From Alphaproteobacteria bacterium (GTDB lineage Bacteria > Pseudomonadota > Alphaproteobacteria > Rhizobiales > Devosiaceae), in the NCBI GenBank assembly GCA_018828145.1, contig JAHJWO010000054.1, positions 186,001 through 250,000 on the forward strand: a stretch of DNA of 64,000 bases, written 5' to 3'. A program made the position numbers and the translations under genes. This document shows, in pieces, positions 1-64,000 of the stretch (position 1 is the stretch's first letter; each line of letters begins with the position of its first letter). The notes beneath the pieces were generated by a model. The model did not search any database. It was not told the origin of the DNA and saw only the letters and a list, made by a program, of their open reading frames with translations.

Positions 1-1344
1 CAGGGCACCGTAGAGCGGCGCCGACCAGCCGGAAAACTCCATGCTCTCGAACGGCGCCTCGGGCGCCGCCATTTCATTGGGCTGGATCACCACATCCCGC
101 GCCTTGAGCGCGATGGCCAGCGTCGGGCCGAAGACCGGATCCAGCCCCATGGCAACGACGCCGGACAGATAGGCGCTGCTCCTGCCGATCTGCAGTGCCG
201 CCTCATTGAGGATGAACTGGCCATCCTTGGGCGCCCAGGTGATGTCCATGATCGAGCTGGCCACCGGGAAATAGTCATCGGCTATGCGCAGGTCGAGGCC
301 GGTCAGGTCGATCTTGAACCGCCCGTCGACCAGCTTGCCGCCCGCGGGCTCGAAATTGACATCGATCGACAGCGCCCCGGCCCCGCGCAAGGCAGCCATG
401 CTGGTGGCATCGTCGATGAAGGGAAGAAAGGCGGCAAAATCGATGTTGGAAACGTCCGCTTCCAGGCGGGAATTGCCGGCATCGTCGACATGGCGCGACA
501 TGCTGCCGGTCATGGTGCGGCCGCCCAGGCTGGCCGAGAACGTGCCATTGGTGTCGCGGCGATCCGGTGTCGGACCGATCTCGAGGTTGATCGCATCGAA
601 GCGTCGAAACAGCCCATAGACGGAATCGATCATGTCCACGACCCCGTCGCGGATGACCAGCTTGGAAAACCGCCCCCGCGCCGCCTGCTCCACGATTTCG
701 GCGATACCCTGCTCGCTGGATTCAAGATTGTAGATCAGCCAGTCATTGTCCGACCGCAGGTTGAGCGGCTGCTCGCTGCCGCTGGCATCGATGCCACTTG
801 CCGAAATGCCGACCACCGGAAAGGCGTCTGCGCCTTCCTGCACCCGCACGGTGGGGGTGCCGCCCTCCGGGTCGTCGATGACCTCGAAGCTGGATACGCG
901 GGGGCCAAACAGGTCCTGCACCACCTGGATATGGGGCCGGACGATGGTGACGGTCGCGCCCGGCTGGCCGACGAGAGCGCGCACTGGCGAAAAGCCGACT
1001 TCCAGCGCTTCCATGCCGATGCGGGCGCCGCTCTTGCTGTCGTTGAGAGTCACCGGGGAAAACTGGATGACGGGCCAGACATTGTTCTCCAGGGCCAGCG
1101 CCATCTCGCCCAGCGACAGGGTGCTGGTCGGCGGCAGGGCCGACTGGATAACCGAACGCACCGCCTCACCCCCAAAGGGCAGGCGCACCGGCGTGATCAG
1201 CAGGACGAGATAAAGCAGCAGTGCCAGGACGGAGGGTATGCCAAGCGCCCACACGGCCAGTTTGGCTGCGTGGCGTGCACGGGGCCGTTTGCGCTGCGCA
1301 GACGGCGGAACCGGAGTGTCTGCGGGTGAAGTTGACGCGCTCAC
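1..1344 (-). CDS. AsmA/YhdP-like protein (DUF3971 type), 3' end outside window
   Basis: Reading the minus strand from a GTG at 1344 gives an uninterrupted frame of 448 codons that runs off the left edge. A GGAAG lies about 5 bases before the GTG. The protein starts with a short basic cytoplasmic segment (RKRPRARHAAK), then one membrane helix at about residues 25-47, followed by a long extracytoplasmic stretch of beta-rich, low-cysteine sequence with repeated aliphatic and Asp/Gly patterns. This is typical of AsmA-like/DUF3971 proteins, which in Gram-negative bacteria are thought to bridge the periplasm and move lipid to the outer membrane. It is divergent from the bcp gene, a neighbour it also has in other Rhizobiales. 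Family assignment is from pattern and context. The C-terminal domain is not visible. Confidence 0.7.
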   Translation of the reverse strand, partial: MSASTSPADTPVPPSAQRKRPRARHAAKLAVWALGIPSVLALLLYLVLLITPVRLPFGGEAVRSVIQSALPPTSTLSLGEMALALENNVWPVIQFSPVTLNDSKSGARIGMEALEVGFSPVRALVGQPGATVTIVRPHIQVVQDLFGPRVSSFEVIDDPEGGTPTVRVQEGADAFPVVGISASGIDASGSEQPLNLRSDNDWLIYNLESSEQGIAEIVEQAARGRFSKLVIRDGVVDMIDSVYGLFRRFDAINLEIGPTPDRRDTNGTFSASLGGRTMTGSMSRHVDDAGNSRLEADVSNIDFAAFLPFIDDATSMAALRGAGALSIDVNFEPAGGKLVDGRFKIDLTGLDLRIADDYFPVASSIMDITWAPKDGQFILNEAALQIGRSSAYLSGVVAMGLDPVFGPTLAIALKARDVVIQPNEMAAPEAPFESMEFSGWSAPLYGAL

Positions 1345-1488
1345 TTGCTTCCAGAACGAGGCTTTGCCGCTATTTGTTGGCACCCTCAAGAATCAACCGC
1401 AGAAGGCGGTCACTTGCCCAATGATACCGGCTGCAATATGGCACCGAACACCCACATTAGCGCGCGTCTGTTAACGGGAGACTTTTGC

Positions 1489-1977
1489 ATGGCCGATTTG
1501 TCAGAAGGCGATCTCGCCCCGGACTTCACCCTGCCGCTGGATGACGGCACGGTCTTCAGCCTTGCCGCCGCACGCGGCCAGCCGGTGGTGCTGTATTTCT
1601 ATCCGGAAGACGATTCTGGCGGCTGCACCGACGAAAACCGGGAATTTTCCGATCGGGCTGAAGCCTTCGCCAGCCTGGGCGCACGCCTGGTCGGCATCTC
1701 CCCCGACACCATCCAGAGCCACGTCAAGTTTCGCAGCAAATACGGCCTGGCCGTTCCGCTCGCATCCGATCCCGACCACCTGGCCATCGAACCCTATGGC
1801 CTGTGGAAGCTCAAGAAGCTCTACGGCCGCGAATTCATGGGGCTGATCCGGACCTCGTTTATCATCGGCGCCGACGGCCGGGTAGCGCGGATCGTCCGCG
1901 CCACCCGCATTCTTGGCCATGCCCAGAAAATGCTGGAAGCGCTGGAGGCACATGTCGCGGCGGCGCCGGCCAAATAG
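1489..1977 (+). CDS. bcp: Bcp-type peroxiredoxin (one-cysteine)
   Basis: Predicted 162-residue thioredoxin-fold peroxidase of the AhpC/TSA family, reducing hydrogen peroxide and alkyl or lipid hydroperoxides in the cytoplasm. The ATG at 1489 follows GGGAG and gives the usual start, about ten residues before the APDFTLP motif. The peroxidatic cysteine is C46 in YFYPEDDSGGCTDEN. E. coli Bcp has a second, resolving cysteine five residues later; here that position is Arg and there is no other cysteine in the protein, so it should work as a one-Cys enzyme that needs an external thiol. A longer reading frame upstream (from 1345) has no ribosome site and is not family-like. It is followed after 65 bases by the M23 gene. 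Confidence 0.9.
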   Translation: MADLSEGDLAPDFTLPLDDGTVFSLAAARGQPVVLYFYPEDDSGGCTDENREFSDRAEAFASLGARLVGISPDTIQSHVKFRSKYGLAVPLASDPDHLAIEPYGLWKLKKLYGREFMGLIRTSFIIGADGRVARIVRATRILGHAQKMLEALEAHVAAAPAK

Positions 1978-2042
1978 CCTTTGTTAACCACACGCAGTCA
2001 TACTCTGCTCACCATATTAAGTGTGATGGCGGGGTGGGTTGC

Positions 2043-3194
2043 GTGCGTAGTCAGGCCAGTTTCGGGCGCTCCGATACCGGACGCAAAGACGTCGGCACGC
2101 AGAAGCGTCAGGGCATTCACCCGGCGCTGTTCTACAGCATGTTCGCCGTGCTGCTTGCCGGCAATGCCCTGCTCGGCACCGCATTCCTGCTCTCGCCAGA
2201 TATCAAGAAACTGCTCAGTGGCCAGAACGACATGGTCATCGAGGCCTATGAGGATCGCATCGCACAACTCCGCGTCGAGGTCGACCGCCTGCATTCGCGC
2301 AGCTATGCCCAGGCCGGCGACATGAACCTGCAGCTGCAGGAACTGGCCCAGCAGCAGGAAGTGCTGCTCGAACAGCATCAACTGGTTCGGGTGCTGGTCG
2401 ACAAGGCCGGGGAGCTCGGCATCGAGGCCGCGGGCATTGCTTCGACCGACAGCCACGACACCGCTGCCCTCGCCACGATCAGCGCCACCGGCAATCCCGA
2501 TGTCGACGCCACGGCCAGTGCTGTGGCGCAGATGATGGGGGAGACGCAGTTCGCCATGACCTCCATCGCCGAGACCGCCACCACGCGGACCAACAGCATC
2601 GTGTCCGAACTCTCCGGTCTGGGCATCCGCGTCGATCTGCCCACCCTGCAGGATGGCGTGGGCGGCCCGCTCCTGGCCGCCACGGCCGAAGGCGAGGTAT
2701 CCCAGGCCATCGACGACGCCAATGCCGTCATGGCCGCGCTGGTGCGCTACAAGGCTGCGCGCGAAAGCATCGACGCCGCCCCCATTCATATGCCGATCAG
2801 CGGCAACTACCGCCAGAGCTCGGGCTTCGGCAATCGCAGCGATCCCTTTTCCGGGCGCCGCGCCTTCCATTCGGGGCTCGATTTCGCAGCATCAAAGGGC
2901 ACGCCGGTATTCAGTGCCGGCAAGGGCGTGGTGAGCTTTGTCGGCAGCAAGCCGGGCTATGGCAATGTCGTGGAAGTCACCCACGCCAATGGCCTCGTCA
3001 CCCGCTATGCCCATCTGTCGAGCTTCCTCAGCGAGAAGGGCCAGGCGGTCAATACAGGCACACCCATCGCCAAAGTCGGCTCCACCGGTCGCTCCACCGG
3101 CCCGCACCTGCATTTCGAGGTGCGGGACGGCGACAATGCCATCAATCCCAAGGCGTTTCTCGAGACCGGCAAGCGGCTGCTGGCCCTGCTGTGA
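2043..3194 (+). CDS. M23 (LytM) family peptidoglycan peptidase or activator
   Basis: About 383 residues. The N-terminus is basic and followed by one membrane helix (about 28-50), a coiled-coil or Gln/Glu-rich region (about 65-125), a low-complexity Ala/Thr linker, and a C-terminal LytM domain (about 255-375). The metal and catalytic residues are present: H276 and D280 in HSGLD, H355 and H357 in HLHFE. It is therefore likely an active endopeptidase acting on peptidoglycan crosslinks in the periplasm, rather than a degenerate EnvC/NlpD-type activator. I chose GTG 2043 because it follows a GGGG patch at a fair distance; GTG 2034 is nearly as good. The open frame extends upstream into bcp but has no credible start there. 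Confidence 0.85.
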   Translation: MRSQASFGRSDTGRKDVGTQKRQGIHPALFYSMFAVLLAGNALLGTAFLLSPDIKKLLSGQNDMVIEAYEDRIAQLRVEVDRLHSRSYAQAGDMNLQLQELAQQQEVLLEQHQLVRVLVDKAGELGIEAAGIASTDSHDTAALATISATGNPDVDATASAVAQMMGETQFAMTSIAETATTRTNSIVSELSGLGIRVDLPTLQDGVGGPLLAATAEGEVSQAIDDANAVMAALVRYKAARESIDAAPIHMPISGNYRQSSGFGNRSDPFSGRRAFHSGLDFAASKGTPVFSAGKGVVSFVGSKPGYGNVVEVTHANGLVTRYAHLSSFLSEKGQAVNTGTPIAKVGSTGRSTGPHLHFEVRDGDNAINPKAFLETGKRLLALL

Positions 3195-3204
3195 AGGCGG
3201 ACTG

Positions 3205-4327
3205 CTAGTCCGCCGCCACATCCGTCGCCACGCCCACGCGCTGGGCCAGGGCGGCTTCCATGAACTCGTCGAGATCGCCGTCCAGCACCAGTGAGGGCTG
3301 GCCGCTTTCGACGCTCGTGCGCAGGTCCTTGACCATCTGGTAGGGCTGCAGCACGTAGCTGCGGATCTGGTGACCCCAGCCGATATCGGTCTTGCTGGCC
3401 GCCTGGGCATTGGCTGCCTCTTCGCGCTTCTGCAGTTCCGCCTCATAGAGGCGCGACTTCAGCATGGCCATGGCCGTGGCGCGGTTCTTGTGCTGGCTGC
3501 GCTCCTGCTGGCACGCCACGATGATGCCCGAAGGCACGTGGGTGATGCGGATCGCCGAGTCGGTCGTGTTGACGTGCTGTCCGCCCGCGCCCGAGGCACG
3601 ATAGGTATCGACCTTGAGATCAGCTTCGCGGATCTCGATATCGATGGAATCATCGACCACCGGATAGACCCAGACGCTGGAAAAGCTCGTATGCCGCCGT
3701 GCGGCCGAGTCATAGGGGCTGATGCGAACCAGCCGGTGCACGCCGCTCTCGGTCTTGAGCCAGCCATAGGCATTGTGGCCCTTGATCTGGATGGTCGCCG
3801 ATTTGATGCCGGCTTCTTCGCCGTCATGCATTTCAAGCACTTCCACCTTCATCTTCCGGCGCTCGGCCCAGCGGGTATACATGCGCAGCAGCATGTTCGC
3901 CCAATCCTGGCTTTCGGTGCCGCCGGCTCCCGAATGGATTTCGAGGTAACAGTCGTTGGCATCGACCTCGCCCGACAGCAGCGTCTCGATCTGGCGGCGC
4001 CGGGCCGACTGCTTGAGTTCGAGCAGCGCGTTCTCGGCTTCCTTGACGATCTCGGCGTCGCCCTCGGCTTCACCCATCTCGATCAGTTCGACATTGTCAC
4101 GGATCCCCGCTTCCAGCTCGCGCACGGCCTTGACCGCCACGTCGAGCTCGTCGCGCTCGCGCATCTTTGCGCGGGCTTTTTCGGGATCGTTCCAGAATTC
4201 GGGGGATTCGGTCTCGGCGGTCAGCGCGTCGAGGCGAAGTTCAGCAGTATCCCAGTCAAAGATGCCTCCTCAGCAGGGTCAGAACCTGCTCGATTTCGGC
4301 GACGGTCTTTTCGATTTCCGCGCGCAT
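3205..4327 (-). CDS. prfB: Peptide chain release factor 2, with programmed +1 frameshift
   Basis: RF2 releases nascent chains at UGA and UAA. It is read on the minus strand from ATG 4327. Frame 0 encodes 23 residues and ends at an in-frame TGA (4258-4256); shifting +1 past the first T continues the protein to 3205, about 373 residues in total, against 365 in E. coli. The recoding signal is classic: internal Shine-Dalgarno AGGAGG (4270-4265), then CAT, slippery CTT, TGA and C. The post-shift part begins [12 protein letters not shown], as RF2 should. The GGQ catalytic loop is at about 248-250. The stop-codon recognition tripeptide is SPY (about 203-205) where E. coli has SPF. Without the frameshift one would start at the internal ATG 4164 and lose about 54 residues. 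A hairpin separates it from the upstream chemoreceptor. Confidence 0.95.
4256..4270 (-). promoter_or_regulatory. RF2 autoregulatory +1 frameshift site
   Basis: On the minus strand AGG AGG CAT CTT TGA C: an anti-ribosomal-RNA pairing sequence three bases before the slippery CTT, then a UGA stop in a poor (C-following) context. This matches the E. coli prfB signal (AGG GGG TAT CTT TGA C) in arrangement and spacing. Low RF2 slows termination at this UGA and lets the ribosome shift +1 to make RF2. Confidence 0.95.
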
Positions 4328-4364
4328 TTAATGTCCATCCAATGTTCGACGGACCATGTAGACG

Positions 4365-4397
4365 AGGCCACCGGCAGGATCAACCCGCCGGTGGCCT
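4365..4397 (-). terminator. Hairpin between chemoreceptor gene and prfB
   Basis: A perfect 11-bp stem, AGGCCACCGGC (4365-4375) with its complement (4387-4397), and an 11-base loop. It sits 20 bases beyond the stop of the minus-strand chemoreceptor. The T-tract is short (TTT on the plus side, CTCGTC on the minus side), so this may be a weak terminator or an RNA-stabilising hairpin. Confidence 0.45.
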
Positions 4398-4416
4398 TTG
4401 AGCTGCGCCTCTGGGA

Positions 4417-5748
4417 TCAGAATTCGTCCCAGTCGGCCTTGAGCGCGGCGGAGCCAGCTGACAGGTAGCTTCGCGCTGTCGCAGCGGGTTTGGGGCGTGG
4501 CAGGGGCTGGCGTCGCGTCTCGACCACTGCCGGCTCATCATCGGTGACGAACACCTCCACGATTTCGTCGAGTTCCCTGGCCTGTGCCTCGGTTTGTTCA
4601 ACTGCGGCATTGGTCTCCTCTACCAGGGCGGCATTGTGCTGGGTCATCTCGTCCATCTGGCGGATGGCGGTCGTGACCTGTTCGATCGCGCTTGACTGTT
4701 CTTGGCTGGCCTGGGCGATGCCCTGGATCAGCAAGTCGTTTTCCCTCACCCCGTCCAGCATCGCCGTCAGCTTGCTGGTAGCCTCAGCCACAAGCCTGGT
4801 GCCCGTGACGACTTCGGTCGCCGATTGTTCGATCAGCGCCTTGACCTCGGATGAGGCGCTTGCGGCCGACTGGGCGAGCCGCCGCACTTCCACCGCAACC
4901 ACGGCAAAGCCCTTGCCGGCATCCCCGGCCCTTGCCGCCTCGACCGAGGCATTGAGGGCCAGCAGATTGGTCTGGAAGGCGATGTCGTCGATCATGCCGA
5001 TGATGTTGGATATGCGCGAAGACGACGTCGAAATGCGCTGCATGGCCGTATTGGCCTGCTCCATCACGCCACCGGTCTCGCTCGCTGTCTGGGAGACATT
5101 GCGGGATTTTCCGCTTGCTGTGTCGGCGCGCCGCGCATTGTCGCTGACGGTGGAGGCCAGTTGGTCCATGGCGGCCGAGGTTTCCTCGATCGCCGCAGCC
5201 TGACGCCCCGTGCGGTCCGATAGGTCATTGGCGCCAGCCAGCAGCTCGGAGGTTGCCGTCTTGAGCGTCCCGGACGTGTTGCGGAGCTTCTGGACGATCA
5301 GCGAGAACTTGGACAGCGTCGTATTATAGGCCTCGCGCACCTCGTCGAGCTCGCCGACAAAGGCCTCGTCGATCTGTCCGGTCAGGTCGCCCTGCGCCAG
5401 GACCGACAATCCTTCACCCAGCTTCTGCACCGCATGCTTGCGGGCGGTGATGTCCGTCGCATATTTGACGATTTTGAACGTCTTGCCGTTCATGTCGAGG
5501 ATCGGGTTGTAGCTCGCCTGGATCCACACTTCCTTGCCGCCCTTGCCAATCCGGAGATATTCGGCCGATTGGTAATTGCCCTGGGCCAGTGTTGCCCAGA
5601 ATTCGGCGTAGGCGCGGCTGCTTGCCTCTTCTGCCGGCACGAACATGCGGTGATGCCGCCCCTGGATCTCGTCGAGCCGGTACCCGAGCGCGGCGCAGAA
5701 ATTGGCATTGGCCGTCATCACTTCGCCGCTGGTGGTGAATTCGATCAC
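4417..5748 (-). CDS. Methyl-accepting chemotaxis protein, main part (second PAS, HAMP, signalling domain); frameshifted
   Basis: 443 residues. Begins abruptly in a PAS domain ([17 protein letters not shown], about 1-110, including the PAC motif [11 protein letters not shown]), then a HAMP-like segment (about 118-165) and the MCP signalling domain (about 170-415) with the highly conserved hairpin tip [20 protein letters not shown]. The C-terminus is DWDEF, which resembles the xWxxF pentapeptide that tethers CheR/CheB. No membrane helix is present, so the receptor is cytoplasmic. The GTG at 5748 overlaps the TGA of the upstream PAS fragment (5745-5747). Restoring one base near 5754 joins the two into one tandem-PAS receptor of about 590 residues, so this is probably the 3' part of a frameshifted gene, although restart at GTGA is possible. 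No che genes are nearby. Confidence 0.85.
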
Positions 5749-6200
5749 CGCCTGGATTTGCTGATGGCGTCGAGCTGTCCGCGTGTATCAGCCGCAGCGA
5801 GCTTGGCCGCCGTAATATCGGAGGCAAACTTGATGACCTTGATCGGCTTGCCGTCCGCATCCAGCACGGGATTGTAGGACGCCTGGATCCAGACCTCGCG
5901 GCCACCCTTGCCGACACGCTTATACTCACCCGTGTCAAAGCGGCCGGCGCGCAGGCGATCCCAAAAAGCCGCATATTCGCCCTCGTCCGCACCGGCTTCG
6001 ACGAACATGCGGTGATTCCGCCCAATGACCTCGCTGGCGTCGTAGCCCATGGCGGTCAGAAAGTTGGCATTGGCCGACAGGATCGTCCCATCCAGGGCAA
6101 ACTCGATGACGGCCTGCGACCGGTTGATGGCGTCCAGTACGGCCCTGTCATTGTTCCGCTGGTTAGTCTTCTTGTGCCCAAAGAGGGGTATCTTATTCAC
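5745..6200 (-). CDS. PAS-domain fragment: 5' part of the frameshifted chemoreceptor
   Basis: 151 residues from ATG 6200. Residues about 20-140 form a complete PAS/PAC domain ([18 protein letters not shown], then [18 protein letters not shown]) nearly identical in layout to the PAS domain at the start of the next frame. It ends LDAISKSRR and stop. The expected continuation, by comparison with [10 protein letters not shown] near its own N-terminus, is ISKSQAVIEF, which appears in the next frame exactly if the two-base G run at 5754-5755 (plus strand) were three bases. So either a real one-base deletion or a sequencing or assembly error in a short homopolymer. Function would be sensing, perhaps through a bound cofactor such as heme or flavin, but no ligand residues can be assigned. 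Confidence 0.8.
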
Positions 6201-6292
6201 GGCCGACCTCGTCCATTGATCGGGACGCAGGTATACGGAAATATCCCTAAGCCAGAGTAAATAACGAAGTCGTGATCAACTGCGGATACTTG

Positions 6293-6787
6293 CTACCGAG
6301 TAGTCTTTCTGAATTTCCGAAGTGCAAGATCACGCTTTACTGATGAAACGCGCCGAAGGAAGAACAGGCCATTCATTTGATCAATCTCGTGCTGCGCAAC
6401 CCGAGCAACAAAGCCCTCAACCCGCAGATTTTGGCTCTGTCCGGCTGCGTCATCATGCGCCAGCACGGTCCAGGTCGAACGGACCACTGGCACTTCTATG
6501 CCGGGCAATGAAACCGAGCCTTCCATGCCCGTTTCACTCTCGGGGGCGAGGTCTATGACCTTCGGGTTGTAGAGCACGCGATAGTCGCGCGGTGCGGTGG
6601 CGGGGGCGATGCTGATGACCACCAGCGGTTCGTCCAGCCCCAGATGCGCCGCGGCGAGGCCATAGGCATGCACCCCTTCCGCCGCTGCCAGTAGCCTCGC
6701 CCCGGCCTCCAGCATCCTGGCATCGACGGGACGCGGCGTGGCTTTCCGGCTCAGCGCGGCATCAGGGTAGATAACGAATTCGCCCAC
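6293..6787 (-). CDS. Degenerate peptide deformylase-like protein
   Basis: 164 residues starting from a GTG that overlaps the TAG of mrcA (TAGTG), so likely translationally coupled. The deformylase fold motifs are recognisable but altered: GLAAAHLG for motif 1 (GxGLAAxQ), EGSVSLPG for motif 2 (EGCLSxPG), HEIDQMNG for motif 3 (HExDHLxG). Peptide deformylases hold Fe/Zn with the Cys of motif 2 and both His of motif 3. Here the Cys is Ser and the second His is Gln, so two of three metal ligands are gone; the catalytic Glu of HE is kept. It should not be a normal N-formylmethionine deformylase. It may be a non-catalytic paralogue or decaying gene. An upstream start at 6826 inside mrcA is less likely. 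Confidence 0.75.
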   Translation of the reverse strand: MGEFVIYPDAALSRKATPRPVDARMLEAGARLLAAAEGVHAYGLAAAHLGLDEPLVVISIAPATAPRDYRVLYNPKVIDLAPESETGMEGSVSLPGIEVPVVRSTWTVLAHDDAAGQSQNLRVEGFVARVAQHEIDQMNGLFFLRRVSSVKRDLALRKFRKTTR

Positions 6788-9300
6788 TAGAACAGGCCGC
6801 CACGACCCACATTGGGATAGACCCACTGTCCCGTCGACCCGTCATAGACCAGCTGATCGCCCGAGCGCTGCGGCTCGCTGGGCTGGGTCACGTAGCCGCC
6901 GCCATATTCCTGCTGCATCTGCTGCTGGCGCTGGATGGCGTCGAAGGCGTTGACGTCGACGCCGATCACCGAAGTCATCAGGTTCGGCCCGGTACCCGGC
7001 TTGAACGCCTCCTCGATCGCCGATTCCCCCTCGAAGGCCTTGACCCCTGAATTGGGGTTGATCCAGGCGGTACTCATGCCCGGCGGCTTGTTGAACTGCG
7101 TGGCAGGCTTGCCTTCCAGGGCCTTGGCCATGAAGTCGGTGAAGATCGGCACCGCAAACGTGCCGCCGGTCACGGCCCGGCCCATGGAGCGCGGCTGGTC
7201 GTAGCCGACATAGACGCCGACGGCCAGTTCAGGCGTGAAGCCCACAAACCAGGCGTCCTTGTAGTCATTGGTGGTGCCGGTCTTGCCGGCCACCGGCCGG
7301 TTGAGCACGCGCGCCGCCGTCCCGGTGCCACGCTGCACCACGCCTTCCATCATCGAGGTGATCTGATAGGCCGTCATCGGATCGAGCACCTGCTCGCGAT
7401 TGTCCACGATCACCGGCTCGCCCTGCCCGTTCCAGCTTTCGGCCTTGCAGCTCTGACACAGGCGTTGGTCATGCTTGTAGACCGTCACGCCATAGCGATC
7501 CTGGATACGGTCGATCAGGGTCGGAACGATCTTGCGGCCCCCATTGGCGATGGTGGCGTAGGCCGCCGTCATGCGCAGATCCGTCGTCTCACCGGCCCCC
7601 AGCGCCATGGCCAGCACCGGCTGCATCGTGTCATAGACGCCGAACAACCGCGCATATTCGGCCACCAGCGGCATGCCGATATCCTTGGCCAGCCGAACCG
7701 TCATGACGTTACGGCTGCGCTCGATACCGCGCCGCAGCGTCTGCGGCCCGTAGAACTCCTGGGCATAGTTTTCCGGACGCCAGATCGAGCCGTCGCCATT
7801 ACGGATTTCCACCGGGGCATCCAGCACCACCGAGGCCGGGGTATAGCCATTGTCCAGTGCCGCGGCATAGACGATGGGCTTGAACGACGAGCCGGGCTGG
7901 CGCAATGCCTGCGTCGCCCGGTTGAATTCGCTCATCGCGTAGGAAAAGCCGCCCACCATGGCCAGCACGCGGCCGGTCCGCGGGTCCATCGCAACCAGCG
8001 CGCCTTCGATCTCGGGCACCTGTTCGAGCATGTAGCTGCCAGTCTTGCCCGAAATCGGCGAGACATAGACCACATCCCCTACATTAAGTATCTCCTGCAA
8101 TGGCTTGGATACCCATGTGATATCTGGGCCAGAAAGTGTGCCCACAACGCGATCGTCAGCCACCCCGCCATCAGCGATATCGTCCGGGCGAAGGCCGATG
8201 CGTGCCTCATTGCCGCTGATCTCCAGCACCACCGCCAGCTGCCACTCCGGCACATCGCTCAAGGGCACGATCTTGGCGACATCCAGCCCCCAGTCGGCAC
8301 CGATCTCGATGCTGGCCACCGGCGTACGGAAGCCCTTGCTGCGGTCATAGGCGATCAGCCCGTCCATCAGCGCGCGACGGGCATATTCCTGCAGCCTGGG
8401 CTCCAGCGTGGTCCGCACCGACAGGCCGCCACCATAGAGCTGGTCCTCGCCATAGAGCTTGGCCAGTTCGCGGCGGACTTCCTCGGTGAAATATTCGGCT
8501 GAATAGAGCTGGCTGCCGCCGGCGCGGGGAATGACGTTCAGTGGCTCGTCCTTGGCCGCCTCCGCCTCTTCCAGCGTCGCATAGCCATTCTCCACCATGC
8601 GGTCGATAACCCAGTTGCGGCGCTCGATGGCGGCCTGCGGGCGGCGGAACGGATGGTAGTTGTTTGGGCCCTTGGGAAGCGCCGCCACATAGGCCGCCTC
8701 GGCCAGGGTGAGCTCGTAGAGCGCCTTGTCGAAATAGTTCAGCGCCGCTGCCGCGACCCCATAGGAGTTCAGGCCCAGGAATATCTCGTTGAGATAGAGC
8801 TCGAGAATGCGGTCCTTGGAGAAGGTCGATTCAATGCGGATCGCCAGCAGCGCTTCCTGGATCTTGCGGTCCCAGGTCTGCTCGGAGCTGAGCAGGAAGT
8901 TCTTGGCGACCTGCTGGGTGATCGAGGAGCCACCGCCCTGGATGGCATTATTGCCATCCATGCGCGCCATGAGGTTGTCGCGGACGGCCCGGAACACGCC
9001 GTCGATGGCGATGCCGCCATGGTTGTAGAAATCCTTGTCCTCGGCCGACAGGAAGGCCTGGACGAGCAGTGGCGGCACGGTCTCGATGGGCTGGAACAGC
9101 CGCCTCTCGCGAGCAAACTCGGCCAGCAGCGTGCCGTCGGCGGCATGCACCCTTGTGGTCACGGGCGGCTGATAGTCCTTGAGCACCGTATAGTCGGGCA
9201 ATTCGGCGGCAACGGTCGTGAGATAGATGGCCGCGACGCCGATGCCGGCGAGCGCGGCGAACATTCCAAAACCAAAAATCCAGCCAAGCAAGCGCAGCAT
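6787..9300 (-). CDS. mrcA: Penicillin-binding protein 1A (bifunctional transglycosylase/transpeptidase)
   Basis: 837-residue class A PBP that polymerises lipid II and crosslinks peptidoglycan. N-terminal membrane anchor at about 4-28; GT51 glycosyltransferase domain (about 55-230) with the EDKDFYNHGG motif carrying the catalytic Glu; an OB-like insert; transpeptidase domain (about 400-740) with SxxK (S471, K474 in PGSSFKP), SRN as the SxN motif, and KTGT (K673). Length and domain order are normal for alphaproteobacterial PBP1A. The downstream deformylase-like gene overlaps its stop. Upstream, on the same strand, lies the amidase, a usual neighbour in Rhizobiales. Confidence 0.95.
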   Translation of the reverse strand: MLRLLGWIFGFGMFAALAGIGVAAIYLTTVAAELPDYTVLKDYQPPVTTRVHAADGTLLAEFARERRLFQPIETVPPLLVQAFLSAEDKDFYNHGGIAIDGVFRAVRDNLMARMDGNNAIQGGGSSITQQVAKNFLLSSEQTWDRKIQEALLAIRIESTFSKDRILELYLNEIFLGLNSYGVAAAALNYFDKALYELTLAEAAYVAALPKGPNNYHPFRRPQAAIERRNWVIDRMVENGYATLEEAEAAKDEPLNVIPRAGGSQLYSAEYFTEEVRRELAKLYGEDQLYGGGLSVRTTLEPRLQEYARRALMDGLIAYDRSKGFRTPVASIEIGADWGLDVAKIVPLSDVPEWQLAVVLEISGNEARIGLRPDDIADGGVADDRVVGTLSGPDITWVSKPLQEILNVGDVVYVSPISGKTGSYMLEQVPEIEGALVAMDPRTGRVLAMVGGFSYAMSEFNRATQALRQPGSSFKPIVYAAALDNGYTPASVVLDAPVEIRNGDGSIWRPENYAQEFYGPQTLRRGIERSRNVMTVRLAKDIGMPLVAEYARLFGVYDTMQPVLAMALGAGETTDLRMTAAYATIANGGRKIVPTLIDRIQDRYGVTVYKHDQRLCQSCKAESWNGQGEPVIVDNREQVLDPMTAYQITSMMEGVVQRGTGTAARVLNRPVAGKTGTTNDYKDAWFVGFTPELAVGVYVGYDQPRSMGRAVTGGTFAVPIFTDFMAKALEGKPATQFNKPPGMSTAWINPNSGVKAFEGESAIEEAFKPGTGPNLMTSVIGVDVNAFDAIQRQQQMQQEYGGGYVTQPSEPQRSGDQLVYDGSTGQWVYPNVGRGGLF

Positions 9301-9479
9301 ATAGTCAATTTCTCCGACACGGATCGTCCGACCCGCATTAAACCGGCCGCGCAGCGCCCGCCAGGCGCGGCAGTTTCATCCACAGAATCATAGCAGACGG
9401 CAGCCCCGAAAGTAGATCACAAGCCCGCCACACCGGCATGGGACTGACGCTTGCCACGCCGCGTGGCCGAATTATCACA

Positions 9480-10739
9480 TCACTCTTCGGGCACAAGCCC
9501 GTCGAAATAGCTCGATATGCCGCGCGCCAGCGCATCGGCCGTGCGATCCTGCCATTCCCCGCGCAGCAGGTTGGCCATGTCGTCGGCATTGGACAAAAAG
9601 CCCAGCTCCAACAGCACCGACGGCACATCGGGCGCCTGCAGCACGAAGAAGTCCGCCTGCCGCACCGGGAAGCGCCGCAGCTGCACGCTGGGCTCGAGCT
9701 GGTGCACGATGGCCTGGGCGGCCATGAACGACTGGTGCCGCATTTCCCGCCGCATCAGGTCGAGCAGGATATCCACCACCTCGGGCGCCATCTGCGGCAT
9801 GGCGAAGCCGGCGATCACGTCGGTCTTGTTCTCCTTGTCCGCCAGCACCTTGTCGAGCACGTCGGTGGCGTTCTCGTCCCGCGTATAGACACTGGCCCCG
9901 CGGATTTCCGCCTGCTGGAAGCTGTCGGCATGCACGGAAATGAACAGGTCCGCCTTGTTGGTCCGCGCCAGCGCCACGCGTTCCTCGAGCCGCAGGAAGG
10001 TATCGTCCTCCCGCGTCAGCGCCACGTCGAAGCGCCCCGAGGCGACCAGCAGCTCCTGCAGCCGCAGGGCGAAGGCCAGGACAATGTCCTTTTCCTTGAT
10101 GCCATTGGTAGTCTCGGCGCCGCTGTCGATGCCGCCATGGCCGGGATCGATCACCACCAGGGGCCGTGTGGCGATCGGCAGTTCCGAACCGCCAGCCGGA
10201 GTGGAAGCATCGGCCACTGGCGGCGTCGCAGATGCCGCCGCGTCGCGCGCCACATTGGCCGCAAATTCCTCGGCCGTGGCCGGAATGACATCCACCACCA
10301 GCCGGGCCGGCTGCCCCTCGAAGGGGTCGAGCACATAGGCCTGCTGCACCTGCGCCGGCGCGGACAGCGTCAGCATGGTCCGCACCCGGTCCGGCGCTGC
10401 CTGCTCCACCACATATTCGGCGATCATCCCCTCGCCTGCCGGCTTGCCGGTCGGCTCGGGCACCGAGAAGGTCGCCGCACGCACGTCGATGGCCAGCCGA
10501 TCGGGGTCGCTCAGCGATACCAGCGCGAATTCGGTCTTGGCCGCCAGGTCGATGACCAGCCTTGCCCGCTCCGGCGTCGCCGACACGCGAACATCCATGA
10601 CATTGGGCAGCGCCATGGGCGCCGCAACGGCGGCAGGCGCGGCCGGCGCGTCCTGCGCCTGCGGCATGCCGGCCAGCGACAGCGCGGCAACCAGGGCCGC
10701 CAGCAGCGGCAGCAGCATCATACGGAGGGATTTCAGCAA
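9480..10739 (-). CDS. amiC: N-acetylmuramoyl-L-alanine amidase with AMIN domain
   Basis: 419 residues. N-terminal signal peptide (about 1-28, ending near AQA), AMIN domain (about 40-145) that directs the enzyme to septal peptidoglycan, Ala/Pro linker, then the Amidase_3 zinc domain (about 190-415). Zinc and catalytic residues are visible: H201 in DPGHGG, Glu in GIKEKD, His in SVHAD and the catalytic Glu in LLELGF. It cleaves stem peptides from glycan strands during cell separation. Co-directional with mrcA 179 bases downstream, and divergent from rne. The gene symbol reflects domain order; orthology to a particular Ami protein is not shown. Confidence 0.9.
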   Translation of the reverse strand: MLKSLRMMLLPLLAALVAALSLAGMPQAQDAPAAPAAVAAPMALPNVMDVRVSATPERARLVIDLAAKTEFALVSLSDPDRLAIDVRAATFSVPEPTGKPAGEGMIAEYVVEQAAPDRVRTMLTLSAPAQVQQAYVLDPFEGQPARLVVDVIPATAEEFAANVARDAAASATPPVADASTPAGGSELPIATRPLVVIDPGHGGIDSGAETTNGIKEKDIVLAFALRLQELLVASGRFDVALTREDDTFLRLEERVALARTNKADLFISVHADSFQQAEIRGASVYTRDENATDVLDKVLADKENKTDVIAGFAMPQMAPEVVDILLDLMRREMRHQSFMAAQAIVHQLEPSVQLRRFPVRQADFFVLQAPDVPSVLLELGFLSNADDMANLLRGEWQDRTADALARGISSYFDGLVPEE

Positions 10740-11333
10740 GCGCGGACCGGCCCCATGTTCTTCTCGTCCACATCTGCCACCCGGGTCGGGCGATTCTGCG
10801 GCGATGTGGCTCTTATGCGATGATTTGCGGAGCGGGCCAATAAAGCTGGTGTGAAATGGTTTGCCCCCAGTGGTTTCGACTTTCTTGTTGCCATTCTATC
10901 GCAACATCCCTACACGCTAGACGGGAAGCGCATGCTTCCTGCGGAACCAGTTTGCGTGGCCCCAGGGCCACGATAGCGGTGCCAGGAAGTGGCCGGACCA
11001 GGGAACGAAGAGAACTCCCGACATCCGGTCCAGAAGCGGCAAATCCTGCGCTTCGCTACGAATTTCGGTCCCCATGGACCGGACGGTTGCCACCAGGCAA
11101 TCCAATAGGAAGAGGTCAGATGGCCCGCAAGCGGACAAAGCGCGACGCGATCGAATTATCCGATTGCCGTTTTGTCACGCAGCATCTTCCGGCCATGACC
11201 ATCACGACCGGCGCGTTCAAGGCAGAGCTTCTGCGCGCCACCCACCCCAAACCATTCGCCTCGCACAGCGCCACAGCACGGATGCCGGTCTCCCCGCGCC
11301 TGTCTGTCGGCGCGCGAGCGCGCGGAGTTCATT
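10740..11333 (+). promoter_or_regulatory. Divergent amiC/rne region with structured rne 5' leader
   Basis: 594 bases without an accepted gene. The half next to rne is rich in hairpins: GGAAGC/GCTTCC with GCAT loop (10924-10939), CGTGGC/GCCACG (10955-10972), GAAGCG/CGCTTC (11033-11054), CGGTCC/GGACCG with CCAT loop (11066-11081), and a GC-rich GCGCGC hairpin immediately before the rne ribosome site. In other bacteria RNase E controls its own mRNA through a long structured leader, so a similar role is a reasonable inference. A possible short reading frame inside it (11120-11404) is listed separately. Confidence 0.5.
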
Positions 11334-11404
11334 ATGGCTACCAAGAGAATGCTGGTGGATGCCATCCACCCGGAAGAAACACGGATTGTCGTCACATCGG
11401 GTAA
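11120..11404 (+). CDS. Possible small upstream reading frame in the rne leader
   Basis: 94-codon frame starting ATGGCCCGCAAGCGG at 11120 with a strong purine-rich ribosome site (GGAAGAGG) 7-14 bases before it. It overlaps the first 71 bases of rne in another frame. The predicted peptide (MARKRTKRDAIELSD at its start) is basic at the N-terminus and resembles no family I know. It might be a translated leader that couples to rne, or a chance frame in high-GC DNA. The good ribosome site is the only positive evidence. Confidence 0.2.
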   Translation: MARKRTKRDAIELSDCRFVTQHLPAMTITTGAFKAELLRATHPKPFASHSATARMPVSPRLSVGARARGVHYGYQENAGGCHPPGRNTDCRHIG

Positions 11405-13985
11405 CAGGCTCGACGAGTTCGACTTTGAATCGGCGACCCGCCGCCAGCTGCGGGGCAATATCTACCTCGCCAAGGTCACGCGCGTTGAGCCGTCCCTGCA
11501 GGCGGCATTCGTGGAATATGGCGGCAACCGCCATGGCTTCCTCGCCTTCAGCGAAATCCACCCCGATTATTACCAGATCCCGGTAGCCGACCGCGAAGCC
11601 CTGCTGCGCGACGAAGAGGCCGAGGACGACCACCACGACGAAGCCGACGAGAACATTTCACTGCCCGAAGGCGTCACCGAGCCTGACGCCGAGGCAGACC
11701 CACAGGATATCGAAGACGCCAGCCATATCGAGCAGGCGCCTGCCAATTCCGAACCGATCGAGTCGATCGGCGGCGCCGACGCGCTGGAGGAAGTTCCCGA
11801 GCGTCGCCGGCAGAGCCCCAATCGCCGTCACTACAAGATCCAGGAAGTCATCAAGCGCCGCCAGGTCATGCTGGTGCAGGTGGTCAAGGAAGAGCGCGGC
11901 AACAAGGGCGCGGCACTGACCACCTATCTGTCGCTGGCCGGCCGCTATTCCGTGCTGATGCCCAACACCGCCCGTGGCGGCGGCATTTCGCGCAAGATCA
12001 CCAACGCCGCCGACCGCAAGCGCCTCAAGGAGATCACCTCCGATCTCGAAGTGCCGCAGGGCATGGGCGTCATCCTGCGTACGGCCGGCGCCGCGCGCAC
12101 CAAGGCCGAGGTCAAGCGCGACTTCGAATACCTGATGCGCCTGTGGGAAAGCGTGCGCGAACTCACCCTCAAGAGCCAGGCGCCGTGCCTGGTCTATGAG
12201 GAAGGCTCGCTGATCAAGCGGACCATTCGCGACCTCTACAACAAGGACATCGATGAAGTGTTCGTGGCGGGCGAAGACGCCTACCGCGAAGCCAAGGACT
12301 TCATGCGCATGATCATGCCGAGCCACGCCAAGAACGTGCAGCTCTACAAGGAAGATCAGCCGCTCTTTTCCAAATACGGCATCGAAGCCCAACTCGATTC
12401 CATGTTCTCGCCGACGGTTACCCTGCCCTCGGGCGGCTACATCGTCATTAACCCGACCGAGGCGCTCGTTTCCATCGACGTCAATTCGGGCCGCTCCACC
12501 AAGGAGCACAATATCGAGGACACCGCGCTCCAGACCAATCTGGAAGCGGCCGATGAAGTCGCCCGCCAGCTCCGCCTGCGCGATCTGGCCGGCCTGATCG
12601 TCATCGACTTCATCGACATGATGGAAAATCGCTCCAACCGGGCCGTCGAGCGCAAGCTCAAGGATTGCCTCAAGGACGATCGCGCCCGCATCCAGGTCGG
12701 CCGTATTTCGCACTTCGGCCTCATGGAAATGAGCCGCCAGCGCATCCGCTTCGGTGTCGTCGAAAGCTCCACCCACAAGTGCCCGATCTGCGACGGCACC
12801 GGTCTGGTGCGTTCGGTCGAGTCGCTGGCGCTGATGATCATGCGCCACATCGAAGACCACGTACTGCGCCGCCAGGGCCAGTCGATCAATGTCCGCGTAC
12901 CGGTCGAGGTCGCGCTCTACATTCTCAATTTCAAGCGTGAGACGCTGATCTCGCTCGAAATCCGCAACCAGCTGTCGATCACCATCACTGCCGACGGCAA
13001 GATGACCGGTCACCAGTTCGCCATCGAAAAGGGCGAAGCCCGGGTCATGGCCTATGCCGATACCCGCGTCACCGAGCATGTGCGCGTCGACAGCGCCATC
13101 ATCGAGGACGATGCCGACGAGGAGATCGTCGACGAGGTTGAGGACGAGGAAGCCGGCGAAAGCCCGGCCGCTGCTGCCGCATCGGGCGAAAATGGTGAAG
13201 GCGAAGGTCGCCGTCGCCGTCGTCGTCGCCGCCGCGGTGGTGCCGATCGCGAGGACAATGGCCAGCGTCCGCCCCAGCAGCGCGCTGCCCAGGCCCCGAG
13301 CGTCGAAGCCGATGCCGGCGAAGACAGCGACGAGGGCGATGAAGAGCCCAATGTCGCGCGTCCCTCCAACGATGCCGGTTCCGACGAGGAGCCGCGCAAG
13401 CGCCGTCGTCGCGGCCGTCGCGGTGGCCGTCGCAATCGTCGCGATGGCGAGGACGGTCCCGAGAAGGCTCCCTCGCCCGCTGGCGAGGATGGCCTGACCA
13501 CGGCTGAAACCGAGACAGTGGCCGAAAGCCTGCTGGCTCAGGACGAAATCGCGGCAGCCGAAACGGCCGTCGCCGAGCCGGCTCCGGTTGAAAAGCCCAA
13601 GCGCACGCGACGCAAGAAGGTGGAAGAAACCGCCGAGTCCGCACCCGTTGATGCGGCTCCGGTCGAAGCCACGCCGGCCGAGGCAGAGGCGCCGGTTGAG
13701 GCCGAAAAGCCCAAGCGCAAGCCGCGTGCCCGCAAGCCCAAGGCCGAGACAGCCGAGGCGGCACCAGTCGCGTCGGTCGCTGAAGTGGCCAAGGCTCCCG
13801 AGGCCGCCAAGGTCGAGGCTGCCGAGGCTGCTGCGGAGGCGCCCAAGCCGCGCCGCGCCAAGAAGGAACTGCCGGCCGAGGGCATTGTCGTGTCTTCCAG
13901 CGCACCCAAGGCAGAAGCCGAAGGCGAGCAGGCCGAGCCCAAGAAGAAGGCCGGCTGGTGGCAGCGCCGCCTCGGCCTCGGCTAG
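11334..13985 (+). CDS. rne: Ribonuclease E (Rne/Rng family)
   Basis: 883-residue endoribonuclease, core of the RNA degradosome, for mRNA decay and rRNA/tRNA processing. The S1 RNA-binding domain (about 35-190) carries a long acidic insertion (EEAEDDHHDEADE) seen in alphaproteobacterial enzymes. Catalytic Mg ligands D382 (VSIDVNSGR) and D425 (IVIDFIDM) have the same 43-residue spacing as D303/D346 of E. coli, and the zinc-link CPIC (C483, C486) has the same 101-residue spacing. The C-terminal third (about 605-870) is disordered: acidic stretches, an eight-arginine run near residue 630, and Ala/Pro/Lys repeats ending in a conserved-looking KKAGWWQRRLGLG tail; it likely binds RNA and partners. 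Start ATG follows GGAG. A strong terminator follows. Confidence 0.95.
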   Translation: MATKRMLVDAIHPEETRIVVTSGNRLDEFDFESATRRQLRGNIYLAKVTRVEPSLQAAFVEYGGNRHGFLAFSEIHPDYYQIPVADREALLRDEEAEDDHHDEADENISLPEGVTEPDAEADPQDIEDASHIEQAPANSEPIESIGGADALEEVPERRRQSPNRRHYKIQEVIKRRQVMLVQVVKEERGNKGAALTTYLSLAGRYSVLMPNTARGGGISRKITNAADRKRLKEITSDLEVPQGMGVILRTAGAARTKAEVKRDFEYLMRLWESVRELTLKSQAPCLVYEEGSLIKRTIRDLYNKDIDEVFVAGEDAYREAKDFMRMIMPSHAKNVQLYKEDQPLFSKYGIEAQLDSMFSPTVTLPSGGYIVINPTEALVSIDVNSGRSTKEHNIEDTALQTNLEAADEVARQLRLRDLAGLIVIDFIDMMENRSNRAVERKLKDCLKDDRARIQVGRISHFGLMEMSRQRIRFGVVESSTHKCPICDGTGLVRSVESLALMIMRHIEDHVLRRQGQSINVRVPVEVALYILNFKRETLISLEIRNQLSITITADGKMTGHQFAIEKGEARVMAYADTRVTEHVRVDSAIIEDDADEEIVDEVEDEEAGESPAAAAASGENGEGEGRRRRRRRRRGGADREDNGQRPPQQRAAQAPSVEADAGEDSDEGDEEPNVARPSNDAGSDEEPRKRRRRGRRGGRRNRRDGEDGPEKAPSPAGEDGLTTAETETVAESLLAQDEIAAAETAVAEPAPVEKPKRTRRKKVEETAESAPVDAAPVEATPAEAEAPVEAEKPKRKPRARKPKAETAEAAPVASVAEVAKAPEAAKVEAAEAAAEAPKPRRAKKELPAEGIVVSSSAPKAEAEGEQAEPKKKAGWWQRRLGLG

Positions 13986-14010
13986 AGACTTCCGGATATC
14001 CTGACATTCA

Positions 14011-14035
14011 AGGCGGCCCACGGGCCGCCTTTTTT
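14011..14035 (+). terminator. Rho-independent terminator of rne
   Basis: AGGCGGCCC and GGGCCGCCT form a GC-rich stem about 26 bases beyond the rne stop, followed directly by a run of seven T. Confidence 0.9.
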
Positions 14036-14047
14036 GTTGCCGCTCCG

Positions 14048-14629
14048 CTAGCGGGCTTCGTCCACAGTCTGGCGGCGAACGATATGCACACCGGCCTCCG
14101 GCGTGCGCAGGATCGTCAGTCGCGCATGCTTTTCGCCCTGCTTTCGGTTCACCTGGCCATGACCGGGTTTGTCCCTGCGGTGCCGGTCGGGTCCAAGATA
14201 GTTCCGCGTCTCGATATAGAGGTGTTCATGCCCGATCTGGGCCGCCAGCCGTGTCGCCATGGTGCGGCCGTCCTCGGGCACGCTGATGACCTCGTCAAAG
14301 CCCATCTCGATATGCGCCTGGATGTCTTCTGCCGAGCCATCGCGCAGAAACAGCACGACCGGGGCGAAGCAGAGGCTGACCGAGCCGGCATGGCGCAGGT
14401 CGAACAGCAGCTTGCGCTTGTCTTCGTCTGCGTAGTCGAAATGGACGAGATAATAGACCAGCCGATGGTCGAAGCGGTCATGGCCGAGTGCTGGCGAATG
14501 CGCCACTACGGCGCCGAAGCGGAGCTTCTCGGCCAGGCGCATGAGCGCCGCACAATCGCGCTCGTCCTTGGCCAGGACGATGGCTACGCAATGGGCGAGA
14601 ACGTCCGGATCGCCTGCTTGAGCATGCAC
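14048..14629 (-). CDS. Unknown protein with receiver-like fold and GPDR tail
   Basis: 193 residues from GTG 14629, preceded by GGGAGG at 8 bases. The central part (about 15-135) alternates short hydrophobic strands with helices as in response-regulator receivers (CVAIVLAKDERDCAALMRLA; later APVVLFLRDGSAEDI and FDEVISVPE). The phosphoacceptor Asp/Lys set is not clear, so it is at best a pseudo-receiver. The segment IETRNYLGPDRHRR resembles the GPDRR tail that follows receiver-type domains in many alphaproteobacterial regulators. Convergent with rne and separated from it by the terminator. Function unknown. Confidence 0.55.
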   Translation of the reverse strand: MHAQAGDPDVLAHCVAIVLAKDERDCAALMRLAEKLRFGAVVAHSPALGHDRFDHRLVYYLVHFDYADEDKRKLLFDLRHAGSVSLCFAPVVLFLRDGSAEDIQAHIEMGFDEVISVPEDGRTMATRLAAQIGHEHLYIETRNYLGPDRHRRDKPGHGQVNRKQGEKHARLTILRTPEAGVHIVRRQTVDEAR

Positions 14630-14716
14630 GGTTCGGACCTCCCAATCCTACCAGCACATGGCAAAGCATAGCGCAGAGGCCTTAAGATGGGCCTACCCGT
14701 CCCGGCTGACTTGTCT

Positions 14717-15871
14717 CTATCCGGCCTGCTGCAGGAAGCGCCCCATGCGCTCGATCGCCATCTCGATCGTCTCCTGCGTGCCCGCATAGGAGAAGCGCAC
14801 ATAGCGGTTGCCGCCGGCCCGGTCGAAGTCGATGCCCGGCGTCGCCGCGACACCCGCCTCGTCGAGCAGCGCCTCGCAGAAGCTCATGGAATCGTTGGAG
14901 AAGCGGCTGATCCCGGCATAGGCGTAGAAGGCCCCGTCCGATGGGCTGCCGATGTCGAAGCCCAGCGTCTGCAGGCCATTGTTCAGCAATTGCCGATTGC
15001 GCGCATAGCCCGCCTTCTGCTGTTCGGCATAGTCACGCTCGCCCAGCGCCACCGTCGCGGCAATCTGGCTTAGCGTCGGGGCGGAGATAAAAAGGTTCTG
15101 CTGCAGGATTTCGGCGCGACGGATCAACTCGTCGGGCAGCACCATCCAGCCGATCCGCCAGCCCGTCATGCAGTAGTATTTCGAGAAGCTGTTGATGATG
15201 ATGGCGTCCCGGGTCAGCTCCAGCGCGCTGACCGAAGGGCCGCGATAGTCCAGCCCATGGTAGATTTCGTCCGAGATCAGCCGCACGCCGAGCCGCTGGC
15301 AGGTGGCGACGACGTCGGCCAGCTCTGCCCGGTCCACCGCCGCGCCGGTGGGGTTGGCGGGGCTGGCGAACAGCAGGCCCTCAAACGGGGTATCGGCATG
15401 GGCCGCCGCGATATCCGACCCGGTCAGCTTCCAGCCATTGGCGGCGTCGAGCGGAATTTCCGCGATGCCGAAGCCCAGCCCGAGCAGCGTATTCACATAG
15501 GCCGGATAGCCCGGCCGGGTGATGGCGATGCGCGCACCGGGTCGAAAGGCTGTGTGGAAGGCGATGATGAACCCCGCCGAAGACCCCATCGTGCAGAGGA
15601 TCGATTCGGGTTCGACGACCGCCGCGTGCCGGGTGGCATAATAGTTCGCCAGCCCTTCGCATAGCTCCGTCAGGCCCTTGGCATTGGTATAGCCCTGCGC
15701 CAGCGGCAGGGCCTTGGCCACGGCCTCGATCACCCGGGGTGCCGGCGGAGCACCGGGCTCGCCCACCTCGAGATGACAGACGCTGCGCCCCGTCGCCTCG
15801 ATAATCTTGGCGCGTTTGAGAATTTCCATGGCGTGGAAGGGCATCAGGCCGTCGGCGGGCTGTTCTGTCAT
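14717..15871 (-). CDS. PLP-dependent class I/II aminotransferase
   Basis: 384 residues, fold type I. Recognisable landmarks: EVGEPGAPP near residue 36, the Tyr-rich YTNAKGL helix, SPANPTGA near 165, DEIYHGLDY near 200, and the PLP lysine K231 in NSFSKYYCMTGW, followed by the RIGW phosphate-binding segment. It most resembles the aspartate/aromatic aminotransferase-like group, using glutamate or aspartate as amino donor, but the substrate cannot be told from the sequence. Single gene, divergent from the DsbA-type gene by 153 bases. Confidence 0.85.
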   Translation of the reverse strand: MTEQPADGLMPFHAMEILKRAKIIEATGRSVCHLEVGEPGAPPAPRVIEAVAKALPLAQGYTNAKGLTELCEGLANYYATRHAAVVEPESILCTMGSSAGFIIAFHTAFRPGARIAITRPGYPAYVNTLLGLGFGIAEIPLDAANGWKLTGSDIAAAHADTPFEGLLFASPANPTGAAVDRAELADVVATCQRLGVRLISDEIYHGLDYRGPSVSALELTRDAIIINSFSKYYCMTGWRIGWMVLPDELIRRAEILQQNLFISAPTLSQIAATVALGERDYAEQQKAGYARNRQLLNNGLQTLGFDIGSPSDGAFYAYAGISRFSNDSMSFCEALLDEAGVAATPGIDFDRAGGNRYVRFSYAGTQETIEMAIERMGRFLQQAG

Positions 15872-16024
15872 GGCGGTTCCTTGCTGCCTCCCCGCCTATC
15901 CGGTTCGGCGGCCCCTCTCAACAACAATTGATGGTCGTGTCAGGGCGCCCTTCACTCCCGGGTGCCAATATCGCCCCGCGTCTGCTAGAAGCGGGCCGAT
16001 TGCCGAACTGGGGAGCCTACGGTC

Positions 16025-16894
16025 ATGTCGCGCGTCACTCTTGTCCTTGTCGCCCTGGTGGGCATTCTGGCCGGCGCGTTGGGCTACTCAGTTGTTGCCC
16101 GGCCCGCTGCACAGACCGACGCCGTGGCTGTGCAGGCTCTGATCGATGAGGCCATCACCGCCTATGATGCCGAGCGCCAGGCGGCACAGGCGGCCCTGCC
16201 GCAGGATGTGGCGGCACTCGATCCGGAAACCCTCAATCCCCTGATCGAATCCTATCTGCTGAGCGACCCCAAGATTCTCCAGCGCATGTCGGTCGCCCTC
16301 GACACGACCCTCCAGGCCGAGGAGCGCGCCCAGGCCACCGGCGCCATCGCCTCGATGAAGGAGGCCATCTTCAACGACCCGGGCCAGGTCGTGCTCGGCA
16401 ACCCGGATGGCGACGTCACCCTGGTCGAGTTCTTCGACTACAATTGCGGCTATTGCCGCGCCGCCCTGCCCGACATGGCTGCGCTGCTGGCGGAAGACCC
16501 CAACCTGCGCGTCGTGCTCAAGGAATTCCCGATCCTCTCCAACGAATCCATCGATGCCGCCCGTGTCGCGGTGCTGGTTGGCGATGCCGACGTCGATTAC
16601 TGGACCTTCCACGAGGCGCTGTTCACCAGCCGGGGCCAGGTGGACAAGCAGGTAGCGCTCGCCGCCGCAGCCGATCTGGGCCTCAGCCCGGTGTCGCTGG
16701 AACTCGACATGGGCACCGAGGCAGTGTCCCAGAAGATCCAGACCTCCTACGAGATCGCCAGGGCCCTCAACATCACCGGCACGCCGACCTACATCATCGG
16801 CAACGAGATCATTCCCGGTGCCATCGGCATCGATGAACTGCGCGAACGCATCGCGAATATGCGCAAATGCGGCGAGTCCCAATGCGAGGGGTAA
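16025..16894 (+). CDS. DsbA/Com1-type periplasmic thiol oxidoreductase
   Basis: 289 residues: an N-terminal uncleaved anchor or signal (about 4-24), a helical ScsC/Com1-like N-domain, and a thioredoxin-fold domain (about 120-285). Active-site CGYC is C141-C144 in [15 protein letters not shown]; the cis-proline is P254 in [10 protein letters not shown]. Likely introduces or isomerises disulfides in exported proteins. It is the first gene of a run with aroQ, accB and accC, an order that is common in Rhizobiales. Confidence 0.9.
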
Positions 16895-16985
16895 GCCCCA
16901 CTTTCGCCGCGATTTTTGCCTTTTCGGTGGACTTCGTATAACCGGGCTTGCGCCGGCCGGAAATGCCGGTGCAAAAGGCAAAATC

Positions 16986-17423
16986 ATGGCAAAACGTGTT
17001 CTCGTCCTCAACGGCCCGAACCTCAACCTGCTCGGCACCCGCGAGCCCCACATCTATGGCGCCGAAACGCTGCAGGATGTGGCGGACCTGTGCCAGCGCA
17101 CGGGCGACGAGTTCGGGCTGGCCGTCGATTTTCGCCAGTCCAATCACGAAGGCGAGCTCATCACCTGGATTCACGAGGCGCGTCAGACGGCCGACGCCAT
17201 CCTCATCAATCCGGGCGGCTATTCGCACACCTCGGTGGCCATCCATGACGCCCTCAAGGGTGTCGGCCTGCCGGTTGCCGAAGTGCATATTTCCAATATC
17301 CACCAGCGCGAGGCCTTCCGGCACCACTCCTATGTGTCGGCGGTCGCGTTCGGCGTCATTTGCGGCTTTGGCGTCACCGGGTATAGACTGGCGCTCACAG
17401 CGCTCGCCGAAAAACTAAAATAA
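16986..17423 (+). CDS. aroQ: Type II 3-dehydroquinate dehydratase
   Basis: 145 residues, a standard type II length. Converts 3-dehydroquinate to 3-dehydroshikimate in the shikimate pathway, as a dodecamer in the cytoplasm. The flexible lid motif ([15 protein letters not shown]) holds R19 and the catalytic Y24; the base-assisting His is in [10 protein letters not shown], and the substrate site in [17 protein letters not shown] 16986 is chosen because it gives the usual [12 protein letters not shown] start; the frame continues upstream into dsbA without meaning. Followed after 34 bases by accB. Confidence 0.96.
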
Positions 17424-17457
17424 CGATCAACGCGACTAGCGCGGGAGACCGACAAGA

Positions 17458-17952
17458 ATGACCAAGTCATCGCAGGTGGATCAGGATCTGATCCGGGCCA
17501 TTGCCGAGCTGCTCAACAAGGAAAATCTCGCTGAGATCGAGATCGAGCAGGAGGACTTCCGGGTCCGCGTCACCCGCTCCTATGCCAATGAGGCGCCGGT
17601 CTATGCGCAGGCGCCGCAATATCTGCAGGCACCACCGCAGGCCGCCCCGGCCTCGGTCACCCCGGCCGGCTCCGTGCCCGCCGCAGCCCCTGCTGCCGCC
17701 GAGGACCTCGCCTCCAATCCCGGCACCCTCACCTCCCCCATGGTCGGCACCGCCTATCGCTCGCCCGAGCCGGGCAAGCCCGCCTTCATCGATGTCGGCG
17801 CCAAGGTGACCGAGGGCCAGACCCTGCTCATCATCGAAGCGATGAAGACCATGAACCAGATCCCGGCGCACCGCTCGGGCACCGTCACGCGCATCCTCGT
17901 CCAGGATGCACAGCCGGTGGAATACGGCGAGCCTCTCGTCGTCATCGAGTAA
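17458..17952 (+). CDS. accB: Biotin carboxyl carrier protein of acetyl-CoA carboxylase
   Basis: 164 residues. N-terminal helical part binds AccC, then an Ala/Pro-rich flexible linker (about 45-85, with AP-type repeats), then the biotinyl domain (about 88-164). Biotin attaches to K130 in IIEAMKTMN. It carries carboxyl groups between AccC and the transferase for malonyl-CoA synthesis. Only 10 bases separate it from accC, indicating co-translation. Start ATG follows GGGAG about 14 bases before it. Confidence 0.96.
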
Positions 17953-17962
17953 GGGGGGCTTC

Positions 17963-19309
17963 ATGTTCCAGAAGGTCCTCATCGCCAATCGCGGCGAAAT
18001 CGCCCTGCGCATCCTGCGCGCCTGCAAGGAGCTCGGCATCCAGACCGTGGCGGTGCACTCAACCGCCGACGCCAATGCCATGCATGTGCGCCTGGCCGAC
18101 GAAAGCGTCTGCATCGGCCCGCCCTCCGCCAAGGACAGCTACCTCAACATCCCCTCGATTCTCGCCGCCTGCGAAATCACCGGCGCCGATGCGGTGCATC
18201 CCGGCTACGGTTTCCTCAGCGAGAACGCCCGCTTCGCCAAGATCCTGGGCGAGCACAAGGTCACCTTCATCGGCCCCTCGGCGCACCATATCGAGATCAT
18301 GGGCGACAAGATCACGGCCAAGAAGACCGCCGTCGAACTCGGCATTCCCGTCGTGCCCGGCTCGGCCGGCGCCGTCGAGAGCGACGAGGAAGCCCTGCGC
18401 ACCGCCAAGGAAATCGGCTACCCCGTGCTGATCAAGGCAACCGCCGGCGGCGGTGGCCGCGGCATGAAGGTCGCCAAGTCCGAAAAGGACGTGCTCGAAG
18501 CCTGGTCGACCGCCCGCACCGAAGCCAAGGCCGCCTTCGGCAATGACTCGGTCTACATGGAAAAATACCTCGGCAAGCCGCGCCATATCGAGGTGCAGGT
18601 GCTCGGCGACGGCCAGGGCAATGCCGTCCATCTCGGCGTCCGCGACTGCTCGCTGCAGCGCCGCCACCAGAAGGTCTGGGAAGAGGCCGGCGGCCCCACC
18701 ATCCTGCCCAAGGAACGCGACGAGATCGGCGAGATCTGCGCCGTGGCCATGCGCAAGCTCAAATATGCCGGCGCCGGCACCATCGAGTTCCTCTACGAAA
18801 ACGGCGAATTCTACTTCATCGAGATGAATACCCGCCTGCAGGTGGAGCACCCGGTCACCGAGCGCATCACCGGCATCGACATCGTCTATGAGCAGATCCG
18901 CGTCGCCTCGGGTGAAAAGCTCTCGATGACGCAGGACAAGGTGCAGTTCTATGGCCACGCCATCGAAGTGCGCATCAATGCCGAGGACCCGCAGACCTTC
19001 GCGCCCTCGCCCGGCACCATCACCTTCTACCACCCCGCCGGTGGCGTCGGCGTGCGCGTCGATTCGGCCGTCTACCAGGGCTACAAGATCCCGCCCTATT
19101 ACGACTCGCTGATCGGCAAGCTCATCGTCTATGGCCGTACCCGCGACGAATGCCTGCAGCGCCTGCGCCGCGCCATCGACGAATTCGTCGTGGACGGCAT
19201 CAAGACCACGCTGCCGCTGTTCCAGCGCCTGATCCGCGAACCGGACATCCTTGCCGGCAACTACGACATCCACTGGCTGGAAAAGTATCTGGCCGAGAAC
19301 AAGGTCTGA
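17963..19309 (+). CDS. accC: Biotin carboxylase of acetyl-CoA carboxylase
   Basis: 448 residues (E. coli 449). ATP-grasp enzyme that carboxylates the biotin of AccB. Begins MFQKVLIANRGEIA; the ATP-grasp Gly loop GGGGRGMKVA, the EKYL..PRHIEVQ strand and the EMNTRLQVEHPVTE active-site signature are all present. ATG 17963 follows a GGGGGG patch. It is followed by an intergenic repeat and then aat. Confidence 0.97.
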   Translation: MFQKVLIANRGEIALRILRACKELGIQTVAVHSTADANAMHVRLADESVCIGPPSAKDSYLNIPSILAACEITGADAVHPGYGFLSENARFAKILGEHKVTFIGPSAHHIEIMGDKITAKKTAVELGIPVVPGSAGAVESDEEALRTAKEIGYPVLIKATAGGGGRGMKVAKSEKDVLEAWSTARTEAKAAFGNDSVYMEKYLGKPRHIEVQVLGDGQGNAVHLGVRDCSLQRRHQKVWEEAGGPTILPKERDEIGEICAVAMRKLKYAGAGTIEFLYENGEFYFIEMNTRLQVEHPVTERITGIDIVYEQIRVASGEKLSMTQDKVQFYGHAIEVRINAEDPQTFAPSPGTITFYHPAGGVGVRVDSAVYQGYKIPPYYDSLIGKLIVYGRTRDECLQRLRRAIDEFVVDGIKTTLPLFQRLIREPDILAGNYDIHWLEKYLAENKV

Positions 19310-19358
19310 TTGGGAGCCTTGATGATGTGGCACAGTGGCGTCACATCCACGGAGCATC

Positions 19359-19463
19359 ACCTCCCCCTTGATGGGGGAGGCCGGGAGGGGGTGCGAGAGC
19401 CCCGATATCGGTGTCAGTCCACCCCCACCCGCGAACCCTCCCCACAAGGTGGAGGGTGTCGAC
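19359..19463. repeat. GC-rich palindromic intergenic repeat (CCTCCCCC family)
   Basis: Contains CCTCCCCC/GGGGGAGG (19360-19380, 5-base loop) and ACCCTCC/GGAGGGT (19435-19457). A sequence of the same style is at 35911-35960. Such C- and G-run palindromes are scattered between genes of many Rhizobiales and Caulobacterales. It lies between accC and aat and ends shortly before the aat ribosome site. Confidence 0.7.
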
Positions 19464-19497
19464 TGAACCGCCGGGCGCGCAGGGGCGGGAGCTGCTG

Positions 19498-20142
19498 ATG
19501 GCCCGCCGGCAGGATCCCTTCGACATCGACATCACCCCCGAACTCATCATCCGCGCCTATCGCGCCGGCATCTTCCCCATGTCGGAGGACGCCGAGGACG
19601 AGGACCTGTTCTGGGTCAGCCCGGAAATGCGCGGCATCATCCCGCTCGATGGCTTCCGCCTCTCCACCAGCCTGCGCAAGGCCATCCGCAAGTCGGGCTT
19701 TACGGTCAGGGTTGATACCGATTTCGAGGCGATCATCGAGGGCTGCGCCACCGTCGGCGAGGATCGCGACACCACCTGGATCAACCGCACCATCCGCTCC
19801 GTCTATGGCGAACTGTTCCGCCGCGGCGTGGCCCATACGGTGGAAGTCTGGGATGGCCCCGATCTCGTCGGCGGCCTCTATGGCCTTGCCATCGGCGGCG
19901 CCTTCTTCGGGGAATCGATGTTCCACCGCCGCACCAATGCCAGCAAGATGGCCATGGCCCATCTGGTCGAGCGCCTCAGGTCCGGCGGCTTCGTGCTGCT
20001 CGACACCCAGTTCGTCACGCCCCATCTCGCCTCGCTCGGGGGCGTCGAAATTCCGCGCGAGGAATATGAGGAGCGCCTCGCCCAGGCGCTCCTGCTGTCC
20101 GCCGATTGGTCCGCCTGGGACCGGCAACACGCTAGTCCTTGA
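19498..20142 (+). CDS. aat: Leucyl/phenylalanyl-tRNA--protein transferase
   Basis: 214 residues. Transfers Leu or Phe from tRNA to N-terminal Arg/Lys of proteins, marking them for ClpAP by the N-end rule. Conserved landmarks: ITPELIIRAYRAGIFPM, FWVSPEMRGIIPL, the TWIN motif, HTVEVWDGPDLVGGLYGL, and GGAFFGESMFHR. ATG 19498 follows GGGAG. The 3' end overlaps the convergent GyrI-like gene by 11 bases. Confidence 0.95.
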   Translation: MARRQDPFDIDITPELIIRAYRAGIFPMSEDAEDEDLFWVSPEMRGIIPLDGFRLSTSLRKAIRKSGFTVRVDTDFEAIIEGCATVGEDRDTTWINRTIRSVYGELFRRGVAHTVEVWDGPDLVGGLYGLAIGGAFFGESMFHRRTNASKMAMAHLVERLRSGGFVLLDTQFVTPHLASLGGVEIPREEYEERLAQALLLSADWSAWDRQHASP

Positions 20143-20629
20143 GCTTGAAGGCCAGTTCGGTCACCCACTTGTCCATGTCGGGTTCCTCCTCAGGGTCCGT
20201 CTCATAGATTTCCAGCCGGCAGGCGAAGTGGTCCCCATCGGGCTTCTCCTCCATGTCCAGAGCCTGCTGGCTCTGCCGCAGCCAGCCGATCAGCATGCCG
20301 GTGACAGGCTCCAGCTTGTCCGGATGCCCATGCCAGCGCAGTGTCACGAACCGCCCGGCCGGCAGGGTGCCGAACTTGACCCTGTCGCTCGCCACGCCCT
20401 TCCGCGCCACCGCCACCCCGGCCTCCACCTCGAGCGTATCGGCCATATTGATCCGCCGGTAATTGTAGAATGCCGCACCGACCGGTTCGATATTCTGCTC
20501 GGCGAGCATGCCGAACACGACCGGAAACCCTTCCTGGGCGGGCTTCTGCATCTCGTCCATGCGCACCGTGAAGCTCATATAGGCATAGTCCTGCGCCGCC
20601 CGGGTCACGTTTTCAGGCAAGGTCAGCAT
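20132..20629 (-). CDS. GyrI-like small-molecule-binding domain protein
   Basis: 165 residues, single domain. The pattern TLPARGFVTLRWHG-type strand (here TLPAGRFVTLRWHGHPDKL, about 87-105) and the terminal CRLEIYETDPEEEPDMDKWVTELAFKLKD matches stand-alone GyrI/AraC-effector-binding domains, which end in a strand such as TELYIPLK. These bind hydrophobic or drug-like ligands, and some inhibit gyrase or hydrolyse small molecules. No DNA-binding domain is attached. Role here unknown. Overlaps aat tail-to-tail. Confidence 0.75.
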   Translation of the reverse strand: MLTLPENVTRAAQDYAYMSFTVRMDEMQKPAQEGFPVVFGMLAEQNIEPVGAAFYNYRRINMADTLEVEAGVAVARKGVASDRVKFGTLPAGRFVTLRWHGHPDKLEPVTGMLIGWLRQSQQALDMEEKPDGDHFACRLEIYETDPEEEPDMDKWVTELAFKLKD

Positions 20630-20844
20630 CTCAGTCTCCTGTTATGGTGGTCTCTTGGGATTGGTCCTGTCGAGCAGCGCCCGCCGGTCGCATTGGCCCT
20701 GGTCGCCGTCATGCTGGTCCGTCCCCCAAGCAGCATGCAATAGCGTCCGACCTGCCGCAGCCTTGCGCCACGGCGCTGCTCGGTCAAGGACGGATGGGCG
20801 TCGCCGATACCGACAAGGTCAGCACAGCCACGGTCGATTTGGTT

Positions 20845-21282
20845 TCAGGGGGTCTCGCGCTCGTCGGGCGGCGGCACGTCGGTGCTGGTCTTGCACTCGA
20901 CCAGCCACACATCATAGATCGCGTGGTCGACTGCGTTTAGCGCCGGACTATCTGCAAACATCCAGCCGGTGAAGATGCGCCGGGAGACGCCGGTGAGGCT
21001 GCGCTGGTCGACTTCTAGAAACGCCGAGATGCGCTGGGTCTCGGTCGAGGGACGGCTATAGCAGGCGCGCGGCGTGAGTTCGAGTGCCCCGAACAGCACC
21101 GTCTCGTCGATATAGACGTCGAACCGCGTGATGCGCCCGGTGATCTTGTCGAGCCCGGCAAAGGTGGCGACCGGATTGGCCACCGGCTGGGCCAGAACCG
21201 GCGCGGCCAAGCCGAAGCATGCCAGCGCCACGAAGGGCACCAGCATCTTGGTCAGGGCTGAAAACGGGGTGGTGCGGCGCAA
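20845..21282 (-). CDS. DUF2155 domain exported protein
   Basis: 145 residues with a signal peptide (about 1-31, ending VLAQ). The body DKITGRITRFDVYIDETVLFGALELTPRACYSRP..ETQRISAFLEVD, then RIFTGWMFADSPALNAVDHAIYDVWLVEC, is the DUF2155 signature, found almost only in alphaproteobacteria, usually next to the NDUFA12 gene as here. Two cysteines (in RACYSRP and LVECK) may form a disulfide. The biochemical role is unknown. Same strand as and 9 bases beyond the NDUFA12 gene, so one operon. Confidence 0.9.
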   Translation of the reverse strand: MRRTTPFSALTKMLVPFVALACFGLAAPVLAQPVANPVATFAGLDKITGRITRFDVYIDETVLFGALELTPRACYSRPSTETQRISAFLEVDQRSLTGVSRRIFTGWMFADSPALNAVDHAIYDVWLVECKTSTDVPPPDERETP

Positions 21283-21291
21283 GGCGCCGTC

Positions 21292-21690
21292 CTATTCGGG
21301 CGACCAGGCGTCGTAGTCGCCGGTAACGCGCGGGCGCTCGCCCTTGTTCAGCAGGCTGCCATCTGGACGGTATGCAGCGGCCGTACCCGTCAGGTTCGGC
21401 TCATGCGGCTTCTGCCAGGCGCGCGCCTGATAGTTGGCCTGCGCCGGCACCACGTCGGTGCGGTGATGCATCCAGCCATGCCAGCCGGATCCGATCGTGG
21501 ACGGGTCGGCATAGCCACTATAGGTCACGTAGCGGCGGCCAGCCTTGCGATCCTGGTAGTACTTGTTGCCGAATTCGTCGCTGCCGACAAAGTCGCCAAA
21601 GCGCCAGATCCACAGGCGCGTTCCCCATGTCTGGCCGCTCCACCAGGAGAAGATTTCAGTCAGGAACTGCTTGATACCGGATTTGGCCAA
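21292..21690 (-). CDS. NADH:ubiquinone oxidoreductase accessory subunit NDUFA12 type
   Basis: 132 residues. Contains the family core: WGTRLWIWRFGDFVGSDEFGNKYYQDR and RRYVTYSGYADPSTIGSGWHGWMHHRTD, then WQKPHEPNLTGT. This is the bacterial counterpart of mitochondrial complex I subunit NDUFA12 (B17.2), a supernumerary subunit kept in alphaproteobacteria, placed at the matrix/cytoplasmic arm. Note that the nuo operon itself is not in the window. First gene of the pair with DUF2155. Confidence 0.95.
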   Translation of the reverse strand: MAKSGIKQFLTEIFSWWSGQTWGTRLWIWRFGDFVGSDEFGNKYYQDRKAGRRYVTYSGYADPSTIGSGWHGWMHHRTDVVPAQANYQARAWQKPHEPNLTGTAAAYRPDGSLLNKGERPRVTGDYDAWSPE

Positions 21691-21771
21691 TTGTCGATTC
21701 CGCCGTCGAATTATGCGATTGCGCCGGGTGTAACATGGGTGGTCACGGCAGCCTAGTGTTTGGCGGCGAAT

Positions 21772-22347
21772 TTACCGCGCCTGCAGCCCCGCCATGGCTG
21801 CGGTGATGATCGCGTCCTTCTGTGCGTCCGTCGTGCCCGCCAGGCCCTGGATATGCAGGCCCTGGTCCAGCGTCTGCAGCATCTTGCCCAGCCCTGCAAT
21901 GTCGCTCGCTGCGGCGATCTGCCCCCGCGCCAGCGCGCCGGCAAGGTTCGCCCGATACAGCGCCTCGATTTCGCCGGCGCCTGCCACCGCCCGGTCATAG
22001 GCCCCGGGCGGCACCGAGTCGCGCTGCGTCAGCGTGTTGATCATGAAGCAGCCGTAATATTCGCTGCCATATTGCAGCGAACGCAGCACGGCCTCGATAT
22101 TCTCCAGCCCCTGCGGCTGCACGGTCAGGATGTCGCGATACTGGCCCAGCAGGTAACCGAGAAATCGATCGAGGGCCGCCTCGTAAAGCCCGGCCTTGCC
22201 GCCAAACTCCTTGTAGAGACTGAAGCGGTTCAGCCCGGTATGCTCGACCAGGGCCGCAAGATGCGCGCCCTCGTAACCAAGCCGCCAGAACATCGACATG
22301 GCCTTGTCGAGTACGGTGTCGCGATCATAGCCCCTTGGACGCGCCAT
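21772..22347 (-). CDS. TetR/AcrR family transcriptional regulator
   Basis: 191 residues. N-terminal helix-turn-helix (about 8-52: RDTVLDKAMSMFWRLGYEGAHLAALVEHTGLNRFSLYKEFGGKAGLYEAAL) with the usual FGGK link to the ligand domain. The C-terminal part (about 60-190) resembles TetR_C domains of small-molecule repressors. It is divergent from the phosphotransferase/MFS pair with an 84-base shared promoter region, so it most likely represses that pair and is relieved by its substrate (inference). Confidence 0.9.
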   Translation of the reverse strand: MARPRGYDRDTVLDKAMSMFWRLGYEGAHLAALVEHTGLNRFSLYKEFGGKAGLYEAALDRFLGYLLGQYRDILTVQPQGLENIEAVLRSLQYGSEYYGCFMINTLTQRDSVPPGAYDRAVAGAGEIEALYRANLAGALARGQIAAASDIAGLGKMLQTLDQGLHIQGLAGTTDAQKDAIITAAMAGLQAR

Positions 22348-22431
22348 TTACAGACCGATCATTCTAAAATTCCGTTGACCACGCTATGGAGCGGAGTTAT
22401 TTACCTACCGTTCTGAAACAGGAATTGGCCA

Positions 22432-23217
22432 ATGTCCACCTCTTTCGCGCACGATATCGAGCTGCCCGCCCAGCTGGCGCGGTTGGCCGGCCGGCAGTGG
22501 GTGCAGATCACCCTGGGCCGCTCCGGCGCATCGGTCTGGCGTATCGAAGGCGGCGGCGACACGCTATATCTCAAGCGGGAGGCAATCCACGCCCTGGGCG
22601 AAATCCCTGGTGAAGCGGAGCGACTGCACTGGCTCGCTTCCACATCCGTTCCCGCCCCCCGGCTTTGCGACAGGTTTGACGCGGACGGCTATTCCTGGCT
22701 GCTGATGACGGCCCTGTCCGGCACGGACCTGACCCATCTGGTCGCTCGTCCCGCCGACCTGTGTAACGCCCTGGCTACCGGTCTGCGCGCCTTGCACGCC
22801 CTTGATCCGGCAACCTGTCCCTTCGACCTCCGGCTGCCGTTGCGGCTGCAGGCCGGCGCCGCCAATGCGGCGGCCGGTCGCGTCGACGAAAGCGATTTCG
22901 ACGAAGCCCGTCATGGCTGGACCGCCCAGGCCGTCCTCGACTGGTTGCAGGAGTACCAGCCCCGCCACGAAGACCTCGTCGTCACCCATGGCGATGCCAG
23001 CCTGCCCAATATCATGGCCAGCGATGGCCGCTTTGCTGGCATCATCGATTGCGGACGCCTCGGCGTGGCCGATCGCTGGCAGGATTTGGCCATTGCCTGC
23101 CGCAGCATCATCTACAATTGCGGTCAGGAGCACGTCGCCCCATTCCTCGCGGCCTACGGCGCAGCATGGGACGCGCAACGCTACCGCTACTACTGCACGC
23201 TCGACGAGCTGTTCTGA
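22432..23217 (+). CDS. APH(3')-type aminoglycoside phosphotransferase
   Basis: 261 residues, the normal APH(3') length. It matches the neomycin phosphotransferase II layout closely: the LHALDPATCPFD segment, the catalytic loop HGDASLPNI with D188 and N193, and D206 in IIDCGRLGVADRWQD for Mg binding (equivalents in NptII are D190, N195, D208), and the C-terminal LDELF that helps bind the drug in known APH(3') enzymes. Expected to phosphorylate the 3'-hydroxyl of kanamycin/neomycin-like compounds. Its stop overlaps the ATG of the MFS gene (TGATG). Codon use looks like the host chromosome, suggesting long residence rather than recent plasmid capture. Confidence 0.88.
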   Translation: MSTSFAHDIELPAQLARLAGRQWVQITLGRSGASVWRIEGGGDTLYLKREAIHALGEIPGEAERLHWLASTSVPAPRLCDRFDADGYSWLLMTALSGTDLTHLVARPADLCNALATGLRALHALDPATCPFDLRLPLRLQAGAANAAAGRVDESDFDEARHGWTAQAVLDWLQEYQPRHEDLVVTHGDASLPNIMASDGRFAGIIDCGRLGVADRWQDLAIACRSIIYNCGQEHVAPFLAAYGAAWDAQRYRYYCTLDELF

Positions 23218-24401
23218 TGGCCGGTCTGCGTCGCTTCCTCGGCGTCTATTACGCCTATGTCTTCGTGTTCGATTTCATGCTGGCCTACGCCATCTATACG
23301 GCCCTGTTCGAGCTGCGCGGCATTTCCGTCGCCGAGATCGGTATCCTGCTCGCCTTCTGGTCGGCCTCCGCCATCGTTCTCGAAATGCCCTCGGGCGCCC
23401 TTTCCGATCATTTCGATCGCCGCGTCCTGCTGGTCGTTGCGCCTCTGCTCAAGGCACTGACCTTTGTCTGCTGGGGCCTCGCCAATGGCAGCTTCTGGCT
23501 CTATGGCCTCGGCTTCCTGTTCTGGAGTGCCGGACAGGCCCTGCAGTCGGGCTCGCGCGAGGCGCTGCTCTATGAACGCCTCGCCGAAGCGGGCCGGAGC
23601 GACGAGTTCGACAAGATCCTGGGGCGCGACTCCGCGGCCGAGGGCCTTGGCATCGGCGCGGGGGCCCTGCTCGGCGGCTTCGTCGCCCAGTTTGATATGG
23701 ATTGGGCCATCTGGCTGTCTATCCCGCCCCTTCTTGTCGGCGCCGGGCTGGCGCTGCTGCTGCATGACAACCGGCGCAACCGGCAGGCCGAGGACGACGA
23801 GACTCCTTCCACCTACCTGTCCCACTTTGCCGATGCCTTCGGCGAGTTCCGGCGCCATGCCGATCTGCGCTTCGTCACCATCTATATGTCGGTAGGCCTG
23901 ATCACCTTCGAGCTGCTCGAGGAGTTCGACCAGCTCTATTATCTCGCCGTCTCCGTACCGATCTGGGCCTGGGGCCTGCTCGCCGCTGCGGTGGAGCTGG
24001 TCTATGCCTATGCCAGCGTCGCCGCCCACCGCCTCGCTGGCCGGCCATGGCTGGCCTGGGCCCTGCCCCTGCTCGGCGGCGCCCTGCTGGTCGCAGCCTC
24101 GGTCGGGGACAATCCCTGGTATGTGCTGCTGCTGGAGCTGGCTTATGTGGCCATCGCCCCCGTGGCCGTGCTGGCCGAGGCCCGCTTCCATCGCGTCATG
24201 GATGGGCGCAGCCGTGCCACCACGACCTCGGCGCTGATCATGGCGGAGAATATTGCCGGCATTGTCGCCACCCTGCTCTTTGGCTTCCTCGCCCAATGGC
24301 TGGGCATCCTGCCAGCCTATGGCTGGGCTGGCCTCGTCATGCTGCCCGTGGCCGCCTGGGTCTTTGTCGGGCAGCGTCGTGGTATGCGCGCCATCGACTG
24401 A
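23217..24401 (+). CDS. MFS transporter
   Basis: 394 residues, about 12 hydrophobic segments. Includes the MFS loop motif in degenerate form (GALSDHFDRRVLLVV, about 56-70) and a charged central loop (DNRRNRQAEDDETPSTYL, about 185-205). It is a small drug-efflux-like or sugar-like MFS protein. Its ATG overlaps the stop of the phosphotransferase, so the two are co-translated; together with the TetR gene this looks like an inactivate-and-export unit, but the substrate is not shown. A start further upstream would lie inside the kinase gene. Confidence 0.85.
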   Translation: MAGLRRFLGVYYAYVFVFDFMLAYAIYTALFELRGISVAEIGILLAFWSASAIVLEMPSGALSDHFDRRVLLVVAPLLKALTFVCWGLANGSFWLYGLGFLFWSAGQALQSGSREALLYERLAEAGRSDEFDKILGRDSAAEGLGIGAGALLGGFVAQFDMDWAIWLSIPPLLVGAGLALLLHDNRRNRQAEDDETPSTYLSHFADAFGEFRRHADLRFVTIYMSVGLITFELLEEFDQLYYLAVSVPIWAWGLLAAAVELVYAYASVAAHRLAGRPWLAWALPLLGGALLVAASVGDNPWYVLLLELAYVAIAPVAVLAEARFHRVMDGRSRATTTSALIMAENIAGIVATLLFGFLAQWLGILPAYGWAGLVMLPVAAWVFVGQRRGMRAID

Positions 24402-24968
24402 GCCACCAGCGCTGGTGTCCACGGCGCGCTGCCGTCTTTCGGCCAAAATTTCTGCGCTTGACAGCTTTTGACCCAGCCGATTCTGCCGTCTGCCGGCATG
24501 GTGAATGCCCGCTTAACGGCACTCCCCACAACCCGATCCCTGAGGAATCCCGTGGCTTTAGCGCGGACTCTTCCCGCGGCGTTTCGATGGTTCATGCAGC
24601 TTTTGAAAAAGCTCAGACGGGCCCGCCAAGCCCACCAATTTCCTTGCAGTTTGTCCCCGCAATCCACATATTACCCCTACTAGTGGTTGTCCTGGCCGCC
24701 ATCCCGACCACTAGCCCTTGTGATTTGTGACATTGACGCGCCGTCTGAATCGGAAGAATGTTTTGGACAGTTCGATGCATCTCCCTGCAGCGGACAAGTC
24801 CTGAACGAGAGCGCTGGCACAAGACCGGCGACAGGTTCGGGCACAGGCAATTTTTTCGAGCCCGTCCAGCGGACTCGGTTGGTGAAGCGTCAACACAGAT
24901 TTGGATGAGAAGCCGGGTTTCGGCTCGCGGGCACCCTTGTGCTCGTTACATTGGGGAATACGACGACT
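24402..24968 (+). other. Intergenic region before nrdJ
   Basis: 567 bases with no convincing gene. It holds a TTGACA at 24458-24463 without a good -10, and an 8-bp inverted repeat CTAGTGGT/ACCACTAG (24680-24687 and 24707-24714, 19-base loop). No cobalamin-riboswitch box and no clear NrdR box were found by eye. GC appears lower in the part around 24640-24690. Confidence 0.5.
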
Positions 24969-27900
24969 ATGCGCATTGAACGCCGGTTCACGTCTGCCGA
25001 TCAGGATCGCTACGGCTCGATCGAATTCCGCTCGGCCACGAGCGAGATTCGCAATCCTGACGGCTCGGTCGTCTTCAAGCTCGAAGACATTGCCATTCCC
25101 TCGACCTGGAGCCAGGTCGCGGCTGACATCATCGCGCAGAAATACTTCCGCAAGGCCGGCGTCGCCAAGGTCTTGAAGAAGGTCGAGGAGAACTCCGTTC
25201 CCTCCTGGCTGTGGCGCTCCGTCCCCGACGAGGCTGCGCTCGCCAAGCTCCCCGAAGCCGAGCGCTATGGTTCGGAAATGGACAGCCGCCAGGTCTTCGA
25301 CCGCCTGGCCGGCACCTGGACCTATTGGGGCTGGAAGGGCGGCTATTTCGACTCCGAGGAAGACGCCCGCACCTTCTTCGACGAGCTCGCCTACATGCTC
25401 GCCACCCAGCGCGTTGCCCCCAATTCCCCGCAGTGGTTCAACACCGGCCTGTTCTGGGCCTATGGCATCGATGGCCCCGGCCAGGGCCATTTCTATGTCG
25501 ACCCCTTCACCAACAAGCTGGTCTCCTCCAAGAGCTCCTACGAGCACCCCCAGCCCCATGCCTGCTTCATCCAGTCCGTCAATGACGACCTGGTGAACGA
25601 AAACGGCATCATGGACCTCTGGGTCCGCGAGGCGCGCCTGTTCAAGTATGGCTCGGGCACCGGCACCAATTTCTCCGCTTTGCGCGGCTCGGGCGAACGC
25701 CTCTCGGGCGGCGGCAAGTCGTCGGGCCTCATGAGCTTCCTCAAGATCGGCGACCGCGCTGCCGGCGCCATCAAGTCCGGCGGCACCACCCGCCGCGCCG
25801 CCAAGATGGTCGTGCTCGATATCGATCACCCCGATGTCGAGGAATACATCAACTGGAAGGTCAAGGAGGAGCAGAAGGTTGCTGCCCTCGTTACCGGCTC
25901 CAAGGTCGTCTCCAAGCACCTCAAGCTGATCATGAAGGCCGCCGTGAACTGCGAAGGTTCGGGCGACGACTGCTTCGACGTGGCGATGAACCCCGCCCTC
26001 AAGCGCGAAGTCCGCGCCGCCAAGAAGGCGCTGGTGCCGGAGAACTACATCTACCGCGTCATCCAGTTCGCCAAGCAGGGCTATACCGATATCGAATTCC
26101 CGGTCTACGACACCGATTGGGACAGCGAAGCCTATCTCACCGTCTCGGGCCAGAATTCCAACAATTCCGTCCGCGTCACCGATGACTTCCTGCGCGCCGT
26201 GGAAAACGATGGCGACTGGAACCTGACCTCCCGCAAGGATGGCAAGACCGTCAAGACGCTGAAGGCTCGCGATCTCTGGGAACAGGTCGGCTACGCCGCC
26301 TGGGCCTCGGCCGATCCCGGCATCCAGTATCACACCACCATCAACGAGTGGCACACCTCCCCCGAGGCCGGTCCGATCAATGCATCGAACCCCTGCTCGG
26401 AATACATGTTCCTCGACGACACCGCCTGCAACCTGGCCTCGGTCAACCTGCTGCCCTATCGCAATGCCGATGGCTCCTTCAACACCGCCGCCTACGAGCA
26501 CACCGTCCGCCTCTGGACCATCGTGCTCGAAATCTCGGTGATGATGGCGCAGTTCCCGTCCAAGGCCATTGCCGAGCGCTCGTTCGAATACCGCACCCTG
26601 GGCATCGGCTACGCCAATATCGGCGGCTTCCTCATGACCTCGGGCATCCCCTATGACTCGGCCGCCGGCCGCGCCATTGCCGGCGCCGTCACCGCCATCA
26701 TGACCGGCGTCAGCTACGCCACCTCGGCCGAAATGGCCAAGGAGCTCGGCCCGTTCAAGGATTACAAGCGCAACGCCAAGCACATGCTGCGCGTCATCCG
26801 CAACCATCGCAACGCCGCCCATGGCAATGCCGAGGGTTACGAGAACCTCTCCATCAAGCCGGTCCCGCTCGACCATGCCAGCCTGATCGACGCCAACCTG
26901 TCCGAGCGCGCCAAGCTCGCCTGGGACAATGCCCTCGCCCTCGGCGAGAAGCATGGCTACCGCAATGCCCAGGTCTCGGTCATCGCCCCCACCGGCACGA
27001 TCGGCCTCGTGATGGATTGCGACACCACCGGCATCGAGCCCGATTTCGCTTTGGTCAAGTTCAAGAAGCTCGCCGGTGGCGGCTACTTCAAGATCATCAA
27101 CCGCGCCGTGCCCCCCGCTTTGCGCACCCTGGGCTATTCGGAATCCCAGATCGCCGAGATGGAGGCCTATGCGGTCGGCCATGGCAATCTCAACCAGGCC
27201 CCGGGCATCAATCCGTCCACCCTGCGCCAGAAGGGCTTCACCGACGACAAGATCGCCGCGCTCAACGCCGCGACCGCCTCGGCCTTCGACATCAAGTTCA
27301 TCTTCAACCAGTGGACCCTGGGCGTCGATTTCCTCAAGTCGCTCGGCGTCACCGATGAGCACCTGGCCGATTTCTCCTTCGACCTGCTGAGCTTCCTCGG
27401 CTTTTCCAAGAAAGACATCGAAGCCGCCAATATCCATGTCTGCGGCGCCATGACGCTGGAAGGCGCGCCTCACCTCAAGGACCAGCATCTGCCCGTCTTC
27501 GATTGCGCCACCCCCTGCGGCAAGATCGGCAAGCGCTACCTCTCGGTCGAGAGCCACATCCTGATGATGGCTGCCGCCCAGCCCTTCATCTCGGGTGCCA
27601 TTTCCAAGACCATCAACATGCCCAACGACGCCACCGTCGAGGAAGCCAAGGAAGCCTACATGCTGTCCTGGCGCCTGGCGCTCAAGGCCAACGCGCTTTA
27701 TCGCGATGGCTCCAAGCTCTCCCAGCCGCTCAATTCCTCGGTCCTGGCCGCGGCCGATGACGACGAGGACGAAGACGCCCTCGAAAACCTCGTCGCCATG
27801 AATGCCGATGCCCGCGTCCCCGTCGTTGCCGAGCGCATCGTCGAGCGCATCATCGAGCAGGTCCGCGACCGCGAGAAAATGCCCGATCGCCGCAAGGGCT

Positions 27901-28685
27901 ATACCCAGAAAGCCGTCGTCGGCGGCCACAAGGTCTATCTGCGCACCGGCGAATATGACGATGGCCGTCTCGGCGAGATCTTCATCGACATGCACAAGGA
28001 AGGCGCCGCCTTCCGTGCCATGATGAACAACTTCGCCATCGCCATCTCGCTGGGCCTGCAATATGGCGTGCCGCTGGACGAATATGTGGAGGCCTTCACC
28101 TTCACCCGCTTCGAGCCCGCCGGCATGGTCATGGGCAATGACCGGATCAAGAACGCGACCTCGATCCTCGATTACGTGTTCCGCGAACTGGCCGTGTCCT
28201 ATCTCGACCGGGATGACCTGGCTCACGTCAATCCCGACAGCCCCACTTCGCTCGGCAAGGGCGTTGCCGAGGACAAGGGCGCGCCGCGCACTGCGGCCGC
28301 CGCCCCTGCCCCGGTGCCCGCCGAGCGCTTTGTCTCCCGCGGCATGACCCGCGGCCGCGTCGCCAACAAGAACCTGATGATCGTCTCCGGCGACCATCAC
28401 GTGGCGAGCCCGGTCCACGCCATGCAGACCTCCACCGTGACGGCGCTCCGCTCCGCCACGGCCCTCAAGCAGGAAACCCAGCTCGCCCCGGCAGCCTTCC
28501 CGGCCGCCGAACTCAGCCCCATCCCTAGCCCGCCGCCCTCCAAGGACGCCGGCCTGCTCCGGGCCGAAGCCCAGATGAAGGGCTATACGGGCGACCAGTG
28601 CACCGAGTGCCATAACTTCACCATGGTGCGGAACGGCACGTGCTTGAAGTGCGACACTTGTGGGACGACGACTGGGTGTAGTTGA
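24969..28685 (+). CDS. nrdJ: Vitamin B12-dependent (class II) ribonucleotide reductase
   Basis: 1238 residues, the long alphaproteobacterial NrdJ form. Reduces ribonucleotides to deoxyribonucleotides with adenosylcobalamin as radical source, so needs no oxygen and no NrdB. Landmarks: [30 protein letters not shown], the substrate-site segment [36 protein letters not shown]-like [16 protein letters not shown], and the C-terminal zinc-ribbon-like tail (CTECHNF, then CLKCDTCG and terminal GCS) whose cysteines shuttle electrons from thioredoxin. ATG 24969 gives the usual MRIERRFTS start. No class I genes are in the window. A very long antisense frame lies opposite and is a codon-bias shadow. Confidence 0.97.
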
Positions 28686-28723
28686 GGATAGTCACCCCAC
28701 CCAAGATCGCTATTAGTATTAAC

Positions 28724-28750
28724 AATGGGACCCGGCAACGGGTCCCATAT
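28724..28750 (+). terminator. Hairpin after nrdJ
   Basis: ATGGGACCCG and CGGGTCCCAT form a 10-bp stem with a stable GCAA (GNRA) tetraloop, 40 bases beyond the nrdJ stop. Only a short AT-rich tail (ATTGCTAT) follows, so it is a moderate terminator candidate. Confidence 0.6.
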
Positions 28751-28767
28751 TGCTATGTGGGGCCTCA

Positions 28768-29736
28768 ATGGACGAGATTACTGAACTCCTTGGAAATATC
28801 TTCTTTCAGTCCGCACGTAGTGAAACAAGCCGCGTTATGAACAGCGATGTTCAGCTAGTACACTACACTTCTGCCTCAGCCGCGATGTCGATTCTCGACC
28901 CAAAGGAGCCGGCCATTTGGCTTCGCAGCACGCGGTGTATGAATGACCGCCAAGAAGTCGACGGAGGGATTGCCCGCATAAATTCAGTGATGTCCGAGCG
29001 GTCAATCGTCGACAGATTGTGGCTGGCACTAAACAACTGTCACGACAACATGGCTTTGGATGTATCGAAACTTCTCGATGAGACCATGCCTACCCTGCCC
29101 TATGCGACGTGGATTACGTGTCTGTCCGAGCACCCTCGCAAAGAAGACAGAAGCGGGCGACTATCGATGTGGAGAGGATATGGCGGCAACGACACAGGCG
29201 TGGCCATAGTGTTGGACAAGAAGTTCCTCGTGTCGACCTCAGTGGAAGGACTGCGAGTATTCGCAAGTCCAGCGTTTTACCGGGATGACACTGAGCTTCG
29301 CAACCGTATCACATCAATGATTGATGCCATCGAGGCGAATTGCTCCAAATTGCAAACCATTGATCCCCATCGTATCGCACATTGCGTACGAATGATGCTC
29401 GCGTTTGCCGCAGTTTCCATAAAACATCCCGGCTTCGATGAAGAGCGCGAGTGGCGGCTCGTGTACCTACCAACGATTTTTTCGTCACCGGCAATCGTTG
29501 AGGAGCGTCTGACGTTTCGCGGCGTACCACAGAAGGTATTCAAGGTACCCTTGGCCGATCAACCTGAGCATGGCATTTCGGGCATCACGCCAAATGATCT
29601 AGTCAAAAAGATCATCCTTGGACCTTCTCAATTCGCCGACACAATCGCCGCTGCATTTGCCGGACAACTGCATGACCTAGGTGTCACCGAACCTTGGAGT
29701 AAGATTCAAATTTCCGATATTCCGCTTCGAGTGTAG
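28768..29736 (+). CDS. DUF2971 domain protein
   Basis: 322 residues. Matches the DUF2971 pattern: LVHYTSASAAMSILDPKEPAIWLRSTRCMNDRQE at the N-terminus, CLSEHPRKEDRSGRLSMWRGYGGNDTGVAIV in the middle and FDEEREWRLVY near residue 235. The family is scattered in many bacteria, often in variable regions; its biochemical role is not known, though some members sit near defence or restriction genes. Base composition is visibly lower in GC than the neighbours (30 of the 60 bases from 29281 are G or C) and codon choice is unlike the host, pointing to horizontal acquisition. ATG 28768 follows GTGGGG. Confidence 0.85.
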   Translation: MDEITELLGNIFFQSARSETSRVMNSDVQLVHYTSASAAMSILDPKEPAIWLRSTRCMNDRQEVDGGIARINSVMSERSIVDRLWLALNNCHDNMALDVSKLLDETMPTLPYATWITCLSEHPRKEDRSGRLSMWRGYGGNDTGVAIVLDKKFLVSTSVEGLRVFASPAFYRDDTELRNRITSMIDAIEANCSKLQTIDPHRIAHCVRMMLAFAAVSIKHPGFDEEREWRLVYLPTIFSSPAIVEERLTFRGVPQKVFKVPLADQPEHGISGITPNDLVKKIILGPSQFADTIAAAFAGQLHDLGVTEPWSKIQISDIPLRV

Positions 29737-29934
29737 GAGCGAAATAGGCCGGTTCTTTGTGACAAAGCGCGTCGCAATACCCCCCCCTGGGCCCAGAGTC
29801 AGATGCAAGCGCGTAGCGACGCGGTGAAGCATTGGCCAAGCCAAACTATAAACGCCTCGGTAGCATTCCAAAGAAGGCTAGGGTGACATCAATGCTTTGG
29901 CACTACGATCCTTGATCAAAGAACCCCGACATAG

Positions 29935-30420
29935 TCAAAAGCAGTTGTTGATCCCGTCATCCACCTTCTTTTGCCAATCCGGTCCCAAGGCCGTGCGGGC
30001 ATCTATGCCCTGTTCGTAGCCGGGATCTCCTGGATTGAGCATGGTGATTTGCATCTCTGCTTCATTGCTGCCCGCGACAAAGGTGTTGCTGCCGCCATAG
30101 GTGGTGTTTGCCGTTCCATAGACTGAGTTGCCAAATCGATTGAACGTTCCGGTGGTCGTGGCGTAACTCGGCCCCGTTGAAACAACACGCGTGTTGTTCA
30201 TCGTGCCAAATCCGCCCACCACAAACCTTTCATAACCAGCCTTGATAGTGGCGACCGCTGCCATCTGGTTAGCCACGCTTGCAGCACCTGTAGTCCGACA
30301 AACAGGGGCCGCCGAGGTCGAGACAACTGCGGTATTGCGCGACAGCTGCGTCACCGAACTACTTGCACAGGCGCACAGCGAGATCGACATCAGGCACGTC
30401 AGTAGAACTGAATAATTCAT
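29935..30420 (-). CDS. Putative lipoprotein of unknown function
   Basis: 161 residues. The N-terminus MNYSVLLTCLMSISLCAC looks like a lipoprotein signal with a lipobox-like LCAC, cysteine at about position 18. The mature part is rich in Ser, Thr, Gly and Asn (TTTGTFNRFGNSVYGTANTT), with two further cysteines (VCRTTG and the C-terminal NNCF) likely to pair. The segment TTGAASVANQMAAVATIKAGYERFVVGG recalls small exported proteins of unknown role. Like the convergent DUF2971 gene it has reduced GC. No partner genes visible. Confidence 0.65.
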   Translation of the reverse strand: MNYSVLLTCLMSISLCACASSSVTQLSRNTAVVSTSAAPVCRTTGAASVANQMAAVATIKAGYERFVVGGFGTMNNTRVVSTGPSYATTTGTFNRFGNSVYGTANTTYGGSNTFVAGSNEAEMQITMLNPGDPGYEQGIDARTALGPDWQKKVDDGINNCF

Positions 30421-30623
30421 TGTGTCCCCCCGTCTGCACTATTGCGTAGTGCATGACCTCCGTAAAGCCCTCATACAGCACGCTATTTTTTCCCGTGCGA
30501 GTGAGTACCAGTCTCTGCCATCACACGGTAGCCGCCCCTCATCCTGAGAAAACTCAACCTACGGTGGGGTTGGGTTGAAGTCGCCCTGGCGGTCTTGGCC
30601 CAATTCAGCCCTCCACCACCGGG

Positions 30624-30777
30624 CGTCACCCTCGGGCTTGACCCGAGGGCTCTGCACTAACTGGCGATCTCCCCCCACAAATCCCACCAGTGGGGAATTG
30701 CTCTTTCAACCAGCCGCCGCTCACCGCTTGAGCATGGCTTGAAGTGCAACACCCTCGGGTCAAGCCCGAGGGTGACG
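30624..30777. mobile_element. MITE-like, internally deleted copy of the GIY-YIG unit
   Basis: Bounded by CGTCACCCTCGGG..GGGC (30624-30650) and its inverted partner (30751-30777), 26 of 27 bases complementary. Inside the left end it keeps a decayed copy of the GIY-YIG 3' coding end (30659-30735), up to CGCTTGAGC; then it jumps to CTTGAAGTGCAAC, which matches the right flank of the full unit (CTTGAAGTAAAAC). The deletion removes roughly 215 bases of coding sequence. The homology also extends about 12 bases outside the left repeat (CCTCCACCACCG). Confidence 0.7.
30659..30735 (-). pseudogene. Remnant of a GIY-YIG nuclease C-terminus
   Basis: The minus-strand translation includes ERAIPHWWDLWGEIAS and stop, aligning with EQSNPDWRDLWEEITS at the end of the intact nuclease at 30886. 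Upstream the match continues at DNA level with small changes as far as CGCTTGAGC and is then truncated. No start or catalytic residues remain. Confidence 0.65.
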
Positions 30778-30851
30778 GCTGGGGAGTGTGACACGATCGG
30801 AAAAGCAGGATGCTGCCAGAGGGCCGGGCACCAAGTGCCTCCACCACCGCG

Positions 30852-31221
30852 CGTCACCCTCGGGCTTGACCCGAGGGCTCTGCACTTAACTGGTGATCTC
30901 CTCCCACAGATCCCGCCAATCCGGGTTGCTCTGCTCGATCAGCGCCCACTTCCAGTGCTGATACCAACGCTTGAGCGACGTCTCGCGCTGGATGGCGGCA
31001 GTGATCTCGGCGTGTTCTTCAAAATACACCAGGCGCTTGATGGCGTTGCGCTTCGTGTGTCCGTCGGCCAGTCCCTCGCGATGCTCAAAGACGCGCCGCA
31101 CCAAGTCACTGGTTACGCCAATATAGGTCCGTCCACGCCGCATATTGGCAAGAATATAGACAAAGCCGCCCATGCCGAAATCTTGAAGTAAAACGCCCTC
31201 GGGTCAAGCCCGAGGGTGACG
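30852..31221. mobile_element. GIY-YIG unit with 27-bp hairpin-forming inverted ends
   Basis: A 370-base unit whose ends, 30852-30878 and 31195-31221, are perfect 27-base inverted repeats. Each end is itself a hairpin (CCCTCGGG, loop CTTGA, CCCGAGGG). The only gene inside is the 95-residue GIY-YIG protein, whose stop is 8 bases from the left repeat and whose start is 22 bases from the right repeat. No target-site duplication is obvious. Confidence 0.6.
30886..31173 (-). CDS. Small GIY-YIG nuclease (UPF0213-like)
   Basis: 95 residues, a stand-alone GIY-YIG domain. The two-strand motif is FVYILAN and TYIGVTSDLVRRVFEHREG (Tyr, the conserved Arg, then His), with the metal-binding Glu in QRETSLKRW and a C-terminal WRDLWEEI. 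The normal residues for a divalent-metal nuclease are in place. Such proteins are very common, often in many copies, in alphaproteobacteria, and their biological role is poorly known. Here the gene is enclosed by inverted hairpin repeats and has a deleted relative nearby, which suggests it may be the active part of a small mobile unit (inference). Confidence 0.88.
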   Translation of the reverse strand: MGGFVYILANMRRGRTYIGVTSDLVRRVFEHREGLADGHTKRNAIKRLVYFEEHAEITAAIQRETSLKRWYQHWKWALIEQSNPDWRDLWEEITS

Positions 31222-31248
31222 GCTGGTGGGTGGGGCGACAACCGCCGC

Positions 31249-31830
31249 TCACGCCTTCCCCTCCCGCACCACCTCCACCACCAGCGCCCCCGCTGGCAGC
31301 GGCCGCAACAGCTCCGTCTCCGGCCGCGTCAAAAACAGCCACGCCGCCCAGTCCTCGGGCTTCAGCACACACACCTGCCGGTCGTGAATCGGCGCGATGT
31401 CCGGCCCCGGCTCCGTGGTCAGCATGGTGAAGCTCAGCGCCCCCTCCGCGTCCTCGCTCCACAGGCCCGCAATGCCCATCACGGCGGAATCCTTGAGCGC
31501 AAAGCGGTGCTTGGTCTTGGGATATTTGCTGCCGGTGAATTCGAAGAACCCCGACAGCACCACGACGCAGCGCCGGCTATCGCCGAAGTGGCGGCCGTCG
31601 GACTTGAAGTTGAAGATCGGGCCGGCCTTGGGCCGTGGCGGCGGAAAGCCGAAGCGCATCGACACCAGCTCGACGCCATTGCCCGCCGCCCGCAGCACCG
31701 GGCCATGATCGCCGATGCGGATATCATCGGCCGGCAGCAGGGCGGCGTCGTCGCCGGCGGCCAGTTCCAGCGCCGCGATGGCGCTTGCATAGTCGGCCCG
31801 GCTCACATGCTGTTCATAATCGTTGCACAT
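31249..31830 (-). CDS. SRAP (YedK/HMCES-type) abasic-site protein
   Basis: 193 residues. SOS response-associated peptidase family: binds abasic sites in single-stranded DNA and forms a stable thiazolidine link through the N-terminal Cys after Met removal. C2 is present (MCNDYE, where most have MCGR), the Asn-type site in FNFKSDGRHF, E97 in LSGFFEF and H149 in APIHDRQ. So the catalytic set looks complete. It is shorter than the usual 220 residues. No LexA box was seen close by. Minus strand, separated from the GIY-YIG unit by 27 bases. Confidence 0.88.
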   Translation of the reverse strand: MCNDYEQHVSRADYASAIAALELAAGDDAALLPADDIRIGDHGPVLRAAGNGVELVSMRFGFPPPRPKAGPIFNFKSDGRHFGDSRRCVVVLSGFFEFTGSKYPKTKHRFALKDSAVMGIAGLWSEDAEGALSFTMLTTEPGPDIAPIHDRQVCVLKPEDWAAWLFLTRPETELLRPLPAGALVVEVVREGKA

Positions 31831-31894
31831 GCCGCCAGCAGATCACGCCGGCCCGCCCCGTTCAACCGGCCTTGCCTTGCGGCCCGACTGCTCC

Positions 31895-32386
31895 CTAGCC
31901 GCATTTCCTCAGCACCTGCGCAATCGTCGACTTCGAGCCCTTGGCCCCGAACACATTGGTATCGAAAGCCTCCAGCCCGCTCCCCGCCAGTCGCACGAAG
32001 GCCACGCGTAGATCCGCCCGCGCCCCCTGCGCGATCCGTGCCCATTGCCGGGCTACCGGCCCGCGCACGATCACCGAGGCACCCTCGAGATGCACAAGCG
32101 GCATGTCCTGGGCAAAGCTGGTGCCGCTCTCGCTGGCCACCTGGCTGCCCGCTGCCGGGTCTGGCGTGATGGCAAGGCTCATCGTCATTGCCTTGGCCAC
32201 TGTTTCGTCAGGCTCGCGCACCCAGAAGCCCATGGCCAGCTGCCCGCCGCGGCAGGCGAGCTGGAACTGCGCCGGGCCATTGTCGATATAGGCAATGGGC
32301 GTCGCCCCGCCCTCATATTGCCATTGCTCGGCCAAAGCCGGCGTCACCAGCAGCAGGCAGAATGCGGTCGTGATCAGTTTGCGCAT
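31895..32386 (-). CDS. Secreted protein of unknown function
   Basis: 163 residues from ATG 32386, which begins a clear signal peptide (MRKLITTAFCLLLVTPALAEQ). The mature domain is about 140 residues with one possible disulfide (QLACRGG near residue 43 and the terminal RKCG), a beta-rich profile and a Gly-poor core. An invasion-associated-locus-B-like or similar small periplasmic fold is possible but I cannot confirm it. Same strand as the SRAP gene 64 bases away. I reject the start at 32425, which would hide the signal peptide. Confidence 0.7.
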   Translation of the reverse strand: MRKLITTAFCLLLVTPALAEQWQYEGGATPIAYIDNGPAQFQLACRGGQLAMGFWVREPDETVAKAMTMSLAITPDPAAGSQVASESGTSFAQDMPLVHLEGASVIVRGPVARQWARIAQGARADLRVAFVRLAGSGLEAFDTNVFGAKGSKSTIAQVLRKCG

Positions 32387-33032
32387 GGCAATTCCTTGGG
32401 GCAGCGTGAGCAAGCCACTCGGCACGCAAAATCGTTAGCAATCCCTTTCGCCACGATCCGGCGCAGCAATACCTGCCTGCTCCGGCCTTCAAACTGCCGT
32501 GACCGCCATCCCCGGGCGCGAACCGGCGCAAAGCCGCACGCCACAAGGGCTCGGCGCTCCAAGACAAAACTTATCCCCGTCCCCGGGAACCTCCGCCATA
32601 CTCTGCCCATCCCCGCCATTCACGCGGTGCCGACGAAGCATCGGGCGGGGGGACTGGCTGCATGGGGTCGCCCAGGCCGATGCGTGTATGCTGACCACCG
32701 GCCTCGCGCCGTCCCACAGGGCAAATCTCTCCAGTGGAGCGATTTGAGGTTGGAAGGCCATGAGCGCCATGCGCGAATGGCACGACCCCCCAGGCGGAGC
32801 GACACGATAAAACCCGAAAGGGCAGCCGCTCGATGCGTGCGCAGGAATACCAGCTCGTGTGAAGCGGCTTTCGCCTCTTCAAACCAAACAATTTGGCGGC
32901 GCAAGCCGTCGGGACGAAAGCCGCTTCATACCGTGAAACCGTGAGGCCATAGGGCCGGGCGGCGCGGACCTGTGCCTGCACGACAAAGGATCATGAGAGG
33001 CGAGCCATGCCCGACACCGCATGCCGGCGGCT
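32387..33032. other. Gene-less region with a long inverted repeat
   Basis: 646 bases in which no frame has a ribosome site or a family-like product. The notable structure is GAAGCGGCTTTCG (32861-32873) with its exact complement at 32915-32927, a 13-bp stem extendable by T-A, G-T and T-A pairs, with a 41-base loop. A high-GC stretch with no clear promoter makes up the rest. Confidence 0.5.
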
Positions 33033-33656
33033 TCACCGCAGCAGCCCTTCGCGCGCAAACTCTTCCCAGCCCACCAGCTGCACCCGCTCGGCGGTATCCC
33101 CGTCGGCCGGCGCGATCTTGCCGGTCTTTTCGGCCCGCGCCTTCCGGTTCCAGGCCGCACGCCGCCGGTTCTCGCGCGAGGTCTCGGCGTCCTGCTCGCG
33201 CCAGGCGTCGAGCCGGTCGCTGTCGAGCAGTTCTTCCACCACGAGCGGGTCGAAGACATGGAAGGTGATCTTGCGCGCCCTGCCCCGCAGCTTGACGGTC
33301 CGTGTTCCGGCGCTCGGCAGCCTTCCGTCCTTGAGCCAGCGATGCCGCTCGGACGTCTTGATGGTGAGGATATCCTCGATCTCGCGCGGTATGACCGGCA
33401 GGCTCTCAATGCCCACCAGCGCCTGGGCGATGATCGCCGAGGCCGCGCGAAATGCCGCCGCCTCGCTCTCGGCCATGCCCAGCACCAGCGTCCCCGCGCG
33501 GACATCGAGTGCCTTGGCCATCGCCTTCGGCATCCGCGCCCGGATCTCGAGCAGAATCCCCTTGGCGCGCACCGACGAGCCCAGTGTGGCTGCCGCAGGC
33601 AGGGTCCATTCCGCGGTCAGCTGCGGCTCGCTCTTGATCTTCTTGGCGCGGGTCAT
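33033..33656 (-). CDS. Conserved-looking hypothetical protein, possible winged-helix segment
   Basis: 207 residues from ATG 33656, preceded by GGAG at 6 bases. Not a family I recognise. The N-terminal half (about 30-100) has regular helices (ARMPKAMAKALDVRAGTLVL, then AFRAASAIIAQALVGIESL). The middle IEDILTIKTSERHRWLKDGRLPSAGTRTVKLRG resembles an excisionase or MerR-like helix-turn-wing (recognition Trp-Leu..GRLP), followed by HVFDPLVVEELL. The C-terminal third is charged (SRENRRRAAWNRKARAEKTGK), suggesting nucleic-acid binding. Single gene; downstream is the gene-less region. Confidence 0.6.
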   Translation of the reverse strand: MTRAKKIKSEPQLTAEWTLPAAATLGSSVRAKGILLEIRARMPKAMAKALDVRAGTLVLGMAESEAAAFRAASAIIAQALVGIESLPVIPREIEDILTIKTSERHRWLKDGRLPSAGTRTVKLRGRARKITFHVFDPLVVEELLDSDRLDAWREQDAETSRENRRRAAWNRKARAEKTGKIAPADGDTAERVQLVGWEEFAREGLLR

Positions 33657-33701
33657 GGCTCTCCAGATAGGCGCCCCGCGGCCCGCCTGCAACCAATGCT
33701 C

Positions 33702-33980
33702 TCAGGTCAGCGCGTCCGAACCTGCCCCGGCAGACGCAGGCTGTCGCCCGTCCACCGCCTCGCCCATGCAGGTCTTGCACAGCGACTTGTCCTTGTAATG
33801 CAGCTGATCCATCCATTGCTGCGCCGCCTCGACCGTCGCGAACGGCGTCCAGGTCTGCGGGCCGCCGGGCACAAGCAGCCTGCGGGCCGGCCCGTGGCCA
33901 TCTCGGCAATACATGCAGGATCCCAGGTGCAACCGCGCCCGATTGGCATCACTGGACGCAAAGACCCAATATCTGGCCAT
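33702..33980 (-). CDS. Small protein with two Cys-x2-Cys pairs (zinc-binding type)
   Basis: 92 residues. HLGSCMYCRDGHG near residues 18-30 and SLCKTCMG near 66-73 give a His/Cys4 set that probably binds zinc. Between them, WTPFATVEAAQQWMDQL is a short helical segment. This arrangement (first knuckle, GPFATLEAA-like middle, second knuckle) recurs in small uncharacterised proteins of many bacteria. Function unknown. Same strand as the 207-residue gene, 45 bases upstream of it, so possibly one transcript. Confidence 0.65.
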   Translation of the reverse strand: MARYWVFASSDANRARLHLGSCMYCRDGHGPARRLLVPGGPQTWTPFATVEAAQQWMDQLHYKDKSLCKTCMGEAVDGRQPASAGAGSDALT

Positions 33981-34416
33981 GCCGACAATCTCCTTCGAGT
34001 TGATAGAGATCGTAGCGCGTTCGGAAATGCACTGGTTTGATCCTGCTCAAAATAAGAGGGCTGCAATGACATCTCTGTCATTGCAGCCCTTTGGAAACAT
34101 CGGCCAACCGCGCTGTTGAGGGCTTGGGGGACAAGCGGCCAGCACAACGTTCCTCGCTCACCGGTTTGCATGGGTCGCTTGCCGTGCCAGTGAACTGCCC
34201 TAAAAGATGGGCGCAAATTGCGGCGAGAAAAGTGGCTTCACTGAAGTGTGAAGCAAAGCGTGGAGCGTCGTCGCGCCTCGACGCAGTCATTCCCAATCAG
34301 GCGGAAACGGGTATAGAGCAAAGCCGTCACACCGCCGCTATACTTGTTGCGTCAGAAAACGCGATTCCCACCCGCAAGGCAGGCCCGATCCGGGGCCTGT
34401 GCAATGAAAGAGCATC
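33981..34416. other. Divergent region upstream of amn
   Basis: 436 bases with no supported gene. It contains a very strong hairpin at 34057-34090 (separate entry). No ribosome-site-backed frame was found on either strand. The amn start has a weak site, GAAAGAG. Confidence 0.5.
34057..34090 (-). terminator. Perfect 15-bp hairpin, terminator-like on the minus strand
   Basis: AGGGCTGCAATGACA and its exact complement with a four-base loop. On the minus strand it is followed by CTTATTTTG, which is T-rich enough for a terminator. No annotated minus-strand gene ends here, so it could end an unannotated small RNA from 34100-34400, or serve another role. Confidence 0.45.
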
Positions 34417-35892
34417 ATGACCACGATCAGCCCGCCCCGCCTCGAAAAGCAGTCCTTCACCGACCCGGAAAAGGCGTGGGAATATCTGGCCGAGCTCTAT
34501 CACCGCAATACCGAGTTCATCCGCGGCCATCTCGCCGCCCTTGCCAAGGGCACAGTGCCGCCCGGCCGCGTGCGCGCCTGCTACCCCCAGGTCGAGGTCC
34601 GCTCCACCAGTTACAGCCGGCACGAGAGCACCCTGCCCTATGGGTTCCTCCACACACCCGGCCTCTACCGCACCACGGTCACCGCGCCGGATCTGTTCCG
34701 CACCTATTTCCAGGAACAGTTCACCGTCATCCTCAAGAATCACGGCGGCACCATCGATATCGCCGAGTCCGACACGCCTATTCCGCTGCATTTCGCCGTA
34801 AAGGCCAATGAGCGCATTGATGGCGAGGCGCTGAACGCGCTCAACGTGCCCTTGCGCGACGTGTTCGACGCCCCCGACCTGGGCAATACCGACGACGAGA
34901 TCGCCAATGGCACCTTCGTGCCCCCCAAGGGCGGACCATACCCGCTCTCGGCCTTTACCGCGCCGCGCGTCGACTATTCCCTGTTCCGCCTCAGCCACTA
35001 CACCGGTACCGACGCCGCCCATTTCCAGAATTTCGTGATCTTTACCAACTACGCCTTCTACATCGACGAGTTCTGCCGGGTGGCCAAGCAGTACATGGCC
35101 GACGGCCATGCCCACTACGACAGCTTCATCGAACCGGGCAATGTGGTGACCGACAATGCCCTCAAGGGCGGCAATATCGAAGGTACAGCGCCCGTGCGCG
35201 CCCCGCAGATGCCGGCCTATCACCTCACGGCCGATCGCGGCCGCGGCATCACCATGGTCAATATCGGCGTCGGCCCCTCCAACGCCAAGACCATTACCGA
35301 CCATATCGCCGTGCTGCGCCCGCATGCCTGGATCATGCTGGGCCACTGTGCCGGCCTGCGCAATTCCCAGGAACTGGGCGACTACGTCCTGGCCCACGCC
35401 TATGTGCGCGAGGACCATGTCCTCGATGCCGACCTCCCCCTCTCCGTCCCCATCCCCGCTCTGGCCGAAGTCCAGGTCGCGCTGGAACAGGCCGTGCACG
35501 AGATCACCGAGACCGAGGGCATCGAGACCAAGAAGATCATGCGCACGGGCACGGTGGCGACCTTCGACAATCGCAACTGGGAATTGCGCGACCAGGCCGA
35601 GATTACCCAGCGCCTCAGCCAGTCACGCGCCGTGGCGCTCGATATGGAAAGTGCCACCATCGCCGCCAACGGCTTCCGCTTCCGCGTGCCCTACGGCACC
35701 CTCCTCTGCGTCTCCGACAAACCCTTGCATGGCGAGCTAAAGCTCCCAGGCATGGCCTCGGACTTCTACCGCACCCAGGTCAACCGCCACCTGCAGATCG
35801 GCCTGCGTGCCATGGAAATCCTCCGCGACCAGCCCGCGGAACGCCTCCACTCCCGCAAGCTCCGCAGCTTCGCCGAGACCGCGTTCCAATAG
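34417..35892 (+). CDS. amn: AMP nucleosidase
   Basis: 491 residues, the usual size (E. coli 484). Hydrolyses AMP to adenine and ribose 5-phosphate, helping control adenylate levels. N-terminal Amn-specific domain (about 10-180: RHESTLPYGFLHTPGLYRTTVT) and a nucleoside phosphorylase-like catalytic domain (about 190-480) with VNIGVGPSNAKTITDHIAVLRPHAWIMLGHCAG and the purine-site LDMESATIAANGFRFRVPYGTLLCVSDKP. All landmarks are intact. Monocistronic, convergent with eno. Confidence 0.96.
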   Translation: MTTISPPRLEKQSFTDPEKAWEYLAELYHRNTEFIRGHLAALAKGTVPPGRVRACYPQVEVRSTSYSRHESTLPYGFLHTPGLYRTTVTAPDLFRTYFQEQFTVILKNHGGTIDIAESDTPIPLHFAVKANERIDGEALNALNVPLRDVFDAPDLGNTDDEIANGTFVPPKGGPYPLSAFTAPRVDYSLFRLSHYTGTDAAHFQNFVIFTNYAFYIDEFCRVAKQYMADGHAHYDSFIEPGNVVTDNALKGGNIEGTAPVRAPQMPAYHLTADRGRGITMVNIGVGPSNAKTITDHIAVLRPHAWIMLGHCAGLRNSQELGDYVLAHAYVREDHVLDADLPLSVPIPALAEVQVALEQAVHEITETEGIETKKIMRTGTVATFDNRNWELRDQAEITQRLSQSRAVALDMESATIAANGFRFRVPYGTLLCVSDKPLHGELKLPGMASDFYRTQVNRHLQIGLRAMEILRDQPAERLHSRKLRSFAETAFQ

Positions 35893-35910
35893 ATCCCGAT
35901 GTAGCGGTGC

Positions 35911-35960
35911 CCCCTCTCCCCTCGTGGGAGAAGGGGCCCGGCGGGCGGATGAGGGGCGAG
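35911..35960. repeat. GC-rich palindromic intergenic repeat (CCCCTCTCCC family)
   Basis: CCCCTCTCCC (35911-35920) pairs with GGGAGAAGGGG (35926-35936) with a single bulge, followed by CCCGGCGGGCGGATGAGGGG. The same style as the element at 19359. Located between amn and the amn/eno terminator. Confidence 0.7.
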
Positions 35961-35970
35961 CGCAAAACAA

Positions 35971-35998
35971 AAAAGCCCGGCATCACTGCCGGGCTTTT
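35971..35998. terminator. Bidirectional terminator between amn and eno
   Basis: AAAAGCCCGGCA and TGCCGGGCTTTT form a 12-bp stem with loop TCAC. The T run on the plus side and the A run (T on the minus side) serve both convergent genes. Confidence 0.92.
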
Positions 35999-36015
35999 GA
36001 TTTAGTCCGCTGTCC

Positions 36016-37459
<1,444 letters not shown>

Positions 37460-37496
37460 CAACTTGCAGTCAGGTGGAGATCACGTTACGCCTGAC

Positions 37497-37516
37497 GCGT
37501 ATTAGCGCTAATGCGC
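37497..37516. promoter_or_regulatory. 20-bp dyad upstream of the glyoxalase-like gene
   Basis: GCGTATTAGC GCTAATGCGC: a central perfect 12-base palindrome (ATTAGCGCTAAT) with arms extending to 20 bases apart from one G-T pair. It ends 14 bases before the ATG at 37531, next to the ribosome site GGAGAG. Likely a repressor operator, or an RNA hairpin that affects initiation. Confidence 0.4.
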
Positions 37517-37530
37517 CTGGAGAGTTTGCA

Positions 37531-37962
37531 ATGCCCAAGCCGTTCATCAAGCAGGTCGCCCATACCTGTATCTTCGCTCACGATCTCGACAAGACCGAGG
37601 CCTTCTATCGGGACGTTCTGGGCATCCCCACGGCATTCACCTTCATGCGGGGCGAAGAGCGGATCGGCTACTATCTGGATTTCGGCGCACGCACCTTCGT
37701 CGAAGTCTTCCGCAAGGCGGATTCGAGCTTCGCCGAAACCAACCAGATCAATCATATCTGCCTGGAAACAGAGGACCTTGATGGCCTGCTCGCACACGTG
37801 CGCGCTCAGGGAGTTGAGATCACCGACAAGAAGCTTGGCGTGGATGGCACATGGCAGGCATGGACCAGTGACCCAAACGGGGTGAAGCTGGAAATATTCC
37901 AGTACACGCCAGAGAGCATGCAGTTCAAACCGCATGGGGGCATCTGCCAGGTCAACTGGTAG
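37531..37962 (+). CDS. VOC-family glyoxalase/dioxygenase-like protein
   Basis: 143 residues forming the paired beta-alpha-beta-beta-beta modules of the vicinal oxygen chelate fold. The four metal positions are filled: H11 (QVAHTC), E58 (FVEVFR), H75 (INHICLE) and E121 (VKLEIFQ), the His-Glu-His-Glu set of glyoxalase I, so a metal-dependent lactoylglutathione-lyase-like reaction is possible. The substrate is uncertain. Good ribosome site GGAGAG. Stops 3 bases short of the convergent epimerase gene. Confidence 0.85.
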   Translation: MPKPFIKQVAHTCIFAHDLDKTEAFYRDVLGIPTAFTFMRGEERIGYYLDFGARTFVEVFRKADSSFAETNQINHICLETEDLDGLLAHVRAQGVEITDKKLGVDGTWQAWTSDPNGVKLEIFQYTPESMQFKPHGGICQVNW

Positions 37963-37965
37963 CGG

Positions 37966-38928
37966 TCAGGCGGGCGATTGCACCTGGCCATCGCCGATGA
38001 GCCAGGTCACCGCCTCCTGGACGGCCTCCAGCGACGTATAGCGCGGCGCGTAGCCCAGCAGGCGCCGTGCCTTGTCGATGGAGCAGTTGGGCGAGCGCGC
38101 AACGTGTTCCCAGGTAGCCTTAGCCTCATCTGGGTTCTGACCCTTCGCCCATTCGGCATAGGCGGCAAAGGCAAGGTTGGGCTGGTGGCCAAACCAGCGA
38201 TACATGGCCTCGGCATAGCCGCGGAGCGTCAATGCGGCGTCAGACACAGCGTGAAACGCTTCCCCCAGCGCCGCATGGCGATTGTCGATGGCTCGGATAA
38301 CCAACTGGGCAATATCGTCAGCATGGACATGATGCACGGTCTCCATGCCGAAATTGGGGAGCGACAGGGTTTCATTGCGGGCAATCGCGCTGAACACGGC
38401 CGGATTGAAATGGCCGGCGGGATTGAGTGGCGCCCAGCCCGGACCGACGATATGACCAGGATGCAGGATGGTGACCGGAAAATTCTGCCGCCGGGCGCGC
38501 GTCAGCAGGTCAGTCTCAATGGCGGCCTTTTGCACGCCATAGTTGCCAAAGGGATATTTGGCAGCCGATTCCAACGTTGGCACGATCGCGGATGTACCAT
38601 GCGTCCAGATGGTGCCGATATGGATGAACTGGCTGACGCGTCCCTGCAGGGCGTCCACCAGTTGGCTATTGCTGGACTGCGTGAAACAGATGAGATCGAT
38701 GACGACGTCCGCCTCCAGCGCGGCGATGGCACTGCCGAACTGTCCCCGCGCCTCCTCTGCTTCGCGGTCCAGGACAACGGTCTTCACATGCCGCCAGACG
38801 GGGCTTTGCTGATAGGGCTTGGCGACACCGCGGCTGATGGCGGTGACGTCATGGCCGGCCATGACGAGGCGCGGAATGAGATAGGTGCCGATATGGCCGG
38901 TGGCTCCGATGACGACGACCTTACTCAT
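37966..38928 (-). CDS. NAD(P)-dependent epimerase/dehydratase-like SDR protein
   Basis: 320 residues of the extended short-chain dehydrogenase type. The Rossmann motif is GATGHIGTYLIP (residues 8-19). The catalytic YxxxK is YGVQKAA near residue 132, with the Ser/Thr partner in HIGTIWTHG. The C-terminal part (VHHVHADDIAQLVIRAI) binds the sugar or other substrate in relatives. The substrate is unknown. Its ATG overlaps the end of the DUF4169 reading frame (ATGA), so these two were evidently one operon. Confidence 0.8.
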   Translation of the reverse strand: MSKVVVIGATGHIGTYLIPRLVMAGHDVTAISRGVAKPYQQSPVWRHVKTVVLDREAEEARGQFGSAIAALEADVVIDLICFTQSSNSQLVDALQGRVSQFIHIGTIWTHGTSAIVPTLESAAKYPFGNYGVQKAAIETDLLTRARRQNFPVTILHPGHIVGPGWAPLNPAGHFNPAVFSAIARNETLSLPNFGMETVHHVHADDIAQLVIRAIDNRHAALGEAFHAVSDAALTLRGYAEAMYRWFGHQPNLAFAAYAEWAKGQNPDEAKATWEHVARSPNCSIDKARRLLGYAPRYTSLEAVQEAVTWLIGDGQVQSPA

Positions 38929-39119
38929 GGCTTGTCCTGATCCTTGTCGTCGCGCTGATGCCCGGCAATGCGCTTGTCGGCCAGCGCCTTTTCAGCGGCT
39001 GTCAGCTGCTTTTAAGCCTTGGTGCGACCAAAGCTGATGCGGTTCTGTTCGGCCTGCGCTTCCTTGGCCGAGCGGGCCTTCTGCTTGCGAACGGTCTTGA
39101 GGCTGATGATCTCGGCCAT
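38925..39119 (-). pseudogene. DUF4169 protein gene interrupted by a stop codon
   Basis: On the minus strand ATG 39119 opens MAEIISLKTVRKQKARSAKE, typical of the small lysine-rich DUF4169 proteins (about 60 residues). After 35 codons, at GRTKA, a TAA (39014-39012) stops the frame. In-frame sequence then continues KQLTAAEKALADKRIAGHQ to a TGA that overlaps the epimerase ATG. The family normally reads TKAEK here, so one base change (GAA to TAA) explains the stop. Either a recent nonsense mutation or a shortened 35-residue product. Confidence 0.75.
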
Positions 39120-39176
39120 GGGTGGCTCCAGCGGCTGGTTAGCCATGGCTAACACGGTACAAGTGCCACGGCCAAT

Positions 39177-39682
39177 TCACTTCGTCTGCGCATCGCGCTT
39201 GAGGCGAAGGTAGACGCTGTCGCACCATTCTTCGCCCAGCAGAAAGGTGCGCTCCGCCCTTCCGGTCTCGACAAAACCCAGCTTATGCAGGGTCTTCAGA
39301 GAGCCCCCATTGCGCGGGTCGACATCGGCCTTGAGTTCGGCCGCCTCCGTCACCGCGAAGATATGCTTGATGGCCGCCTGGGCGGCCTCGGTGGCGATCC
39401 CGCGGCCCCAGAATGCGGGGTGGATGATTAAACCGAAGTCGGGCAGACGCCCTGCCCCGACTTCGCCAATCAACCTGCCATCCAGCTCGATGGCAAAATG
39501 CTGACCACCAGACGCGAGCCGGGCGAGCATGCGCTCCAGCCAGGCCCGGGTCACTTCGCGATCCAGGTGCGGAAGCGTCGACCAGTAACGCATGGCTGAC
39601 GGGTCGGACATGATCTCGAAAAAGGCATCGAGATCATGGCGCGCGGGACGCCGGAGCAATAGACGCTCCGTGCGGATTTCCA

Positions 39683-39683
<1 letters not shown>
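39177..39683 (-). CDS. GNAT-family N-acetyltransferase (RimJ/RimL-like)
   Basis: 168 residues from ATG 39683, which overlaps the pyrG stop (ATGA). The opening MEIRTERLLLRRP is typical of the RimJ/RimL-like subgroup. The acetyl-CoA motif is HPAFWGRGIATEAAQAAIKHIF (about 88-110), followed by the VDPRNGGSLKTLHKLGFVETG segment. Likely acetylates a protein N-terminus or small molecule; target not known. Translationally coupled to pyrG. Confidence 0.88.
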
Positions 39684-41317
<1,634 letters not shown>

Positions 41318-41369
41318 TCACCTTAATCACATCAACGTCGATTCGTAGAGGCTGCGAACGCCCCCACAC

Positions 41370-41399
41370 AAAAAAGAAGAAGGGGATGTTTCCATCCCC
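41370..41399 (-). terminator. Terminator of secG
   Basis: On the minus strand GGGGATG, loop GAAA, CATCCCC, then TTCTTCTTTTTT. Strong rho-independent form, 25 bases beyond the secG stop and upstream of pyrG. Confidence 0.9.
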
Positions 41400-41423
41400 C
41401 TCTTTGTTTGCGCCTTGCGGCGG

Positions 41424-41930
41424 TCAGTTGGTCGCCGGAGCGACCGGTTCCTCGGCCGGCGCGGCCGCCGGGGCCTCGGGCACAGGCAGGTCGTTCGTCG
41501 CTGCGGGTGTCGTGGCCGCGGGCGCCGGTGCAGTGTCTTCGGTCACCGGATCGGTACCGGCAGGGGCAACCGGGTCGGTGGCGGGAACCGGCAGGTCGGA
41601 CGGCGTGCCGCTTTGCAGCGAGTTCAGTGCGTCGAGCACGCTGGTCGGCGCCGCACCGTCCTCGGTGGTCGTCGCGCGCTCGAGAATGCCCGACGTCGTA
41701 CGATCCAGTTCGGAAAGAATGGTCAACCCGATGGCCGTCGCAAAGAACAGCGTGGCCAGAATAGCCGTGGTACGGGTCAGCAGGTTGGCCGAGCCGCGCG
41801 CGGTCATGAAACCGCCGCCACCACCGCCACCGCCAATGCCCAGCGCGCCGCCCTCGGAGCGCTGCAGCAGGATTACCGCGATCAGCGCCAGGACGATCAG
41901 CAAATAGGCCACAATCAGGACGTTTGCCAT
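41424..41930 (-). CDS. secG: Preprotein translocase subunit SecG
   Basis: 168 residues, longer than the 110 of E. coli because of a Pro/Ala/Thr-rich C-terminal tail (about 85-168) that is common in alphaproteobacteria. Two membrane helices (about 3-23 and 55-77) flank the conserved loop LLQRSEGGALG and a run of eight glycines (GGGGGGGG), then FMTARGSANLLTRTTAILAT. Part of the SecYEG channel, aiding SecA-driven export. Usual neighbour of tpiA in proteobacteria, as here. Confidence 0.95.
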   Translation of the reverse strand: MANVLIVAYLLIVLALIAVILLQRSEGGALGIGGGGGGGGFMTARGSANLLTRTTAILATLFFATAIGLTILSELDRTTSGILERATTTEDGAAPTSVLDALNSLQSGTPSDLPVPATDPVAPAGTDPVTEDTAPAPAATTPAATNDLPVPEAPAAAPAEEPVAPATN

Positions 41931-42041
41931 TCTGTCTCAGTCTATTGGTCTGTCAAAAGATGCGGCGTCTTACACGCCCCGCGCCGCAAATGCCAGAGGC
42001 CGGGCGGAATTTCCGGCCAGCCTCCAAGCATTCATGATGCG

Positions 42042-42797
42042 CTATACCGCTGAGATAATGGTGTAGAAGTCCTTTGCCAAGAGGCTGGCACCACCGACTA
42101 GGCCGCCATTGACGTTTTCCACCTGGAGAATCTCACGCGCATTCTGCGGCTTGAGCGAACCACCATAGAGAATACGGACCCCAGCGCCCTTTTCGCCGAA
42201 CCGATCTGTGAGCTGGCGGCGGATCGAGCCATGCATCTGGGCAATGTCGTCATTGCTCGGCGTGCGGCCGGTGCCGATGGCCCAGATGGGCTCATAGGCG
42301 ACGATCACCTCATGTTGTTCGGCCGCATCGGGGATCGACCCCGCCAGCTGGTTCGCGACCACCGCCTCGGCATTTCCGGCGTCACGCTCCGCTTCGGTTT
42401 CGCCCACGCAGATGATCGGCTTGAGTCCGGCGCCGATCGCGGCCTCGGCCTTGGCGCGCACCTGATCGTCGGTTTCACCATAGGCAGCACGGCGTTCCGA
42501 ATGGCCGACAATGACATACTGCGCCCCGGCATCCGCCAGCATGCCCGCAGCAATATCACCGGTATGCGCACCCGATGCAGCTGCATGGCAGTCCTGGCCG
42601 CCCGCCAGAATCCCGGCGCTGGCGCCCTGCCGCGCGACCGCGGCAACGATGGTGGCCGGCGGACAGATCACCACGACGGCACGCGGCGCCTCACCGGTCG
42701 TGAGCATGCCTGCAAGCGCTGTCAATTCGTCCAGCGAGCCCCTCAGGCCGTTCATTTTCCAGTTCCCTGCGATCAGCGGCGTTATTGTCGTTGTCAC
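42042..42797 (-). CDS. tpiA: Triosephosphate isomerase
   Basis: 251 residues, TIM barrel. Interconverts dihydroxyacetone phosphate and glyceraldehyde 3-phosphate. Catalytic K14 (GNWKMNG), H99 (VGHSERR) and E169 ([11 protein letters not shown]) are in place, as is the phosphate-binding YGGSLKP and GGLVGGASL. It is 112 bases upstream of secG on the same strand and divergent from the PpiD-like foldase. Confidence 0.97.
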
Positions 42798-42921
42798 TCT
42801 TTGCTCCTGCTGCCTCTTGCACCGTGGCTGGCTTTGCCCTAACCCCGGCTGTCAAAATGGATTACTAGTGCCCTCCCGCTGCTGCGGTAAAGCCTGGTGT
42901 TGCCTAAGTGGAACGTCTCAG

Positions 42922-44793
42922 ATGCTCGATAGTTTGCGTGTTTTTGCAAAATCCTGGCCCGGCAAGGTCATGGGTGCCTTCCTTCTGGTAGGCGTGGCAG
43001 GCTTCGGCATCAACAACGTTATCACCGATCTCGGTACCAATACCGTGGCGCGCGTGGGCGATGAGGAGATCAATTCCCGCGAGTTCCTCCGCGCTTACCA
43101 GAACCAGCTCAATGAGGTCGCCCAGCAGCTTGGCTCCTTCCCGACTGCCGAGGAAGCCGTCAATCTGGGCATTCCCTCCATGGTGCTGCAGAACCTGGCA
43201 CAGGACGCGGCGTTGAACCGGTTGGCCACAGGCTTCGGCCTTGGGGTGTCCGAGCAGAAGCTGAGCGACATGCTGCGCGCCGATCCGTCGTTCCACAATG
43301 CGCTGGGCACCTTCACGCCGGAAAACTTCAATCAGGTGCTGCAGATGAGCGGCCTCACCGAGGCCGAGTATTTCGAGGATCAGAGCGACGCCGCCCGGCG
43401 CCAGCAGTTGATCCTGAGCCTCTTTGGCGATACTGCGCTGCCCGAAACCGCGTCGGGCCTGATCAATCGCTATGTCGCCGACCAGCGCACCATCGACTAT
43501 TTCGCGCTGGGCGAGACCAATATCGAGACACCCGCCGCGCCGACCGAAGCCGAGCTCGCCGCCTATCTCGCCGAGCATCAGGCCGAGTTCCGTACGGTTG
43601 AGACCCGCAATGTGCAGATGCTGCGGCTCTCTGCCGCCGAGCTGGCCGCCACCAAGACAATATCTGAGGAAGCCATCGCCGCAGAATACGAGCGCACCAA
43701 GGCCAATTTGACCCGGGCGGAACGCCGTACCATCCAACAGGTCGTGCTGAATGCCGACCAGGTCGCCGCGTTCGAAGCCGGCTTGGCCGCGGGCACGCCC
43801 TTCGAGACCCTGGTCGCCGAGGCGGGCATCACGCCTACCGATCTGGGGACGCTGGCACAGGCCGATATCACGGATGCCAACCTTGCCACTGCCGCCTTCG
43901 GCCTGCAGCAGGGTGATTTTGCCCTGATCGATGGGGTTGCGGGCAAGCGCGCTGTACATGTTTCGGCCATCGAGGCCGGCGGCGTCCCCGCACTCGATGA
44001 CGTCCGCGAGCAGATTTCTCAGACCTTGGCGCTGGCCGAGGCTCGCAACGAGCTCGGTGATGTCCAGGATCAGATCGAGGAACTGCGCGCCGCCTTCCGG
44101 CCACTGACCGAGATCGCCGAGCGCTTCGGCCTGGACCTCTACGAAGCCGACGTAACCGCCGGTGGCGCCGAGCTGACCGTCATCCCCGACCTCGCGGCCG
44201 AGGACAGCCCGCGCGTCGCCCAGGCGATCTTCAAGGCGGAGGAAGGCGCTCTGACGGCCGCAGTCCCTCTCGCCGGAAACGGCAACCTGTGGTTCGATCT
44301 CAATACCATTGAGCCAGCCCGTGATCAGACGCTGGATGAAGTCCGCGACGCCGTGGCGGAGGCTCTCACTACCGAACGCACCAACAATGCCATTCTGGCG
44401 GCACAGGCCGACGCGGTCGCCCGCCTGGACAATGGTGAGGCCCTGGCCGACATCGCTGCTTCCTACAATGTCTTCCCGCAGATCAGCGCGCCCTTCACAC
44501 GCTTCGGCTCGGAAGACGGCACCATTGACGGCGCCGTGGCATCGGCCGCCTTTGCTGGTGACGAAAACCACCACGGTTCAGCCGTCAGCCAGGGTGGCGA
44601 ATTCATCGTCTTCCAGGTGACGGACCTGACCCCGGCAACCGGCCCGCTGGAAGAGGCAGCCAATGCCAGCCTCGAGAACGAAGCGCGCATCGGTCTCTAT
44701 GGCGACTTCGTCAGCGCCGTGCGGGACGATGCCGGCCTGCGCATCAACCAGCAGGCACTCAGCCAGGCGCTGGCACTCAATACCGGCCAGTAA
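42922..44793 (+). CDS. Membrane-anchored periplasmic foldase (PpiD/SurA_N type peptidyl-prolyl isomerase)
   Basis: 623 residues, start ATG 42922 (MLDSLRVFAKSWPGKVMG). One membrane anchor (about 15-35, MGAFLLVGVAGFGINNVI), a SurA_N-like chaperone domain (about 38-160, ARVGDEEINSREFLRAYQ), a parvulin-type region (about 250-370), and a C-terminal helical domain. The parvulin active site is poorly conserved, so chaperone activity may dominate. Helps outer-membrane and periplasmic proteins fold at the Sec exit. First gene of the run with trp genes; in Rhizobiales a ppiD-like gene usually precedes trpD/trpC. Confidence 0.88.
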   Translation: MLDSLRVFAKSWPGKVMGAFLLVGVAGFGINNVITDLGTNTVARVGDEEINSREFLRAYQNQLNEVAQQLGSFPTAEEAVNLGIPSMVLQNLAQDAALNRLATGFGLGVSEQKLSDMLRADPSFHNALGTFTPENFNQVLQMSGLTEAEYFEDQSDAARRQQLILSLFGDTALPETASGLINRYVADQRTIDYFALGETNIETPAAPTEAELAAYLAEHQAEFRTVETRNVQMLRLSAAELAATKTISEEAIAAEYERTKANLTRAERRTIQQVVLNADQVAAFEAGLAAGTPFETLVAEAGITPTDLGTLAQADITDANLATAAFGLQQGDFALIDGVAGKRAVHVSAIEAGGVPALDDVREQISQTLALAEARNELGDVQDQIEELRAAFRPLTEIAERFGLDLYEADVTAGGAELTVIPDLAAEDSPRVAQAIFKAEEGALTAAVPLAGNGNLWFDLNTIEPARDQTLDEVRDAVAEALTTERTNNAILAAQADAVARLDNGEALADIAASYNVFPQISAPFTRFGSEDGTIDGAVASAAFAGDENHHGSAVSQGGEFIVFQVTDLTPATGPLEEAANASLENEARIGLYGDFVSAVRDDAGLRINQQALSQALALNTGQ

Positions 44794-44832
44794 TTCACAA
44801 GCCGGACCAACCCCAAACTGGACACCACAGCG

Positions 44833-46341
44833 ATGGACGACGACTTCTATCAGCGCTTCCAAGATCAATATGATGCTGGAAAGTCGCAGATCGTCTGGCG
44901 TCGCATCGTCGCGGACCTCGAAACGCCGATCGGCACCTATCTCAAGCTCGCCGAGGGCCGCAAGAACACTTTCCTGCTCGAATCCGTGCAGGATGCGGCG
45001 GTGCGCGGGCGCTATTCCATTATCGGCACGCAGCCGGACGTGATCCTCAAGGTCGAGGCTGGCTCGGCGGCAATCAATCGCTCGGCGCAGATCGACGATG
45101 CCAGCTTCGAGCGCCTGCCCGACCTGCCGCTCGATGCGCTCCGCCACCTGGTCGCCGACAGCAAGATCGACGTGCCGCCCGGCCTGCCGCCGCAGTCCGC
45201 CGGCGTCTACGGCTATCTAGGCTACGAAATGGTCCGCTACATGGAAGTGCTGCCCGACAGCAATCCGGACCACCTGCAGACGCCCGAAGCTGTGCTGATG
45301 CGGCCATCGCTGCTGGCCATTTTCGATACGCTCAAGGATGAGCTCTACCTGACGGCGCCGGTCTATGTCCGGGCCGGTGTATCGGCTCGCCAGGCCTACG
45401 AGGCCGCCGAAGCGCGGATCGATGATGCCATCGGCCGCTTGGGACGCGCCATGCCGGCAACCCCAGCTTTGCCCGATCTCGAGAGCATCGCCATCGCCAG
45501 CAATACGTCGAAGGACGAGTATTTCGCGATGGTCGCCAAGGCCAAGGAATACATCACGGCCGGCGATATCTTTCAGGTGGTCCTGAGCCAAAGGTTCTCG
45601 GCCGATTTCACCCTGCCGCCCACCGCGCTCTATCGTGCGCTGCGCCGGACCAATCCCAGCCCTTACATGTATTTCCTCGATTTCGGCGGCTTTGCCGTGG
45701 CCGGATCGAGCCCGGAAATCCTCGTGCGGGTGCAGGATGGCGAAGTCACCATCCGCCCCATCGCCGGCACCCGCAAGCGCGGCTCGACCCCGACCCGCGA
45801 CCAGGAACTGGCGGCCGAACTGCTGGCCGACCCCAAGGAACTGGCCGAGCACCTGATGCTGCTCGATCTGGGTCGCAATGACGTGGGCCGCGTTGCCAAG
45901 ACCGGCACGGTCAAGGTGACAGACAAGTTCTTCCTCGAATACTATTCCCACGTCATGCACATCGTTTCCAATGTCGTGGGGCAGCTCGATCCCAAATACG
46001 ACTTCGTCGACGCGCTCTCGGCCGGTTTCCCGGCCGGCACGGTCTCCGGCGCCCCCAAGGTGCGGGCCATGGAGATCATCGACGAACTGGAGAAGTCCCG
46101 GCGCGGCATCTACGGCGGTTGCGTCGGCTATTTCGGTGCCGATGGCACCATGGACACCTGCATCGTGCTGCGCACCGCTATCCTCAAGGACGGCAAGCTC
46201 TACGTGCAGTCGGGCGCGGGTATCGTCGCCGACAGCGTGCCCGAGCTTGAGCAGATGGAATGCGAAAACAAGGCCCGCGCCCTTTTCAGCGCCGCCGAGG
46301 AAGCGCTACGCTATGCTGGCGAGGCAAGGATCGGGCAATGA
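44833..46341 (+). CDS. trpE: Anthranilate synthase component I
   Basis: 502 residues. Makes anthranilate from chorismate and ammonia. N-terminal Trp-feedback region includes [18 protein letters not shown] (the LLES inhibitor motif). Chorismate-binding domain (about 230-495): [36 protein letters not shown], and [26 protein letters not shown]. Not fused to TrpG, unlike the fused TrpEG of Rhizobium and relatives. No leader peptide or attenuator is visible in the 39 bases upstream. Confidence 0.96.
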
Positions 46342-46426
46342 AGGCGCAGTCACTCATTCAACATCGATGGCGCAACGGGTTCTGAAGACCGAACCTGTTT
46401 CCCACAGCCGCGCTGGAGCCAGCCAC

Positions 46427-47026
46427 ATGACCCGCACGCTCGTCATCGATAACTACGACAGCTTCACCTACAACCTCGTCCATTTCCTGGGTGAGCTGGG
46501 CGCCGACATCACCGTCGTGCGCAACGACAAGATTACCCTCGATGAAGTCGCCGCCATGGCGCCCGAGGCTATCGTCCTCTCGCCGGGTCCCTGCACCCCC
46601 AACGAAGCCGGCATCTGCCTGGCACTGATTGACCGGTTCAAGAGCCAGATTCCGATCCTCGGGGTCTGCCTCGGCCACCAGGCCATCGGCCAGTCCATGG
46701 GCGGCGACGTGATCCGGGCGCCACACCTGGTCCACGGCAAAACCAGCAAGATCCACCACACCGGCAAGGGCCTGTTCCGCGGTCTCAACAACGATTTCGA
46801 AGCGACGCGCTATCACTCGCTCATCGTCAAGCTGGACACCCTGCCGGAGGCCCTGGAAGTTACCGCCACCACCGAGGACGGCCTTATCATGGGCATGCAG
46901 CACAAGAGCCTGCCTGTCCACGGCGTGCAGTTCCATCCCGAGAGCATTGCCAGCGAAAACGGCCACGCCCTGCTGCAGAACTTCCTGAACCTGGCCCGCG
47001 ACTTCAACCAGAAGAAGGCTGCATGA
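46427..47026 (+). CDS. trpG: Anthranilate synthase component II (glutamine amidotransferase)
   Basis: 199 residues. Provides ammonia from glutamine to TrpE. Class I amidotransferase with C81 ([11 protein letters not shown]), and His-Glu in VQFHPESI; begins [18 protein letters not shown]. May also serve as PabA for folate synthesis, as no other copy is in view. Its stop overlaps the trpD start (ATGA). Confidence 0.96.
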
Positions 47027-48042
47027 TGGATCTCAAGGCAGCCCTCAACAAGATCGCCGACCGCAAGGACCTGACCGGCGAGGAGATGCGCGGCGTCATG
47101 CGCATCATCATGGCTGGCGAAGCCACACCCAGCCAGATCGGCGCCTTCCTCATGGGCATGCGCATCAAGGGCGAAACCGTTGGCGAGATCGCCGCGGCCG
47201 TCTCCATCCTGCGCGAGCAGATGGTGCCGGTAATTGCCCCAGAAGGCGCCATCGACATTGTCGGCACCGGTGGTGACGGCATCGGCAGCCTCAACATCTC
47301 GACCGCCACCGCCCTTGTGGTCGCAGGGGCCGGCGTGCCGGTCGCCAAGCATGGCAACAAGGCCTTGTCCTCCCGCTCAGGTGCCTCCCAGGTGCTCGAG
47401 GCACTGGGCGTCAAACTGGACCTGACACCGGAGCAGATCGGCACCACCATTGCCAAGGCTGGCATCGGCTTCATGTTCGCCCCCAGTCATCACCCCGCCA
47501 TGCGCCATGTCGGCCCGGCGCGCAGCGAAATGGGTGTGCGGACCCTGTTCAACCTGCTGGGACCACAATCCAACCCCGCGGGCGTGCGGCGCTATCTGCT
47601 TGGCGTCTATTCGCAGCAATGGGTGGAGCCTGTGGCTGCTGCCCTCCTGGCCAATCGGGCCATCAAGGCCTGGGTTGTCCACTCCAGCGAAGGCCTCGAC
47701 GAATTGTCGACCTCGGGCACCAATTTCGTGGCCCAGATCGCCGGTGGCGACCTGCGCAGCTTTGAACTTAACCCCGAGCAGGTCGGCCTCAAACTGACCG
47801 ACCCCAAGGACCTGCTGGGCGGGACGCCCGAGGAAAACGCCTTGGCAATCCAGGCCCTGCTTGAAGGCGCACCCGGTGCCTATCGGGACACCGTGCTGCT
47901 CAACGCTGGCGCCGCGCTGCTGGTGGCTGACAAGGTGGCAACAATTGAAGACGGCATTGCCATGGCCGCCCAGACGGTCGACAGCGGCAAGGCCAGAGAA
48001 ACCCTCGCCCGCCTCGTGGCGGTATCGAACGGACGAGATTGA
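47023..48042 (+). CDS. trpD: Anthranilate phosphoribosyltransferase
   Basis: 339 residues. Transfers the phosphoribosyl group from PRPP to anthranilate. Landmarks: [22 protein letters not shown] with the PRPP/anthranilate site, [56 protein letters not shown]. Start is the first of two tandem ATGs (47023 or 47026), overlapping the trpG stop. Overlaps trpC at its own stop (TGATG). Confidence 0.97.
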
Positions 48043-48854
48043 TGAGCGACATTCTCCAGCAGATCGAAGCCTATAAGCGCGAAGAGATCGCCGCGGCCAA
48101 ATCCATGCGGCCCTGGGCCGAGGTGGTGGCCCAGGCACATGACCAGCCCCCGACCCGCGGATTTCTTAATGCCATCAAGGCCAAGCGCAAACAGGGCAAA
48201 TACGCGCTGATTGCCGAGGTGAAGAAGGCCAGCCCGTCCAAGGGTCTGATCCGGCCCGACTTCGACCCCGCGGCGATCGCCCGCGCCTATGAGCAGGCCG
48301 GGGCCGCCTGCCTCTCCGTCCTCACCGACCGGCCGAGCTTTCAAGGCTCGCCGAGCTACCTGATCGAGGCCCGCGCCGCGACCCAGCTTCCCGTGCTCCG
48401 CAAGGATTTCCTGTTCGAAACCTACCAGGTGGCCGAAGCCCGCGCCTGGGGCGCCGACTGCATCCTGATCATTCTCGCCGCCGTGGGCGACGACGTAGCG
48501 CGCTACCTGCTCGACGCCGCCGAGGAATGGCGCATGGACGCTCTGGTGGAGGTGCATGACCAGCTCGAACTCGACCGGGCACTGGCCCTCGGCGCCGAAT
48601 TCATCGGCATCAACAACCGCAACCTGCGCACCTTCGAGACCACGCTCGAAACCTCGGTCAATCTGGCTGTCGGCGTACCGAAGAACACCCTGTTGGTGAG
48701 CGAAAGCGGCATCATGACCCACGAGCACGTCACCATGCTCGACCAGCGCGCCGGTATTGGCACCTTCCTCGTCGGCGAAAGCCTGATGCGTCAGGACGAT
48801 GTTGCCTCTGCAACCCGCGCCCTGCTGATGGGCGCCCCACAGGCCGTGCGGTGA
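48042..48854 (+). CDS. trpC: Indole-3-glycerol phosphate synthase
   Basis: 270 residues, TIM barrel without fused TrpF. Forms indole-3-glycerol phosphate from CdRP. Landmarks: [22 protein letters not shown] (active-site Glu and Lys), [38 protein letters not shown] and [11 protein letters not shown]. Its ATG overlaps the trpD stop and its stop overlaps the moaC ATG. Confidence 0.97.
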
Positions 48855-49330
48855 TGGCGCAGGGCCTCACCCACCTCAACGAGCGGGGCGAAGCCCATAT
48901 CGTCGATATCGGCGACAAGGCGATCACCCGGCGCCGCGCCTTGGCACAGGCCAGGATTGTCGCCGAGACCGGCACGATTGTCGCCATCATGGGTGGTGGC
49001 CTCAAGAAGGGCGATGCCCTGGCAGTTGCTCGCATTGCCGGTATCATGGCCGCCAAGAAGACGTCCGACCTCATCCCGCTTTGCCACCCCATTCCACTGA
49101 CCAAGGTCAGCGTCGACATCGAAGCTGATGGCCCCGATGCCATCCTTATCCGTGCCACGGCCGAAACCACCGGGCAGACCGGTGTCGAGATGGAAGCCCT
49201 GGTCGCCGCCTCGACCGCGGCACTGACGCTCTACGACATGGCCAAGGCCATCGACCGCGCCATGACCATCACCGATATCTGCCTGGTCGAAAAATCCGGC
49301 GGAAAGTCCGGAGACTTTTCCCGGTCATGA
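48854..49330 (+). CDS. moaC: Cyclic pyranopterin monophosphate synthase (molybdenum cofactor)
   Basis: 158 residues. Makes cPMP in molybdopterin synthesis together with MoaA. Landmarks: the [14 protein letters not shown] start, [42 protein letters not shown] (LCHP active-site region), and [24 protein letters not shown] 48854 overlaps the trpC stop (TGATG); stop overlaps moeA (ATGA). Confidence 0.97.
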
Positions 49331-50529
49331 GCCTGCTCCCGGTGGATGACGCGATTGCCGCGATCCTCCGGCGCGTGCCGGCGCCCATCGCCGAGACCGT
49401 GCCGCTGTCCGAGGCTGCCGGGCGCGTGCTGCTTGAACCCGTATTTGCCACCCACGATCAGCCTCCATTCAATTCCAGCGCCATGGACGGCTACGCCATC
49501 CGCGCTGCCGATGTCGTCGCTGGCCACGGGCTGACCGTGGTCGGCACGTCACAGGCGGGCGCCGGCTACCTCGGCACGCTTGGGCCGGGCGAGGCTGTCC
49601 GCATCTTCACTGGTGCACCGGTACCCGAAGGCGCCGACACGGTCATCATGCAGGAAGAGGCCAGGCGCGACGGAGACTTTGTTTCCTTCACTGTTCCGGC
49701 ACGACAGGGCCACAGCGTGCGGCCTATGGGTAACGACTTCGCTACCGGTCAACAGCTCGTCGACGCCGGCATTCGCCTGGCACCAATGCAGCTGGCGGTT
49801 GCCGCCGCTGCCAACGCGGCCACGCTCAAGGTCGCCAAACGGCCCCGCATCGCCCTGCTCGCCACGGGCGACGAACTCGTGCTGCCCGGCACGCCACTTG
49901 GCCCCGACCAAATTGTGGCATCAAACAGTTTTGGGCTGCGGCCCATGCTGACGCCCTACGCCGAAACGGTCACCGATCACGGCATTGCCCGCGACGATGC
50001 GGCTCAGCTGCGTAAGGCACTCCAAGACATTTTGGCCACTGGGCCGGATATCGTCATCACCACAGGTGGCGCAAGCGTCGGCGACCACGACATCGTGCAG
50101 GACATCCTCCTGGAATTGGGTGTCACGCTGGATTTCTGGAAGATCAACATGCGGCCCGGCAAGCCCCTCATGTTCGGAACACGCGGCAGCACCCTGATCT
50201 TCGGCCTCCCCGGCAATCCGGTTTCCGCCATGGTCACCGCCATGGTGTTCATTCGCCCCGCATTGCGCGCGTGGCTTGGCTATCCAGAACCCTCCCCCTG
50301 GCACCTGCCGCTGGCCGGCCCAACGCCCCCCAATACCGCCCGCCGCCACTTCATGCGCGCGCAATTGCTGCACACGCCCACTGGACCTGAGCTGCTGCCG
50401 ATCTCCCAGACGGACAGCGGCCACACCTCTTCGCTGGCGCGGGCCGATATGCTCATCGTCCAACCAGAGTTCGATCCCGGCCAATTGCCCGGCACCATTG
50501 TCGAAGCCATCCCGCCGGATGCTTTCTGA
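49327..50529 (+). CDS. moeA: Molybdopterin molybdenumtransferase
   Basis: 400 residues. Inserts molybdate into adenylylated molybdopterin. Landmarks: [13 protein letters not shown], the [15 protein letters not shown] segment, [21 protein letters not shown], and the MoCF-binding [14 protein letters not shown] and [12 protein letters not shown]. Normal length. Last gene of the overlapping run, followed by the lexA promoter. Confidence 0.96.
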
Positions 50530-50570
50530 CTGTCGCGATCGCAACGACGACTGATCTTTTGCAAAGCATA

Positions 50571-50599
50571 TTGCGGAACATAACTGGAACACCTATAGT
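50571..50599 (+). promoter_or_regulatory. lexA promoter
   Basis: TTGCGG (50571-50576) and TATAGT (50594-50599) with a 17-base spacer form a good sigma70-type promoter. Expected transcription start is near 50606. Confidence 0.7.
50576..50590 (-). promoter_or_regulatory. LexA-binding site 1
   Basis: GAAC-N7-GAAC, which is the alphaproteobacterial SOS box GTTC-N7-GTTC on the minus strand. It fills the spacer of the lexA promoter. Confidence 0.85.
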
Positions 50600-50600
50600 C

Positions 50601-50615
50601 GTTCTGCCTATGTTC
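50601..50615 (+). promoter_or_regulatory. LexA-binding site 2
   Basis: GTTC-N7-GTTC on the plus strand, 10 bases beyond site 1 and in the opposite orientation. It covers the predicted transcription start. Confidence 0.85.
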
Positions 50616-50637
50616 TGATTCACTCCCCGAGGGGCCC

Positions 50638-51351
50638 ATGCTGACGCGCAAACAACACGAGCTGCTTATGTTCATCCATGAGCGGATGAAGGAAAGCGGC
50701 ATTCCGCCATCCTTCGACGAGATGAAGGATGCGCTCGACCTGGCGTCCAAATCGGGCATCCACCGGCTGATCACCGCCCTTGAGGAGCGCGGTTTCATCC
50801 GTCGCCTGCCCAACCGGGCCCGGGCCCTCGAAGTGGTCAAGCTCCCGGATTCGATGAACCCGTCACTCGGTGGTCGCAAGGCCCGCTTTGAGCCATCGGT
50901 CATCGAAGGCAGTCTGGGCAAGGTCAGCTCCCCGCCCTCGCGGATGTCGGCGGCCGAAGACTATGCCCGGCCGATTTCCATCCCGGTCATGGGCCGTATT
51001 GCGGCCGGCACGCCCATCGAGGCCATCCAGACCCACTCGCACACCATCATGGTTCCGCCGGAAATGCTGGGCGCCGGTGAGCACTTCGCGCTTGAAGTCC
51101 GCGGTGACTCGATGATCGATGCCGGCATTTTCGACGGGGATACTGTGCTCATCAAGAAGCAGGATCAGGCCTCGACGGGCGAAATCATCGTCGCCTTGGT
51201 GGACGATGAGGAAGCAACGCTCAAGCGCCTGCGCCGCAAGGGCAACACCGTAGCGCTGGAGGCGGCCAACCCCGCTTACGAGACCCGCATCTTCCCGCCC
51301 GACCGCGTCAAGGTGCAGGGCCGCCTTGTCGGTCTTCTCCGCAAGTATTAG
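50638..51351 (+). CDS. lexA: LexA, SOS-response repressor
   Basis: 237 residues, the longer alphaproteobacterial form. N-terminal winged helix (about 1-65, [30 protein letters not shown]), then a hinge with extra residues, then the self-cleaving peptidase domain. The cleavage pair is A123-G124 (RIAAGTP) and the catalytic dyad S158 (GDSMID) and K196 (ATLKRLR). RecA filaments on single-stranded DNA trigger cleavage. Two LexA boxes in its own promoter imply autorepression. Ribosome site GAGGGG. Confidence 0.97.
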
Positions 51352-51748
51352 GGCGCTATAGCCCTCAGCAGCGTGACGCGAGGCCTGGGCCAGCACAGGC
51401 GCGTCACCCTGCCACCCCCTCATTTTGGTAGATCGTACCAGGGCATCGAACCGCCTCTGGCGGCCGATGAGGCCGGCCGTAGTACTTAGGCGCGAAGCCA
51501 CTCCCTTGGTTTTCTTGGGATTTTTCTAACGACTTAAGCGGAATTTAACGGCCGACAGTGCCGGGACCTTGCAGATGGCGCTGTTCCGTGCCACATAGGT
51601 AACATACGTTTTCAGCCTAAGTCGGCTGCCTAATGCCGGTTCGCCGGACCGTGGCTTCCTTCTCTACCATGCGAACGTTATGTCCCTTTGGCATGTTGCC
51701 ATTGGATAACCGCTCGTTCGCTGATGCTACGAGCAAAAGGAAACTATC
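51352..51748 (+). other. Region between lexA and the cold-shock gene
   Basis: 397 bases with no supported gene. The last 150 bases are probably the long 5' leader of the cold-shock mRNA (short repeats such as GCGAACG and CGTTCGC at 51671-51722 could pair and make a thermosensitive fold). No terminator after lexA is obvious, and no promoter is convincing. Confidence 0.4.
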
Positions 51749-51961
51749 ATGTCCGTAATCACCGGCACCGTAAAATTCTTCAACACCACCAAGGGCTTCG
51801 GCTTCATTTCGCCTGAAAATGGCGGCAAGGACGCCTTCGTCCATATTTCTGCTGTTCAGCGTTCGGGCCTGCAGGGCCTCTACGAGAACGACAAGGTCAC
51901 CTATGAGCTCGAGACCGGCCGTGACGGCAAGGAATCGGCGACCAACCTGACCCTGCTCTAG
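51749..51961 (+). CDS. Cold-shock domain protein (CspA family)
   Basis: 70 residues, a single OB-fold. RNA-binding motifs RNP1 (KGFGFISP) and RNP2 (DAFVHISA) are intact; N-terminus GTVKFFN. Likely an RNA chaperone that melts mRNA structure, induced by cold or on entry into stationary phase. Ribosome site AAGGAAAC is strong. Followed by a clear terminator. Paralogue number cannot be judged here. Confidence 0.95.
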   Translation: MSVITGTVKFFNTTKGFGFISPENGGKDAFVHISAVQRSGLQGLYENDKVTYELETGRDGKESATNLTLL

Positions 51962-52004
51962 TCTGCGCTAGATCATAGCGAGCGCGCTTCGGCGCCGCTC
52001 GGCG

Positions 52005-52040
52005 AGGCCACCGCGATTTTGTCGCGGTGGCCTTTTCTTT
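52005..52040 (+). terminator. Terminator of the cold-shock gene
   Basis: AGGCCACCGCGA and TCGCGGTGGCCT form a 12-bp stem with loop TTTTG, then TTTCTTT. Confidence 0.92.
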
Positions 52041-52066
52041 GTCTGGTCGCCAGCAGCCAACAAAAT

Positions 52067-52092
52067 GGGGGACCGCATGCATGCGGTCCCCC
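52067..52092 (-). terminator. 26-base palindrome, terminator of the dehydratase gene
   Basis: GGGGGACCGCATG and its complement form a perfect palindrome. On the minus strand it is followed by ATTTTGTTGG, 20 bases after the stop of the IlvD/Edd gene. Faces the csp terminator 27 bases away. Confidence 0.75.
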
Positions 52093-52111
52093 GTGTCTTT
52101 CAAACCGGCGA

Positions 52112-53920
52112 TCAGTGGTTGTCGCGCGGGATTCCGTTGTTCTGCGCGATGCGCTGGTATTTTTCGGCTGGCTTGAGAATGGCACCATCGCCGAGCTGGC
52201 CAACCAGACCGCGCTGGATTTCCTGCCAGGGCGTCTGGTGCTTGGGGAACTTGTAGCCGCCAGAAGCCTCGAGATCTGCGCGACGCTGGGCGATCTCGGC
52301 GTCCGAGATCAGGATATTGGCCTGCCCCTGGTTGAGATCGATCCGCACACGGTCGCCTGTTTGCAGGATGGCGAGATTGCCACCCGCCGCCGCCTCTGGC
52401 GAAGCATTGAGGATCGAGGGCGAGCCCGACGTACCCGACTGGCGGCCATCGCCGATACAGGCCAGCGCATGCACGCCCTTCTTGATCAGATAGCTGGGCG
52501 GCCGCATGTTGACCACTTCCGCCGCGCCCGGATAACCGATCGGCCCGGCGCCGCGCATGAACAGCAGCGTATTCTCGTCGATATCGAGCGCGGGATCGTC
52601 GATGCGGTGGTGGTAGTCCTCCGGTCCATCGAACACCACCGCCTTGCCCTCGAACATGCCCGGATGCTCGGGATTGTTGAGGTAGCGATCGCGGAACTCC
52701 GACGAGATCACGCTGGTCTTCATGATGGCATTGTCAAAGAGGTTGCCACGCAGCACGAGGAAGCCCGCCTCGGTCTTGAGCGGATTGTCGAAGCGGCGGA
52801 TGACCTTGTCGTCCTGGATCGTCGTGTTGCGGCAGTTCTCGCCGATGGTCTTGCCATTGACGGTCGGCGCGTTCTCGCGGATCAGGCCCTGGGTCATCAA
52901 CTCGTTGACCACCGCCGGCACGCCACCGGCATGATAGTAGTCCTCGCCCAGATATTCACCCGCCGGCTGCAGGTTCACCAGCAGTGGCACCTTGTGGCCA
53001 TAGGTCTGGAAATCCTGCAGTTCGAGTTCCACGCCGATATGCTTGGCAATGGCCTGGATGTGGATCGGCGCATTGGTCGATCCGCCGATGGCCGAATTGA
53101 CCACGATGGTGTTGATGAAATTGTCCTTGGTCAGGATATCGGACGGCTTGAGGTCCTCATGCACCATGTCCACGATGCGCTTGCCCGTGCGATATGCCAT
53201 TTCCTGGCGGTCACGGTAGGGTGCCGGAATGGCAGCCGAACCCGGCAGCTGCATGCCCAGCGACTCCGCCAGCGAGTTCATCGTCGTGGCCGTACCCATG
53301 GTGTTGCAATAGCCGGTTGAGGGCGCGGACGATGCAACAAGTTCAATGAACTGGGCATAGTCGATCTCGCCGGCCGCCATCATCTGGCGGGCCTTCCAGA
53401 CGATGGTGCCCGAACCGGTGCGCTCGCCCTTGTGCCAGCCATTGAGCATGGGACCGACCGATAGCGCGATAGCCGGAATATTGACGGTCGCCGCCCCCAT
53501 GAGCATGGCCGGGGTGGTCTTGTCGCAACCAATGGTCAGCACCACGCCATCCAGCGGATAGCCGTAGAGCACTTCCACGAGCCCGAGATAGGCCAGGTTA
53601 CGGTCCAGACCCGCCGTCGGGCGCTTGCCGGTTTCCTGGATCGGATGCACCGGAAACTCGATGGCGATGCCGCCGGCTTCGCGGATGCCCTCGCGCACGC
53701 GCTCAGCCAGCACGATGTGATGGCGGTTGCAGGGGCTGAGATCGGACCCGGTCTGCGCAATGCCGATGATCGGCTTGTCAGACTGCAGCTCTTCGCGCGA
53801 CACGCCGAAGTTCATGTAGCGCTCGAGATAGAGCGCCGTCATGTCCGGATTGTCCGGATTGTCGAACCAGGCGCGCGAGCGCAACTTCTTGGGCGCCGAG
53901 CCGCCGTTTCCTGCCGTCAT
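52112..53920 (-). CDS. IlvD/Edd-family sugar-acid dehydratase (arabonate/galactonate-type)
   Basis: 602 residues from ATG 53920, with ribosome site AGAGGAAG. Belongs to the dihydroxyacid/phosphogluconate dehydratase superfamily with Fe-S cluster cysteines ([21 protein letters not shown], and GYCNTMGTA). The 600-residue size and [26 protein letters not shown] start match pentonate/hexonate dehydratases (arabonate, xylonate, galactonate group) rather than IlvD. Sitting opposite dgoK/dgoA, D-galactonate to 2-keto-3-deoxygalactonate is the most likely reaction, though arabonate or fuconate are possible. Divergent promoter with dgoK. Confidence 0.85.
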
Positions 53921-54216
53921 CTCATCTTCCTCTTGGATCCGCTCGCGTGTGGACGCGTCAGCGTTTGGAGTGGTTCTAGCATGGCTTTTGCCAGAGTGAA
54001 CGCGATTCCGCACAAAAAATCATACAAATGAGATTGGCGGCAAAACGCCGTTGAAGTTTTTTCTCATCGCTCTGAAAATCTTACCAAACGAGGGGACCGG
54101 CTGTACCGCTTGGAGGTGATGTTCTGCGCCGTGGGAAGCCGAGAATCGGACTGGCTGAAACAACTCTCAGCCATTAGGGTCGCGCCGCGACGGGGCTGCC
54201 GCGGTGAGGACAATTC
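53921..54216. promoter_or_regulatory. Divergent regulatory region of the galactonate genes
   Basis: 296 bases between the dehydratase and dgoK. AT-rich patches include AATCATACAAATGAGATT (54016-54033), an imperfect dyad with AATC/GATT arms, and GGCGGCAAAACGCC (54036-54049). A GntR- or IclR-type operator is plausible for such genes, but the regulator itself is not in the window. Confidence 0.35.
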
Positions 54217-55137
54217 GTGACTGAAATCATAGACTGGGTTGCTGTGGACTGGGGGACCTCCAACCTCCGTGCCTGGGGGATCGCCGCCGACGGCTCGGTA
54301 GCGTTCGAGAAAACCTCCCCCAAAGGGATGGGCAAGCTCACCCGTGAGCAATTCCCGGCCGCTCTGTCCGAGTTGCTCGATGGTATCCCCCCTGCCCGCA
54401 ACAGCCAGCTTGACGTGCTCATCTGCGGCATGGCCGGCGCCCGCCAGGGCTGGATGGAGGCGCCGTACCTCGAAGCCCCCGCCGATCTGCGCGGCCTGAG
54501 CGAAGGGGCCGTGCGGCCCGCCATGCCCAACAGTCATCTCGCACCCGCCATCCTGCCTGGCGTCTGCCAGAAGGCCGGCGCCGATAATGTCATGCGCGGC
54601 GAAGAAACCCAGCTGCTCGGCCTCGCGGCATTGTCGCCGGGCTTTAACGGCATGGTCTGCATGCCCGGCACCCACTCCAAGTGGGCCCAGCTTTCCGGCA
54701 CACGTATCGAGCGCTTCTCGACCGCCATGACGGGCGAGCTGTTCGAGGTGCTGCGTACCCATTCCGTGCTGCGCCATTCCTTGGCTGGTGATCTCGACGG
54801 TCCGGGTCGCGCCGAAGGTTTCGACCTTGGCGCCGCCGCTGGCCTCGAGCACCCCGAACAACTGCTCGGCACGCTGTTCCAGGTCCGCGCCAGTTCACTG
54901 CTCTCAGGCCGTCAGCCCGATTGGTGCGCCGGCTATCTCTCGGGCCTGCTGATCGGCACCGAAATTGGCAGCAACCGTCATCTGATCGGGTCACAGGCCG
55001 TGCCGCTGATCGGCTCGCCGGCCCTCTGCACGCTCTATGCGAGGGTGCTGGACATGGCTGGCGCCCGGGGCGAACCCTGGGACGCCACCGAAATCGTGCT
55101 GGCCGGCCTCAAGGCCGCGCGCAGCTTCGCCGCATAA
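54217..55137 (+). CDS. dgoK: 2-dehydro-3-deoxygalactonokinase
   Basis: 306 residues. Phosphorylates 2-keto-3-deoxygalactonate with ATP, DgoK type of the ASKHA fold. Landmarks: WVAVDWGTSNLRAW phosphate-1 loop, ICGMAGARQGWMEAPYL, RGEETQLLG, MPGTHSKWAQL and FSTAMTGELFE. Start is GTG 54217 with GAGG upstream. Sits 15 bases before dgoA. Confidence 0.95.
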   Translation: MTEIIDWVAVDWGTSNLRAWGIAADGSVAFEKTSPKGMGKLTREQFPAALSELLDGIPPARNSQLDVLICGMAGARQGWMEAPYLEAPADLRGLSEGAVRPAMPNSHLAPAILPGVCQKAGADNVMRGEETQLLGLAALSPGFNGMVCMPGTHSKWAQLSGTRIERFSTAMTGELFEVLRTHSVLRHSLAGDLDGPGRAEGFDLGAAAGLEHPEQLLGTLFQVRASSLLSGRQPDWCAGYLSGLLIGTEIGSNRHLIGSQAVPLIGSPALCTLYARVLDMAGARGEPWDATEIVLAGLKAARSFAA

Positions 55138-55152
55138 CTGGAGTTCATATCG

Positions 55153-55764
55153 ATGAACCATCGCCACCTCATCGCCATCCTCCGCGGCATCACGCCGTCC
55201 GAGACCGTTCATGTCTGCCAGGCTCTGATTGCCGCCGGCATAACCATGATCGAAGTGCCGCTCAATTCGCCAGACGCGCTCACCAGCATTGCGCTCGCCT
55301 CCAACGCACTGGGCGATGACGCAGCGATCGGCGCCGGCACTGTGCTCACCAAGAAGCAGGTCTGGGCTGTGGCCGATGCCGGCGGCACCTTTATCGTCTC
55401 ACCCGATACCAACAAGGCGGTCATCGAGGAGACGGTGCGCATTCAGCTCCTGTCCTATCCCGGCGTGTTCACCCCTACCGATGCCTTCCGGGCCATCAAG
55501 GCCGGCGCGACGGGCCTCAAATTCTTCCCCGCCGAGGTGCTGGGTCCCAAGGGCATCAAGGCCATGAAGGCCGTTCTGCCGCCCGAACTGCCCGTCTATG
55601 CCGTGGGCGGCGCCAACCCCGACAATTTCGGAGAATATTTTGCCGCCGGCTGCACCGGATTTGGCCTGGGCACATACCTCTACAAGCCCGGCATGGACGT
55701 CGCCCAGGTCGCCGAGCGCGCTGCCACGGCCGTTGCTGCCTATGACACGGGGAAAGCCCAATGA
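55153..55764 (+). CDS. dgoA: 2-dehydro-3-deoxy-6-phosphogalactonate aldolase
   Basis: 203 residues, class I KDPG/KDPGal aldolase TIM barrel. Cleaves KDPGal to pyruvate and glyceraldehyde 3-phosphate. Schiff-base K123 in GLKFFPAE, the Glu in MIEVPLNSP, and GAGTVLTKKQV. The LIAILRGI start fits DgoA rather than Eda. Stop overlaps the ATG of the lactonase (ATGA). Confidence 0.95.
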   Translation: MNHRHLIAILRGITPSETVHVCQALIAAGITMIEVPLNSPDALTSIALASNALGDDAAIGAGTVLTKKQVWAVADAGGTFIVSPDTNKAVIEETVRIQLLSYPGVFTPTDAFRAIKAGATGLKFFPAEVLGPKGIKAMKAVLPPELPVYAVGGANPDNFGEYFAAGCTGFGLGTYLYKPGMDVAQVAERAATAVAAYDTGKAQ

Positions 55765-56639
55765 CCGATACGGCCGGCCTTCTGCTCGACAGCCAATGTT
55801 CTCTGGGCGAAGGCCCGATCTGGCATGCCGGACGACAGCAGCTGTTCTTCTTCGACATCAACGAACAGACCCTGTTCGCGGTGACCGCCGCTGGCGAAAT
55901 TGTCGACAGCTGGCTGTTCAACGAGACCGTTGCAGCAGCCGCGATTGTTGACGACAATATGCTGGTCCTTGCCACCGATACCGGCCTCAAGCAGTTCGAT
56001 CTCTCGACAGGCGGCATGAATCGCATCAACGAGATCGAGGCGGACAAGGCCGCGACACGTACCAATGACAGCCGCGTTCATCCCTCTGGCGCCTTCTGGA
56101 TCGGCACCATGGATCGCGGTTCTGCCGAGGCGCCTATTGGCTCGGTCTATCACTACCGTGCCGGCACCCTGACCACGCTCAAGTCTGGCATCGCCATCCC
56201 CAACGCCACCTGCTTTTCTCCCGATGGCCGGATCGCCTATTGGACCGATACGCCGACCAAGAAGATCATGCAGGTCGCGACCGACCCGGCCACCGGCCTG
56301 CCGGTTGGCGAATGGACACTGTTCGCCGATGTGAGCGAAGGGCGCGGCTATCCCGATGGTGCCGTAGTCGACAGCCAGGGCTACCTCTGGAACGCCAAAT
56401 GGGGCGGCTCCTGTGTCGTGCGCCACGCGCCGGATGGCTCCATCGACCGCATCGTCGAAGTACCCGTGAGCCAGGTCACCTGCCCCGCCTTTGGCGGACC
56501 CGACCTCAAGACCATGTTCATCACCACCGCCAACAAGAATTTGAGCGCCGAGCAGTTGGCCTCCGAAAAGGTAGCTGGCGGCCTCTTCGCCATAGACCTT
56601 GACGTGCCCGGCCTGCCCGAAGCGACCATCACACTCTGA
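55761..56639 (+). CDS. SMP-30/gluconolactonase-family sugar lactonase
   Basis: 292 residues, six-bladed propeller. Hydrolyses sugar lactones, here probably galactono-1,4-lactone to galactonate. Metal site residues: Glu in SLGEGPIW, Asn in RTNDSRVHPSG, Asn in IPNATCFSPDG, and Asp in YPDGAVVDSQGYLWNA. These are the four normal ligands (Glu, Asn, Asn, Asp). Coupled to dgoA; 10 bases before the beta-galactosidase. Confidence 0.93.
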   Translation: MTDTAGLLLDSQCSLGEGPIWHAGRQQLFFFDINEQTLFAVTAAGEIVDSWLFNETVAAAAIVDDNMLVLATDTGLKQFDLSTGGMNRINEIEADKAATRTNDSRVHPSGAFWIGTMDRGSAEAPIGSVYHYRAGTLTTLKSGIAIPNATCFSPDGRIAYWTDTPTKKIMQVATDPATGLPVGEWTLFADVSEGRGYPDGAVVDSQGYLWNAKWGGSCVVRHAPDGSIDRIVEVPVSQVTCPAFGGPDLKTMFITTANKNLSAEQLASEKVAGGLFAIDLDVPGLPEATITL

Positions 56640-56649
56640 GACCCTTGCC

Positions 56650-58608
56650 ATGACCACCCCTGCACTCGGCGTCTGCTACTATCCCGAACACTGGCCCGAG
56701 GACTGGTGGGACCGAGACGCGGCCCGCATGGCCGAGGTCGGCATCAAATGGGTGCGCATCGGCGAGTTCGCCTGGTCCCGGTTGGAGCCGACGCCCGGCA
56801 ACCTAACCTTCGACTGGATAATCCGGGCCATGGACGTGCTCGGGCGACACGGGCTTAAGGTGGTTTTCGGCACCCCCACCGCCACCCCGCCGCGCTGGAT
56901 GATCGACAAGCATCCCGACATGCTCGCCGTCGACGCGCAGGGGCGTCGCAAGGGCTTCGGTTCTCGCCGTCACTATGATTTCAGCCATCTCGGCTATCGC
57001 GAAGAAGCCGGCCGCATCACCCGCCTGCTCGCCGATGCAGTGGGCAACCACCCCGCGCTTGGCGCCTGGCAGACCGACAACGAGTATGGCTGCCACGGCA
57101 CCACCTATTCTTATTCGCCCGCTGCAAAGCAGGGCTTTCAGCATTGGCTGGCCGAAAAGTACGGCACGGTCGAAGCTCTGAACCAGGCCTGGGGAAATGT
57201 CTTCTGGTCCATGGAATACAATCGCTTCGACCAGATCGAGTTGCCCAACCTGTTGGTCTGCGAGGCGGCACCGGCCCATGACCTCGACTTCCGCCGCTAT
57301 GCCTCCGATCAGGTCGCGGCCTTCAACAAGGTACAGTTCAACATCCTCAAGGGGGTGCGGCCCGACCTGCCGGTCATCCACAATTTCATGAGCCGTTACA
57401 CGGAGTTCGACCACTATGACGTGGCCGAAACGCTCGATATTGCCAGCTGGGACAGCTACCCCATTGGCCATCTTGCGGTCAGTGCCGAGCCCGACGAGAT
57501 CAAGCGCCTCTATATGCGCCAGGGCGACCCGGACAACGCGGCCTTCCATCACGATCTCTACCGCGCCGTGGGCCACGGCCGCTGGTGGATCATGGAGCAG
57601 CAGCCCGGCCCCGTGAACTGGGCACAGTTCAACCCCGATCCCCTGCCCGGCATGGCCCGGCTCTGGGCCTGGGAGGCCTTTGCCCACGGTGCCGAGGTGG
57701 TGACCTATTTCCGTTGGCGCCAGGCGCCCTTCGCGCAGGAACAGATGCATGCCGGCCTGTTGCGCCCCGATAGCGAGCCCGCACCGGCCTATCACGAAGC
57801 CATTCAGGTTGCCGAGGAGCTCAAGGCCGTCGGCCTTGACGGCACGGCGAGCAAGGGCCGCGTTGCCATCATATTCGACTATCAGAGCGAATGGGCTTGG
57901 GAGATCCAGCCTCAGGCCAAGGGCTTCAGCCATGGTGCGCATGTCAGGGCACTCTACGCCGCCTTCCGCAAGCACGGCGTCGATATCGACATCCTGCCGC
58001 CCAGCACCAGCAGCTTTGCCGGCTATGACATCGTCGCCATTCCCGCGCTTTTCGCCTGGAATGATGACCTGCGCACCGCCATTGCCGACTTCGAGGGCCA
58101 CTTGTTGATCGGCCCTCGCTCTGGCTCCAAGACGCAGGACTTTGCTATTCCGCCAACCCTGGCGCCAGACCTGCCGAGCAATCTGCTCGACGTGAAAGTC
58201 GCCCGCATCGATAGCCTCGATCCCGCGCTTGAAATCGAGGTCAAGGGCAGCGGCGCCATCCATCACTGGCGCGAGCGCCTTGAAACCAAGGCCAACGTCA
58301 TCATCGAGGATGTCGATGGCTGGCCGGTTCTCGTCTCGCAGGGCAAGCTCTTCTACCTCGGCGCCAGCGGCACCAAGGCACTGGTGCAGCGCGTTGTCGA
58401 TTACCTGATCGCCGAGGCAGATCTCCCCACCCTGGCCCTGCCGGCCGGCGTGCGCTGCCGCATCCGCGACGGCTTCCGCATCTATGTGAACTATGCCGCG
58501 GGTCCGGCCATCCTGAACCCGGCCGGGGACGAAGCTGGATATGTGCTGGGTTCCGCTGACATGCCAGCGGCGGGCGTCACGGTGGCGCGACTCGCCAAGG
58601 GCGCGTGA
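56650..58608 (+). CDS. GH42 beta-galactosidase
   Basis: 652 residues. Retaining beta-galactosidase of family GH42: N-terminal barrel with acid/base E145 (QTDNEYGCH) and nucleophile E316 (WWIMEQQPGP), then a trimerisation domain (about 395-590) and a beta-sandwich end. No signal peptide, so it acts on imported oligosaccharides; releases galactose from plant- or milk-type beta-galactosides. It may also act on alpha-L-arabinopyranosides. ATG 56650 is preferred to 56599. Overlaps comEC by 32 bases, tail to tail. Confidence 0.94.
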   Translation: MTTPALGVCYYPEHWPEDWWDRDAARMAEVGIKWVRIGEFAWSRLEPTPGNLTFDWIIRAMDVLGRHGLKVVFGTPTATPPRWMIDKHPDMLAVDAQGRRKGFGSRRHYDFSHLGYREEAGRITRLLADAVGNHPALGAWQTDNEYGCHGTTYSYSPAAKQGFQHWLAEKYGTVEALNQAWGNVFWSMEYNRFDQIELPNLLVCEAAPAHDLDFRRYASDQVAAFNKVQFNILKGVRPDLPVIHNFMSRYTEFDHYDVAETLDIASWDSYPIGHLAVSAEPDEIKRLYMRQGDPDNAAFHHDLYRAVGHGRWWIMEQQPGPVNWAQFNPDPLPGMARLWAWEAFAHGAEVVTYFRWRQAPFAQEQMHAGLLRPDSEPAPAYHEAIQVAEELKAVGLDGTASKGRVAIIFDYQSEWAWEIQPQAKGFSHGAHVRALYAAFRKHGVDIDILPPSTSSFAGYDIVAIPALFAWNDDLRTAIADFEGHLLIGPRSGSKTQDFAIPPTLAPDLPSNLLDVKVARIDSLDPALEIEVKGSGAIHHWRERLETKANVIIEDVDGWPVLVSQGKLFYLGASGTKALVQRVVDYLIAEADLPTLALPAGVRCRIRDGFRIYVNYAAGPAILNPAGDEAGYVLGSADMPAAGVTVARLAKGA

Positions 58609-60709
58609 GATTGGGGATGGCGGTGCGGATCTCGAACCGCGCCGCCGACTCGTCCCAGCGCAACCAATGCACGCCACCCGCCGCCAGCGTGTCGGCATCA
58701 ATTACCTGACCACCCACGCAATTGGCCGGCACGCGCATCCGCGCAATGATCAGATCATGCTGGCCGCAATCTTCCGCGAAGGCAGCAGCATTGCGGATCA
58801 CCGCCACCGAGAACTGCGGCGTCTCGGCGATGCAGCCCAGACTATCGCAGCGTGTCCCGGTGACACTGGCCGCAATCGTCTCCTGGTAGTGCTCGCCCCA
58901 CACTTCGACCGCAAAGCTACCGGGCCGGCCACTGATCAGCCCCATGCCCGCCTCGGTCCGCAGCACGACTGCCTGGGTGGTGTCGGCAACCAACACGTCC
59001 GGCCGCGTGTCCAGGCCAAACAGCAGGACCAATGGCAACGCAACGGCCGGTCCAGCAAACCGCCACCAACTGTTGATGAAGGCAAACCAGGCCAAGGCCA
59101 GCAGGCCAATGATCAACGCCACACTGGTAAGCAGCGGGTTACCGGTCCAACCCTCGCTCCAGCCGGCGACCAGTTCCGCACCATCTACCATGCGATCGAT
59201 ACCCCAGCCCATGATGGCAACAAATGGCCCCTCGATGCCGAACGGCATGGCCAGCACCGAAAGCACTGCGAATGGCATGATGATCAGGCTCACCACCGGC
59301 AGCACCAGCACATTGCCCAGCACCCCGAGCGGCGCCGTCTGCTGGAAGTGATAGGCCGAGAACAGCAGCGTCGCGGTTCCGGCAATGAAGCTGGTAGCGG
59401 CCGTCGCCCAGACGGTCGCCCAGATACGCTGGCCCCAGCCGCGCTCGCCACCCGGCGCCGACCGCGGCAACTCATAGATGCCGATCAGCGCAACCACTGC
59501 GGCGAAAGAGAGCTGGAAGCTGGCGCGGAACACGCTGGCCGGATCGATGACGATGATGGCAAGCGCTGCGATTGCCACATTGCGCATGGTCAGCGCCCGC
59601 CGCCCCGCCAGAACCGCCCCGAAGACCAGGGCCAGCATCAGTGTCGAGCGCAAAGCCGGCACATTGGCCAGACCGCCCGCCAGCAACAGATAACCCATTG
59701 CTGCGACGATGCCGGCAGTGGCAGCAATCTTCTTGACTGGCCAGCGCGTCGTCACGCCTGGAATGAACGCCAGACCCAGCCGCAGCAGGAAATAGATTCC
59801 GCCAGCCACGATGGAAAGGTGCAATCCGGAAATGGAATAGATATGCGCCAGCCCTGAGGCCGCCATCACCTCCCGCGTCTCATCGCTGATTGCGCTCTGG
59901 TCTCCCACCACCATGGCCCGGCCTATGGCGGCGGATGCGCCATCGAGCACGGCATCGATGCGTCCGCCAATCGCCATGCGCAACTCTTCGACGGCGCGCG
60001 TGGCATCCAGTGCGCTGCCGGTCGACACGAGCCCAAAGTCCCCGGTTGCCGTGCCATAGGCACCAATGCCGGAAAAATAGGCGTGGAACTGCCCGTCGAA
60101 CGCGCCCGGCAAGATGGGCCCGGGCACCGGCGCCAGCCGCATGCTGGCCCGGATGACATCGCCTGGCGCCAGCGCCGGTGCAGGCGGAACCACCAGCCGC
60201 GCCCTTTCAATATCGACCGGCCGATCTCCCGTAACAGGAACAAGTCCCGAAACGACTACCCGCCGCGCCTCCTCGGTGGCCGAGACGATCTCGTCGACCC
60301 GCGCCTCGAACAGTCCATAGGCCGGCCGCTCAAGCATCTGCGTTCCGAACCACATCCCGTGCAGCGGCAGCAGGCAGAACCCCGCCCAAACAGCACCCCC
60401 GAGTCCCACGGCCTGCAAGGCAGCGGACCGCCACAGCAGGACAACTCCCGGAACCAGCCCGGCCGCCACTGCCATCAACGCCCAGGCTTCGGGTTCGAAC
60501 GGCAGGGCCGCATAGCCCACAAGACCTGCGATCATCATGAACGGCAGCAGCACGAACAGCCGCCGCGCGGCCACGGCATCGCCAAGCGAGTGCGCCAGAC
60601 CTCTTCGCTGTCGCGCCGCCAGTACCTGAGGCAGCGACGATCGCGCGGCCGGCTGCGTCGGCGCGAGTGCCGTGCCGGCATCCCGATCGAGTGTTTCAGC
60701 CCCCTGCAC
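58577..60709 (-). CDS. comEC: ComEC/Rec2-family DNA uptake channel
   Basis: 710 residues with about 10 membrane segments. N-terminal DUF4131/OB-like part (about 60-240), then the Competence domain (about 260-560) containing [20 protein letters not shown], the central family signature. The C-terminal about 120 residues are non-membrane ([20 protein letters not shown]) and lack a HxHxDH metallo-lactamase motif, so a separate nuclease must degrade the non-transported strand if the channel is active. Common in Rhizobiales near lexA and gltX, even where natural competence is unproven. The comEC ATG lies 78 bases before the gltX start, divergently. Confidence 0.92.
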
Positions 60710-60786
60710 CCGCTTCGCCCCCGCCCTTGCGCTCGTGCCGCTCTATGCTACACACGGCCTCGAAATCCTCCAAGCACTCCGGTCTC

Positions 60787-62205
60787 ATGTCCCAGGTCGT
60801 CACCCGTTTCGCCCCCTCGCCCACCGGCTATCTGCATATCGGTGGCGCCCGCACCGCGCTCTTCAGCTGGGCCTATGCCCGCAACAAGGGCGGCAAGATG
60901 CTGCTGCGCATCGAGGACACGGATCGTGAACGCTCCACCGAAGCCGCCGTCATCGCCCTAGTCGACGGGTTGAAATGGCTTGGCCTCGATTGGGAAGGCG
61001 AGCCGATCAGCCAGTTCGGCCGCGCCGCGCGCCACGCCGAAGTCGCCCATGAACTGGTGAAGATGGGCCACGCCTATTACTGCTACTGCTCGCCCGCCGA
61101 GCTTGACCAGATGCGGGAAGAGGCCCGCGCTGCCGGCAAGCCGCCCCGCTACAATGGCTATTGGCGCGACCGCGACCAGAGCGAGGCACCCGCCGGCATT
61201 GCGCCCGTGATCCGCATCAAGGCGCCACTGACCGGCGACATCGTCGTCGACGACCACGTGCAGGGCAAGGTCGTGTTCAAGGCCGAGAACCTTGATGACT
61301 TCATCATCCTTCGCTCGGATGGCACGCCGACCTACATGCATGCCGTGGTCGTGGACGACCATGACATGGGCGTTACCCACATCATCCGCGGCGATGACCA
61401 CCTGACCAACGCTGCCCGCCAGATCGTGATCTACAATGCCATGGGCTGGACCGTGCCGGAAATGGCCCACATCCCGCTGATCCACGGCCCGGACGGCGCC
61501 AAGCTCTCCAAGCGCCACGGTGCCCTTGGGGTCGAGGCCTATCGGCAGATGGGCTATCTGCCCGAGGCCCTGCGCAACTACCTTGCCCGCCTGGGCTGGA
61601 GCCATGGCGACGACGAGATCTTCTCCACCGACCAGATGATCGAGTGGTTCAGCCTGGAAGGCCTCAACAAGGGCGCCGCCCGCTTCGATTTCGTCAAGCT
61701 CGAGAACATCAACGGCCACTATATCCGCGAGGCCGACCCTGCCTATCTCTACGACGTCATGCTCGCCACGGCCGCCGAAGTGGGTCGCCAGGTCGACGTT
61801 GACGGCCTCGGCGCCAACAAGGACACGGTGCTGACCGCCCTGCCCGAGCTGCAGCCCCGCGCCAAGACCGTGCTGGAGCTGATTGACCTCGCCCAGTTCA
61901 TCTATGCGACACGTCCGCTTGCTATTGATGCGGCGGCATCTGCGCTGCTGACGCCGGACACGCGCGCTGTCCTCAAGGACATGGCCGAGACGCTGCGCGG
62001 TCTCAATGACTGGTCCGTGCCGGAGATCGACGCAGCCATGCGCGCGCTCGCAGAAGCTAAGGGACTCAAGCTCGGCAAGCTGGCGCAGCCGCTGCGCGCC
62101 GCCCTCACCGGACGCACCGTTTCCCCGGGCATTTTCGAGGTTATGGTGCTGATCGGACGGGACGAAAGTATGGCTCGTCTCGGGGATCAAATCGGCGCTG
62201 TCTAG
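60787..62205 (+). CDS. gltX: Glutamyl-tRNA synthetase
   Basis: 472 residues, class I synthetase. HIGH-like motif HIGG (residues 17-20, in [12 protein letters not shown]) and KMSKS-like KLSK (K239, in GAKLSKRHG). ATG 60787 gives the standard [14 protein letters not shown] start; an upstream frame extension is not supported. Rhizobiales usually have two gltX paralogues, one discriminating and one acting on tRNA-Gln as well; this one cannot be assigned. Charges tRNA with glutamate. Confidence 0.96.
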
Positions 62206-62216
62206 TGCTATTAGGA

Positions 62217-62235
62217 GGGTAAGCCTTGCTTACCC
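62217..62235 (+). terminator. Weak hairpin after gltX
   Basis: GGGTAAGC/GCTTACCC, 8-bp stem with CTT loop, 11 bases after the gltX stop. No T-tract, so weak. Confidence 0.35.
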
Positions 62236-62355
62236 ATTGGTTGCCTCGGGCGGGCAAAAGCTGATACCTGTCCAAAGCAGCCACGACTGCCCAGTTTACG
62301 GCCCCACCCGACCGAATCTTGCTGTTTGGAACAAGGGGCCTTCGAGGAGAGCTAA

Positions 62356-63645
62356 ATGACCGATAAAGTCGCCAAACTCGTCATCGGGGACCAGACGCAC
62401 GAATTTCCAGTGCTGTCCGGAACCGTGGGGCCGGATGTCATCGACATCAGATCGCTCTACGCCAAGACCGGCATGTTCACCTACGATCCGGGCTTCACCT
62501 CGACGGCCGCGTGCGACAGCGCCATCACCTATATCGACGGCGACAAGGGCCAGCTGCTCTACCGTGGCTATCCCATCGAGCAGCTTTCCGAAAAGAGCAG
62601 CTATATCGAAGTCTGCTACCTGCTGCTCTACGGCGAACTGCCCAACAAGGCGCAGCTCGAAGAGTTCAGCGAACTGGTGACGCGCCACACCATGGTGCAT
62701 GAGCAGATGCACTATTTCTACCGCGGCTTCCGCCGCGATGCGCATCCCATGGCCATCATGACCGGCGTGGTCGGCGCCATGGCCGCCTTCTACCATGACT
62801 CCACCGACATCACCGATCCGCAGCAGCGCGAGATCGCCTCGATCCGCATGATCGCCAAGATGCCGACGATCGCCGCCATGGCCTACAAATATTCGGTCGG
62901 CCAGCCTTTCGTCTATCCGCGCAACGACCTCGATTACGCGTCCAACTTCCTGCATATGTGCTTCTCGGTCCCGGCCGAGCCCTTCCAGATCAATCCCACC
63001 ATTGCCAAGGCGATGGACCTGATCTTCACCCTGCATGCCGATCACGAGCAGAACGCCTCGACCTCGACCGTGCGCCTCGCCGGCTCGTCCGACGCCAATC
63101 CCTTTGCCTGTATCGCTGCGGGCGTTGCCTGCCTGTGGGGCCCAGCCCATGGTGGTGCCAACGAAGCGGCGCTCAACATGCTCAAGGAAATCGGCACGGT
63201 CGACCGCATTCCCGAATTCATCGCGCGTGCCAAGGACAAGGGCGACAGCTTCAAGCTGATGGGCTTCGGTCACCGCGTCTACAAAAACTTCGATCCGCGC
63301 GCGACCGTGATGCAGAAGACCGCCAAGGAAGTGCTCGACCTGCTCGGTGTGCACAACAATCCGACGCTCCAGGTGGCCCAGGAGCTCGAGAAGATCGCGC
63401 TCGAAGACCCCTACTTCATTGAACGCAAGCTCTACCCCAATGTCGATTTCTATTCGGGCATCATCCTCGAGGCGATCGGCTTCCCCACCTCGATGTTCAC
63501 CGTGCTGTTCTCGGTCGCCCGTACCGTTGGCTGGATCAGCCAGTGGAAGGAAATGATCGGCGATCCGCAAAAGAAGATCGGCCGCCCGCGCCAGCTCTAT
63601 GACGGAGCCCCCGCGCGCGATTACGAAGCGCTCAACGGCCGCTGA
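62356..63645 (+). CDS. gltA: Citrate synthase
   Basis: 429 residues, type I (hexameric, NADH-sensitive) size. Condenses acetyl-CoA and oxaloacetate at the entry of the TCA cycle. Catalytic H265 (GPAHGGANE), H306 (GFGHRVYK) and D364 (NVDFYSG) are present, with the CoA-site and PIEQLSEKS signature. Good ribosome site (GAGGAGAG). Overlaps lpxB by 25 bases at their 3' ends. Confidence 0.97.
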
Positions 63646-64000
63646 TAGTGTGCAAGGACCCGGTCCGCCGGGTCCTGACGAGGAAAGCGGTCTTCGCCGC
63701 GTTCCATAAGGGTTGAAAGCTCGCCAAAGGCCGCAATCTGGTCCTGGCGGGCTTTTTTGTTGTCCAGCAGGTCGCGTACGGCGGCTGTCAGGGCATCCGC
63801 ATCCGGCTGCGCCTGCACCCGCTCGGGCACAGCCCCCCGGCCCAGGATGATATTGGGCAGTGACACGGAAGGCGAGCCCAGCTTGGCGTAGAACCGCGCC
63901 TGATGGCCGTCCATGACGTAGCTGACCACGCTGGGGACCTGCGCCAGCGCCAGTTCCAGCGTCACCGTCCCGGAGACAGCCAGGGCCATGACCGCCTGGT
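63621..64000 (-). CDS. lpxB: Lipid-A-disaccharide synthase, 3' end only
   Basis: About 126 codons of the minus strand, open to the right edge. The ending [38 protein letters not shown] is the LpxB C-terminal signature (glycosyltransferase family 19). It transfers UDP-2,3-diacylglucosamine to lipid X, making the lipid A disaccharide at the inner membrane. Upstream part outside the window. Convergent with gltA, as in other Rhizobiales. Confidence 0.9.

Follow-up and report, generated by a model that had tools for sequence, protein, structure and literature searches.

A small GIY-YIG nuclease gene bracketed by CGTC-type REP hairpins as candidate enzyme for the spread of these repeats

Two large superfamilies of REPs have been distinguished, of which the GTAG REPs are linked to RAYTs, whereas the CGTC REPs 'apparently lack a dedicated transposase' (Di Nocera, De Gregorio and Rocco, 2013; PMC3733652). 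According to this source, the origin of the CGTC REPs was an open question in 2013. They are mostly found in Alphaproteobacteria, S. meliloti and A. lipoferum being counted among the species that carry them, and they include the dRS3 repeats of Neisseria (CGTC-1 of the Neisseriae) and RPE-4 and RPE-6 of Rickettsia. Their CGTC, TGTC or CCTC head lies outside a stem of 8-9 pairs with a loop of 4-5 bases and they form inverted dimers; in families 1-4 the stem positions 1-2 are 'almost invariably' A-T, and 'most' have a CCA-like tail (PMC3733652). The term GIY-YIG is absent from that paper. The same holds for the words nuclease, endonuclease and RAYT, taken as word starts, in the 2025 RepRanger paper (PMC12306157), and a link between GIY-YIG genes and REPs was found in none of the titles, abstract openings and term counts of the searched literature, a coverage that leaves out most subscription papers and all preprints.

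Here we describe a locus at which such a link is evident. In the REPIN-RAYT system (in part after PMC3733652), a low-copy enzyme gene is flanked by REPs, many inverted REP pairs are dispersed over the genome, and the enzyme lineage is matched to its repeat. The present system is alike in all these respects, but its enzyme is a GIY-YIG hydrolase instead of an HUH tyrosine transposase and its head is CGTC instead of GTAG. With MITEs and their parent insertion sequences it shares terminal inverted repeats, a gene-bearing parent and many short gene-free copies; it differs in having a unit without a known transposase, hairpins as ends and no target duplication that could be found. Free-standing homing endonuclease genes likewise consist of a single nuclease gene that spreads, whereas the gene described here is flanked by dispersed hairpins that form large families, and it was not seen inside an intron or intein. 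A REP with a dedicated nuclease is already known in the form of RAYT, and it would be the unrelated enzyme fold that is new. We consider it likely that the CGTC-type REPs have the small GIY-YIG nuclease as their dedicated enzyme, with the role that RAYT has for the GTAG REPs.

The locus lies in a stretch of 64,000 nucleotides (the window), which is part of a 4.43-Mb Devosia genome. Its centre is a unit of 370 bases (30852-31221) with perfect 27-base inverted ends (CGTCACCCTCGGGCTTGACCCGAGGGC), each of which is a hairpin. Both features had been put forward by a sequence-only reading and both were recovered, the palindromes with an exact 21-base core; four exact 21-base palindromes occur in the window and none in 100 shuffles of it. 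The left hairpin (30852-30887, + strand) and the right one (31186-31221, - strand) point with their tails towards the gene and consist of a stem CCCTCGGG/CCCGAGGG, a loop CTTGA, an unpaired head CGTC and a tail CTCT, with stem and loop within the 8-9 and 4-5 of the CGTC-tagged superfamily. Since the first stem pairs are A-C and C-G, not A-T, and the tail is CTCT, not CCA, the Devosia hairpin was not placed in the four families of PMC3733652. Outside CGTC some 13 bases are conserved before the background level is reached (31 distinct REP ends), which gives the unit an outer left shoulder CCTCCACCACCGCG (30838-30851) and an outer right shoulder GCTGGTGGGTGGGG (31222-31235). No Rfam family scored above its gathering threshold within the window.

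The gene of the unit (30886-31173, - strand) encodes a protein of 95 residues that matches Pfam PF01541 (E 6e-13) and no other family, and is thus not an HUH tyrosine transposase of the RAYT/TnpA-REP type. It had been called the only gene of the unit, and it is the only ORF there with a Pfam match: the three overlapping ORFs in other frames (66-150 residues) have none, and no known strand-joining transposase is encoded within the unit. The residues Y6, Y17, R27, H31, E64 and N83, which are the catalytic positions as known from I-TevI, are kept in 163-167 of 169 related proteins (154 genes described below plus 20 hand-picked paralogues, minus duplicates), so that domain and conserved residues both place the protein in the GIY-YIG superfamily. 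The gene is under purifying selection, with a median dN/dS of 0.11 for 16 Devosia genes (107 pairs of at least 60% identity and dS below 3, the median dS of 1.36 being near saturation). An AlphaFold2 model (pLDDT 92.7) has UPF0213, Slx1 and the UvrC nuclease domain as nearest structures, with E below 0.001 for UPF0213 alone (1zg2; profile E 8.8e-8, TM 0.60); UPF0213, the N-terminal domain of UvrC and Slx1 resemble the protein in fold and conserved residues. Slx1 is a nuclease of branched DNA by its PDB titles, an activity that would fit an enzyme sensing the base of a hairpin. Slx1 and UvrC are repair enzymes that are not known to be linked to repeats. No NCBIfam model scored above cut-off for the protein. 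A role in defence was considered and set aside, as PADLOC gave no match among 15 proteins and neither PHROGs nor a phage collection gave one for the nuclease. In Caulobacter, GIY-YIG genes are under the control of XRE regulators and a phage regulator: CCNA_00744 and CCNA_01405 of Caulobacter crescentus go up upon deletion of the XRE regulators and down upon expression of the phage regulator (PMC10688885). If these two belong to the family of the window nuclease, a nuclease linked to repeats would be under phage control.

The hairpin is a dispersed repeat. Its core has 41 copies in the Devosia genome at up to three mismatches, against none for the reversed control, and 13 pairs of cores are arranged in + then - order, with 54-56 bases between the members of a pair. 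These dispersed inverted REP pairs with a short spacer are REPINs. Their inner ends, CTCTNCACTT and AAGTG, recur with some variation in the gene unit, and by sharing hairpin and inner ends the REPINs resemble the unit without its gene. Several contigs of this draft genome end in or near a REPIN (L003-L005, L008, L009, L014, L015, L023, L027 and L030); the repeat counts are therefore lower bounds and the true number is probably higher. Among 136 genomes of the Devosiaceae the number of core copies ranges from 0 to 242. A RAYT as hidden driver was rejected, since the RAYT-type family PF01797 has no match in the Devosia genome even at E up to 10 and is weakly associated with the repeats over 385 alphaproteobacterial genomes. 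Another dispersed sequence is located at 32566-32965 of the window, with a 17-base inverted repeat inside it (32857-32931); it matches many Devosia genomes, often in separate pieces that look as if internally deleted.

At 74 bases to the left of the unit lies a second copy of 154 bases (30624-30777), composed of a left hairpin (30624-30658, + strand), a right hairpin (30743-30777, - strand) and, by alignment, about 50 bases of the 3' end of the gene. The sequence-only reading had described it as a relative with the same ends, the same outer shoulder and the same inner flanks on both sides. The shoulder CCTCCACCACCG is indeed found at both 30610 and 30838; the ends are present, but the right one has a one-base difference at its inner edge, and of the inner flanks the left one agrees while the match on the right is only short. 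The relation proposed was that of an autonomous element to its MITE. The abundant short form, however, is the REPIN of about 88 bases, and the 154-base copy is a decayed gene. Deleted copies, which had been suggested as something to look for, and tandem copies recur at other loci: extra C-termini of the nuclease were found within 700 bases of 7 out of 164 genes and in 2 of 2792 control windows. At one of the seven genes (L048) the extra C-terminus may belong to that gene itself, its frame being broken. S. meliloti resembles the window in having a nuclease remnant on the left side of the intact gene.

We have collected a non-random sample of 154 non-redundant genes of the nuclease family (161 hits minus copies with identical inner sequence), taken from 16 of the 19 loci of a first set (three short matches were left out), 70 loci of the Devosiaceae and 70 loci from the search of the 385 genomes, where each set of 70 comprises 30 loci chosen by rank and 40 chosen by hand from the listed hits. 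CGTC-type hairpins with gene-ward tails are present on both sides of 73 of these 154 genes, compared to 1 of 2414 control windows, so that the supposed bracketing goes well beyond chance. Any hairpin with a CGTC or TGTC head and a gene-ward tail within 200 bases was found for 128 of the 154 genes and in 100 of the 2414 controls, and a flanking inverted repeat with a score of at least 16 for 80 genes versus 21 of 4718 control windows taken from the same sequences. When ORFs were used as control, a stem shared between left and right was seen for 17 of 69 nuclease ORFs, for 3 among 1183 other ORFs and for none among 272 small ones. The hairpin finder left 81 of the 154 genes without outward hairpins on both sides, which counts against the nuclease as the enzyme of the REPs; it misses REPs with long loops (e.g. 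at L296 and L298) and its counts are therefore low. Around the nuclease genes of L296, L298 and L306, from other families of the same order, longer nested hairpins are present that the finder missed and the inverted-repeat test caught. In 48 flanking hairpins G2, T3 and C4 are invariant, where the finder itself demands [CT]GTC. The first pairs are A-U in 34 and U-A in 36 of these 48, hence other lineages mostly follow the A-T rule for the first pairs.

The pairing extends to other classes. A search of the phylum gave 16 loci outside the Alphaproteobacteria, of which 15 show a hairpin on one side or more and 10 share a stem between the two sides. For 11 further loci of the class itself these numbers are 7 and 2, the latter being another point against the nuclease as the enzyme of the REPs. 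In a plasmid collection 33 records match. In nine of the ten that were examined, CGTC hairpins lie no more than 260 bases from the gene, and in eight of these nine they occupy both sides; the Photobacterium record has one such hairpin on one side, and that of Rhizobium tumorigenes has none near the gene. Three records of this collection (NZ_CP119140.1, NZ_AP026896.1 and NZ_CP069303.1; L309, L313 and L318) resemble whole chromosomes in size (2.2 to 4.9 Mb). The nuclease gene sits among CGTC-type repeats in S. meliloti, A. lipoferum and Neisseria gonorrhoeae, in the last case among CGTCATTCCCGCGCAGGCGGGAAT hairpins, which are repeats of the dRS3 type.

The stem sequence goes with the nuclease lineage. 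Left and right stems agree in 82 of the 96 genes that have hairpins on both sides (permuted mean 14.6, maximum 26) and in 43 of 51 outside the Devosiaceae (permuted mean 5.7, maximum 14), whereas the stems themselves differ between nuclease lineages. Paralogous nucleases of a single genome can carry different pairs of stems, and for several of them the hairpins are confined to one side or absent. A nuclease tree of the Devosiaceae, built from 63 rows and few columns, shows six changes of stem class, against a mean of 21 after shuffling, and 0 of 500 shuffles gave a number as low. Thirteen of 66 Devosiaceae loci are located within 1.5 kb of polA (identified by Pfam DNA_pol_A, E 1e-149 in L133), and at this place one nuclease clade (three loci) has CCCTCGGG stems and the other loci have CCCCGG or related stems. 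The test of distal repeats was weakly positive: distal repeats within the same 20 kb match the stem of the gene in 24 of 123 cases (permuted mean 10.2, maximum 25). Outside the Devosiaceae the figure is 9 of 60, compared to a permuted mean of 3.0 and a maximum of 11. Its weakness speaks against the nuclease as the enzyme of the REPs.

The genetic linkage between nuclease and REPs is also reflected in their distribution over genomes. The nuclease is found at E 1e-8 in 151 of the 385 alphaproteobacterial genomes, with up to 11 copies in one of them; Devosiaceae that have it show one to five hits per genome. When a strong nuclease hit (E 1e-25) is set against at least five REP matches, 101 of the 385 genomes have both, 21 the nuclease only, 46 the REPs only and 217 neither. 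This corresponds to an odds ratio of 22.7 (p 2e-35), where the REPs were counted by a covariance model (R1) built from hairpins beside these very nuclease genes, which favours such REP families. Moreover, the REP matches derive from about 18 scored candidates per genome and are capped by this number, and the genomes share descent, a non-independence that is narrowed by the tests within Devosia alone. PF01797 is present in 69 of the 385 genomes with a weak odds ratio of 2.0 for REP richness, and the odds ratio of the nuclease is 11.2 in genomes with PF01797 and 26.8 in those without. Within 75 Devosia genomes the median number of repeat copies is 61 with the gene (55 genomes) versus 5 without (20 genomes), and at least 40 copies are found in 34 genomes with the gene and in none without. 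Divided by nuclease clade, as assigned by hand from the listed hits with three genomes of partial hits kept apart, the medians are 98 for the clade of the window (21 genomes), 60 for a partial hit (3), 33 for other clades only (31) and 5 for none (20).

Part of these numbers counts against the nuclease as the enzyme of the REPs. Nine of the 31 Devosia genomes with other GIY-YIG clades only have at least 80 copies of the CCCTCGGG repeat, 28 of the 147 REP-rich alphaproteobacterial genomes lack both a GIY-YIG hit and PF01797, and fewer than five REP matches were obtained for 21 of the 122 genomes with a strong nuclease hit. Likewise, genomes that have the cognate gene cannot be told from those that do not by their fraction of exact copies (medians 0.31, 0.35 and 0.27). 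Loss of the nuclease after spread of the REPs, or service by another clade, could explain the REP-rich genomes that lack the cognate nuclease.

Occupied and empty versions of orthologous sites, as expected of a mobile element, were found in both Azospirillum and Devosia. In Azospirillum lipoferum 4B the spacer between sufB and sufC measures 617 bases and holds a REPIN, the nuclease gene and a second REPIN (four CGTC hairpins), whereas it measures 56-130 bases in A. ramasamyi (97.7% identity where the two align), A. oryzae, Azospirillum B510 and A. thermophilum. No CGTC hairpin is present at this place in these four or in the stretch of A. brasilense; in Azospirillum B510 another palindrome was seen there by eye. 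Gene and hairpins are thus absent from this site in five relatives, and the empty sites that had been proposed as a check do exist. In Devosia, eight REP sites of the genome G025 were inspected, picked for flanks that could be placed (two of them less surely), one of the eight (496497) being a different REP. At the syntenic places of G059 such REPs are missing; the 400-kb stretch of G059 that was compared is REP-poor overall (2 core matches versus 96 genome-wide). For the unit of the window, which is adjoined by an SRAP gene of the HMCES/YedK type (31249-31830), relatives with the SRAP neighbour gave no clean empty site, because the flank opposite the SRAP gene is not syntenic in them. Clean junctions were not obtained from close Devosia pairs either. 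A target duplication or an exact junction was not found, the intergenic flanks being too diverged for exact junctions, and this too counts against the nuclease as the enzyme of the REPs. In the relative G036 (L084) the SRAP gene is followed, by eye, by a GIY-YIG gene and a REPIN that both differ from those of the window, which suggests that the end of the SRAP gene may be a repeated landing place.

The sequence-only reading had taken the unit for a REP-like mobile element driven by its endonuclease. Bracketing beyond chance, recurrence in other lineages and the empty site in Azospirillum support the mobile unit; that the endonuclease drives it is our inference. We regard the small GIY-YIG nuclease as the strongest candidate for what spreads the CGTC-type repeats, most likely in the following way. 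The full unit would be a nuclease gene between two REPs with inward tails, or between two REPINs, and the dispersed REPINs would be its non-autonomous form, which keeps the ends but not the gene. The nuclease would recognise the hairpin of its own REP when single-stranded or extruded and nick it at CGTC, the base of the stem, after which replication or repair by the host would copy the REPIN thus freed, at times the entire unit, to other intergenic sites. Cleavage and transposition by the nuclease are thus predicted steps. A point against them is that GIY-YIG enzymes hydrolyse DNA and are not known to join strands. Still, with somewhat less confidence than we have in the role as such, we think it probable that a GIY-YIG hydrolase some 95 residues long, cutting CGTC hairpins and relying on copying by the host, created most CGTC REP families of the Pseudomonadota, including dRS3.

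The main rival explanation reverses the cause. A selfish, free-standing endonuclease gene would cut REPs or REPINs and be copied into them, the repeats themselves being made by something else. Small GIY-YIG homing genes are known, the gene of the window occupies the spacer of a REPIN, and such homing would yield matching left and right stems as well as a link between the presence of the gene and the number of REPs; REP-rich genomes without the nuclease exist, too. At sufB-sufC, however, gene and REPINs are present together or absent together (a REPIN could still have arrived first), and no other enzyme that might have made the repeats was linked to them: PF01797 is not found in the Devosia genome and weakly associated elsewhere, and CGTC REPs have no transposase by their side according to PMC3733652. 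Homing into pre-existing REPs therefore appears improbable to us, though it deserves to be taken seriously.

Less probable by a good measure is a domesticated host factor, i.e. a nuclease that processes REP cruciforms or serves in defence, near REPs that were selected as terminators or regulatory elements. The purifying selection (dN/dS 0.11), the hit number of one to five per genome among Devosiaceae with the nuclease and the regulation of the Caulobacter GIY-YIG genes by XRE and phage regulators (PMC10688885) would agree with such a domestication. It is hard to reconcile with a distribution that is patchy (151 of 385 genomes) and reaches 11 copies in a single genome, the insertion within the suf operon, the tandem and decayed copies, the lack of a PADLOC match in 15 proteins and the inverted architecture on both sides of the gene. 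The sequence-only reading had also named the alternative that common intergenic palindromes just happen to flank the gene. REPs are certainly abundant in some genomes (up to 242 copies), but the controls speak against it, with 1 positive in 2414 windows, 3 in 1183 other ORFs and none in 272 small ORFs, as does the recurrence of the pairing with different stems in other classes, and we give coincidence hardly any credence.

The preferred reading, the nuclease as dedicated enzyme of the CGTC-type REPs, has consequences beyond the locus. With a linked candidate enzyme, the origin of these repeats becomes testable with one small protein. If the reading is true, it would provide a role for the many unexplained genes that are annotated as 'GIY-YIG nuclease family protein', and it would explain the lineage-specific sequences of the repeats, each nuclease clade having its own stem. 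There would be a second, independent way of spreading REPs, and the unrelated HUH and GIY-YIG folds would both have been recruited to the same kind of genomic parasite. The nuclease would then be among the smallest enzymes that drive a genome-wide repeat family, and would do so without a strand-joining chemistry of its own.
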